Source: Mesodorylaimus sp. YZB2_4 | Lineage: Eukaryota > Nematoda > Enoplea > Dorylaimida > Dorylaimidae | Assembly: GCA_030248295.1 (NCBI GenBank) | Contig: JASANH010001409.1 | Location: 124,001 to 188,000 of the forward strand | Direction: 5' to 3' | Length of the DNA stretch: 64,000 nucleotides | Part shown: positions 1-64,000 of the stretch, piece after piece | Layout of the letters: each line of letters opens with the position of its first letter | Numbering within the stretch: the stretch's first letter is position 1 | Notes under the pieces: generated by a model | Told to the model about the DNA's origin: nothing | What the model saw: only the letters and a program-made list of their open reading frames with translations | Databases searched by the model: none | Translations under genes and position numbers: made by a program

Positions 1-424
1 TGGCATAAAGTTGATGGGGGTAATTTAGCACAAAACAATTTTATGCCCAGAAATTCCCAATATTTTGGTCACATAACACCTTTATGCTCTGGCTATATGA
101 GTAACGATGAATCTGACGCACAATCGGTTTTTATGCGTGGAAAGACCTAGGAATCTGAACATTACTCAAAAAGTCAAAATATGTCACATACACCTTTATG
201 CTCGGGAGTCCTCAATTATTTCAGACAGCTTGAAAACGATGCCAGAATCCAAGACTAGCCAAAAATTACAACGACTATAATGGACTATAATGGACTATAA
301 TGGACTATAATGGAATGTTAATAGGAATCCCCAAAAAGAACAATTAAGTGGAAGCCAAATGAAATCACTTTTGAAGCTCGCGGTGAAAGACTGTTTTTTC
401 TTATTTGACGGGAAGTCTTACTAG
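1..424. repeat. Repeat-rich flank with a 10-bp tandem repeat
   Basis: No gene is visible. A 10-bp unit, actataatgg, is repeated four times at about 274-313. A looser duplication carrying cacctttatgctc occurs near 75 and again near 190, about 115 bp apart. Nothing coding or RNA-like is recognised. Confidence 0.6.
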
Positions 425-1085
425 CAAGTGAATGGGGTGGCCATGGGGAATCCTTTGGGCCCTGTTTTCGCCAATATTTTCCTAGCTCATCATGAGACTT
501 CATGGCTTCAAACCACCGCAGTGGTCCATCGCAGATATGTGGGTGACACTTTCATGTTCATGTTCATGTTTTACCATATCACCAAACGCTTATGCGCACT
601 CGAGGGTGAAGGGACACATTTTACACGAAATGATTTACCGGCCCGCGAGTCGAACACTCGCCCGTAACTGCGCACCTGGCGTGAGAGGCAGACGCCTAAC
701 CCACCAGGCCACGAGGCCGGAGGACGACTTTCCTCCTTTTCAATGCACAACAGGCGGATGACATAATTTTCCCTTTAATGATGCAGCCAACAAGTTTGCT
801 GCCTATCTGAATAAACAGCACAAGAACATGTCCTTCACTGTGGCGTTGAAATCTGATATCTCTATTTGATTTTTGGGGGTCTCCATAATGCGATCAGACC
901 AGGGCTTCAGCACCTCAATTTTTCGAAAACCAACTTTCACGGCCAACACCCAGTTTGAAAGTTGTATGCCAATCAGATACACGAGGGGTCTGTTGCAGAT
1001 TCTTTTATACCAGGTTGACCGACCTGCATATCGAGCTCAACAATATCAAGGACATCATGGCCAAGAATGGATAGCCACTCTGGCT
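425..1085 (+). mobile_element. Penelope-like retroelement remnant, reverse transcriptase part
   Basis: At 428-570 the frame reads GVAMGNPLGPVFANIF followed by HHE and RYVGDTF. This is the Penelope-type RT signature GVAMGSPLxPxxANxF and YVDDTF, with one Asp of the YVDD motif replaced by Gly. After a SINE insertion the RT resumes at about 770: AANKFAAYLNKQHKNMSFTV, a stop, then GFSTSIFRKPTFT and MPIRYTRGLLQILLYQV. That order is typical of the RT C-terminal part and thumb of Penelope elements. The stop, the altered catalytic motif and the insertion make it a dead copy. An open but unrecognisable frame continues to about 1510 and may be decayed element sequence. Confidence 0.85.
575..722 (-). mobile_element. 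tRNA-derived SINE copy 1, nested in the Penelope remnant
   Basis: Read on the minus strand, this copy starts with a tRNA-like head. It has an A-box-like tggcctggtgggttaggcgt, then tctgcctctcacgc, then a B-box-like gtgttcgactcgcgg. A tail with ccctcgagtgcgcataagcg follows. The same order occurs in six other copies in the window. It interrupts the Penelope reading frame, so it inserted later. Confidence 0.75.
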
Positions 1086-1600
1086 TATCGACAACGTCCT
1101 ACGACGCTTCCGGTCCAGTCAGTATCAGTATCAGCAGCCAATAATCGAGACACAAGCCCACGTGAAACGCTCTCATCAAGATTCCCTTCATGGGCCACCA
1201 TAGCCTTACCATCCGCCAACGTTTGTGCCGATTCCTCCATCAAGCGTATCCACAGATCGATTTCCGCTTCATCTTCACCACATGCGAAAGAATTGGTGAT
1301 CGTTTCAACATCAAAGATCGTCTGCCCCGTTTACTCGCCTCCCACTGATTGCATCCCCATAGATCATCTCGGTGTCTCGCAGTGCTCAGCCTTGACCAAC
1401 ATATCAGTTACCATTCTGATTGGTGAATGCGAGAGTTCTTGCCCACTGTCGCTTGGTATGAGGTCTCGGCTTAAGATGGGAGCATTGGCTTCGCAGCTCA
1501 GAAAATAATAAGCTCTTGCTAGGGATCCCTGTTCGGGACAGTGTAAAGTTGATCTTATTCCACAAAAGAAGCCATATACTGCACAAGTGAAACTACTGTA

Positions 1601-1919
1601 GGTGATGGAAGCAATAGATAGGTGATGGAAGCAATAGATAGGTGATGGAAGCAATAGATAGGTGATGGAAGCAATAGATAGGTGATGGAAGCAATAGATA
1701 GGTGATGGAAGCAATAGATAGGTGATGGAAGCAATAGATAGGTGATGGAAGCAATAGATAGGTGATGGAAGCAATAGATAGGTGATGGAAGCAATAGATA
1801 GGTGATGGAAGCAATAGATAGGTGATGGAAGCAATAGATAGGTGATGGAAGCAATAGATAGGTGATGGAAGCAATAGATAGGTGATGGAAGCAATAGATA
1901 GGTGATGGAAGCAATAGAT
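1601..1919. repeat. Tandem repeat, 16 copies of a 20-bp unit
   Basis: The unit ggtgatggaagcaatagata is repeated sixteen times without any visible mismatch except the final base. It keeps frames open on the minus strand because no stop falls in the unit there. The period of 20 is not a multiple of three, so the predicted peptide cycles through frames and is not evidence of a gene. There are no spacers, so it is not a CRISPR array. Confidence 0.97.
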
Positions 1920-2743
1920 TTCTTGCCTACCTCCTTGCATCCAGCGCTTCTCTACGGAGAGGTGCGATTCACTATGACCTGCTTCGCTTGGATAAGGCAA
2001 ATGACACTGTTCGCATTTGTGTACATAACTAGTCCCGATCCGATACACCAGCCTGATTTCATAATTTGGGCGCATCATCTCCAAGAAATTCTCGCATGTT
2101 TCAGTCTTTTACCAAGTTACGCAGCACACAATAGCATGTTATTGCCGATAGTCGCCCTCCGCCTTATCCCCCAAATCACCTAGACCCAAGATAAATGCAT
2201 CGTTAGCAGAACCTGACCTAAGCGAGATTATTTTGACGGACATTCAAAGTGTCGTCAAGATCAAGATAATCAAGATCAAGATAATGAATCAAGATTATGA
2301 ATGATTGCTGGTATATTTTTGGAAATAATCATGCACAGATTGACCCAGTAAACAAGGATCAATTCAAATGTCGTGTACATTTGTCACAGCCAGCGGGTTT
2401 AGACTGTCGTTGTTTGGCTAGTATACAGTCTTGTAGCATTACCAGTCCCAGTCGACTTAGGCGATAGTTGCCAGAGTCCGCTTGTTACAGTTCAAAACGT
2501 CGGAGCTGGAAATTGAGACGAGCTGAGTCGAACAACAGCCAAGAGGAAACAGCATTTCACGCAGCAACCAACAGGAAACGGCCTTGTCTAGCATCTCAGG
2601 GCCATTACCAAAACCAGAATAAAGGCTACTCCACCCTCAGCCGCGAGGCACGAGCTGGCCCATAAAAACAAGGTTTCGCACTCATATTGACAGTAGGAGC
2701 AGCAGTTATCCCTTCACCACAACAGTAACCAGAGACGGCAGAT

Positions 2744-3547
2744 ATGTTGCTGACTGTATTTTTGGTTCTTTTGCCATATGCCACGCGGCTGGCCATGAGG
2801 TAACGTAAATCAGTTGTACGAAATGCTGTGTGAGAAGTGACTGAATTACCATCTTTTAGTGGCTGCTCGCCAGTACCACCTCCGTCATCCTATTCCCCCC
2901 CTCCCAGCCCCCCTTATTGTCTGAATGGAATGGACTGGGTGGAGACACCTTCGGGAAAAAAACAAATCAATGAATTGTCGATTGGCGATCGAGTGGCATC
3001 TAAAATGTCGGAAGATGGTATTGTGTTTGAGCCAATCCAAGCCTTCCTGCACCGCGACACGTCGAAGGATGGTCAGGGCCTACGCCTCTCGACCAGCTCA
3101 GGCAGGCGGCTGATCATGTCCGACTATCACCTCGTTCTGCTGGGACCCGATGGCCGATCAGTGTTCGCTCGCAATGTGAAAGTGGGTCAGCGAGTGTTTG
3201 CCGTTGCATCGGGGCCGAACAAGACGTACGACGAGGAGGAGGTGGTTCGCATCGAGCCAGCCACATTGGACGGCAGGTACAGCCCGCTGACCAAGTCGGG
3301 CACCATCATCGTCAACGACGTCCTGGTGTCCTGCTACGCGTACTACGAGGACCACGACCTGCTCCATTCCGCCATACAATTGTTTTCCCCGTGGTTCATT
3401 TTTGGTCGAATCTCTGATCCCAGTTCTGTTTTTGGAAGAAGTGATGGATTGCACCCGTTGATCAGCGGCATCTTCGACTTCTTCTCCTACTTTTCTCCAT
3501 TTTCCGAATCACTAAGCCCTTATCTTTTACATGGCGCAGAAAGTTAG
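2744..3547 (+). CDS. Secreted Hint-domain (Hedgehog-type autoprocessing) protein, two exons
   Basis: Exon 1 is 2744-2799 and exon 2 is 2860-3547, giving about 247 aa. The start codon opens a signal-peptide-like MLLTVFLVLLPYATRLAM. About 20 Ser/Pro-rich residues follow, then a Hint domain from Cys39 (CLNGMDWVETPSG, then INELSIGDRV). Further conserved blocks are SGRRLIMSDYHLVLL, with the catalytic His, and SPLTKSGTIIVNDVLVSCYA near residue 190, which matches the PLTxxGTxxVNxVxxSCYA end block of Hedgehog Hint domains. Hint domains cut themselves off via the first Cys, and in Hedgehog add cholesterol. No Hedge signalling domain is present: only about 20 residues separate signal peptide and Hint. 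It may be a hog-type protein or one with a very short secreted peptide. The intron is inferred from GTAACG...TTTTAG and the restored frame. Confidence 0.82.
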
Positions 3548-5173
3548 GGAGCAGCGTTGTATCCGCGCATGGGCACTGGGTGACTGTGATATTGATATCC
3601 GTAGTGACCAGGGCTAAGGGGGTGATTATATTCTAACCAATTCTCGCGGCAGGTGGGTCTTCATGCTAATAGATTTATGGCTTTTCTATGCTTTGTAACA
3701 AAAGTGTGACTTTCAAATGCGGTATAAAATTGGTTGGAGGACTTTGTTGTCTGAAACTACCAACAACCAAGCGTAAAGTTTACTTCCCTAAAATTTACCA
3801 TGTGTACGAGAGGCTGGTCTAAACACGTAGCAGGATCCTGTAGAGACACACTTAAAATATGAAAACTTTCACAGCAGTCAACAAGACGCAGTTTCCTGCC
3901 AACCCTGTCCTGATCGTCAGTCGTAAAAATATGCGCCGCATTGAAACAGGATACTTACTTCGTTAGTCAGGTAGTTAATAAGATGAAAACAATGCATTGA
4001 AAAAAAGCGGGATGGTATTTTAATAGGTACGCAAAATAGAATTTGACATGGCTGGCCCTGTATTCCCCATAAACTTTCATACTGTAGTTCGACGAGACAC
4101 TGCTCCCTGCCAGTCCTGTCCTGAACGTGAGTGGCTGAAACGCGCATCTAACTAAAGCAGGAAACTTATTATGGTATTCGATGAGGTGAGCAACAGACTG
4201 CTATGACTAGCCCAGCATATTTTATACAAGCAGTGCGGTTCAGAATGAAATATTCCGTGCGAGTGCGTTGCCGAGTGATCAATCACGCCTAGACAGTGTT
4301 TCAGGCCGGAGCATTTCCAACTTCGGGAAAACAACATCGCGTCGCATTCGACAATCAGAAAGAGGAAAATAACCGTGGTATGAGAAAAAAGGGCGCGCCC
4401 AAAAATGTTGGGAGTAGAGATAGCATTAGCAAATCGATGTCAGAGCCGATAGCAGTCAAACCTTGTGTGAGAAAGGCTGTGCTGAGGTGAGACGAGAAAC
4501 CGCAATACAGTAGCTCTTCAGGTACCAGGAGCACTCCACGAGATGAAATTATGGACCAGAGTGACCCTCGGACGATTGCGGGTGGGCTATGGAGCCTGTA
4601 AGTGGCGACAGGGTTCAGAGGCAGGCGATCAGATTGATACAGCCAGTCCAACCTCGTCAAGAATGATTTCACTGGCAGACGCACGCGCCAAAAAATGCGA
4701 GTGGCACGTGATGATCCAGTTACACTTCTATGCCAACTGGCGGGTGCCGTTTCTCATCTGACTTTCAAAACAAACAATCCGAAAAGCCCACCAGTTCTTT
4801 GCACTACCATTGCATTAAGCAAAACGAAATCACAAAAATACAAAACTAGTACGTAAACACTATCAAAAGAAAATAAGCCTAATTACTAGCTACGAAAGTA
4901 ATGTTACCATGAATGCAAATATGACTTATCGTATCACAATTAAATCACAAAAAGTACATCATGGAAAATCATAATCAACTACTCAAACACTTTGGTAGGT
5001 AACAAAAACTGTGGAGCAACCTGTGAAATCATGACTGGAGTGTAAAGCAAACGCCAACTTCACGCCGTGCATACTCAAGAGTGTTAGTGCAAATAAGGTA
5101 CAGACTACCACAGGTGACAATTCCAGTTAGAAACAAACAAACGAAATACCCCACTGCTGTTCCATCCTGCTGG
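3548..5173. other. Intergenic stretch with a short direct duplication
   Basis: No exon is recognised between the Hint gene and the 3' end of the IP3 receptor. Two related segments, near 3889-3960 and 4096-4165, share a cctgccaRncctgtcctgaNcgt core, which suggests an old dispersed repeat. Part of the stretch should be the IP3R 3' UTR. Confidence 0.45.
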
Positions 5174-8100
5174 CTACTTGATCACAGCACGAGTCAGCTG
5201 CATCGTAAGCTAAAAGAAAAATTAATTTTAATCTTACTCAAAACTAAAAATTTCTTACCTGTTTCATCTCATCCAACTGGCACGACAGTTCTTGCACTTG
5301 CTTCATGCTCTGGGCCAGTGATGCCTGCACTTGACGCATTTCGCTTTGCTCACCATCGTTTTGCTCCATCGACAACGACATGGCGTGCATTCTAGGAAAC
5401 CAGTCCAGGTTCTTTTCCTGAAATTAAGAAGTCACAATGCTCGTTTTCGCGCTTCTGTTCCTGTTTTTTGACACATCATCAAGCGCTTGCAGGGCACTCG
5501 AGAGTGAAGGGACTCATAACACGAGAATTGACACCTCTGGCCGCGAGTCGAACACCCGATTGTAACTGCGCGCCTGCGCGAGAGGCAGACGCCTAACCCA
5601 TAACGCCAGGAGCCCAGTTTCTTGCGTCATCGATCGAATACCCGTCGAAGTAGCTAGATCGATCAAACCGAGTCCCCAAAGCAGTGCACACACACTTCCA
5701 CTTACCTGAATCATCTCATGCACATAACTTTCGGGTCCAGTGAACTCCGTCGACTTTTTCACTTTTAATAAAACGTAGAAATACAGGTAGTACCACATAT
5801 TGTGCTCGAACGTCACGTGCTCCTCGAATGTCAATGATTTGTTATCGAATCGCGCTCTTTCCAAACCTGCAAAAAATGAACTAATACTCCACATTTTAAC
5901 GAAACTGAAAACCCCTTACCGCAAATGAAGCATGTATTTCTCAAAATGTCGTCTTTTTGTTGCTTCTCGTTACGCAAATCGGCGAACGTGTCGATAATGA
6001 CACCAAAAATTACATTCAGGACGATAATGATCAATATGATGAAGAAAGCCAAGTCGTAGATAACACGAGCCACGAACTTGGGCTCGTACGGATGCACTTT
6101 CCGAAGCACTTCTCCGATCCCACCGCCCGACATGAATCCATCTCGAATCGAGGTCAGAATGCACATGCGCAGTGTCTCGCACGATTTTACTTTTGCTAAA
6201 ATCAAATCCCTTCTTGATAAAACCACCCACAAAAATATCCAAAACCGAGTCCTTACTCGTCTCAGTGACCTCTTGACAACTGTAATTGTCCCCTGCCGTC
6301 GGACATTCTCCATCGGCGCTGCACGTCCCTTCGGACGTCGATGCAGACTTGACTGACAGAGCATCCCAGACGGAAGACGAGGGCGTCGATCCCGACGACT
6401 CCAATGGTTCAACTTCCAAAAGGAAATCGCAGCGGAAATACAAATAGCCCACAATTGAGAACAAATAAACCAGAATAACAGCCAATACCGCAGTCAAAAC
6501 AATTGATCGCCAATTCCGTGTGACCGATCGAATCACGTTGCGTAGAGTTTCTTCGCACAAAACAAAGTCCAGGAGCTAAAAAATTATGAGTCTTGCTGCC
6601 GCTCATCTCAAAGTCAGTTATTTTAAATAACTGAAACTCAAAAATCAACAGAAACTTCACTTACCAAAACTGAATAGAAAAATTCATGTACGAATAAACC
6701 GGCAGCACAGAATGCGAAAAAAGTCAAGTGATACAAAAGCTCGCTATTCAGTACAACGCCCTTCAATGTCGGATCGAGGAACCCGCGGTTGCCCATCACA
6801 CTAACCACTTGTACCACTTTGTTAACAATCTGAAATGAGAGACTCGTCACTCCCGCCTAGAATCCAATCTGAACTCACTCACCTGCACAATACCCAATAC
6901 AATCAGACTGGCATTGACGCCGAGCGATATCAAGCTCCTCAAAGTTATGGTACTGCACCAAATGGCAATGGCACTCCACGTTGGCGCCGTATAAGTGAAC
7001 AAGGCCGTCGTCACCACCGACACCCACAATGCCACGTTGGCCGAGGTGTCGTTAACTGAAAACACCATTCTTACACCCCACTCATGAAAAATTGCACACG
7101 ACTTACACAAATCGAGGAGACTATTCGGTTTACTCGGCGGATAAAATATAGCTACGATGAAATTGATCAAAAATGCCAACACGACCGATATTTGTGTCCA
7201 TAATTTGACCCGTTGACTACACCAATACAACCACTTTCGAGCTGAAAATCTCAACGGGTCATCCTCCCAGCTACCACCCCGCTACTAGGAATCTGTATAT
7301 GCAAACACGCCCCAGTCAAAGCCATCCATCTATTGTTAATGATTGGCTGTTGGGTAGGACCAATCAGAACGAGGGACGTGGCTCCGCCTCCTACCCACTA
7401 GCCAATCAGAAGCAATAGAAAGTTGGCTATGGCTTCGACTAGGGCGTGTTAGCATTCCTACTACTCTCGCAATGTCAACTTACCTCGTAACTTTTCTTGC
7501 CAAACCATTTCGCGATACATAGTATCAAACTGGGCGAAAAATCCAGGTACTTTCGAGCCTTGTACATCTCGATCCGTCGTCAAGAAAACACGTTCTTTCG
7601 TTTCGGCGCTCAAATACTCGCATATTTGAGGCACGGGAAAAACGATAGCCTCAAGTGATCGATCGCTTCTAACGATCTAAAATTATCGACCCCATGACGC
7701 TAGCGCACGCTGGTGTAGTCAACACTCCTCACCTCGATTTCAGCCGTGTGCGCTTGATAGAAGGCCAACGCTTCGGCGAATGCTGGCGTCTCTGAGGAAG
7801 ATGGTTTGATCGAATTCCTCAAATCAGCGTTGTGACGAGCCAACTGATGAGCTAATATGAAAATATTGTGCCCGACTTCTTGAGGCGACGCGTTGTCCTC
7901 GTCTTCGCTATCACTTGAACGAGGACCAAATATCACATCGGGTGCACTGATTTCGGGCACGTGTACACGATTGTACGCCAGGCACGCTTCTCTCACCTGA
8001 AACAATCGACGAGTCCATACTTGGCACGAGCAACGTTCACACACAAAATCATGTATGGGCGCGGGCGGAGGTGCAGAAAGCTTTCTCCCCTTGGTTTGTG

Positions 8101-11100
8101 TTCACGGCTTGAATAAACTGACAAATACGTTTTTCCATCAAAAATTCAAATTGAAAATGGCGGGAATCGTCCAACATCCAGACCTTGCCCATACATGGCC
8201 AAAATGACAGTATTATTAAACAGTGAGTCCATCAGAAAGAACGTGCACACAACACACCGCCCGCAGCAAAAAGTGCGTTTGACTGACAAGAAATAAAATA
8301 CCCAAAAAATGATCAAGACACCCTCGGACACGACATCGAGTCTTACTATGATCTTTCGATGCATGTACGCGTCAACAAATGACTTAACCTAAACACACAC
8401 CAAACTATCTCGTGTCGATACGACTTGCATCCGCGCAGCTAGCACAGCATCACATCCGTGCAAAGCTCCAATAGGCAGCCCTGATCACTAGAGGACTACA
8501 CCAAGGGTTGGCTAGCACCCGTCAGTATACGCTTACCAGTTGCCTCGACCCGCCCACCATTCTGGCCATATTGTTCAAAATGCGTTCAGCATTCTCGCCA
8601 TCATTCCTCGATTCCATAATCGCCAACAGTAGTTTGGATGCATTGCTCTGAAACCAACTCGTCTGACACAATCACATTCACGACCACAATCATACTCTAC
8701 CTTGATCTCCAATGCCAAATTCACGTTCGTGTCCGCCAATGGCTTGATCTCGTTCAAGACCAACGATATAACGATGTCTAGACCATTCGACTCGTGCATA
8801 GCGATTGCGTTCTACAAAGTTCCAGCACTCAGAACCTCACTCGTTCAATCAGAGGTCAAGGAACTGACACGAGTCGTGGCCTAGCGGGTTGAGGCGTCTG
8901 CCTCTCACGCGGTGCGCACTTACAAGAGAGGGTTCGACTCCCGCCTGGGTAAAAAAAAAAAGTCCGTTTACTGTATGTTCCTTAGCCCTCGAGAGCTGTG
9001 CGCTGTACAGTGCTTGGCTATGGATGAAGTATGACATGACAGCTGTAAGATTTGCGCACGCGCCTCTCAGATCCCTCAATTCCCAGAGGAGTGAGTTCGA
9101 CTGTCGCTCACTTTATGCGCCATTTGAATTTGCTTGTTTTAAAATTTAAGCTCCGTGGGATGAACTGCCAAGTCAGTCAGTCCGTCACTTCAACATTTTG
9201 AGATAACTATACCACTAGATACAATGTGCAGCATATTGTGACCAGCATTCATGGCCATCGAGAGATCGACTCTCCCTTGGCTGGAAGACGTCACCCACTC
9301 CGGTTGATGTTTCAGTCGCAGGTAGAGTCGCGAGCTCTGCCTTGCCTGAGTTCTTGTTACAACATCAAGCGCCATGACACAAGGCCGAAACGGCACGTAC
9401 CTGGTTCTCGTGACACGGGCCTTGGCAGTACTCAGTTAACGATATAAGAGTCTGGTTGATCAAGGAGACATTGTGCACATTGATTTCGTGCAGCAATCCC
9501 AAACTGCCCGATGTACTCCCACAAATCGTGTCCAAGAATAACAGCGTTTCCGTCACCATATTGTAATTTGTTCGATTATATTGATTACGCAAATAATTCT
9601 GAAATCAGACGCATCGTTACCGAAAGATAAAATCGAGACAGCATGCCTCCTCACTCCTACTACATCCAGCCATTACCTACCTGCAAATCGCGATTATGAT
9701 TCTCGCATAAAAGTTGGAAGAAGCGAAAAATCGGTTCCATTATGGCCACTTCGGGCGGCACGAAACCTCTGTCCGCCTTTTCGACAATCGAGTCAGTCGG
9801 AGCGAACCGTTCAACGCCCAGTGCTGGATCGCCCAGTGTCAATAATCCCAGCGGCTCCTCGTCGATTCGATTCCAGTGCTCATGAGCCCTCTGCACAGCT
9901 AATTCCGCCAAACTGACTGGCCCATTCGAAACGGAAGAAGCTGAAATCAGTCGAACCTTAGAACCTATACAGCCGGTACCAGCTTCAGCACCCAACCCAC
10001 TCCATTCACACGCCTTCTGAGGGGGGGGGGGGGGTGGAATAATAGCAACCTTTCAGAATGCTATTCACCAGAGTCGACTATATGACCAAAGCCAAACACA
10101 GTACTCACGTTTTCTGCTGTTCTGAGGCGAGCGACTGGCTTTCATCCGATCCGATGACAACATTGAACTTCTCAATTTGTTCTGCGCCTGTTGCAATTTC
10201 TCATTGAACACGTGGAAGAATTTCTCCGCCGTATCATTTTTTTGTAAACGACGATAAATCGAAAACTAAAAAGACAAACTTTTTACAATCATAGGTTGTG
10301 CTACGGACAGCGAGTAGAATTAGGCCGGGCCGATATGCGAAATGTCTTGTGACTTGCCGCTTGAGGGCGCCTAGAATTCTTGGGGGTGCAGCTAGGGCAG
10401 TTGGCTTGGTGGGGAAGAGACAGGGCATTATAACAACAGGCCCCTGGGTGAGACTCGGGCTCTCCTTGCTTTCGTTTGCTCGATTCGTTTCCAGCTAATT
10501 GTTCTAAATTCTCGGACAGGCACCCTTCGTGTTTGTCCAACCCACTTGGCAGACCTGTGGTGTGGGCCAGGCCAGCCAGGGACTTCGATTAGCACACTCT
10601 CAAGGGCTAGCACTAGCTAGAGTAGCACACTCTCGCACACACTCTGAGGTCGTCAGTTCCATTCGGTTGATGATGCTGGAAGCGCCCCGGAGTTGACTCC
10701 AGGGCAGGTAGGTACTTGGTTTGTCTGTGGATTAGATCTAGGACGGTTGAGACATCGTCGTGCATTGCGCTCGTAAAGGATCCTCTGGTGGTGACTTTAG
10801 TCTTTACTGCGCCATCGACAGTGGAGCTGTTCCCCAGCATGGGCATCTTAGGACCGGGTGCATTCGACAGCAGCCAGGCTAGTGTATCATTGCACATAGC
10901 AGTTGCAGGAGACACCCTAGGGAGGCGCGGCATACACGCCTGAGGGGCTGTTGTAGGAATCAGGGTCTTAGTGATCGATACTGCGCAAGAATAAGCCTTT
11001 CTACCAGGTTAGGCTTACAGAAGACCTTGGACCGCTCGCCTATAAGATCAGCCCTGAACCCGCCGTTACGTGAGTGTAGAAGCATCAGCGCGTGTACGTG

Positions 11101-14100
11101 AGCGCACGTCACAACAAATGTCAAACTGAAAAAGACAGACCCAACGTAGCATACAGCCGGTGCCACGTTGAGGAAGCCATGCAAAATGGTGCCTCTCAAT
11201 GGGACATAGGACAAGCTACCTATTGGTAGGTCTGGCCTTACCTTCAAGGGCCCAACTCCTTTTTTGTGATACGGCCACAGACCATTTTTGAAGGTGAACC
11301 CATGCGGTTTCCTATGCCTAAAATTCTGCACGCAGTCTCTGCGGTGGGGTCTCTGAAGTCACCGCGCGTACACTATTGTCTACCACAGGTCTTCTTCCCT
11401 TAAATTACCATCGTGCACCTTATCACCCAGTTATCCCACATACCTGCACAACACAATTTCCGCCATCCAAAAGGGCTTTCGCCAATTCCACGCATTCTAT
11501 GAACACTTTCGGTGATGGATCTCGTATAATCAAATCGATGACCAGATCGGAGGCTCCAGCAGCATTCAATCCGCACTGCACTGAGTACAGATGATTTTGA
11601 CTCTGCGACGGTGGCGGGGTCGAGGCGGTGGTTGTCAATGCTGCCAGCGCTCCTTGGGACGTCGTTTGATTCTCGCGGGCCAGACCACCATCGGGCAAGC
11701 CGCGCCGTAACAGAAATGTCTCATGTCGTTCGAAATAGCGAACCAGCAATTTCTCGCGTAATAGGCGGCCCTGAAATGGAAATCAAATTAGCGAATGAAG
11801 GAGACAAAGATCGGATGCACCACGATGACAACGTGCGCCACATCACATCACCACATCCATGGATATTAGACATACCGCTTCGCAATCGACGTTCATCCAC
11901 TGCTCCTTTAACTGTATCAAGCGCACAGTATAGACCCGCCGTCCCACACTTGGACCCCGTCCCCACCAAACCATCACTTACCAAACGATCGTGCGTTTCC
12001 TCCGACGGCATCATCCGCTGTAATGTTTGCAGTACCCGAATGCACAAGTCCTCTTGCTTCTCTTGCAAAAGCACTTTGCAATGTTTCACTAACCTGAAAT
12101 GGATTATTGTTCAGTCAAGTATGCATCACGGCTGACTCGGAGGGTTACTTGGAGACGAAACCACCACTCTTGCAACGAGCTCGCTCTTCCGAAGATACTG
12201 GAAACAACTGCTCTGGATGATGCAAAACGTCCACCAGAACCGAGCACTCGGCTTTTGCTAATGGTTTCAAATGCTCGGATATACGGCGCACGAGTTCCTA
12301 AAACGAGGCTAGTTTTTTACCCATCGTGGTTGGTCCAGGTGATGATCGTTTTTTGGCCTTTTACCACGGGCTAGGGGGCTTTTCATCAACTAGGGTCAGT
12401 CAGGATGCATGCGTGCGAGACCGCGCGTTAGTCGCCACTCCACGATATCTGTGGTTACCTCATGGGGTAACCATACCCTGCCTGTGCCCCGTGAGGGGAC
12501 CCGGATTCGAGAGCCTCCCGCCCCCATAGGGTCCCTCCTGGAAGGGATGAAGAGTGGGCCACCCAATACCAGGCGTGAAAGGTGCATTCTCAGACGGCCA
12601 GAGTCAAACCCAGGCCGACCGGTTTTCAGCTCTGCCAAGTAAACTGTGACGCACTTTTACCGCTACACCACTGAGACGGCGGGCAAGAAAAAGTTGCTTG
12701 TTTCGACAGTAAAGCACAGACTCAAACAGCCTTGACTGATTTTAGACTCCTCGATTTCGAAAGGGGCGGGCCGGACAGTTTGGCGGTGCCAACGGAATCG
12801 GCACTGAAGACGACAACCCGTTCCAGGTGATTGTGGACGCCTGTTGGACACCCCACCCAGACAGCAGGTCCCCTGTTTCTGTATTACCTGGAAACAGTCC
12901 GCGATTCCATTATAATCCAATGTTTTCGTCAACAACGAAGCCCTCGATGCTTGACTGACAAATGCATGAGCGTGCTGCAGCGTCGGCCACGGTTGCCTCT
13001 TTGATAATTTCTCCGGCGGCATCGCCACGTTAGCGGGCAGTGTCAGGCGTTGTTGAGTTGCTGCAACAAATCCACCATCACATCCGCCCTTCCAAGCAAC
13101 AAAGCGAAAAATCCAACACTCACCAAACTCGCACAAACTTTCCACGCATTTCATTATGAAGTACCGACTCTGCCTGCGCGCGATCCATTCACGCGCCTGC
13201 AACCGGCCGAGGGCTTCCAGAAGATGACCGAATATGATCTGATGCTGCTAAAACAAGGAAGTCACTATCGTGCGTGTTGCTGGTATTTTGGTGATCAAGG
13301 CAATCCCTGCTTTGCCCCGTAAAACTTCCCGTATCAGCCAGGTGCCCCTACTGTACACACCTAGGCATCCCTTACCTGCACCGATGCACTGTCGGGGGAC
13401 GGGTCCATTAGAGGTCGTTTATAGAAGGCAGTCAGCAATTCGGTGACCGTTTGACCAACGTAGTTCTCCAAAGCATCCGGTATCTTGTCCACCGATGCAG
13501 ACTCGCTCAGCTAAATTAGAAAGAACTAATAGTCCCAGTCCCAAATCCCAAGTTGGCTTACCAGTTCGATATCGGACCACATCTTCACGAATATCTTCTC
13601 CACATGATCGCTCCCATACATTTCTCTCATCTCGGCATCCGTGTCGATATAGCAGTGCAGGAAGAACTGCAAGTACACGTCCTTTACCTCGTATATGCAA
13701 GCGGGGTGAGTCACGACGCGGACGATATGTTCTAGCGGTAACTGAGGAGCGCACTGCAGTTCAGTCGTCCCATTCTTGCCTCTTGTACAGTAGGCCAGTA
13801 ATCTGAAATGTAAATTTGGTTTCGACCAGTTCTTCATCCGCCATTGGTCATCCCGAATCAACCCAGCGGGTACACTCCCCCCTGTTATCAGGACGGCAGC
13901 GAGCCCCTCCCGAAACTACAGCGAGGCATTTTCCCCGACACAATTCCCACCCACTGCATACCTCACCAACTCAATGTGGTATCTCAGGGGGCTTGTCAAA
14001 TCATCCAACAAGTACGCCTCCGTCTTCATCAACGTAATCAATTGCTCGAAGGCCGCGTTGTCCGTGTAGAACTGCCGCACTTCTTCGCTAGACATTGTGA

Positions 14101-17100
14101 TCTGAAAAAGCAAACATCATTGCAAGACTGTACACAGTTCCCGCACACCCATCACTCGCCTCCTGCGCCACTTTCTCCTGGCACATAGGAATAGGATTCC
14201 TATCGTCGATCATCACCAATGTTTGCAAAAGTTGAATAAAAATACCACTTCGACTTTGTTGTTCGATCATTTGCACAATATGATGAATCAGACGATCACT
14301 CACATTTGCGCACAAGTCTCGATTATTTCGGAAAATTGCGATCAGAGTTGCTACTTCATCAGCCTGCAATTCAAGGCCAGCCGATCAGCCCCGAAAAACT
14401 TTGCGAAAGCGTAGGCCATTACCGTCTCCACCTTCAAAAAGCCCGTCTTATTGCCTTCAGATCCGATCGATATGCGTTGATGCAATAGATTTTGATTCTC
14501 TTTGTTCCGACCACCACAAAAGTTCCTCAAAAATTCGTGCGCCAATCTGATCAGTTCGGGCATGTGCTTGTCCAGTTTCTAAAAAACCGAAAGATTTGAG
14601 GATGTCGCTCTCGAAGGAGTCTGACAGTTGGCTTGGCACTTCAGATAAGCAGTCCTGAGAACGTGGTCTACTTCTCTCCATACCCTTCATCCCTCTAAGG
14701 TCGATGATGAGAAGCCATATACCCCTGGTCGAAAAGCAATCCTCCTTTGACCAGAATAAGCCCCCATCGACATACCTTATCATAGGGGATACATAAGAAA
14801 TCCAAAACTGCCTCGTGCACGCGCATGTTCCGCAGCAATTGCTGATTCCGCACATTCATCTTCCCCGAACTCCTGTCATCGCAGCACAACCTCGTCCAAC
14901 GATCCAAAATCTAAATCAAACAAGACTTTGTAAAAAAACATTCCGAAAACATTCGCATCACCACCAAAACGGGGAAAAGAGAAATGGCAAGCATCTACGG
15001 CAAGAACCAAGCAGAAGCGAAAAAACAAAAAACAGCCACCAACAAGGCCCACAATCAGTCACGTGCGCAAGACCAGGGTAAAGGCTGAATATCGTTCCGA
15101 GGGGTCAGTCCACACAGACTAGTCTAATAGCACACCCTTCGTACCTTACGTATAATTAGATAATTGACTCTGTATCCTTGATGCAACGCCCAATTGACAT
15201 TTTCGTGAGGTCTGGGTGAATCAGGGATCAGCTAGGCGCAAGAGAGACAGAGAAACAGTTCCTCGCAATCGTCTCGAAAAAAACATACATTTCCCAATTC
15301 CAGCTGACATATTCTCAAAATGACGAAGACCCCTGAGAATGGACGAGACAGCAAGCGACAGTTGTCATAGACCCGTTTTATAAAAGACCCCACACGAATG
15401 TGTGCCAGTGACCAAAAGTGTGCTTCATCATTTAGCTTTCAGCTAGTGCCCTCTCGAACGCTGCCATCTCAGGGTTCACACAAGGAGCAGAAAATGATTT
15501 TCCCTGATTCTTCCAGCCAAAAATTTCTCCGATTTTTGCTTGATTTACACCATGATCAAGAAATACAAAGAAAAGGGGGCAAATTCAAAATGTGAAGCCT
15601 CAGAATGCATATTTACAATTTTCCCAGCTTTTACAGACACTTTTCGGATTCCCTGCCTTGTATGAACCCTGCATTCGTTCTTTTCTTATCCTGTCCGCGG
15701 TGATCAGCGGGCGTGCACATCTACTCTAGCCGCTGCTGCAAGGACTAAACAAGCCACAAACTCGGACTCACCTCTTCGATCACTTGGCAACATTGTTCGT
15801 GAGTGAGTGGACATTCGTAACTCAATTCCCGTAAAATTTTTGACAACGCCTTTCGATCAGAATCGGGCGACGATCGACCATCAATTTCGGATATCAAATC
15901 TCCGCGATGCCCGCCACGAATCGAGCCACTAAAAAGTACAGAATATTTGAAGCTCCAAAACAGATAAACTTTGGCCACCTAACCTTTCGCTCGCACCAGA
16001 ACTACTGGCACGAGACAAACTGCCTATGGGGCCCATCTTGGAATTGTAAACCCAAAGTTCGCTTTTCTCCGTCAAACTCTTGAGAACGATCAAATCACGA
16101 TGCACATGCGTGTAGTTCTCCTCGTCCTGGACACTGACCAATAATTGAACCTGAAATTACAAACTCCATTTCCCAGTCCTCTTCGAATAACCCTCGTTTC
16201 TTTGCCCACTTACATCCTTCAACGATTTCAAAACCTCGTTGCGTTGATTGAAATGTCGGAAAAGTACATTCAAAGCAGCGCTGGTCAAAGGAGGCCAATC
16301 CGACATGATTAGCTGTAGCAAAATACGAAGTAACTGCCGCCCGCCTTCCGCCCCGTCCAAATCCAATGCGTGGCTAAAGGCGAAAAAATTTCAAAGGCTA
16401 CAGCAAAATTAGCTAACGAAATAGCTCACCTTGTCTGAAACACCTCTTCTGCGATTTCAACAGCCGTCGTATCACTGATTTCTGAAACCAACCCACTCGC
16501 CTGTTATCGATTAGATTAGGGTGCATCACACAGACAAGTATTGGTCCCTTGGAATTCATTTGAGTAAGTCCCATCCTTCATGGACAGATTTCAAGATGCT
16601 ATATTCACGTACCTGGCGCTCTGGCCATGGCGTCCTCGGTCTCCGGAAAATTCTTCTTGAACAAGGACAATAGACAAGTGATTCGATAATCCAATCGCAC
16701 ATTGAGGACGAACTAAAAAAGACCATTCTTCTCTCATCTTCCAAAAATCAATAATTTCTGCCAACCTGCAAGACATCGATCATGATCAATTTCGTCTGCA
16801 GGATTGTCCGCTTCGATTCACCGCTCGTCTGCGCTTCGCTAGCGGCAGATATCGGCCTATTTTTGGCGCCCTGACCCCCAGCAGGCGTTGAAATCCTGGT
16901 TTGTAGATCGGCTAAACGAAACGTGTTCAGAAGACTCATCTGAACTAGCAGTAGAATAGGTTCCATAAAATCTAAACAATACGTGCAGACAAACTTTCAT
17001 TCACCATTCCCTCCATACGATTAGACATCCATTTTATCTTACTATTTGAACTAGCTTTACGCGCGTCGCGTCCTGAGATTAGGCAATCCAAGGAAAGAAA

Positions 17101-20100
17101 CCGAGATTAGAATCCGAAACATACTTTATTCCAGCTAACATCTGTTCCCGCCAAAACAACAACCCAACTTACCACCAGTCGCTCCAGCCCGTGCATTTCC
17201 CTTGTATCCCAACGGTACACAATCCAGAATATCCAACAAGTCTTGCGACAATCGTAACAAATCGGGCAACGCATAAAATCCAAAACTGACCAAAGTCCTG
17301 GCCAAAGTGACGATCTGAAATCGACTACTATACTTTCCATACCTGGGAGTAAACCCTACTCCTACCTCCAACGTCAGCTTATTCTGTTCCACATTTTGAA
17401 ATTTGATTTCGTTCAATGCCCTCAAATAAGATTCCACGTATTTGATCAATGGTTCGAATCGTTCCCGAGCCGTTTTTCCATGTTCACTGGCCTCGTCGCT
17501 TTGGGAAAGTAGGCGGAGGATCTCGCAATTCTGATACCTGAAATTTATGGCTCACCCATCTCGCCAGTCCAACGTGATTGACCAGGCTTACGTATCAGCC
17601 GACACCGTGTCTGGAATGTCCTTCCACAGTCTGGCGTATCGTACTGGCATGACGGCTTGCAAATCGGTGGCCACGTGTAAATGCAACATCAAACGAGCAA
17701 AACTAGCTCGCAAATCGTACGGCAATTTGTCATCCGACATACAACTAAAACAAAACGAAACCTTCTATGCAACTGCAGGCGCATTGTAAGAGCATCAAGA
17801 ATACCTGACCGTAGAAACCTACAGAAGATAAGTCAAGGAATCATGCAGATTACAAGGCAGCAGGAGAAACCACCACCCGCATCCCATGCCCGACACACCC
17901 TCCCAGCCCGCACAACTTACTAAAGCAACGTATCGACTGGCAATTCGACCGACAGATTCAACAAATTCTCCATAGCCGGGGGGTTGATGGCCAAGTACTG
18001 TCGATCGAGGCACATTTGAGCAAACAGGTCCAACTGGTGTTTGTAATATTCCAGCATATTCCGATTTTCGGCCGTGTCCTCGGCCGTGATTGATCGTAAC
18101 AATTTGCACTCCGTCTCCGACCACGACCAACAAAGGTAAACCTGAGGAAATGCAGTGGGTGGTGCCAATACAAACAGTGACATTTTGCAACTGCAGTTTC
18201 GGCCAACATCGCTATACGATACCTGATCGACGCCGGTCACCCTAAACACAAGAGTGCACTCTTCTTGCTCCAGTTTCTACTGTCTGACGTCTGCATGTGT
18301 ACCCCAACCAAGCCTGGCAGGCGTAGGAGGGTGCGTGGCTGACCGAAGTCAGCAGGACAAAACTCTGACTCTATCTGCGGCTGAAACATCAACTTGTCGG
18401 GTTGATGCCTCCCAGTCAGGGGAGACCGATTACTTTCTTCCACTCGCCATGGCCAACCAGGCACTTGGAACGAGGTTGGCAGCTCCCGTCACTCTCTCCA
18501 GTGACACCGACCCAGACGCGCTCTCCTAGCAGGGTATCGCAACCACCTGCACCCCAGGATTTCAGTGTGGAGTACAAACAGTGCAGGCATTCCCCACTCA
18601 CATAGTCCGCATGAGAATATCGCGGCTCGCGTCGCTCAATACGCATCGACAAATCAATTCTTGAATCTTCTTGTTCGCCTCGCCTTTGCAAACGCACAAT
18701 AAAGTCAGGTAATCGAGGAACCTGTCAAATATGCCGAGCTCATTCCCATCACCATCCCCCAACACTGCGCCCACTCACTTTCCTTCTCGATTATTCCGTA
18801 CCAACTCGATGAACTTCTCGATATGCGCCTTCTCCACATTCGTCTCCAACAGCTTGGTATTGTCGTGCAGGACAGCCGTGATCGTGTCCTCGGCCATTAG
18901 ACCAAACCCGATCTGCTGTTGGATTTGGATAAACCGCTTGGCAATGTACTCCTAAACGAAAACCGACGCCTGACTCCAGCGCCCGCCACCACACAAAGGA
19001 AAGTAGAAGAGAGTATAGTAAGTAAATCCACATCCAAAAACCTGATTCCGACGATACGACTGCTGAGAGAATCGTAGGAGCGTGTAGGCCAATTGGAACA
19101 TCTTCTTGAACAATTCGTTGCCTGGTTTGCTCAGTTCACGAGGATTCTCGAAAAGGGCCGGCTGATCCTGCCTCGATTCGAACGGCACACTCAACAGTTG
19201 AAATACCTGAAACAAGAAGTTCATTCTGTGAGGGCCTGGTGGGGTACTTGATAGCACACATGGAGGAGAGGTGCAGGGTCCGAGGAAAAACCCTGCGCAA
19301 TTCAAACAGGTCCCACCAATGGACTACTGTAGCTGGCACAGGAAAGGGTGTATCTCTCATGACCTCTGTCCAACGAATATCCATACCAACGGGTAGGGCA
19401 TTCATCATAGAGGCCCACGTTTCAGGCCGTTTCACTGAAAATGGCCGCTAGAAAGTAAAAACTTCAAATTTGACTCTGCAAACACCCAATACGCTGCGAA
19501 CCCTCGTGCCTGGTGGGCGATGGCTAGTGGGAGAGAATTATCTACTCTGGCTAGAAAACGTCAACCTCTCCAGTTGATGTTTCAGCTGCGAGTAGAGTCG
19601 CGGAATTTTCCTTCCCCCCAGCCGGAGTTTGTCCCGGCGACCCTCCTACGCCTACCAGGCTTTGGTCACAGCTACCACTGTCTGTACAGTTGACATTCCC
19701 TCCCACTTACCTCCTTCAAAACATTCTGTTCTCTCAACAGCTTCTGTCGATTTCGATTCGGTTTCATCGTGACAATTTTCAAAGGGTCCGTCATGTGATT
19801 GGTCGTATTGGTCACGAAATAGATCAGCTCGGCCAACAATTGGTTCATCATACTGAAACCAAATATTCCTCATACCCGCACCTACCACATTCTCAAACAC
19901 ACTCACCATTTCTCACGTTGAATATTCTTGCCAGCTTTGATACTAGCCACGAAGTCTTCCACAGCCTTGCACGCATCGTTCGCAAAATCCAGCTCCCGAA
20001 CCTCGTCAGCCGATACGGGAATGATAGCGAATGCCTCCTTGTCTTCTTTGAATCCATACGACACCACCTAAAAGGAAAAGAGTTGTCTTTTGAGTTGTAT

Positions 20101-23100
20101 GGCCTGTGTCGACGGTTATCGAGGTAGAAATGTGTAACCAAGCCTGGCAGGCGTAGGAGAGAATGTGGCTGACGAGAACTCCGACTGGAGCAGTTAAGTC
20201 ATGCGACTATACCTGGAGCTGAAACATCAACCTGACGGGTTGAAATTTTCCAGCCAGGGATGATCGATTATTCTTCCTCCCACTCGTCATGACGCACCAG
20301 ACACGAGGGTTACACATGCCTGGCCACTCCTCTTTCACCCACACCAGCAATGCATCACAAACTGAGGTCTCATCATCTCCGTCCTTACCCTCCGCCCGGT
20401 CGTGGCCTAGCGGTTGCGGAGTCTGCTTCTAACGCTTAGTGCGCACTTACAGGAGAGGGTTCGACTGGGTCAAAAATGATTACGAAATATGTGTTCCTTA
20501 GCCCTCGATGCGCTGCATGGTGCTTGGCTATGGACAAATTACGACATGACTCGTCTAGCAAGCATATCTGGCTTTTCTGCGACCCCTGTTCCTTCTCTCA
20601 CCTCGTCACCTACAGTACATACACTAAAAGCACAGCTGCAGCTTAATTCCGTCTTTCTCACGCCTGGCTCAGCTGACCTACAGTCTCTAAGCCCGCCTCA
20701 CATCTCACTTTAGTTCCACATACACAATACACATTGAGTGCAGACCACTCCGCACCCTTTGAGTATCTGCCCACTCGCCAAATTTAAAAATCAGGGTCAA
20801 ATGCCATTTTACTTTCTACCTGCACATAGCTCTGGTACATGAGTAGCTGTGCAATAATAGGAATGTCGTTATTAGATTAATATCATGCTCCGTGATCGGA
20901 AGTGATCGATGCGCAGATGAATTTTTAGGATACAAATAACAAGTGTCCCTTTAGTCTCCCCTCCTGCACCCCACACCATTTTTATCACCCAGCCATATTA
21001 CTTGCTTGGCAGGCACAGAAGCCCATCCAGCGTGCTCTGGAGTTAGTGGGGCGCATCCACTGCTCATGCTTGCTCTGCTTGCATAAGGCATGTACAGTAA
21101 CCTGACAATACTGCCACGCGATAAGAGGCATTATCAATGCTCCATAAACTGAACGTCGTCGTCAGCCCCCTCAGCGCCGACCCGTCCAACAAGCACACCT
21201 GGCTTCTGCTCAAGTACCCACACGAAAAGTAGTGTCTGCCTTGCGCCTAGGATACCATCGACTCCTAGCCCATCGCCCGTCACGTGGCCGACGACTATTG
21301 GCAGCCGGCACGGCACCTTTTAAAAGTGTTACGCCCTAGTTCCCATTTTCTAGACTATTCGACAGCGTGCACTGGATCGACTCATTCCCATCGTCGTGCT
21401 TCCTACACTTCGGCTGCTGGTCGTACGTGGCGAACGTGTACACGGCTTTTAGTCGTCGTACGTTTGACGTCAATAAAAATAAAAATCTTGAACGTATTCA
21501 GTCATGACCCGTGAGTTAATTATTTTCGGCCTTCTCCTTCAATTTTTTAGCACTGATCCCATATTTTTGCACACTTCTGTCCTATCCACCCACCATCAGT
21601 CTACCACATCCTCGTAGAGCCATCTCGAAAATATGCCTACCCAAATCCACCCCTCATCTTATCCGCCCATTTTCAGGTGGAAATCAACGCGATTTGGCTC
21701 GTGAAAGAGCTGCCAAAAAAGAAAAAGGCAAGGGGAGACCCGCGTCAGAACAAGAAGGGAACAAGGGCTTGACTATGGAACAACGTAAATTCCGGTAAGT
21801 CCAACCCTCTCAATGTATTCCCCCCCCCCCCATCTCTAAACTTGACATCCATTTCATAGCGACGCCGAGATCATGCGTCAAAAACAAATGGCCAAACAAG
21901 GCGGTGGCAGCCCGTGATAAGCAATCTCAGACACGATTCCTCAAATCATTTACTGAGCACCAATCGATCAGATCTGAGGCCCATTCTGTTGTACCCAACC
22001 GCTTGACATTTCCTTGGTATCCTTTGCTTACACAAGGTTGTTTCTCGGGGATGGTTGCACCTGTCGAATGTTCTTACAATACTGGCTCAAAGTGATTCCT
22101 ACGAGATGCCTTAGCTAACGTCTTATTAGATCTTGGATGGCTTTTTCTTAAAAAAACGTTCATGCCAATTCGAGTGTTGATTGTGCGACTCGTCAGCAAG
22201 TGCCCAGGACACACGACACGATGGCCTAGCCTATGTAACCATGCCTGGCTGGCAGGAGGAGGGGGACAAAAACTCCGACTGCAGCAGGCAAGGCTTGAGA
22301 CTATACCTACTGCTGAAACATCAACCCGAGGGGTTGACATCTCACAGTCAGGGGAGAGTACCGATCACTCTCTCCCACTCGCCATGGCCTACCAGGCAAG
22401 AGGATTACACCTAATCTACGTAAGCGAGCGACCACACAAATCTGGGCCCGCCTGGATCAGACTACCACCACCAACAGCACTGCAATCCAAAATGAGGCCT
22501 ACTAGTGCCCTATGCTCACTATTTTTCCGTTGCGCAATATGCACATCATTGGCGTCAATTTTTTGCCCCCGTTCAGCCCAGGATACACCTTATTGCAGAC
22601 TGGGATTACCAGTCCATCTTACCTTGAGCATAGTCCCCGTTTCGTCCAGCTCGGCATCAATTCGAACATTTGTACTCCTGACCCATGTGCCAGTGGCAAC
22701 GTGCCGTAACCGAACGTAAGACTGCCTAAAAACGGGAACGAATCCAACCCGTATCGTCTACTCTCAAACTGGTCCATACCTCGGAACGAATGCCTCGATA
22801 CGCGTTAAAGTTGTGGGGTCGAATTCGAAAATCGTGCGAGGATCGTCAGGACAATCGCAATGTGTGCATGACAAACGATAGGACACGCCACTGTTCAGTG
22901 CTACTGCACTCCTCGAATCGATCCGTCTTAATTCCTTAGTCAGCGTCTCAGCGTCACAATTCTTTTCTTCCTGAAATTAAGTGCACCACTGATTTAGGTC
23001 CCCAGCCATCCCACCCTATCTGCCACATCCACCACCCACCACTTCGACCGTTCAGTGTTCATTCAAACCCACAATCCACACCCGAAACCTTGCATGCATC

Positions 23101-26100
23101 ATGGGGTCATGCTCTCTACCCCTGATCTGACTGGTGCGATGACTGCTGGCAGTTTGCCTATCGATAGGCACAAGTGGGAGTCAACCAGTCAGGTTGATGT
23201 TTCACCAGCCAGAGACTGTTGCTATGACTGTATGAGTAAGCACCCGGCGGCATCACCAACGCAACCCATCCTTGAAATCCGTCTTAAGAGGCGCTTAGAC
23301 TCAGGAGGAAAAGTCTGGTTGGACGGAGGCGATCTGCCCATCTGGCCTACCTTTACAGTCAAATACATGTCTGTGGCCAGATGCTTGAATCGATATTGAT
23401 TCGACCAACGTCCTTGCCCGCTCCTGTACGGTTCCTGTTGCACCACTTCCACTTCCCATAATGCCTTCGACGACGTGGCCTCCAACGCCTGGTCCCTTTT
23501 CGTCACTCTCAAAAACACGTGATCCTCGCCAGCGAAATAATCCAAGGTCAAAAATTTCTGCTGTTCCGCGTGGAATAGTCGAACCACATCCCCCTGAAAA
23601 GATCAGCGTACAGAAGCAGCAGACCCGATCGATGTCTCCGTCATTGGTACAAAGAATCTGCTCAAACAAAAGAGGCCTCTTAGCCGTAATGTGGGCCCCA
23701 TGTTACACTATCGCTGTTCCTGCCAACATAGCCGTATGGTCATTGGTCGGAGCTCCACTACCTTGGCCCAGGGGTGCCCACTGGTCAGTCATGTCCATCT
23801 TTACCCCATTCATGCCCCTAGCCTCTAATTAACACATCAACACATCAAAATTAGCATTATAGACGGGACAACCTGGTCAGGTGCCTCAGTGGTTATCAGA
23901 GTCCCATCAAGAACACACGTCCCTGGATAGAACATACTCCATATTCCCAGCAGAGAATACACCAAACAACAACCACTCACCCCTTTCAAAGTCTCTGGTG
24001 ACGTTTCTCGAAATTCCAAAAAGAGCAGTACTTGCCAGCACGATTGCTCATTCAAACAATTCACCTGAAACATCAGTCCCCTCACACCACATCCCACCGC
24101 CACTCCCTCCCCCCCTTTCCCCACTCACCTCCTTGCTCTCCTTATCCTCGGGCAGGGACAAACTGCTCACGTGCAACTGGTGCTTCACACCACCCACCGC
24201 CTGCGTCACGTAATAGGGCACCAGACAAATTCGATCTCCGACCACCACCTGCAAAGAATCTCGGTGACACTGCCCCCAGCACACACCCACGCCTTACATT
24301 GTCACCCAAGGATCTGAGCTTGTAGAACGGTTCCACCACAAACCACGATCCATCATTGCCCGCCTGATCCAACGTGACCTTCATGGCATTCCGATCCACC
24401 TTGGCCGGTTCTCTCTTATTCACGGTCAGGTACTTGTTATTTTTGACGTGCAACAGCTGAAAAAGCAACCATATTTTTAAAAAGTGGGTTGCCGGGTCGC
24501 TTGCCTCTCACACTAGGGGCGCACTTAGAGGGGAGGGTTCGACTCCCGCCCGGGTCAAAAGTGATTGTCAATTTGTGTGTTCCCTGGCCCTCGAGTGCGC
24601 GTAGTGCTTGGCTATGACAACAAATCCACCACTTCGACTTACCTGCACTGCGGTCCCGTATTGCACAACATGCCCAACCATCTTCTGGTATTCCAATTCA
24701 TTTTGTTCTTTCTCTTTTTCCGCTGCGTCCTAGAAAACAATGACATGAAACGCTTTGTTTTTGTTACGAAAACTTGCACCCGCATTTTTCACTTTTTAGA
24801 CCTTCATTGCTGTTTATACTTTTTTGAACGCACCTCTTACTTCAACTTTGCTCTATACTTTTTTCATGCACTTTTTCCTAGTCCCTTTCCAAACCAAAAA
24901 CACAGTTTTACATCTCGCCAGTCCTCCGAACACTCGAAACGCAGTCCCTCGTGCCAGCCACCAAAATACGCTAGAGCAATTAAAGCAAGCCCATAGTTCA
25001 CTATTCGAAATGGTTATGATGCCTGTGACTAGTCCTCCACCTCGCACTGCCACTTTTGCATTTTTATGGCACGAGCCTCGATAGTCCTCAATCCGTGCGA
25101 TTATGCCACTTCAACTGGCCAATTCTATGCAATTCAGCCCAGCCATGCCTGTTTTTCGCTTATATTCTCATTTTGTGCTCTTCTTTCTGGCCTCCGATCG
25201 ATTCCATCCCTCACCATGGGGGTTTGGTCTTTGGACGCGTCCTTTGCCCTACAGTGCGAGACGGTCAAACCCCAAATCCAAGGCCATGATATGTTCCTCG
25301 TCTAACAAGCCAGCTGATCGGCTTACAACGAAAAATAATCTTGTCACGATAAAACTCAAAAACTAGTCTTTCTTTATGTCAAAACAGGCCAATCTCGTTC
25401 TGCCATCACAAATTAATCCAAAAACAAGTTTTAGCTGGTGGCAAAAATCGGCAAAGCGAAAGACACGCCTAAACTCAATCACGACCGAGAAGAACCCTCG
25501 CATCAGGTTTTCTTCTCATCAGCCGTATACTCTAGTCGATTGAAGCGAGCACAAGACGAATTAGATTTGTCCCTTCTATCAATACATTCATGAGAGCATA
25601 GTAGAATTTTCATCTTTTTCATCTATTCGAATTTCTATACTAGGACACAATGACAAATCGAACTCGCTTTTCTTTTCAGGTTTAGAATAGAAAAGGGGCA
25701 AAAGAAGAATGAAACGTAATTTAGTCGGATGAATATACAAAGTGTGCACGTACCCGAAGTCGTTTCAACATATCCTCTCCCATGTGAGGACTGCCTCCGC
25801 TCGTTGTCTGACGTGCTTTCTGTTCGGCCCAATATTGCTTCTGTGCCGCATACCGATTGACGGGACAAATTTTGAATAAGCAATCTGAAAAGAGTAGAAA
25901 TATACTCGTACATTTTCCCACTCAATCCTTGGCTCGTCAAAAACGAGCGTTGTTCCAATGGATTAGTCATAACATAAGACCTAATCCCCTCTTTCACCGC
26001 ACGACACAAAAAATGATACACTTGGCCGCGATTCGAACACTGGCCACAAGCCGGGCTCTCAAAATTAGCAACGCAAGACAAGACCATTTCACAAATCGCG

Positions 26101-27947
26101 AACAACGCAAAATTTGAATTTCCCGCTGCGAGCCGCTTATGACAGTTGCACATGAAACGTCGGTCGCGTCAAAGCTTGTGCGCGTCCCGCTCTACAGAGA
26201 CAGCTTTTTTAAAAAGAGTACAGTAGCGATAAATGGTGGCCACTTTATGAAAAAGAAAATTTATTCAGCCATAAATTGGGAAAATTGTCAACAGAAAATT
26301 TCTGTCATTGCAACTAGCGCGCAATTTTAAAGTGAGTGCATCTTTTTCTGTGTAGTGCGCTAACTTTGAGTCTTAAAAAAGATTCAAAGTGAGGGCCTTT
26401 TTATTCATGTAAAACTGTCATTAGCGCCTTTGCAGCGTGAAATTCAAATCATCCCTACTCACATACCTCGAAATTTTTTGGGCGGATTTTCGGGCGTCCC
26501 CGCGCGCGGTTGCACAACGCATCGATCATCGACTAAGCTGAAAAGAAACGAGAATATATTCTGCTGATATCGATTTATCAGGGCTCATACAAGGCGAGGA
26601 AAACGATTTTCACTGATTTTTCAATGGTAAAAATTTAGATTTTACTCTAATAATTTTCATCTGTTGCAGGACTTAATTTTAATTTGCAACAGGTTCTCAA
26701 AAAATTCGGATGATCCAAAATGTGAACCATCGAAATGCAATTTCAGTCTTCCCTGATTTTGGCTCTAAAATTCTCATATTCTCTCTAAGATTCCATGATT
26801 TTCCCCGGTTTTCCAACATTGCATGAACTCTCTACACGCAAAAATTGAAGTTACACAAGAAAAGACAATCAAAGCAAGAAAATATTCAAATCCATGTTCC
26901 ATGCACATGTCATTCAAAAAACTAGTACTTTTTTCCTTCGGCGGGAATCGAACCCTCTCGTAAAAGCGGCATGCAGAGTGAGCTCGACTCGACAGTGTGT
27001 GAACAAGTGATTAAAAAAAGGCGAAATACTTTTCCACAAGCGGGAATCGAACCCCCTTTTTCAAGAGCACCTAGCAGACTATCATCGTCATTCCGACACT
27101 CATTCAAATTCAAAATTTGAAAAACATAATCGTCACGACTATTTTAAAATGCATTGCGTGCAAAAAATTTTGACTACCATTAGTTTTAGACTATTATTCA
27201 AAAATAAGTAAAAGAACTTCCGACTTTTGAAAAGTGAAAACAGGCTGGCAGGAATTCGTTGTTTAATCGGCAAATAGACACAGCATAAAACGATAGAGTG
27301 TAAAAAAGACTCGGCTCTATTGCCTCTCCCCACTCTTCACCACAAACTCGTCTCGACGCCCAAGCAAAGATTTGAGATAGAAGCTACCTTGCTCGTTTGC
27401 AGGTGTGTGCCTAAGCTTTCATAAAAGCAAACACGAGCGTTGAGAAGGCCAGTGAACAAGACTAGGCTTCAACAAGTCCGACAATAGGCCTACAAGCACT
27501 AGCCCCACATTATACTTCTTGCAAACAATTTGCTCTAAAAAAGGGAAATACCCCAACGAAACGACGAATCCCGAATGATCGGCATTGTGCGCGTACAGCC
27601 ATACAATATCGCCGATATGCCAAACACGAGATGGCTCTTGATTCAAGTATAAAACATTGGTAAATCGATTAAAATTTAAATCCATTTTGTTCAAGAAATA
27701 AACGAATGATTTTCGTGTCGAAATGAGTGTTCGAATGACGGGGGAAATCAATTTTTACAAGTCATCTCGTCACCAAATAAGGCTCGCTTACGTACCGAAC
27801 ACGCATACCAATCACTTTCAACAAAACCTGTACGAACGTGACACAAAGCCAATCGACTTACCCCAAAGTTGAAATAAAACCGGATAAATTTTCGCTGCCT
27901 TCGGCGAATAAAGAAACGATATCGCCGATGTGTAAGAAAGTGGCCAT
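5174..27947 (-). CDS. Itpr: Inositol 1,4,5-trisphosphate receptor, complete, 52 exons
   Basis: Ligand-gated calcium-release channel of the ER, about 2,774 aa. It starts [20 protein letters not shown] repeats lie around residues 100-400. The IP3-binding core keeps [11 protein letters not shown] (about 515) and YRRNQEYIAKRF (about 580). The arm has NVGHN-like [16 protein letters not shown]1-S6 start near 2300, with filter GGGIGE near 2590, [19 protein letters not shown] and a short [11 protein letters not shown] end. Exons in transcript order: 27862-27947, 26467-26537, 25754-25884, 24643-24729, 24298-24456, 24129-24245, 23981-24064, 23351-23593, 22780-22970, 22623-22725, 19907-20067, 19711-19852, 19042-19206, 18779-18951, 18602-18721, 17921-18141, 17592-17744, 17366-17537, 17173-17314, 16766-16971, 16613-16712, 16430-16481, 16214-16373, 15984-16150, 15772-15928, 14776-14910, 14423-14578, 14160-14363, 13962-14101, 13562-13802, 13376-13510, 13124-13247, 12888-13060, 12149-12297, 11876-12093, 11444-11770, 10109-10265, 9681-9940, 9401-9598, 8701-8811, 8537-8647, 8347-8388, 7733-7996, 7484-7676, 7107-7241, 6883-7055, 6665-6829, 6257-6575, 5920-6195, 5706-5866, 5259-5417, 5174-5209. 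The total, 8,325 nt, is a multiple of three. The 42-nt exon, the last exon and some borders are the least certain. Confidence 0.93.
5468..5610 (-). mobile_element. tRNA-derived SINE copy 2
   Basis: On minus it reads ggcgttatgggttaggcgtc, tgcctctcgcgcaggcgcgc and gtgttcgactcgcggccaga, then a tail with cttcactctcgagtgccctg. It lies in the intron between IP3R exons 5706-5866 and 5259-5417. Confidence 0.7.
7285..7466. mobile_element. Fold-back (long inverted repeat) MITE-like element
   Basis: The segment is a near palindrome of about 180 bp. The left end starts taggaat, then aaacacgccccagtcaaagccat. The right end is its complement, atggcttcgactagggcgtgtt then attccta. Inner arms also pair: tctattg...tgattggct...gggtagga on the left with cctacccactagccaatca...caataga on the right. 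It lies inside the IP3R intron 7242-7483. Without a transposase it would be a non-autonomous DNA element; ends and target duplication (CTA or TA) are inferred. Confidence 0.7.
8871..9045 (+). mobile_element. tRNA-derived SINE copy 3, best-preserved head
   Basis: The head gtcgtggcctagcgggttga, ggcgtctgcctctcacgc and the B box gagggttcgactcccgcc are followed by an A-run and a body with ccttagccctcgag and gtgcttggctatgga. The 3' part ends atgacatgac, shared with other copies. It lies in the intron between IP3R exons 9401-9598 and 8701-8811. Confidence 0.8.
9246..9345 (-). repeat. Second dispersed repeat family, copy 1
   Basis: It contains the family core in reverse orientation: ctctcccttggctggaagacgtc, then ccggttgatgtttcag, then gtagagtcg. 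The same core recurs at 18.3, 19.5, 20.1, 22.2 and 23.2 kb, always inside IP3R introns. Confidence 0.6.
10266..11443. other. Long IP3R intron, no gene recognised
   Basis: This intron of about 1.2 kb between IP3R exons holds short open frames on both strands. None has recognisable motifs, and none fits the phase of the flanking exons. Confidence 0.5.
18305..18475 (+). repeat. Second dispersed repeat family, copy 2
   Basis: It starts aaccaagcctggcaggcgta and contains gctgaaacatcaacttgtcg, then gggttgatgcctcccagtca and ccactcgccatggcc. The internal gaaacatcaac / gttgat pair is a small inverted repeat at the centre of the element. Intronic in IP3R. Confidence 0.7.
19515..19672 (-). repeat. Second dispersed repeat family, copy 3
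   Basis: Reverse-orientation copy: ggcgatggctagtgggagag, then ccagttgatgtttcagctgc, ending cctacgcctaccaggctttg. It is nearly the full length of copies 2, 4 and 5. Intronic in IP3R. Confidence 0.7.
20139..20310 (+). repeat. Second dispersed repeat family, copy 4
   Basis: It starts aaccaagcctggcaggcgta like copy 2 and has gctgaaacatcaacctgacg with gggttgaaattttccagcca. It sits at the IP3R-proximal side of the long intron that also holds the SERF gene. Confidence 0.7.
20398..20550 (+). mobile_element. tRNA-derived SINE copy 4
   Basis: It reads gtcgtggcctagcggttgcg, then gcgcacttacaggagagggt, then ttcgactgggtcaaaaatg. The body has gttccttagccctcg and gtgcttggctatggacaaat, ending acgacatgac. 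Compared with copy 3 it lacks a few bases after the B box. Intronic in IP3R. Confidence 0.78.
21504..21917 (+). CDS. SERF: SERF-like small EDRK-rich protein, three exons, nested in an IP3R intron
   Basis: Exons are 21504-21510, 21677-21794 and 21860-21917, giving a 60-aa protein. It starts [17 protein letters not shown], with many Glu, Asp, Arg, Lys and Gln, then [18 protein letters not shown], and ends AKQGGGSP. The start matches the SERF family (MTRGNQRELARQKNxKK), short conserved proteins reported to bind nucleic acids and promote amyloid formation. The first exon is only seven bases, ATGACCC, but the donor GTGAGT and the frame into exon 2 are good. The gene lies inside IP3R intron 20068-22622, on the opposite strand, so the two transcription units overlap. 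Confidence 0.9.
22238..22402 (+). repeat. Second dispersed repeat family, copy 5
   Basis: It contains accatgcctggctggcagg, ctgctgaaacatcaaccc, ggggttgacatctcacagtc and cccactcgccatggcctacc. It matches copies 2 and 4 along its length and lies in the SERF-bearing IP3R intron. Confidence 0.7.
23155..23222 (-). repeat. Second dispersed repeat family, partial copy 6
   Basis: Only the central part is clear: gggagtcaaccagtcaggtt then gatgtttcaccagccagaga. Intronic in IP3R. Confidence 0.5.
24484..24620 (+). mobile_element. tRNA-derived SINE copy 5
   Basis: The head is decayed (gttgccgggtcgcttgcctc) but the B box gagggttcgactcccgcc, the body ccctcgagtgcgcg and gtgcttggctatgacaac remain. It lies in the short intron just before IP3R exon 24643-24729, close to that exon's donor. 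Confidence 0.72.
26930..27085 (-). repeat. Two tRNA-like B-box remnants
   Basis: Two segments carry cgggaatcgaaccc, the complement of a tRNA T-arm (gggttcgattcccg), near 26943 and 27045. No full cloverleaf can be drawn by eye, so they are more likely SINE or tRNA fragments than functional tRNA genes. A further match with gcgattcgaacactggcc is near 26030. Confidence 0.35.
27552..27685 (-). CDS. Possible alternative first exon of the IP3 receptor, or an exon-1 pseudo-copy
   Basis: This segment, between IP3R exons 1 and 2, can encode 44 residues from [10 protein letters not shown] to VVSL. Its second half, [14 protein letters not shown] then HSGFVVSLG, is clearly homologous to exon 1 ([14 protein letters not shown] then LSGFISTLG). 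It ends at the same codon and the same phase (ttg gg then gt) as exon 1, so it could join exon 2 in frame. The donor reads GTATTT, weaker than exon 1's GTAAGT. The N-terminal extension of about 20 residues differs from exon 1. It may be an alternative promoter exon or a relic of exon duplication. Confidence 0.6.
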
Positions 27948-28435
27948 CCTAGTCACGGCACGATGGAAATATGACTCGGCCCCCTCTTCGTCTCCTACAA
28001 ACTTGATCTTTTATGATTCAAACAAGCCACAACCACTCTCCACCAGGCCACCACTCACAAGTGCGGTGAAAAGGCGGAGAATGGTCGAGCTAGGCAGTAC
28101 AATCTAGTTTTCCACACTGAGGTACTGGCAGCGATGAGATGATCGGAGCGGGGACCCTAACAATGCCTATCAGCCCCCAGCATACAAGGTCAGACAGCAC
28201 GGGCCACTCTCTCACTCCTTACCCAGCCAACGAGCAAGTAAAAGCAAAGGCGAAGAACTGTCTCGACTCGATGCTACGCAGGGGATTCAATGCGCATGAA
28301 CACACACGGCTGCCATCGCCCGTCCTTCCCTACCATACTCCGCCCCCCCCCGCCTGCACCAATACGAGAAGAGCAGACTCCGGCATTCATCGACCAGGCA
28401 GTGACGACTAGGCTCACTTCGCCCAGAGTGTTCAC
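27948..28435. other. IP3R upstream region, likely promoter and 5' UTR
   Basis: No coding exon is recognised between the IP3R start codon and the first tRNA-Tyr. It should contain IP3R 5' UTR and promoter sequence, but I see no clear core-promoter motif. Confidence 0.35.
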
Positions 28436-28520
28436 CCGCGAATAGCTCAGCTGGTAGAGCGGAGGACTGTAGAGGTTCACAGGCATCCTTAGGTCGGTGG
28501 TTCAAATCCGCCTTCGCGGA
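28436..28520 (+). tRNA. tRNA-Tyr (GTA) with a 12-nt intron, copy 1
   Basis: The acceptor stem CCGCGAA pairs with TTCGCGG (28513-28519), followed by discriminator A. The D arm is gctcagctggtagagc (A box), the anticodon GTA is at 28469-28471, and the T arm is ggtggttcaaatccgcc (B box). The 85-nt length exceeds a normal 73-nt tRNA by 12, fitting the small anticodon-loop intron that eukaryotic tRNA-Tyr genes carry, about aggttcacaggc after position 37. A TTTTT run three bases downstream is a Pol III terminator. Confidence 0.95.
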
Positions 28521-28868
28521 GTTCTTTTTGCTTTTCTTTCTTTCAAATCAGATAGATTATTTTTAGCCCTTAGCGCGGCAGGAAACCTGAATGAGTCATT
28601 TCAAAGAAGCCAAGCTAAGCACGAATAAGAGATCGAGACTGAAACCTACAAGAAAAAAATGCACGGCAAGCGAATGCTACTTGGAACCAGCAAGTTTCAA
28701 CTATTTTTAAGCCCGTGATAAAAAGTAGTTTATTCCATCCAATTCCACGATACTAAGACAAGGGCACATTGCATAGATCATACATTCATATCAGTCCAAA
28801 AACACAGCATTCTACAATTGGTCACTCCCCGCATCGAAAGACCGTCTCACCAAGCCACGTTCGTCCAA

Positions 28869-32604
<3,736 letters not shown>

Positions 32605-33149
32605 TGTCAAGTCTGTCACTAAATCGATGCTGATATGTGCAAAATACAATTGTAAAATAAATATTGAATGAAAGGCGCACTAAAAGCAGTTGATCAATCC
32701 ACGCATGTCCACTCTGACTGTCAAGTACACGCAAGAAGTGGAACAAAAAATTCCAAAAAAAGCGAAAGTTGCAAGTTGAACTGGGCACGCCCGCACATAA
32801 AATCGTTTTCCCACAAACAGACAGAGCGAAGTAGTGTAAAGAGCCCGTACCTGAGCATAACCAAAAAGCGCGGGAATAATTAATTTTGAATGCTTCAGAA
32901 TTGGGTCGCGTATTTCGTTCGTAGTTTCGACGCCAATAGAATTTCAAGCCTGTCTGAGCCACGTATTATAAGCAGTCAGTAAAAGTGGGCAACAATACAA
33001 GTCTGGTTTTCTACAGCAGGCACTGTCGTTAGTTCTGTGGGGACCATGAATTAGGCCTAATATTCAAACTAGCATTGGCTCACGGTCTGTACCGATCGAC
33101 GAGCAGGGGGGAAGGGGATTACAAATACTGTCGGGGTCATTATATACTG
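32605..33149. other. MELK upstream region
   Basis: No gene is seen. It lies immediately upstream of the MELK start codon and should include its 5' UTR and promoter. Confidence 0.35.
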
Positions 33150-33300
33150 GTCGCGGCCTAGCGGCCTGCTTCTCACGCTGAGTGCGCTTACAGGTGAGGG
33201 TTCGACTCCCGCCTGGGTCAAAAATGATTGTGGAATATGTATTCCTTAGCCCTCGAGTGCGCTGTATTGTGCTTGGCTATGGATGTATGACATGACATTC
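33150..33300 (+). mobile_element. tRNA-derived SINE copy 6
   Basis: It reads ggtcgcggcctagcggcctg, then tgagggttcgactcccgcct and gggtcaaaaatgattg. The body has gtattccttagccctcgagt, gtgcttggctatggatg and atgacatgac. Part of the head is deleted between the A box and the anticodon-like region. Intergenic, between MELK and the second tRNA-Tyr. Confidence 0.8.
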
Positions 33301-33831
33301 TCCAAGCCGGGACATAAGCAGGGACGTAGCCAGCAGGGGCTGCGGTGCTGTCAGGCGGCCCCTGCTGTGCTATAAGGTACTGTAGATACCCACATGCAGC
33401 TGCCAGTAACATCACATAGTCAGAATACACTGCACACTGATGACTGAAGCACTGACGGTGAGTGAAACCAAATGTCAGTGAGCGGCCTCGAAGGGGACCC
33501 GGTCCATTTCCACTATCAGCCAGACCCCCTTGGTGCCCCCCTGTCCAGCGCACCATTTCAAGATCAGAGTTAAGTCATTGTGCACCAGGTTATGGCACGG
33601 CCTGCCCAGTAAGGATCGGCACACATCCCACCACAGCAGCCCGCACCAGAGAAAGGTCCCGGAGGACAGCCTGTGCCCCACCGCTGTGGGGAGACCTAGA
33701 GCACTCGTAACACTGTCCCCGTCATTGGTGTGTCCTGCCCGCCTTCAATTGACTGCTACCCAGATATAGTACCCTTCTCTACAGTGCATACAACGCTGCT
33801 TGGAATAGCCTGCCGCACACGAATCTCCTAC

Positions 33832-33916
33832 CCGCGAATAGCTCAGCTGGTAGAGCGGAGGACTGTAGAGGATCACAGGCATCCTTAGGTCGGTGGTTCA
33901 AATCCGCCTTCGCGGA
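33832..33916 (+). tRNA. tRNA-Tyr (GTA) with a 12-nt intron, copy 2
   Basis: It is identical in all mature-tRNA positions I compared to the copy at 28436-28520, with the same acceptor stem CCGCGAA/TTCGCGG. The intron differs at one base (aggatcacaggc against aggttcacaggc). A TTTTT run follows. The downstream flank resembles that of copy 1 for about 100 bp (gagacctaatg / gaaacctgaatg, aagccaagct / aatccaagct), so the pair arose by duplication of more than the gene. Confidence 0.95.
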
Positions 33917-34262
33917 ATTCTTTTTGCTTTTCTTTCAACAGCGATTACTTCAAACTTTTAACGGGAGAGGAGACCTAATGCCCCATTTCCAAGAATCCAA
34001 GCTGATCGTGAGCACGAGTAAGAAATATCGAGCACATTCAGACTCCCTCAGATGGCAAGGTCGCTCAACACGTGCCACACTTGTTTTACTATCAGCCAAC
34101 ATCACGAAGACTTGGAGTGACCTTGAGCAGTCCACTGCCCAGTGCCTACCTACTAAGAACATCCACCAACTGGCGATATCACCACACAACACCAAATAAA
34201 ATTACCAGCACCACCAGCATACTCCCACACAAATACAATAACCATACAACCGAGCACACAGT

Positions 34263-36950
34263 CTACGCCCCGCCCCCGCACTTGCCCAAATAGATCTTCA
34301 CTTTCTGCTGCAGCCACACGATCTCCGGTTCCTTCTGTTCTCCAATCAGGTGCAACAATGTGTTCATGTAGTCGTACTTCATCACAAAGCTCAGCTGAAA
34401 TACACAATTGACAATCCCCTGACCCGTGCGTGCACTGGCCACTTACCCACAGATCCTTGTCCGCCTGTTCCTTAGTCACAGTGACGGCCAGTTGTATGCC
34501 CAGCTTGTGCCCTCGACGGAAGACCACCACCCTGAAAGTACCATTCCCACCATCCAACCACGAACTATTCCTCGAGCCACTCACTCCTGATCGTCCTTCA
34601 CGTTTTGCAACTGCGGATGATTGACTTGCTCCTCGAAATCAGCCGTATCATCCTTCACTGGGATCACAAGCTCCGTTACTGGCAGATCAAACTGAAAGTA
34701 ACGTTACACAAACTAATCAGCACTGACCAGCTTCCTTCAAAAACGCTATGCCCTCAACTTACGCTGACAAACTCAGGATCGTCCGCTTCGACATTCGGCA
34801 GTAAGACCACGTGCATGAGAGCAGCGGTCAAATTGGTAAGTGTCAAGTGCACGTACTGCTTCTAAAACTACCACAATCCAACAACTGCACTGAATACAAT
34901 TCTTACCAGTCCATACCGCCCCCACAGTCAATGAGACTGGTTTGGCCAATCGGACTTCGGGAACGTGGAACAATGCGCATAGTTGTATTTTGAATTTGAT
35001 GGAAGACGGGTTAAATTCGGCTTTGCATAGGTTATGTTCGCATACCTAAAAGACAGAATGAAATATGATACGCCCACGATGTCCAAGTACTAGCACAGCA
35101 GAGAGTTTTCAAACTTGACTCTTTTCCCGCCTTTTAAAATTTGAATTTTCCAACTGTACTGAAGTCCAACAAACTCACCCCCAGAATTTGTGACCCTGAC
35201 ACCCAAGCTTGTCACTTATTCCTGTTCTGCCTGGAGGTGTGAGGAAGAAAAGGGGATTCTCACAGAGTGGTTCCCCTTACAGTCTTTGATCAACGGTCCC
35301 AACCCCACGAAGCACCATACAGAAGACAGTACCTTGCATCGCTGCGATCGTTTGCACATCAATTGCTTCCTCAATGGATACAAATACTTTAATAGCGTCG
35401 GCTGAGAATCGGGATGCGATAGTCGTTGACGAATAGTGGTTACTGAAACAGGACCCAATGACCAGACCATCCACGCGGTACAAGCACTTGAATCCATCTT
35501 ACTCTCTTCCAAACGGACTTCCCTGGTGAACATGTCATCGGGTAGTTGGTCGACTTCTTCGCTCGCCTCCACAGCCACCACAGGCTTATTCGTGTCGCTT
35601 TGTTCTCTGAATAAAAAAACAATTTTTAAAACACTGCTGATTTCTGCTTGCAATGCTCACTTGTCGCTCAATCCTAATCCGAGTCGTCGGCGAGTCAAAA
35701 ACGAGGCGTACTTATCCTGAAACATATTCGTATGTAATGCTGTACATGGCACTTACACCAATTCCTAACGGTTGAAAATGCAGTGTGCGATCGACGTTTG
35801 ATGTATTTCTTACGCTCGCGTTCCGTCTTCTCAATCAGAGCCAACTGGCGAAAATGATCCAGAATGTTGTTCAACTGCAAACAAAACCATTCATGTTAGA
35901 TGGGTGATTTGGAACAGGAAAATCCAAAAAAGGATATCCAACGCCAGGCCCATCAACTAAAGACCATTCCTACAAAATGCTCACTGGCCTCGGACTCGGA
36001 CCCTCGCAATGGCCGACAAAAACAGCCATGCCAGTACGTACCAGGCCAACGTGCATGTTTTCATGCTCGGGCCAATTGCCTGTCGCCACCAACTGATCGG
36101 GAATGCCAGCCTCTCGCGACGACCATCGACAATAAAGACAAGACAGATAGTAAACCTTCTTGCCAGCACCCGGGCCCTTTTCCGGAGGTGACTGAAATAA
36201 AAAACAATAACTAATTACTAACTCCGTCTGACAAAAAACGCAGGCACGTACCTGCTCCTCGACTGGTGTCTTCGACGTGTCCAGTAGACTGGCAGCTCGA
36301 GTGGAGAGAACGTGACCGCACCAAGGGCAATCGAAGCAATTACCGCATCTAAAATAATGATTTTAATCGCGCGTGTTACGTCACATTCCATTTACCCAAG
36401 ATAGTGTTCAAGAAAAAAGGAATAAAAAAGAGCCCCAATGATAGGTTTGGTCTTGCCTGCTATTCCCTCCTTTTGGAACTAGTTCGGGGAATCCGAATCC
36501 AGAAAGACTTGTTAATATGTAAGCGTCATCTTTTAAAGCTGATATTAGTGCTTTCCAATTGGCTGCAAACCTGCCAAAATTACAAGTAGACTAAACACAT
36601 CGGAATCTCATTGGCCGCAAAGGGCACGTATAATTCGCCAAAAAACTTTTCGTCCGAAAATTGATGCCAGAAGCTTTTACTTACCGATTTTTCTTTAGTC
36701 TTGCTTCCGCCGATGGCATATTTTCCAAACAATTCGGACAGTAAATACTGTCTACCTAAAAATCAGGCCTTCAAATAGGCCTAAACGAACTCAAATTCGG
36801 TAACCAGCCAATCAAGCTTACCTCATGCGCAGCACAGGAGCCACATCTTAAAACTAGACAATGACGGCAAAAATACAATTTAGCCAACGGCTGCCACTGT
36901 TTGCAATGACATTGATAATGGACAAATTCCAAATTTAAAAGAGCCGCCAT
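34263..36950 (-). CDS. DCTN4: Dynactin subunit 4 (p62), 13 exons, with one apparent frame slip
   Basis: Dynactin p62 sits at the pointed end of the dynactin complex, the cofactor of dynein. The N-terminal zinc region reads [18 protein letters not shown], then [20 protein letters not shown], then [33 protein letters not shown] and [11 protein letters not shown] follow, then [41 protein letters not shown], and the end [20 protein letters not shown]. Exons: 36822-36950, 36685-36755, 36252-36348, 36042-36191, 35757-35874, 35661-35716, 35503-35606, 35333-35442, 34907-35045, 34764-34861, 34585-34691, 34447-34531, 34263-34394. These sum to 1,396 nt, one more than a multiple of three. The slip falls in 35757-35874, between IKRRS and a downstream frame reading LHFQPLGIG then DKYASF. 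Confidence 0.9.
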
Positions 36951-38701
36951 TCGCGGATTTTCGGACCACGATTTTAAATTTTATTTCGAAAATCAGATCG
37001 CTACAGAAGCAGCGAGAAAAACACAAAATCTTAATAAATGCACTTTGTTTTGACAGGCTGCAATTCAATTTTATGGGATCGATTGATTCACAAGATCGAT
37101 TTCCACAGCAAAGAACGTTTATGCAAATTTAATTTATTTTATTGACTCATGCGCACACCCGAGGATTGATGCTCAGGCTCTACCCTGGCTTAAGGGCGCT
37201 AAATTCAAAAGTAATGACTGGTCACAGGTTCTGGTTTTTGTCGTCATTTAGTCCTGACACGGAACTGTTTCTCAAACAGTGCCGAAATTTTTACTTTTGT
37301 TGCAATATCTTAAAAGCTTACTTGAACTGCCTCTTATTCGCAACGATGGAGGAAGCCATATGTGATTGACAGTTGCCTCAGGACCAGACGACCAGCTGGT
37401 CATAGGCGGCGCCGAACATGGTAGAGCTATGGTTTTGTTCTGCATCATCCCACCCCAAAATGAGCACTGTTTTCATGCAATTCGTATCTATGAACGTTCG
37501 CTGTAAAAGTCCCATGAATGGCAGAATGGTCAGTGCCTAGTATGTATAGTGCAGCTGTGGCGCCATAGATATTGCCGCAGGACATTGGCCACCTTACCAA
37601 AGGCTTTCTGGGGAGGTGACAAACCCTGTCACTCATGGGACCTTTTCGTCGATGTAATTACAGCGAGCGTTCATAAGTACAGCCTATGAGCGAGAAGATT
37701 GCATGCAAGCACTGCTGATTTGGTTATGGGTGCTTGTGGCCAAACCGTCCAGTCCTGCGGCGACTGTCAGTCACATGCGGTCCCTCACAATGCAGTAACT
37801 GCACTGGCTTATAATCGTTGTTGCGAATAAGAGACAACCCTTGCTTCGACACCAACCATTGACCATAGACTGTTTGACTTGGGCTGCAGCGCCATAGCAT
37901 TGATCCAAATTCAGCAGAAATGAATGCGAGCTGCGCTCGCCGCAGTATTCCGCTTCTTGGCCATGCAAACCCCGACTCGCAAACGCCACTGACACACGGG
38001 CCAACGATGAGGCCACTGGAGCGCCCTGATCGATGAGACTGGGCCAGAAACCGTCGCGTCGATGTTTCAACAGTCCAACTACACCGAGGGAGGCAGCAAC
38101 GTAGACGGTTTTAACCCAAGTGTGACTGGTACGTCTCACATCTGGCTCGCTGCTTCGGCGGTGAGGCCGCTTGGGGAATTTTTGCAAAGCGCTCGTTCAG
38201 TCGAGTGCGATTTGGTTGGCTTGTAATCGTGTACTACCTGCTGCGGTCAGCTAACACTGCCCGTTAGTGCACGTGTATTCTGTTCTACAATATAGTAGTA
38301 ACCACAAAGCCCGTAGGTTGACTGGGGAATTTTATCAGTTGTGGAATGGCAGTCTTTGTCTTGGGTCCTTAATTGACGTGGACATACGCACTGAGCTTTT
38401 TGGACAGAGTCTTCCGAGTGTCGCTTTGTAATGTATTATTTGACTGATCTATGCATAGTAGGTTTCATGCGTGCCCCACGATCTTAGTGCGCTGAAGTGA
38501 GGAATAAGCAGTACAGTATTGGGATCGATCGGGAGCGACCAACTTTGTGCAATCCCAGTCGCCATTGACCCATGGCTCATCAACGAAGGACCTTACAAAT
38601 GAGTGTACCGCGCACTGTATATTATGTATAGACTGACCATTACATATCACATACAAGAGTAAGTACAGTACACGTAGGGACAATGTCAAATCACTGCGGG
38701 T
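36951..38701. other. Intergenic stretch between DCTN4 and alpha-glucosidase
   Basis: It holds the DCTN4 promoter side and the alpha-glucosidase 3' side. Minus-strand open frames at 37445-37636 and 37771-38187 contain no motif I recognise and have no convincing splice context. I call no gene here. Confidence 0.4.
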
Positions 38702-41700
38702 CTAATCAAAGCGCCACCCAATCTCGTGCTGTCTATCAAGGATCACATTCAAGTCCGTCAAAGCCAGCACATGGTTTGTGGGGTCATAGGTGATGTGGGT
38801 CCAGTAGAGAGGCACCCCATCCAACCACACCTGACTGGGCTTGGTCATCATGCCAAAGATGGTCACCGTGTTCAAGCCTTGTCCTATTCTATAACCAGCT
38901 TGCGTGACCCTGATCCTGAGTCCTCCTCTAGATGCGTCTTTACACACTTCGAAGTGCAAGTAGGTGTGCGGCTGGTCCACAGACTCCCCGTCGTCCCAGT
39001 ACAGCCCTCCCCAGGCTTCCTCCTTCTCGTCCAATCCCACGTACAGACCGAACGGAGTCCTCCTGGATCGTGCTGTGGTGGCATCGGGACTCTGGTAGGG
39101 GATGACGGTCCCACCACGGATGTACAGCCCGATGCACTCCAGGGGCATGTCCACTCGGATGGTCCTGGCCTGACTAGGAGTGGCCACTTCCTCGTGCGAA
39201 TGCCACAGACTGTACCATCTACCCTTGGGAAAGTAGGCTGGTCTGGTCAGGGCACCTTGGGTGATCACTGGCACTACCATCAATCCGTCGCCCCACAGGA
39301 ACTGGTCGTCAACTGTTCGGGCACCCACTTCGTTCGGGTAGTCGAAGAAGACGGGTCTGGCCACGGGGGTCCCGTTCACGTGGGCCTTGTGCAGCAGAGT
39401 GTACAAGTAGGGCAGCAGCATGTACCTGGCCATCAGGGCGTCTCGAATGGCTTTGGTCGCATTGGCTGACCAAGCGGCGGGGTCCTGGTCGCGTTTGCTG
39501 CTTATGTCATTATGGTTCCTCGAGAACGGATAGAAGGCTCCCATCAGGTGCCACCGCAAGCACAATTCTTCCGTGGCTTCGTCGTGAAAACCACAAATGT
39601 CTGCTCCCATCAACGGCATCCCGTACATGCCGAATTCGAGTATGGTCACGATAGAGTACTTGAGTTGGGGCCAGTTACTCGCGTTGTCCCCCGTCCAGTG
39701 ATTGGTGTACTTGCCTGAGCCAGCAAATGTTGACCGACTCAAAATGAATGGGCGCTTGCCGGGGTAAATGCCCTGAAAGGAGGGGACTGCATTCGAGGCT
39801 GTCTAACAGTACCACTGTAATGGTGCCATGTACAGGCTCAGCATTTGCCATAAAGGAAAAACACTAGCCCTGAGCAGGAATCGAACCTGGTACGCGAGTG
39901 CAACAAACATAAATATCCCTGCTTGTCTTCCTTTGGCAGTTGCATTAGTGCAGTCAATCTTGTAAGTTTTGAGTCTACAGGTTCATAAACGCGAGCGCAT
40001 AATCATCACATTAGCCCCGGGGGAATCGAACTCGCCCCTGGGGTGCCAGTCCAGTGTACTTACAGGTGTGGCTGGATGGAGTACCTCTCTACTGGACCCA
40101 CATCTCCTATGACCTAACAAACCATGTGCTGACCTTGACCCTGGACATCACACGGCGACAAGTACCTATTTCGTTTCACTGTAATCTAAGGGGCCGCTTT
40201 CTGTCTAGGTTGTTTCTAGTTGTGTGAAAACTGCAGACTGCTCTTTCCGGCTACGTCCTCGTGTCAAGGCTAGAGCGAGGCCGCGATGACCAGCATAGCA
40301 ATCACATGACTAGCGCACTGCCATCCCATGGTTCTGAAGCTCGACCACTGTACATGCATGTTTTGGTTGACCGTGTGCAATCAGAACTCACCTTCAACGC
40401 CTTATAAGTGCACTCTGCTTCCATATAAGCAAAGAGGTTATGCAGCTCGTAGTGCTTTCCAGCAAAGTGGTCAGCGTCCATGCACAAGGTCATTTGGTTG
40501 ATGTTAGCATAGATGAGAGGGTTGTAGGGCGGCTTAGTGTGCTTGTTGTCAGCACATCCTGTCAACGATCCATCCACGAAATTAGACGGTTCGTTCATAT
40601 CGATCCAGATGCCATCAAAATCGATATCCTGCTGATCGTGGAAATCAGCCAGACACTTGGTCCACCAGGCGGGTGTGGCGGGGTGGCTGAAATCGACAAA
40701 GAACGTCTCTCCCGGCCACACCCGTCCCTCCAATGGCTTGCCAGTCCGATTGTCCATGACGAAGAGTTTGAGTTGGAGGGCCTCGTTGAGGGGAGGGTAC
40801 CGTATGGAGGGGCGGGATGCCAGAGCGGGATCGATAATCAATACTAATCGCATGTCGTATTCGTCGTGCAATTTGCGCACAAACCCGGTGAGGTTGCGGA
40901 AGGCCACTGAATCGTAGGTGAAGTCCATTCTGTTGTAGAAGTAGTCCAGGTCTATGACCTGCGTGTCGACTGGGATACCCGCCCGTCGGTTCCGATCGAG
41001 GACCTCTTCCAAGTGCGTCAAGTTGTTATAGCCCCATCGAGATAGCTGAAATCCCAACGCCCAATAAGGGGGCATCTGGGGCCGACCAATAATACTCGTG
41101 TACTGACGAATCACATCGTCCGGACTCGGGCCTGAGAAGATGAAGAAATCGATGGCGCCACCGATCGATCGCCAAGTGATCACACCCCCGCTGGGATTAG
41201 ACGGGTCTGGTTGCAGAGCCACATTGATGGCGTGCGTGTTCAGGAAGAAGACGCCGTGCGCGTTGCCCTGATTGTCGTCGATGCACAGGTAGAATGGGTG
41301 CACACCTGCGTGCAAGTACCCGTCTAGTGCTTCAGGCACCAATGCAAAGTGAGACTGGGAGGACTGACCAGAGTTTCTGCACACCATAAAAATCCAGTAT
41401 TCAACTACCAGTACGTCCAGGCCTAGCGTGTTAGGCGTCTGCCTCTCAAGGTGGGTGCTCGCTTACAGGGGAGGGTTCAACTCCCGGCCAGGTAAAAGAT
41501 TACTGTCAATCTACAGTATGTGCTCCTTAGCCCTCGAGTGAGCTGTAGAGAGCCTGGCTATGGAGAAAGTATGACATGGCATGAACTACGTCTCCCAACA
41601 GCTTGAGGGTGGGGCAAATGGTCCAGATGCTAGATCTATCGACTGTATGCCTGCAGCTCGGCACTGTAGTGATTCCAAAGCGCTCCTAGCCTTACCAAAC

Positions 41701-42434
41701 AGATTCATCTCCGGGTCACCGATGGCGTGGTCCCTCGTGAACAGTCCCCACCTTCGATACTCGAAATCGTGCTTAAGGCTGCTGTGCGTGCTCTCGCCCA
41801 AACCATACACGAATTGAGTGGGCACCCTCATCGACCACTGGATGTATTGCTCAGCGAATGTGAATCCAGGAATCCGCCTCGAGTCCACTAGCCTCGTGCC
41901 CGTCTTCTTCCGGACAATGGCGAACCCGAACGGACTCTTCTCCACCAGCACCCTCACCAGCGGATCCCCCTGCTGCCCTCCTCGCTCTCTCTTCACATTC
42001 TGTCTCCAATGGGGCCTCACGGCTGATCTGGTCACTTGGTTCTTATCGACCACGTGCACGTGCACAATCTCCTTTGTCAGCAGGTCAATCCTGACAGTGG
42101 CCTTTTTGAAGTCACCCCCAAACAAACTGGGTGTTGCTCGCCGTTTCAACTTGGCCACAAACGCATCCTGATCGGTCTCGGTCCAAGTCATTCTTTCCTT
42201 AGTGGCCTCGTATCCGGCCATCAGCGACGGCTCATTTGCGTGATCGAATTCGCACCAAGGTGCACGAGGCGCAGTTTTGGGGACCCAACGGCAGCCACGA
42301 TCGAGACAACGATCTTGGGTGGCATTGAAATCAGGATGGCAATCAATGGAAACCGAGGGGGTGGCCGTGTCTGGGTTCACGAATGCCATCTGACACACGC
42401 CAACGAGGGTGATTAGGAAGCCAGGTCTCGCCAT
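38702..42434 (-). CDS. GAA: Lysosomal-type acid alpha-glucosidase (GH31), three exons
   Basis: Exons are 41696-42434, 40392-41305 and 38702-39772, giving 2,724 nt and 907 aa. The ATG at 42434 opens a signal peptide (MARPGFLITLVGVCQM). A P-type trefoil domain with six Cys lies near residues 30-65. The GH31 core has MPPYWALGFQLSRWGY, the nucleophile Asp near 482 in WIDMNEPSNF, and the acid/base Asp near 580 in HWTGDN. The C-terminal beta domains end HEIGWRFD. It hydrolyses alpha-1,4 glucosyl bonds of glycogen and maltose, most likely in lysosomes or secreted. Exon 2 is taken to begin at GVHPFYL, because that acceptor gives correct phase and homology, although the open frame extends about 80 bases upstream. 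Intron 39773-40391 holds an inverted fragment of the gene's own last exon. Confidence 0.95.
40064..40190 (+). pseudogene. Inverted partial copy of the alpha-glucosidase last exon
   Basis: On the plus strand this reads VWLDGVPLYWTHISYD then LTNHVLTLTLDITRRQ. The host gene's C-terminus on minus reads VWLDGVPLYWTHITYD then PTNHVLALTDLNVILDRQ. The copy starts right after TACAG, in the position of a splice acceptor, and soon diverges (QVPISFHCNLRGR). It lies inside the host's second intron in opposite orientation. It is best read as a relic of an inverted duplication or of a neighbouring paralogue's final exon. Confidence 0.85.
41416..41588 (+). mobile_element. tRNA-derived SINE copy 7
   Basis: It reads caggcctagcgtgttaggcg, tctgcctctcaaggtgggtg and gagggttcaactcccggcc. 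The body has ctccttagccctcgagtgag, then cctggctatggagaaagtat and gacatggcatg. It lies in the alpha-glucosidase first intron (41306-41695), opposite to the gene. Confidence 0.78.
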
Positions 42435-42952
42435 TGCCAAATAAGGGTAGCCAATTCGAACTCGACTGGCGCAAGTGGCAGCACCCGATACTCAGACCGT
42501 GCTCTCTGCAGTGACAGTTGGTGTCTGCAACACTAACCATCAGTCCGCGTCAACTCCAAACCATCTGATGGCCCGAGGATCCCCCAATCTAGCTATCAGT
42601 CCCACGCGAGCTGCCATTCACTACCGATCTTCGCCCCTTGAACATTCATACGGTGGAGATAACATCCCGGACCGACCCTATGCTTACTAGTATATGAAAG
42701 CGGAAGGGGGAATCAACAGATGCTAGTCCAGACACGAATGGCCTGCTGCAAAACATGTTATTCGCCCAGACAAGGAGCGAGATAAGCGGGTCGCCTTAGC
42801 AGCGTCGCCTAGCGCTCTGTGGTAGCGGACGAGGGGGGCTCCGCACGGCCCTCCTTTTCAGTTTCAGCAAGCAACAAGTCGCATGTTGCACGTAGTCCGC
42901 AAGACAGCAAGAATCCCATTCGATCACGTTGTCACATCACACGAAACTCGGC

Positions 42953-43995
42953 TCACTTCCTCTTCACCTTCTTTCTTGATTTCGATTTTGATTTGGTCTT
43001 GACAGCGCCTTTCTTTTGCAAACTTGGCGGTTTGACCGACATGGAGTCATCACCACCGCTGCCACGAGCCGAGGCCGAGTCGCCCCTGTCCGACGCATTA
43101 AACACGTCCTCAACAGCAGCCAAGCTTTGATAGGCCGGGTGGTCCTTGTCCACGAACTCCATCTGCACGAACGGCTGTTTGGGAGCTGAAATTTACTTAA
43201 TGGTAGTTAGCCTTGCCATATTAGGGCCTGCACTAAGAAAACAAATGGGGTGCAAATTGGCCATGTCGGGAACTCATCTGGAATAGACCCCTCTCTGAGG
43301 CTCCTTCCAAAGAGATCTCTTCTAACAACAGAATCTCCGAGCACTTCGAGCGAATACTTTACTTACCGGTCAATTTCGGTGAGGCCATTTTCTTGCCACT
43401 CTTTTTCGGAGAGAGGCTAAAACCAAGAATGTTTTTCAATCTATGATTAACAAACGCTTTTTGCTTGCCTTGATTTGGGAGCAGCCGAAACGCCTTTTCC
43501 CGCCGAAATGACTTTCCCCGCCGGCAAAGTTGACTTGACTTGCGTGACCTTTTTAGGTTTGGGCGGCGACGTGGACTTGTGCGACAGACTGGCTTGGACT
43601 GGAGTGCTAGGCGGCGGGACAGCATTGACGACATTCTTGGCCGGCTCCTTGACCTTAGGCGGCGGGGGAACGGCCTGCGGCGCCTCTGCTTTCAGTTCGG
43701 CACTGACCTGTTTCACTGACGCCGATTCCTTGGCCTCGACTATCGGTGGTGCATCTTTGACCGAATTCACTTTCTCGACTGGCAATGTTTCTGGCTGAGA
43801 TTTCCCCTTCGCATCAGATTCTTCCGCTTTCTAAAAATAAACAGCAATCTTTCACCTCATAAGTCCTGTCGAAGCCTCTCACAAACTCACCTCATCCTTC
43901 CTCTTTTTCACACAGCAAGCGCATCCGAATAAAAACATAATGAGCGCCGATGCGAATCCCAACGCCGCCACTCCCACGTCAACACCCGCCACCAT
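42953..43995 (-). CDS. Small single-pass membrane protein with a Lys/Pro/Ser-rich tail, four exons
   Basis: Exons are 43891-43995, 43469-43830, 43367-43416 and 42953-43185, giving 750 nt and 249 aa. The N-terminus has one hydrophobic segment, about residues 4-28 (VGVAALGFASALIMFLFGCA), followed by CCVKKRKDE, which suggests a type III / signal-anchor topology with a palmitoylatable Cys pair. The remainder is low-complexity: many Lys, Ala, Pro, Val, Ser and no folded domain I recognise, ending in a basic KSKSKSRKKVKRK. The second exon ends at a GC donor (AG|GCAAGC), chosen because it restores frame. The N-terminus recalls synaptotagmin-like anchors but no C2 domain follows. Function unknown. 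Confidence 0.7.
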
Positions 43996-44683
43996 TTGTT
44001 CATTCCTCAAAGCCGGAGCCATTTCACCAATCGACCACACCCGCACTCACTCGCCTGAACACTGACCCTCGCCCGTTCGGTCTGCCTCTACGCCCGCAGT
44101 GTAAAGTAGAGCACACGGCACTTTGGGTGGAGTGTAAAGTCGACCACACCACACTCATTTCAGCGACAGCTTTCTCTAACAATTTCGATCACCCCAATCA
44201 TGTCATCACCACCACAAAATTTGCATTAAAAAAACCCTTTCTTCCATAAAATTACTCAAATACAATAATGTCTCCCCTCCCACTCGTAATCATAAGCCTA
44301 ACAAAGAACCAAAGTCCCGTACCAATCGACTATAAAAATGACTATAATTGCTCATATGGCATGGCATCAATACTAAAATAGATCAGTACTTGCGAGCTAA
44401 AAATGGACTCCAGACCAGAAGTGCACAGGACTCGAAATAGTAGGCGCACAGCCACTGCGCACTCCCCCTGCACTCTATACATGTCAACCAAGCCCACGTG
44501 TCAGAAAGTACGCCAAGACCGTCTAAAACATGAGCTTCATCTGCTTACAAGACGTCAAATGAAGACGGAATGCCAGGCCATATAAGAAACCACAGCAGCA
44601 AGCCAAGACCCCGAAGCGCACAAACATGGCCAATAGAATAGTGCCCAGTCACGTGCTCACCACCCACCATGCACTTCTCTTGT

Positions 44684-49147
<4,464 letters not shown>

Positions 49148-50012
49148 GGCTGCGAAATTGCTCCGTTACGAGTGACGGAGAAATGGATGGCAATAACAAC
49201 TGTATCACGCCAAGATGGCACAATATATTTGCTGCGATCTTAGTCGGAGACTAATAATCGCTCGAATCCCAAAGGTCAGATCAAAAATATCTTTCAATCG
49301 GAGCTCACTGAGGTTCCACGATTAAAGATTAGACAATGTCACAATAAAGGCAGCAACATTCAATCAGAAAATTAATTCCACAGCAAATAAAACACCACTA
49401 AATTTAAGTTCACTGCTGTAGAATGTTCTTGGTGCACAAAAAATTTTAGAACAGAGACGAGTTGGGAGCAAATGCCGCCAGCCGGTATCGCTCCAACAGT
49501 TTTGTAGGCAGCTGGCGCTGGGCGCTGGCCGTCGCACCCACTGCTACCACCCTATTGCCGTCAATTCAATATAAGCAGCTAACCTGAACATCGATAAGCC
49601 CGCCAAGTTTAAAAGCCACGTTGAGGAATACATGTAAGCTATTACAGCAGCCATTAAAATATTCTTTTGGATTTCACTGCGTGATCAATTAATTTACTGC
49701 TCGTTATAATTGCTAATCTCCATCATATCGGAAATCCCTGAATTCAGCCATCTATATCCTCGATAGTCCTCAAAGAGCAGTAATCTGAGATAAGTCGCAA
49801 ATGCCAACGCGAGTCCTTCGATCTCATATGTCCCCCATACGCGTCTAACGTGCAGTTTCCGCTTCTCTCTACTTGTAATCGATACCATACAGTCGGACTT
49901 TGGCCTGGTTCCATCGTCTAGCCATTTGGCCACCTGATGTCTGTTCCCCCAAGACACTTGCTAAGGTGTATTTGGATGCACGAACTGTGCGGTGGCGGCT
50001 ACTTTTCAAACC

Positions 50013-51341
50013 ATGACGGCCAACCGCCTCGAATCCGGTCCTTGTCGAGCGATTGTGGTGGCCGTGGGTCAGTTTAATATCCGAGACTGCCCTCCCAGTC
50101 CGTCTCTGATTCACACCCTCAGAACATGCCAGAACATCCAAGTTCGACTGGCCCATTATTACCTCCATCTTCTGCTCAGAGAGTATTATCAGCGTCACTA
50201 TTTGGGCAGCTCGTGCAGCAAAGACCCCTATTCCTCCTTCGCCCTAAAATTTTACGAAAATCGAACTGAGATGTTTGATGATTTGCAATCTGGTCGAGTC
50301 GACGTTTACCCGTTCGAAATTTTATACCCGAAGCGGACGCACCAGCTCTACTACGTCATGTCACCCCTTTTTATGACCAAATATAAGTTTTATATGAATG
50401 GCATAAGCGCACAGGAGACCTACTCGACGCCTCCTCCCTTCGCCTTCCTCTCATCGCCATTCACCAAGCCTGTCTGGTGCAGCTTAGCTGTGTCGGCCCT
50501 GCTGTGCTATCTCTTGTTTTCACTGATCCGCCACACCCATACGAGACGCATGCCACAGGTGGCCAGCCTCCATTCGGACCGTTTGGCTCAGATTCTGGTC
50601 CTGGTTCCGCTCTTCGCCTTGGCCGTGGCTTATTCGTCTCTGCTAAAAGCTCTGGTCCTCCAGCCGACCGTGGCCCAACTATTCACATCCCTGGCCGATC
50701 TAGCCAACCGAGTCCGAGTTGGCCAACTGAAGGTTGTGGTCGACAATAATTTTTCTCATCGATCGAAGTTGCTGACCAACTCCAAGACCAATCGATCAGC
50801 GGGCATGCAGTTGGTCTATAAGGGGGTGAAAAGGGCACCAAGCTCGCTGATAACGGCTGATAACATCTGCCACGTGTGTTCCCTGCTACAGGCGCCACAC
50901 AGGGACCACGTGTACCTCGGCTACGACTTTCTCCTGCTCACGTCCTGCCAGCACACCTGTTTCTGGAAGTATGCATTGACCGAGGACTCGGGTGAACTCG
51001 TTTCGTACTTGATTGGCAAAAAGGCCACGGCATGGACTCGTTTAGCCGACGTGTTGTCGCATGCTATTCCCAATTACAGGCAACTGGAAACGAGCAGAAA
51101 ATACAAGGCTTCTTGCGCCAAGAAAATCAAGACTAGCGCCGCTTTTATCGATTCGACTTCGTTGGGTATGGCCTTCTCCCTTTTAGGAGTCAGCTTGGGT
51201 GCGTCCGTTTTGGTTATGCTTATTGAAGTCATAAAGGCTCGTTTGGGCGATACAAAATGGCAAGCTGGCATGGTCGGGCCGCGGAGACGTTTTCAAGTTT
51301 CTACGGGTTCGTCTGGCGTGGAAATGATCGAAGCCACGTAG
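50013..51341 (+). CDS. Divergent ionotropic (glutamate-receptor-like) receptor, single exon
   Basis: About 442 aa from the ATG at 50013. The order matches an ionotropic receptor without an amino-terminal domain. A short S1 half-site has FDDLQSGRVDVYPFEI and YYVMSPLFMTKYKFYM, and a first membrane segment lies near residues 152-173. A pore-side hydrophobic segment (RLAQILVLVPLFALAVAY, about 190-212) is followed by SSLLKALVLQPTVAQLFTSL, in the place of the family's SYTANLAAFL. An S2 half-site and a last membrane segment near 386-410 complete it. The canonical SYTANLAAF is not kept and no signal peptide is evident, so a 5' exon may be missing. Arthropod and other protostome IR-type chemoreceptors have this size. 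Family assignment rests on topology and weak motifs. Confidence 0.6.
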   Translation: MTANRLESGPCRAIVVAVGQFNIRDCPPSPSLIHTLRTCQNIQVRLAHYYLHLLLREYYQRHYLGSSCSKDPYSSFALKFYENRTEMFDDLQSGRVDVYPFEILYPKRTHQLYYVMSPLFMTKYKFYMNGISAQETYSTPPPFAFLSSPFTKPVWCSLAVSALLCYLLFSLIRHTHTRRMPQVASLHSDRLAQILVLVPLFALAVAYSSLLKALVLQPTVAQLFTSLADLANRVRVGQLKVVVDNNFSHRSKLLTNSKTNRSAGMQLVYKGVKRAPSSLITADNICHVCSLLQAPHRDHVYLGYDFLLLTSCQHTCFWKYALTEDSGELVSYLIGKKATAWTRLADVLSHAIPNYRQLETSRKYKASCAKKIKTSAAFIDSTSLGMAFSLLGVSLGASVLVMLIEVIKARLGDTKWQAGMVGPRRRFQVSTGSSGVEMIEAT

Positions 51342-51344
51342 GAC

Positions 51345-52402
51345 TCGATTGAAGTGTGGATATCGATGCGGGCAATGCATCACTGCCTGTGTCTATGCGT
51401 GATGTTATCAGAGTGGCCCCTTCTACCACTGTACTGTGTAAATGATGCAACTGGCTTCCCCATAAAACACGTGACCAAAGTCAGTTGTTAGGCAGGACTG
51501 TCTCTGCTCTGGTATCCACAGACCAGGCTTCCGGGGAAGGGGTCATGGGGCGATAGCTCTGGCCCTTGCTCCCGAGGTGAAATCAATCCGGAAAAGGACT
51601 CAAATTAGTCAAGCGGCATTTTCTTAAACGGCAGCCAGTCGGGACAAATGTGTACATTCTGCGGGTAACGGCTGCTAGCAAAAAAGGCTTGGTATTGCTT
51701 TGCAATCGCGGCCCTGGAATCCAAGAAAAGAGCGGTCCTGTGACAAAAGGGAAGACATCCATGTTGGCGCAGCTGGTGCGTAGGCTGATGGTGTGATCAC
51801 CTCGCGTGTCTCGGCTCCATTTGCTGCACTGATTTGGCTGGAGCTCGTTGCTGATTATGAAGTATGCTGGCGTGCAGCAGTTGACCAGGGCTGCTTGTAC
51901 ATAGGCGGGGGCTCTAGCGAAGCCGATAGGAAAGGATATCCTAGTAGTTTATGACCAGTGGGGGGCAGTCCTCTCCGCTGCAAGATTGTTGTCGCCACGT
52001 GCGCCAGCAGTTAGTCGGTGTTCATAGCAAGCGGCTTGGGAGTCGGAAAAGTTTCGATACGGTAGCGCGGGTCTGAAATCAATACGAGATCGGGTGGCAG
52101 TTTATAGAAGCTGGGCGTATTGTGTCTAAGAGTGAAGGATGGCGGGCCTCTCTCTACCGGCCAATCTTCCAAGCTCGCCGTTGCGGATCGTTGTCTCCAA
52201 TAGCAACGCTGTTCGCGACTCGTCGTCCTCACTGGCCGCCTAGTCAAACCATTGTCCGTCTCGGCAAGAGGCGGCGATTGCCTTCGACTGCGATACAATT
52301 GATTAATACGATACTCTGTGAGACAGTGCGGCACAGATCAGTTATTCCTGGTGTGCAGCCCCTTATTTTCATCAATTATCATTCTTAAAAAAGCGACTAG
52401 AA
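51345..52402. other. Interval upstream of the BK channel start
   Basis: No gene is recognised. It should contain the BK promoter and 5' UTR. In-frame sequence upstream of the chosen ATG is closed by stops. Confidence 0.35.
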
Positions 52403-55400
52403 ATGGGCAGTGGCGGTATTTTCTACATTCCGGGCTATTACATCAAAGACCAATGCGTGCCCGCTTGGCAGGCCTCGCCCGGTGGCTACTATGTGCCTTG
52501 CCCTTGCAATACCAGCTGCTTATGCGAGTATTACCCAATGACCCCGGACGAAAAGGACTGCCTGGAACAACGCAAGTACTGGTGCTTCCTGCTCTCCTCT
52601 ATTATTACTTTCTCTTTCGCCATGTTCTCCGTGGTCAGCTGGAGAATCATCCGATTCTTCTTCGGCCCACCGCCGGCCATTGCGGGCGAGGGGGGAACCG
52701 AACTGGCTCCTGGTGGGGCGGCCCCTGGAGCCAGGGTACCATCTCCGTTGCCGCCGGCAGTTCAGCAACGCAACGCCCTCTCATCACCTGCTGGCAAGTT
52801 CTTCAAAAGTTCATCTTTGGAGAAGACTCCCATGCTGGCGAACTCGGCTGCAAAGAACATCCATGAGGCGTTGGACGCACGAGCGAGTAGCGACACAGAA
52901 GAGGGCGACAAGGAGGCCAAACGTGCCAAGAGCAATGGCCAGCTGGGATGGATGACCGAAGCCAGGGACTGGGCCGGCGAATTGATCTCTGGCCAAACGA
53001 TGACTGGTCGAATCCTGGTAAGTGCCCATTTGCGCCTCGAGCTGGTATCCGAGTCTGTATTTGTCTTTGCACCGTTTTGACTTCCGCTAGCAGTGCGGAG
53101 CATGTTATCTGCCATGCGCCTTTATCGATCGTGGTTGGCAAGGCAGAAGAGGCGGCTTAACGAGAGCTTGAAACTGAGGCTATACTAGGTGCCCGGCGTC
53201 GTTCCAAGAATAGAAGGGCTCATTTTCTGAGCTCGGACTGTTCCTAGTATTGAACAGGCGTAAAGATCGGGCTGCCGCCTCAGGCGTCAATAATAAATCA
53301 ACAAGGCATCCTCGGGGACCGCTCCATAAAAGTGAGCGCGCGTCGTGGCAACACCAAATCCTTTCGGCTTCTTTTCACGAACTTTTGTGTTCTCCTATTT
53401 TCTCCAACAACAATTTCTTTTTTCATTCGCCTTTTATGCACAGAAAATAGGACCGGTTCGCGTTTCATAGTTTGCTGCTTGTTCGTATCGATTCTCGAGT
53501 AGTGTAGTGCCCAAACACGGCTGCAGGCAGAGCGGGGTCTAATCCGCTAGAAGTACTTTAGTCCTGTGTAATTGCACATAAAGCCGCCTGGGCGCACATC
53601 ATCCGCCTCGCGATGCCCTTCAACGCGTGGACTAGTGGCTGGAAGGAAAGGAGAATTCTCCCAATTAATCACCTCATTTCTTAGCTTAAAAGACAGACGA
53701 GCTGTTTGCTGAGAGTGTGATAAGGCTCAGTGCCCATGTGATCGTATTGCTGAAGAGGACGCGAAGGGTGTTAATTAGCTTTGGCAGTCCAACCTAGTTG
53801 GGGACTCTACCTTTTTTGCCCCTAGCATCAGACGATAAAGTAGTCGCAGGCGGCCTGAATCCCAAGCTGGCCTGGGTGCTCGCCGGTACAGCACGGCAGT
53901 CCATGACACACGGTCACTCGATCCCGTCCGCATGCACGCTAGCTTTCGTTATTCCTGTCCTCACTTGGAAAAATCTTCATTTTCGAACTTTTCTATTCAG
54001 CACTCAATGGCGTTTCCAGAAGAGGAAATCGGGTTTCCCAGCCAGCCCTGCGCAAAACACACTAGCTATGCCATGTCGGTTAGGGACACTCGAATTGACT
54101 TTGCGCACGCGTTGTGTGCCCTTCGATCGGTTCTCGTGTTCGTCAACGTAATTGGAAGCCGGTGTGTTCGTGTGGCACAGAAAAAGGACACTGTCCAAAG
54201 CAATGAGGTCGGCAAGCAAACCTTCCAACTTCCCTTTCACTAAAACCACCAAAAGACACATTGCCACCTTTTTGTCCGTGATAACATTTTCGCTCGATCA
54301 ATGCACACTGGCCAATTACGTTGGCCCTTTTACAGCTCGTATCCACGCGAATGAGCTCGTGTCCGGATGGCACGCCAATCCGATTGATGACTCGTTGGTG
54401 CACGGAAACGAGTGAAAAGGTTTTTCGTGACTTTAAAGTCCATTGACCATAAAAATGCTGAACAAGGTGAACCTGAGTTAGGTTTGTTCAATGATAAAAC
54501 ACAGTGATAAGTGTGTTGTGGCCTGTTCCAGCGTAGGATCCTGCCGTGCTACTATACAGGCCGGCTCCTGCCGTGTACAGTAAGTCACTGTCCCGAACGA
54601 CGAGGCAACAGGGCAATAGCAAGAGGCGCATGCAGGGGTGTCCACAGTAGCTGCTGCTGGTTGCACTACCTCTTGCCCTCATTGTAAAGAGAACTCACGG
54701 TCAGCGGGATCTAACATCACTGGGTAGCCAGAACCCCTATCACGTAGTCCAATTGATCCAAGGTTTTTGAAAGACGCTGCCGTGCCAGCAGACTGACGTG
54801 TTGGAGGCTACTCTATGTACGGTATGCTATTCTATTCTTTGCTGTATAAAATGATCAATTGAGATGACAAACCAAAGCCGGGGCCAAATAAAAAGTAAAA
54901 TTGCATTTCAGGTGGTCCTCGTGTTTGGGTTGAGCATAGCGTCACTGATAATTTATTTCTATGACGCCTCGCAGTAAGCGATTTTGGATTTGAGGTGTGG
55001 ATCTGTACCTGCATGTATTTGCAGCCACAGTTTTCAAGTGGAGACGTGCGTGCCGTGGTCGAAGAGCCCTTCTCAACAAGTGGATTTGGCGTTCAATATA
55101 TTCTTCTTGGTCTACTTTTTCATAAGGGTGAGTCATCGAGGGCGGTTCCTAAATATGGAAACTTATCATATTTTGCTTCAGTTTATCGCAGCCACGGACA
55201 AAGTATGGTTTCTGTTGGAGACGTACAGTTTTATTGACTACTTCACGATACCTCCCTCCTTCATCGCCATATATTTGGGAAGGAACTGGCTGGGTAAGTT
55301 GTGCGTAGCATCTGGCTCTGTGCTTCACCTAGCATGGATAGATACCGATTTTCGAGTGGAGAGCACTGGTTCAGACCTCCTATCTGGTACCACTGGCACG

Positions 55401-58400
55401 TCAGTAGACGAGCATGATCAGCGGACTACAGTGGCCGTTTCCCGTATTAGGCCTTCGTTTCTTGCGCGCTCTGCGCCTGATGACGGTGCCGGATATTCTG
55501 ACTTACCTGAATATTCTAAAAACGAGTGGTAGCATTCGATTGGCTCAATTGGTCAGCATCTTCATAAGCGTCAGTTTAGCCGCGGCTGGCGTCATTCACT
55601 TGGTGAGTGTATCGGCTGGCCAGACATTCTTGATGGCTTGCATGCTGCTCATGGAAGCTGCGCATTTCTTGACTGGGCCGGCGGTTGGTTGCCTACTTGC
55701 TTGCCGACTGAATTTGGCCAGTGCATGCCTCCGTTGTCATGATTGGTGTCGGTGGTACATCGTAATCGACCCTCTCGGCTGCCAGACCTGATTGCGACCC
55801 TTAACTTCCCCGTTTCCTCCCACGTTGTGCCCGTGTCTGTGACGAGCATGAGTGCCACACTGTGTACCTACTATTTCGGTTCTTTTTTGCCTGCGCCTAC
55901 AGGTTTCCGTTGCCTGCGGGCTCTGCGCCTGATCACCATGCCAGATATACTGCAATACCTGAACATACTGTCAACGTCGAGGGCGATTCGACTGGCTCAG
56001 TTGCTAAGCATTTTCGTGTCCGTTTCCATGTGCGGAGCTGGCATCATACATTTGGTAAGCCCCGTTCACCCGAGCCTGCCACTTTTAATCTTTGCACCCA
56101 CGTTTTGTCACTTTGTTTTCTGCTACCGCCGCCGGCCCACACTTTTCTGTTTTGCTTTCCCCGCTTGGCTGCCCAGCAAAGGTTACCCCTCTTTGGTTAC
56201 CTTCATGAACGAACCTCGCCTGCGGGCTGCCTGAAGATTAGCCAGTGCGTGCATGGAAACAGGTGCACAGGACGTGCATGCAGTCAACAGCTCGCAGCAA
56301 GGTTGTCAAAGGAGTGGGCACTAATCATGCAGAACCCCATGATTTTGGTTCGGGTTTGTGATAGTAGTCAATGTTAGCAGAGCTCGGTTTCATTTTTCAA
56401 TGTGGAACGACCTGTTTCTGCTGCAGCTGGAGAACAGCGGCGACCCATGGCGCAACTTCGACAACCTACGTCGCATCACTTATTGGGAGTGCGTCTACTT
56501 CCTTGTGGTCACCATGGGCACGGTCGGGTATGGAGACATTTACTGTACGACCGCTTTGGGACGTCTGTTTATGGTGTTCTTTATTTTGGGTGGTCTGGTA
56601 AGTTTTGGACCGTGGACGATCCAGTGCGTATCGAATCTCCAGTGCCACGCTGCCCCACAACTCACCTCGCCTAACCTTGTTTTCAGGCAATGTTTGCCAG
56701 TTATGTACCAGAAATTGTGGACCTAATTGGATCCAGGCACAAATATGGGGGCGAGTACCGTGCAGAACATGGGAAAAGGTACACGCCCCACCCCCAATCG
56801 CATTTGAATGTTAGGCACCCCCTTTTTCAGGCACATTGTGGTCTGTGGCTACATCACTTACGAATCAGTCAGCCACTTCCTGCAAGACTTTCTTCACGAG
56901 GACCGCGAAGACTTTGATGTTCAAGTTATTTTTCTGCACAGGTATGATGTCAAGGCCACAATACTGCTAAGCTATAAGACTGGCTTGCCATCAGGGTTCC
57001 ACCCGATTTGGAACTGGAAGGATTGCTGAAGCGTCACTTCACCAAAGTCGAATTCTTCCAAGGCACAGTCATGGACTCGATTGACTTGTCTCGTGTCAAG
57101 GTGCGCAGTGCGCCTGTTCTCATCACTGGCCGAGTATCAAGCTACTTTGTCTCTTTAAGGTCGAACAAGCCGATGCATGTTTGGTCCTAGCGAACAAATA
57201 TTCAACCGATCCCGATGCCGAGGATGCAGCGAATATAATGCGAGTCATTTCCATCAAAAACTATTCGTCCGACATTCGCATTATTGTTCAACTTATGCAA
57301 TACCACAACAAAGCCTATCTACTCAATATTCCAAGTTGGGACTGGAGGCAAGGCGACGATGTCGTGTGTCTGGCCGAACTCAAGCTTGGCATTATTGCTC
57401 AAAGTTGTCTGTCGCCCGGTTTCTCAACCATGATGGCCAACCTGTTCGCTATGAGGTCTTTCAAGACAGTGAGTATGAACTGAACTTACAGGTTGGATTG
57501 TGTCAATGTGTGCATTGTTCAGCTCAATCTCAGTTCTTGCCGAATCTGAAAACTTGGGGGGGGCACTGTTATGAAGAAGAGGCAGAAGAGGCAAGCATGA
57601 CAGTGAAAGCTCCAGGGCATCTCTCTTTTCAGGACCTAAACACCCCGACTTGGCTCAACGATTACTTACGCGGTAAGACCTCTTCCCTCCTTCCTCGTTC
57701 CTCTGCGGCATGTGCAGAATGGATGTTTTCACTTTAAGGTGCTGGTATGGAAATCTATACTGAAACCCTATCGCACAGCTTTATCGGAATGCCATTTCCG
57801 GAAGCAGCCGAGTGAGTCTGTGTGCCCTTACTCATCTGGCACCATATGGTTTCCTGTTTTCCCTCAGATTCTTGTATGCTCGCCTGGGCATTCTCATGAT
57901 CGGATTAGAAATACGAGATGAACAAAAACGCGAATGCAGCATCGTCATTAATCCAGGACCCAATGTGACAATTACTATGCACTCGCAAGGTTTCTTCATC
58001 GCTCAGTCTGCCGATGAAGTGAAACGCGCTTATTTTTATTGCAAAACATGCCACGCTAATGTCAAGGACTTGACATTGATTAAAAAATGCAAATGCAAAA
58101 ATGGTATGTTTTCGAATCTCTTAAATTCCTTCTTCTAATTTTGCCTTTTCTAGTTACCTTATTTCGGAAAGGCATCCGAAATATTATCATGGCCAATCGC
58201 GCAGCTAAGATCCTGTGTCCGCAACAGACCCTCGTGCCCGAGATGGCCTTGGCCGATGATGACAACGATAGTCAGAGTGATACGCACTCGTACGGCGGAC
58301 GCAGGGGTGCGAGGTCCCCAGACAGAAAGAAATCCGAAAAGGGCAGGTGAGCTAATCAGATGGATCATTGGTTGATCGTATTCGACACGATGGTTTGAGG

Positions 58401-60545
58401 ACGTGAATCGGTCTTCTGCATCTGCGCCATAGGATGACTTTTTTTTTCAACATAATGCTCCACACTCACGACTAGGATATCTTCAGTATTTCTTGCATGC
58501 ACTTGTGACACACTTTTTATTTCATTGCACAGCCCTCGTCGTCATCGTCATCGTTCGTCGTCGGATGAGAGATCGGATCGTCAGGGCGATATTCGCAACA
58601 CACTCTACCGTTCTAGTAGTTTTCGACGAGCCTATAAACAACAGAAACTCTTATCGTATGTTGGAAACTTTTGAAAAACCACGAGATATGCTTTTTGCTC
58701 TTGCTAAAGTAGACTGCTATTTTGAACTAGCCTTTGCATCCCTGTTATGCTTACTGCAATACCTTCTGGTTCGAAGCACGCTTTTAAGGAGTCGACTTTT
58801 GTTTCAGTAACACGAACAGCTTCACGACGGCTGACAAACGCCAGAAGAGCCATTGGAAATCTTATGAACATCAAGAAATGAAGTACGATTCAACTGGGAT
58901 GTTCCACTGGTGTCCAGCCCGACCCATCGAGGATGTGCTTATGGTAATTTATGGCTTCCCATCATATTTCGAACTTAATTTAACTTTTATACCTGAATAG
59001 GATCGATCGCAAGCAGCCATGACAGTCTTGAATGGGCACGTGGTCATGTGCTTGTTCGCTGACAAGGACAGTCCTTTGATTGGTCTGAGGAATTTCATCA
59101 TGCCCTTGCGTGCATCGAATTTTCACTATCACGAGTTGAAGCATGTGGTAATCGTGGGCGATGTGGAGTATTTGCGCAGGGAATGGAAGACCATCCATAA
59201 CTTGCCGAAAGTATCCATCCTTATGGTAAGAGAGGTCGGCATGGACTCGGATGTTGGCTGTGTCCCAAGCTTCTGCTCTGTATTCGATGATAGCTCAATG
59301 CCCTCAAGAGAGGGGACTTACCTCAAAGCTCAACAGCAGTGCAACCAGTTTCTGAATTCACTCGCAAGCGCTGACTGATCGTGAGTGCGATTTGCTCGTT
59401 CGCAGAATGTATCCCCAGCCCATACAAAATGTCATCCGCCCAAGCCATTTTCCAATGCCAATCTTCATTTAGGGCAATCCTCTCAGCCGCGCTGACCTGC
59501 GCGCAGTGAACATCAACTTCTGCGACATGTGCGTGATTTTATCCGCTCGAATTCCTAATCTGCACGAAGATCCGACACTGGCTGACAAGGAGGCCATCTT
59601 GGCTTCATTGAATATCAAAGCCATGCAGTTCCACGACTCGCTCAGTTTTCGACCATTGGCCGAAGAAGGATTTTCTCCCCTCGGATCCCCGATCACGATG
59701 TTGAAGAGGGCGGCCAAGGTGGGCACTGAAGTGCCATTACTCACGGAACTGGTCAACGACTCAAATGTGCAGTTTTTGGATCAAGACGACGACGACGATC
59801 CGGATACAGAGCTGTATCTGACGTTGCCATTCGCTTGCGGCCAAGCATTCGCCATTAGCGTTTTGGATTCTTTGATGAGTTCGGTGAGTGATTGCAGAGG
59901 CTTTGGTGTCCGGGAGCTATACCAACCTGATCGCAACAACTCTTCAGACCTATTTCAACGACTCAGCGTTGACCCTAATTCGCACCTTGGTCACTGGCGG
60001 CGCCACGCCCGAGTTGGAGTTAATACTGGCCGAAGGGGCTGGTCTGCGCGGCGGCTACTCCACGCCCGATTTATTATCCAAACGCGATCGATGCCGCATA
60101 GCTCAATATCCCTTGATGCATGGACCTTTTTGCGGAATCAGCGTAAGTCTCTTCGTTCCCCGAAGAAGCCAAAACATGGAACAGGTTTTCAGGGTGGCGC
60201 GACTTTCGGCCATTTGTTTCGGAGGTCCCTCCATGAACAAGGCGTCCTGTGCATCGGTCTGTATAGACTACATGAAGATCAACCAGTCGGTTCGGACAAA
60301 CGATTTGTAATCACCTCCCCTCCTTCCGATATGATCCTGCAAGACTTGGATAAGGTAGGCCAGCTACGTCTGCCTTTCCTTCTCCCTGGGCTCCTTTGCT
60401 TATGTTTTTACTCCAAAAATCAAACGCTAGATCGCACTAAAATCACGTGATTCCTCTTTCTTTCTAGATCTTTGTCTTGGAACCGTTCGATCACGGTCTT
60501 CAGTACGAACCGACTCGATATCGTGGCAATAATTTGAGTGACTAA
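52403..60545 (+). CDS. slo: BK (Slo1) calcium- and voltage-gated potassium channel, 21 exons per transcript
   Basis: About 1,234 aa (3,705 nt with one S4 exon). Exons: 52403-53017, 54912-54973, 55025-55127, 55182-55293, then 55451-55602 or 55903-56054, 56427-56597, 56687-56778, 56831-56941, 56995-57100, 57160-57468, 57633-57672, 57739-57811, 57868-58103, 58154-58346, 58533-58655, 58808-58943, 59001-59225, 59473-59883, 59948-60142, 60193-60354, 60468-60545. S0 is at about 60-80, followed by an S0-S1 linker of about 120 residues rich in Pro/Gly then charged residues. Also seen: [18 protein letters not shown], filter TVGYGD, RCK1 ([13 protein letters not shown]), a CKTCH heme-type CxxCH motif, RCK2 ([10 protein letters not shown]), and the calcium bowl DQDDDDDPD. 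Fly and worm Slo are the same family. Splice choice at S4 is the main oddity. Confidence 0.96.
53018..54911. other. First intron of the BK channel
   Basis: A 1.9-kb intron between the S0-coding exon and the S1-coding exon. Short open frames at about 53.9-54.4 kb have no recognised motif. Confidence 0.5.
55451..55602 (+). other. BK exon 5A, S4-S5 variant A
   Basis: It encodes FRALRL-type S4: [18 protein letters not shown], then [20 protein letters not shown] and AAAGVIHL. The length is 152 nt. It enters after one base of a Gly codon and leaves at phase 0. Acceptor ATTAG, donor GTGAGT. Confidence 0.93.
55903..56054 (+). other. BK exon 5B, S4-S5 variant B
   Basis: It encodes [18 protein letters not shown], then [20 protein letters not shown] and MCGAGIIHL. 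It has the same 152-nt length and phases as exon 5A, acceptor CTACAG, donor GTAAGC. The residues are homologous over the whole 51-residue stretch. Confidence 0.93.
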
Positions 60546-61639
60546 ATCGTTGAACTGAGAATAGAGATCTTGATCGGCTCGCTTCTGCCAACCCACTCGA
60601 TAGCGCCCATTCATGACAGCTACAGTACTTTGTTCTGTATAGGAATATTCAGATATCTTTTATTCTGTGCCCACTTGCTGTGCAGTTTTGCCTTCCGCTT
60701 TTGCATTGAAAAAACGAAAGTCCAGCGAAAATGAATAAATTTGTGTTCTGGTAGATTGGCCGTGACCGAGAGGGAATTAACCAGTCTGCTGGGCAGTTGA
60801 CATGAAAAATGCTTACAGTATAATGGGCGTTGAGGAAGTTTTGTGGCATGTCTCGGTAGTGAATGGGGCAGTGAATCGGCAGTGAATCGGGATCGAGATT
60901 AAGCAGGCTTGAGTGCCCCTTCTCTCTCCTAGTTCCTGGTAGGCTAGGCAATTACTACGTGATATTGATGGTGGTGCTGAGCGCTTCCTCGCTTAGTTTT
61001 GTCTTAGTTCAAAATGAACGGGACGAACTGTAAGGGGGCAAAATCGAAACCACTTGGTTACAGGTGTCTGTCCCCAAGGTACCATTGAAAACAATACTTT
61101 GTTGTGCAGTGGTTATGTCTCAGTAGAGCAATAAAAGCTGTTCAGACACACTTGTATTTTGTCATCTTCAACACTATATTTCTCACAGCAGGAAGCTTAT
61201 AGAGCTCGGCGACCACATAATTGAGGGGCTCCATGCATAAAGTTCACATGTGACAAATTTTGAGATTTGGAGTTAAATGATGTAAGTGAGTTTTCGAGTG
61301 CGCTCTTTCCGAATAAAACCGTCATTTGTGCGTAGGTCTAACGGCTCGCGAGATACATCATGCAGAATGGTCGCATGTGCAGGAATTTCACCAGACTCGG
61401 GTGGAAAAGGGTAATATGTGACGCAATGAACGTGTAGCAATATGTAGCAACACAAGGGTAATATGTAGCAATAGAAAATGGTCTCCGCATGTCTGCAACC
61501 ACCTGGTGATTTAGCGAAAGCTGTCTAGTCAGTGAGCAATATTTGGTTTCTGTTTTTGATTAATCAAATATTGCAAAATGGGAAGGGATTCAGATTATGA
61601 TTAGTGTATGAGTACACGTATGGAAGATACAGTATGGCA
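60546..61639. other. Interval downstream of the BK channel
   Basis: It should hold the BK 3' UTR (AATAAA-like aataaaag near 61130). No gene is recognised; the minus-strand open frame at 60649-60951 has no motif or splice context. Confidence 0.4.
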
Positions 61640-62290
61640 TACGCATCTGCGGTTTCTGACAACTCACAATGCTTCTCTATACCGACAATGTTTTCCTCGC
61701 CAGTGAGGCCAGAGCAGCGACCCAGAGGAATACCCAGCTAGGGAAAGATCGGTCAGACGAATATGGCGTACAGCTAAACATAAAAAAAAGCTGGAGGGTG
61801 GCCCCAGACTGATGGCACCGTCAACATCGATAATGAATAACTGAAGAAGACTGGAGAATTCTGGAACCTGGGTTCAATCATCAGCCACGACGGAAGTGTT
61901 GCAGCTGACGTTCGAGCAAGAATACAAGCAGCCTGGATGAAGTTGCGCCAGTTGACAGGTGCGACTGATGGATCATGGACAAGTTTAAGGGAAAGATCTA
62001 CAAAACGGTGATCCACCCAGTATCGCCGTATGGGTTCGAATGCTGGCCTGCTTCATCCACCCATGAACAGCCCCTCAACACTGTAGAGGCTCGAGTAGCA
62101 GTCGATACTCTGCACGGAGCTGGCAGCTGGGTGCGTCACCCTTCAGGGAGACTTTTCAGCCATGTATTAGGTCGGAGGACTTGGTAGGCTTCCCTGGGTT
62201 GCTGGCTGGCGTGGTGCAAAAGCTTCGCCCGTCACTCCCCTCAGTAACTCGTATTACAACATTATGGAGATGCGGATAATCCAGTGAAGC
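61640..62290 (+). mobile_element. RTE-like non-LTR retrotransposon remnant, reverse transcriptase C-terminal part
   Basis: Conceptual pieces are LLYTDNVFLASEARAATQRN (the YADDVFLA block, with Asn for the second Asp), YGVQLNIKKS, LGSIISHDGSVAADVRARIQ, AAWMKLRQLTG and KIYKTVIHPVSPYGFECWPA. That order is the RTE/BovB-type RT and its thumb. Frames shift several times, so it is dead. The tail from 62105 (ggagctggcagc to gtggtgcaaaagcttc) recurs in the last MELK intron. Confidence 0.85.
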
Positions 62291-63638
62291 TTGGGTATCT
62301 AGCGGTAGGATCGCATTATGACTTTTCCAATTCCACATCCAATTTGAGATTTCGATCGCCTCAGGGGAGGAAATTCGGATCCTACTGTGAAAGTGAATCT
62401 CATGACATCCGACGTTGCCATCGAATCAAGAAGCGAAAGATAAAGATTTGAAAAACAAAGTGCCGTACATCCCGCAAATTCGCCATGGTATTTGCAACAG
62501 CATCACTAAAACTGATGGGAGCAGAACAGCGCTCTCTGTTGCTGCAAGTGACGATGATGATGATGAATTCTGATTTACCTGTGAATTTTGATCGTTTTTT
62601 GGAAAAAACCAGCATCAAATTTAGGGACCTGTTACCCTTATGCACCAGGAAGATGCAGAAAAAAAGGTTATATGTGGGACATAGAACCTATTCGCTGGGA
62701 GTCAGTGGAGGGTAAAGGTCATATGTACGTGTGATTAGCTAATTAAGAGGCCGAGAGTGAATTGAATCAGCAAGTTAGGGCCCAAAAACTTTTAAACCAG
62801 TTAGGAACTGGACTAATTAAATTTCAAGTCATAAGTATCTTTGTTTCTGTAGCGGCGGTCATTAAACTTCGGTTGCAATTGTCTCAAAATCAGGTTTTTG
62901 TCACATATGACCATTTTGCATGGCCCATTGTTAGCTTTATCAGCGACTCCCCCTCTTCCCTGGCTGGGCAGGCGGAGTTGTATCAGGACAAATAGAAAAA
63001 CCACGAGTTCGACGTCTCGGTCTCGCTACAGCCCTGACAGGGAGGATAACAAAACGTCTATGCACCGGGTGCGCATTAGATGTATTTTGCAAACTGACGA
63101 TGAGGCACACTACTTCAGGACAGTCCAGGGATCGGCGAGATCGATCGACTCCTGATCAGATCCTCCTGACCCTCCTCACGAGCGCGAAGTTCGTTCTAAG
63201 CCACCACCATCGGCCGCGATTGCCTGTTTTTCGTTTGGAAGGATAGGCGCGGGGGCCCTGCGCCTTTCTGAGGTAACACGCTTCTCAAGGCACGGACTCG
63301 TTTTCTCGTCGCTCCCATGACCCACCCTTCTCCTAGGAACCCAACAGACACTATGCACACGGCCACGATCAATACAAGCAATGACATGCCACACACAAGT
63401 TGTCACGATCGAGATCACTGGATGTCACACCGACGATCGCAATTCGTCCAAGACGCCCAATGGTCGACGGCAGAGTTGGAGCTCGATTCATCGTTTGGCT
63501 TGGCCGTGTATGCAGATTCGGTCTTGTCCTTATTCGCTGCTTGACTGGCCGGGTTCTCACCGTGACGCACTTACGAGTTGGGACTTGAGCTTTGATACCA
63601 GCAAAGCAACCTCGAAGGAAGGGGAGGAGACAACTCAC
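62291..63638. other. Right-end interval, no firm gene
   Basis: A minus-strand open frame at 63196-63396 contains a membrane-type stretch (MSLLVLIVAVCIVSVGFLG followed by basic residues). It could be a transmembrane and cytoplasmic exon of the gene seen at the edge, but two stops separate it from the Cys-containing frame just upstream. I do not assign it. Confidence 0.3.
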
Positions 63639-64000
63639 CTCACCGAGTCCTTCACTGTCGACCAGTACGTTAGAGATCAAATAACGAGACCATCTTCTGG
63701 GCTGATCATCCAGCCATATACCACTCGTATAGGAAGTCTCGTCTGAAAGTTAAAAGACGCTAGAAGTCAGTCTGCTGAGTAAACGAAGTTTACCTCTGGT
63801 CTTGTCCGTCGCTCGTTGTATTCGATTGCCGTTTCGTCGGTTCTTCTTTCTTGTGTGACGTTGGCCTGATCGTGAGACCAGTTTCCAGCTGCACCGCGTG
63901 GAGGTCGTCACATAGCAGCCATTCCGATACACAGACCCATCTGGCGTTTGCCGAGACCAACATTCTTGGGCGACTGCAATGAGACCAGCCGGCGTGGGCA
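63639..64000 (-). CDS. Edge of an unidentified minus-strand gene, two candidate exons
   Basis: The exon 63794-64000 (continuing past the window) reads ECWSRQTPDGSVYRNGCYVT then TSTRCSWKLVSRSG and a basic stretch. It ends at donor GTAAAC in phase 1. The exon 63639-63742 then reads ETSYTSGIWLDDQPRRWSRY and ends LGE at donor GTGAGT in phase 0. The junction gives an open frame. Several Cys and Trp residues suggest an extracellular protein, but I do not recognise the family. A WASWTNC...RRC piece near 63440-63480 on the same strand looks thrombospondin-type but is not joined to these exons in frame. Confidence 0.35.

Follow-up and report, generated by a model that had tools for sequence, protein, structure and literature searches.

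The slo-1 gene (BK channel, KCa1.1) of the nematode Mesodorylaimus sp. YZB2_4 carries two adjacent homologous exons, A and B, each of which encodes the channel from S4 through the S4-S5 linker to the middle of S5. Very probably these are tandem duplicates that serve as mutually exclusive alternatives, and they may tune the coupling of the voltage sensor to the pore. The pair lies in the window, the whole 64,000-nt stretch of contig JASANH010001409.1 that was analyzed here. A sequence-only reading of the window had noticed it; that observation was right and is greatly strengthened by the paralogs. From the sequence we infer that both exons are expressed, that their splicing is exclusive and that the pair is functional. 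In BK channels, voltage and calcium act on the pore through a packed S4-S5-S6 interface, the working of which is still debated. A natural pair that swaps the S4-S5 segment while the gating arginines stay intact would be a ready-made coupling experiment.

The slo-1 gene of the window and its exon pair

The gene is on the + strand at about 52403 to 60545 of the window and spans the N terminus and S0, S1 to S6, RCK parts, the calcium bowl and the C terminus (Table 1). Its assignment to the BK channels, already made from the sequence, was borne out by a phmmer search of the PDB with the translation from S3 to the pore, in which the best matches were Slo1 proteins. The best solved relative was Drosophila Slo (7pxe), with E values of 3e-71 for the exon A form and 6e-67 for the exon B form. 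The top 22 rows by E-value for the A form, and likewise the top 22 for the B form, were BK/Slo1 chains, and no nematode channel was among the PDB matches listed for the two forms. Stretches that we take to be S0, the TVGYGD filter, the RCK domains and the calcium bowl are present in all five slo-1 genes found, that of the window included, and the AGELISGQ plus S0 stretch was matched in all five. Note that the first base of the first coding exon (52403) was set by the start of the open reading frame alone.

Table 1 Coding features of the window slo-1 gene (positions in the window)
Feature	Position	Strand	Boundaries and evidence
First coding exon found, N terminus and S0	52403..53017	+	ORF 52403-53080; donor gtaagt at 53018
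S1 exon	54912..54973	+	protein match; acceptor tcag, donor gtaagc
S1-S2 coding exon, start approximate	55027..55127	+	tblastn match 55026-55127; donor gtgagt
Constitutive S3 exon, 112 nt	55182..55293	+	ends ...CTGG, then gtaagt, after base 1 of the shared Gly codon
Putative alternative exon A: S4, linker, first part of S5, 152 nt	55451..55602	+	acceptor ttag, donor gtgagt
A-B intron, 300 nt	55603..55902	+	no similarity above shuffles to matching introns of three paralogs
Putative alternative exon B: S4, linker, first part of S5, 152 nt	55903..56054	+	acceptor acag, donor gtaagc
Constitutive pore exon: rest of S5, pore helix, TVGYGD filter, start of S6	56427..56597	+	
S6 and start of RCK1 exon, next after the pore exon	56687..56778	+	
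Calcium-bowl coding stretch (presumed label)	59728..59883	+	
C-terminal coding stretch ahead of the stop	60468..60542	+	

Exons A and B were found where the sequence-only reading had placed them, equal in length and phase, each with AG before and GT after it, and with 300 nt between them. They are identical at 103 of 152 nucleotides and at 37 of 51 residues. Both are entered after base 1 of a Gly codon and left in phase 0. With A alone or B alone the frame stays open through the pore exon and the two exons that follow. When both are included in the window gene a stop is met at the 10th codon of B, and when both are skipped the frame shifts and a stop is met in the second exon past the pore exon. 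The same holds in all four genes that have the pair: double inclusion gives a stop in B at the 10th or 11th codon, 119-122 nt before the end of the exon, and skipping of both gives a frameshift and a stop. As double inclusion leads to a premature stop in each of the four genes, such mistakes are probably discarded. The frame penalizes double inclusion and skipping alike, which is less than the enforcement of an exclusive choice that had been claimed for it.

The identity of the two exons exceeds that obtained by neutral simulation. When the same 49 differences were placed randomly in exon A (n = 5000), a stop was gained in 66% of the simulations. The mean identity was 22 of 51 residues and the maximum was 31; none of the 5000 reached the observed 37. 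Fold prediction of exon A alone gave a single long helix with a pTM of 0.40, which is uninformative.

Intron-intron pairing (docking/selector) was tried as the exon selector and gave no signal, with z between -1.07 and +2.04 in 12 duplex comparisons, in a simple test that short elements could escape. Comparison of the introns at three matching places in the four genes showed no similarity: in the 18 comparisons, 16-81 of 100 shuffles reached the observed score, the long C9 intron being represented by its last 1000 nt. Neither the pairing test nor the paralog intron comparison found a regulatory element in the introns.

Elsewhere in the window there is a tandem repeat at 1364-2084, which on the - strand reads as YCFHHLSIASITYLLLPSPI again and again. 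Other open frames lie at 5831-7254, 38702-42440 and 49992-51341. These we take to resemble the end of an inositol-trisphosphate or ryanodine receptor, a family-31 glycosidase and an ionotropic glutamate-type receptor, respectively.

Five slo-1 genes and the age of the duplication

When exon B was used to search the whole genome (145 Mb in 1067 contigs), ten matches were obtained, which represent nine exons in five genes. The genes are on the contigs referred to here as C71 (the window), C149, C9, C1 and C136. A sixth contig, C5, has a more distant channel gene without an S4 match. Four of the five slo-1 genes (C71, C149, C9 and C1) have the pair, always in the order A then B, and all eight exons are 152 nt long and in frame, with A-B introns of 196 to 300 nt. 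The hallmarks of mutually exclusive tandem-duplicate exons (adjacency, homology, equal length and phase, and splice sites) are therefore present in the window gene and in three paralogs, and a mutually exclusive mechanism is likely. Disabling mutations in one exon among relatives, which the sequence-only reading had named as evidence against the pair, were looked for in the paralogs, and none of the eight copies in the four genes is disabled. In the C1 gene a 59-nt GT-AG intron lies inside exon A, and the joined pieces form a normal exon A of 152 nt. As its partner B is whole, two small exons would there be chosen jointly against one.

The slo-1 gene of C136 has one S4-S5 exon only. Nothing credible as a remnant of exon B was found in its 2786-nt intron, where the best matches were a protein match with an E value of 0.006 on a low-complexity stretch and a DNA match of 13 nt at an E value of 0.014. 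This intron (77289-80074), in which exon B would be expected, contains a match to cuticle collagen on the other strand (78579-78701). The single S4 exon (L021:6137-6288) has Gly (in ALGL) for the gating-charge arginine R213, which is Arg in the eight other exons, and hence the C136 channel may sense voltage poorly.

A second, separate tandem exon pair is found at the GAGMEMYTETLSH stretch in C149 and C1, and a single copy was found there in C71, C9 and C136. PMC4270693 describes slo-1 as a single-copy gene in nearly all animals and as a pair of genes in trichocephalid nematodes (Trichuris, Trichinella); five in this genome is therefore unusual. These five slo-1 genes bring gene duplication and exon duplication together in one animal. 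In the same assembly COX1, read with the invertebrate mitochondrial code, sits in a 488-kb contig (C73:253316-254668), and fragments of it are on many other contigs. These COX1 stretches are nuclear copies or misassembly. Domain searches of the assembly gave 133 matches to Col_cuticle_N and 27 to TTR-52, both nematode families, and an arthropod source, at which the PDB matches had hinted, was set aside on these grounds; Chitin_bind_4 gave 0 matches, which is no proof that the family is missing.

The age of the duplication was addressed by a tree and AU tests of the nine S4-S5 exons of the five genes. A single duplication common to the four genes was the best tree together with the unconstrained one (AU p = 0.63), and a separate duplication in every gene was rejected (AU p = 0.0014). 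A common origin accounts for the exons better than a duplication per gene does. Support for the B clade was moderate (63%). For the window gene alone, a pair of independent origin was not rejected (AU p = 0.17), and A and B of the window gene are closer to each other at the synonymous level than are the exons of the other pairs (identical:synonymous codons 19:18 versus 33:85, Fisher p = 0.016), so that shared ancestry of the window pair is unproven. Gene conversion could also produce this synonymous closeness.

Both exons are kept under selection, as differences among the paralogs are mostly synonymous and none of the eight copies is broken, with B the somewhat less constrained of the two. Between C149 and C1, the codons that differ number 29 synonymous and 3 nonsynonymous in exon A, 28 and 7 in exon B, and 60 and 2 in the flanking exons (125 codons). 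Codon counts are given in place of dN/dS values because most pairs of genes are saturated at synonymous sites. Between paralogs, change is somewhat faster in exon B than in exon A; for example, C71 and C1 differ by 17 nonsynonymous codons in B versus 8 in A.

Residue differences and their possible effects on the channel

Residue positions are given in human numbering, by which the exon runs from Gly205 to Leu255. Of these 51 residues, 14 differ between A and B of the window gene, and the list in the sequence-only reading was incomplete, leaving out positions 206, 222, 239, 243 and 247. R207, R210 and R213 are identical in all eight paired exons. Only two positions, both in S5, tell A and B apart in every one of the four genes: 249 (Ala in A, Gly in B) and 252 (Val in A, Ile, Phe or Leu in B). 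To call the exons two alternative voltage sensors was therefore too strong. No difference in S4 charge between the alternatives was found. The extra Arg ascribed to exon B exists (G231R), but it is accompanied by K228S; the two cancel, and one positive charge is moved while none is added. The differences at 222, 231 and 239 are confined to the window pair or recur in part in the other genes. In S6, the window gene has Glu and Asp at the positions of human E321 and E324, residues whose identity we in part assume and in part take from PMC12416887.

By the helix limits given in the accessible text of PMC12416887, Gly205-Leu255 comprises S4, the linker and the first half of S5. Structural studies, as far as the available parts of them go, attribute the gating charge to R210 and R213 (PMC12416887, PMC12218146); an older review, likewise available in part, attributes it to R213 alone (PMC4319557). 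The same two structural studies describe the sensor as coupled to the pore by S4-S5-S6 packing and mutations in the linker from N225 to K228 as having little effect (PMC12416887/PMC12218146). According to PMC12416887, the S5 face that includes position 239 touches S6, and positions 231 and 234 are near E321 and E324 of S6. Position 222, which is Thr in A and Gln in B, matches by alignment range T211 of the Aplysia channel, to which PMC12218146 assigns the role of a hinge against helix alphaB of the gating ring. Given that the S4 arginines are unchanged, altered sensor-pore coupling would be expected rather than altered gating charge.

We propose that splicing takes either A or B in each transcript, which would give two subunits that differ only in the segment from S4 to the middle of S5. 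The gating charge would be equal in both forms. The swap would alter S4-S5-S6 packing and would thereby tune the transfer of voltage-sensor movement to the pore; as the calcium gating ring touches the S4-S5 segment, transfer of its movement to the pore would be tuned too. V239L and G231R would be the first candidate swaps in the window gene; T222Q falls at the hinge residue. With the pair in four of the five slo-1 genes found, the animal probably has channels of differently tuned gating at its disposal. The proposed function draws on the structure papers and on the Drosophila Cav2 case considered below.

Other readings of the pair were weighed against this one. Exon B might be mainly a poison exon, such that the stop upon double inclusion, which falls in B in all four genes, lowers channel dose and the B-only protein is of little weight. 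In keeping with this, an alternative near S4 in Trichuris suis is known, in the portion of the report available, only from truncated forms (PMC4270693). However, a poison exon would need neither homology over 51 residues nor the S4 arginines nor an intact B-only frame, all of which the four B exons keep, and the B copies change mostly synonymously. We regard this reading as improbable. It is very improbable that the exons represent a functionless duplication, recent or repeated, each gene having duplicated separately and one copy being silent and decaying. Such a history would accommodate the window pair, for which an origin of its own was not rejected (AU p = 0.173) and in which A and B have diverged less at synonymous sites than in the other pairs. 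It conflicts with the rejection of a separate origin in all genes (p = 0.0014), with the eight copies, all of 152 nt and none disabled, and with the neutral simulations, 0 of 5000 of which attained the observed identity.

Finally, the exons may be alternative but exert their chief effect on trafficking, subunit mixing or partner binding rather than on gating. The class-wide differences are limited to two conservative S5 positions, and the Drosophila cac IS4 pair alters localization besides activation voltage (PMC11828482, from the part available). Nevertheless, the S4-linker-S5 segment lies at the sensor-pore interface described in PMC12416887, and a chief effect outside gating seems to us rather unlikely. 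We favor tuning of sensor-to-pore coupling by mutually exclusive exons.

Known alternative exons and a possible older switch

The available part of one study describes the IS4A/IS4B pair of the Drosophila Cav2 channel cacophony, mutually exclusive exons of equal length (99 bp, with 13 of 33 residues different) in S4, the swap of which shifts activation voltage and localization; a pair of this type is stated there to be absent from vertebrate Cav2 (PMC11828482). The likeness to the slo-1 pair is in the exclusive, equal-length exons in S4. The cacophony pair differs in that the protein is a calcium channel, only S4 of repeat I is affected and the exon length is a multiple of three (PMC11828482). 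In contrast, the slo-1 pair belongs to a BK channel, has a length of 152 nt that is not a multiple of three and affects these positions in all four subunits. It covers S4, the linker and half of S5 and leaves the S4 arginines unchanged.

Tandem alternative exons of Slo1 have been reported in fly, worm and human KCNMA1, with three events in Drosophila slo (PMC9741552). The accessible portions of other papers describe alternative exons of human KCNMA1 (PMC6025963), three alternative splice sites in C. elegans slo-1 (PMC4039745) and exon 14 alternatives in RCK1 of filarial slo-1 (PMC6779273). These pairs share with the present one the channel family and tandem homologous exons, and in some the use is tissue- or sex-specific. 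They differ in place, since the places stated in those portions are cytosolic (RCK1 in filariae, the cytosolic face for Drosophila exon 2a/2b). The second pair of C149 and C1, at the GAGMEMYTETLSH stretch, resembles the known cytosolic Slo1 site, whereas the S4-S5 pair is at another. An S4-S5 exon pair in Slo1 appeared in no title or abstract of the literature searched, which was a partial sample with thin coverage of subscription journals. The switch is of a familiar kind, and its site at S4-S5 is putatively new.

Trichuris suis slo-1.1 has, in the part of the report available, alternative exons beside retained introns in the S4 region (PMC4270693). The likeness is in a nematode slo-1, S4-region alternatives and the presence of more than one slo-1 gene; the difference is that one of the T. 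suis alternatives was seen solely in truncated transcripts that retain an intron (PMC4270693). Compared by description only, the T. suis exons are possibly the same pair.

The S3-S4 alternative exons of sodium and calcium channels belong to other families and lie mostly outside the S4-linker-S5 segment, a placement that we partly presume. They resemble the slo-1 pair in that splicing in the voltage sensor tunes gating (for para, see the available part of PMC9741552).

The split between A (Ala249/Val252) and B (Gly249) leads us to suggest, as a tentative and somewhat doubtful extension, that the S4-S5 switch predates the multiplication of slo-1, and perhaps the main nematode split, and that other forms were lost in some lineages, leaving one. 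Gly249/Leu252 is presumed for SLO-1 of C. elegans and Ala249 for Drosophila and human Slo1. If the suggestion is true, the switch is old, C. elegans kept only the B form and BK gating has long been tuned by swaps at the sensor-pore interface. With the presumed C. elegans exon (51 residues) added to the set, separate pairs per gene gave an AU p of 0.0498. The C. elegans exon itself grouped with B, with AU p = 0.65 for a place within B, 0.05 within A and 0.08 outside both.
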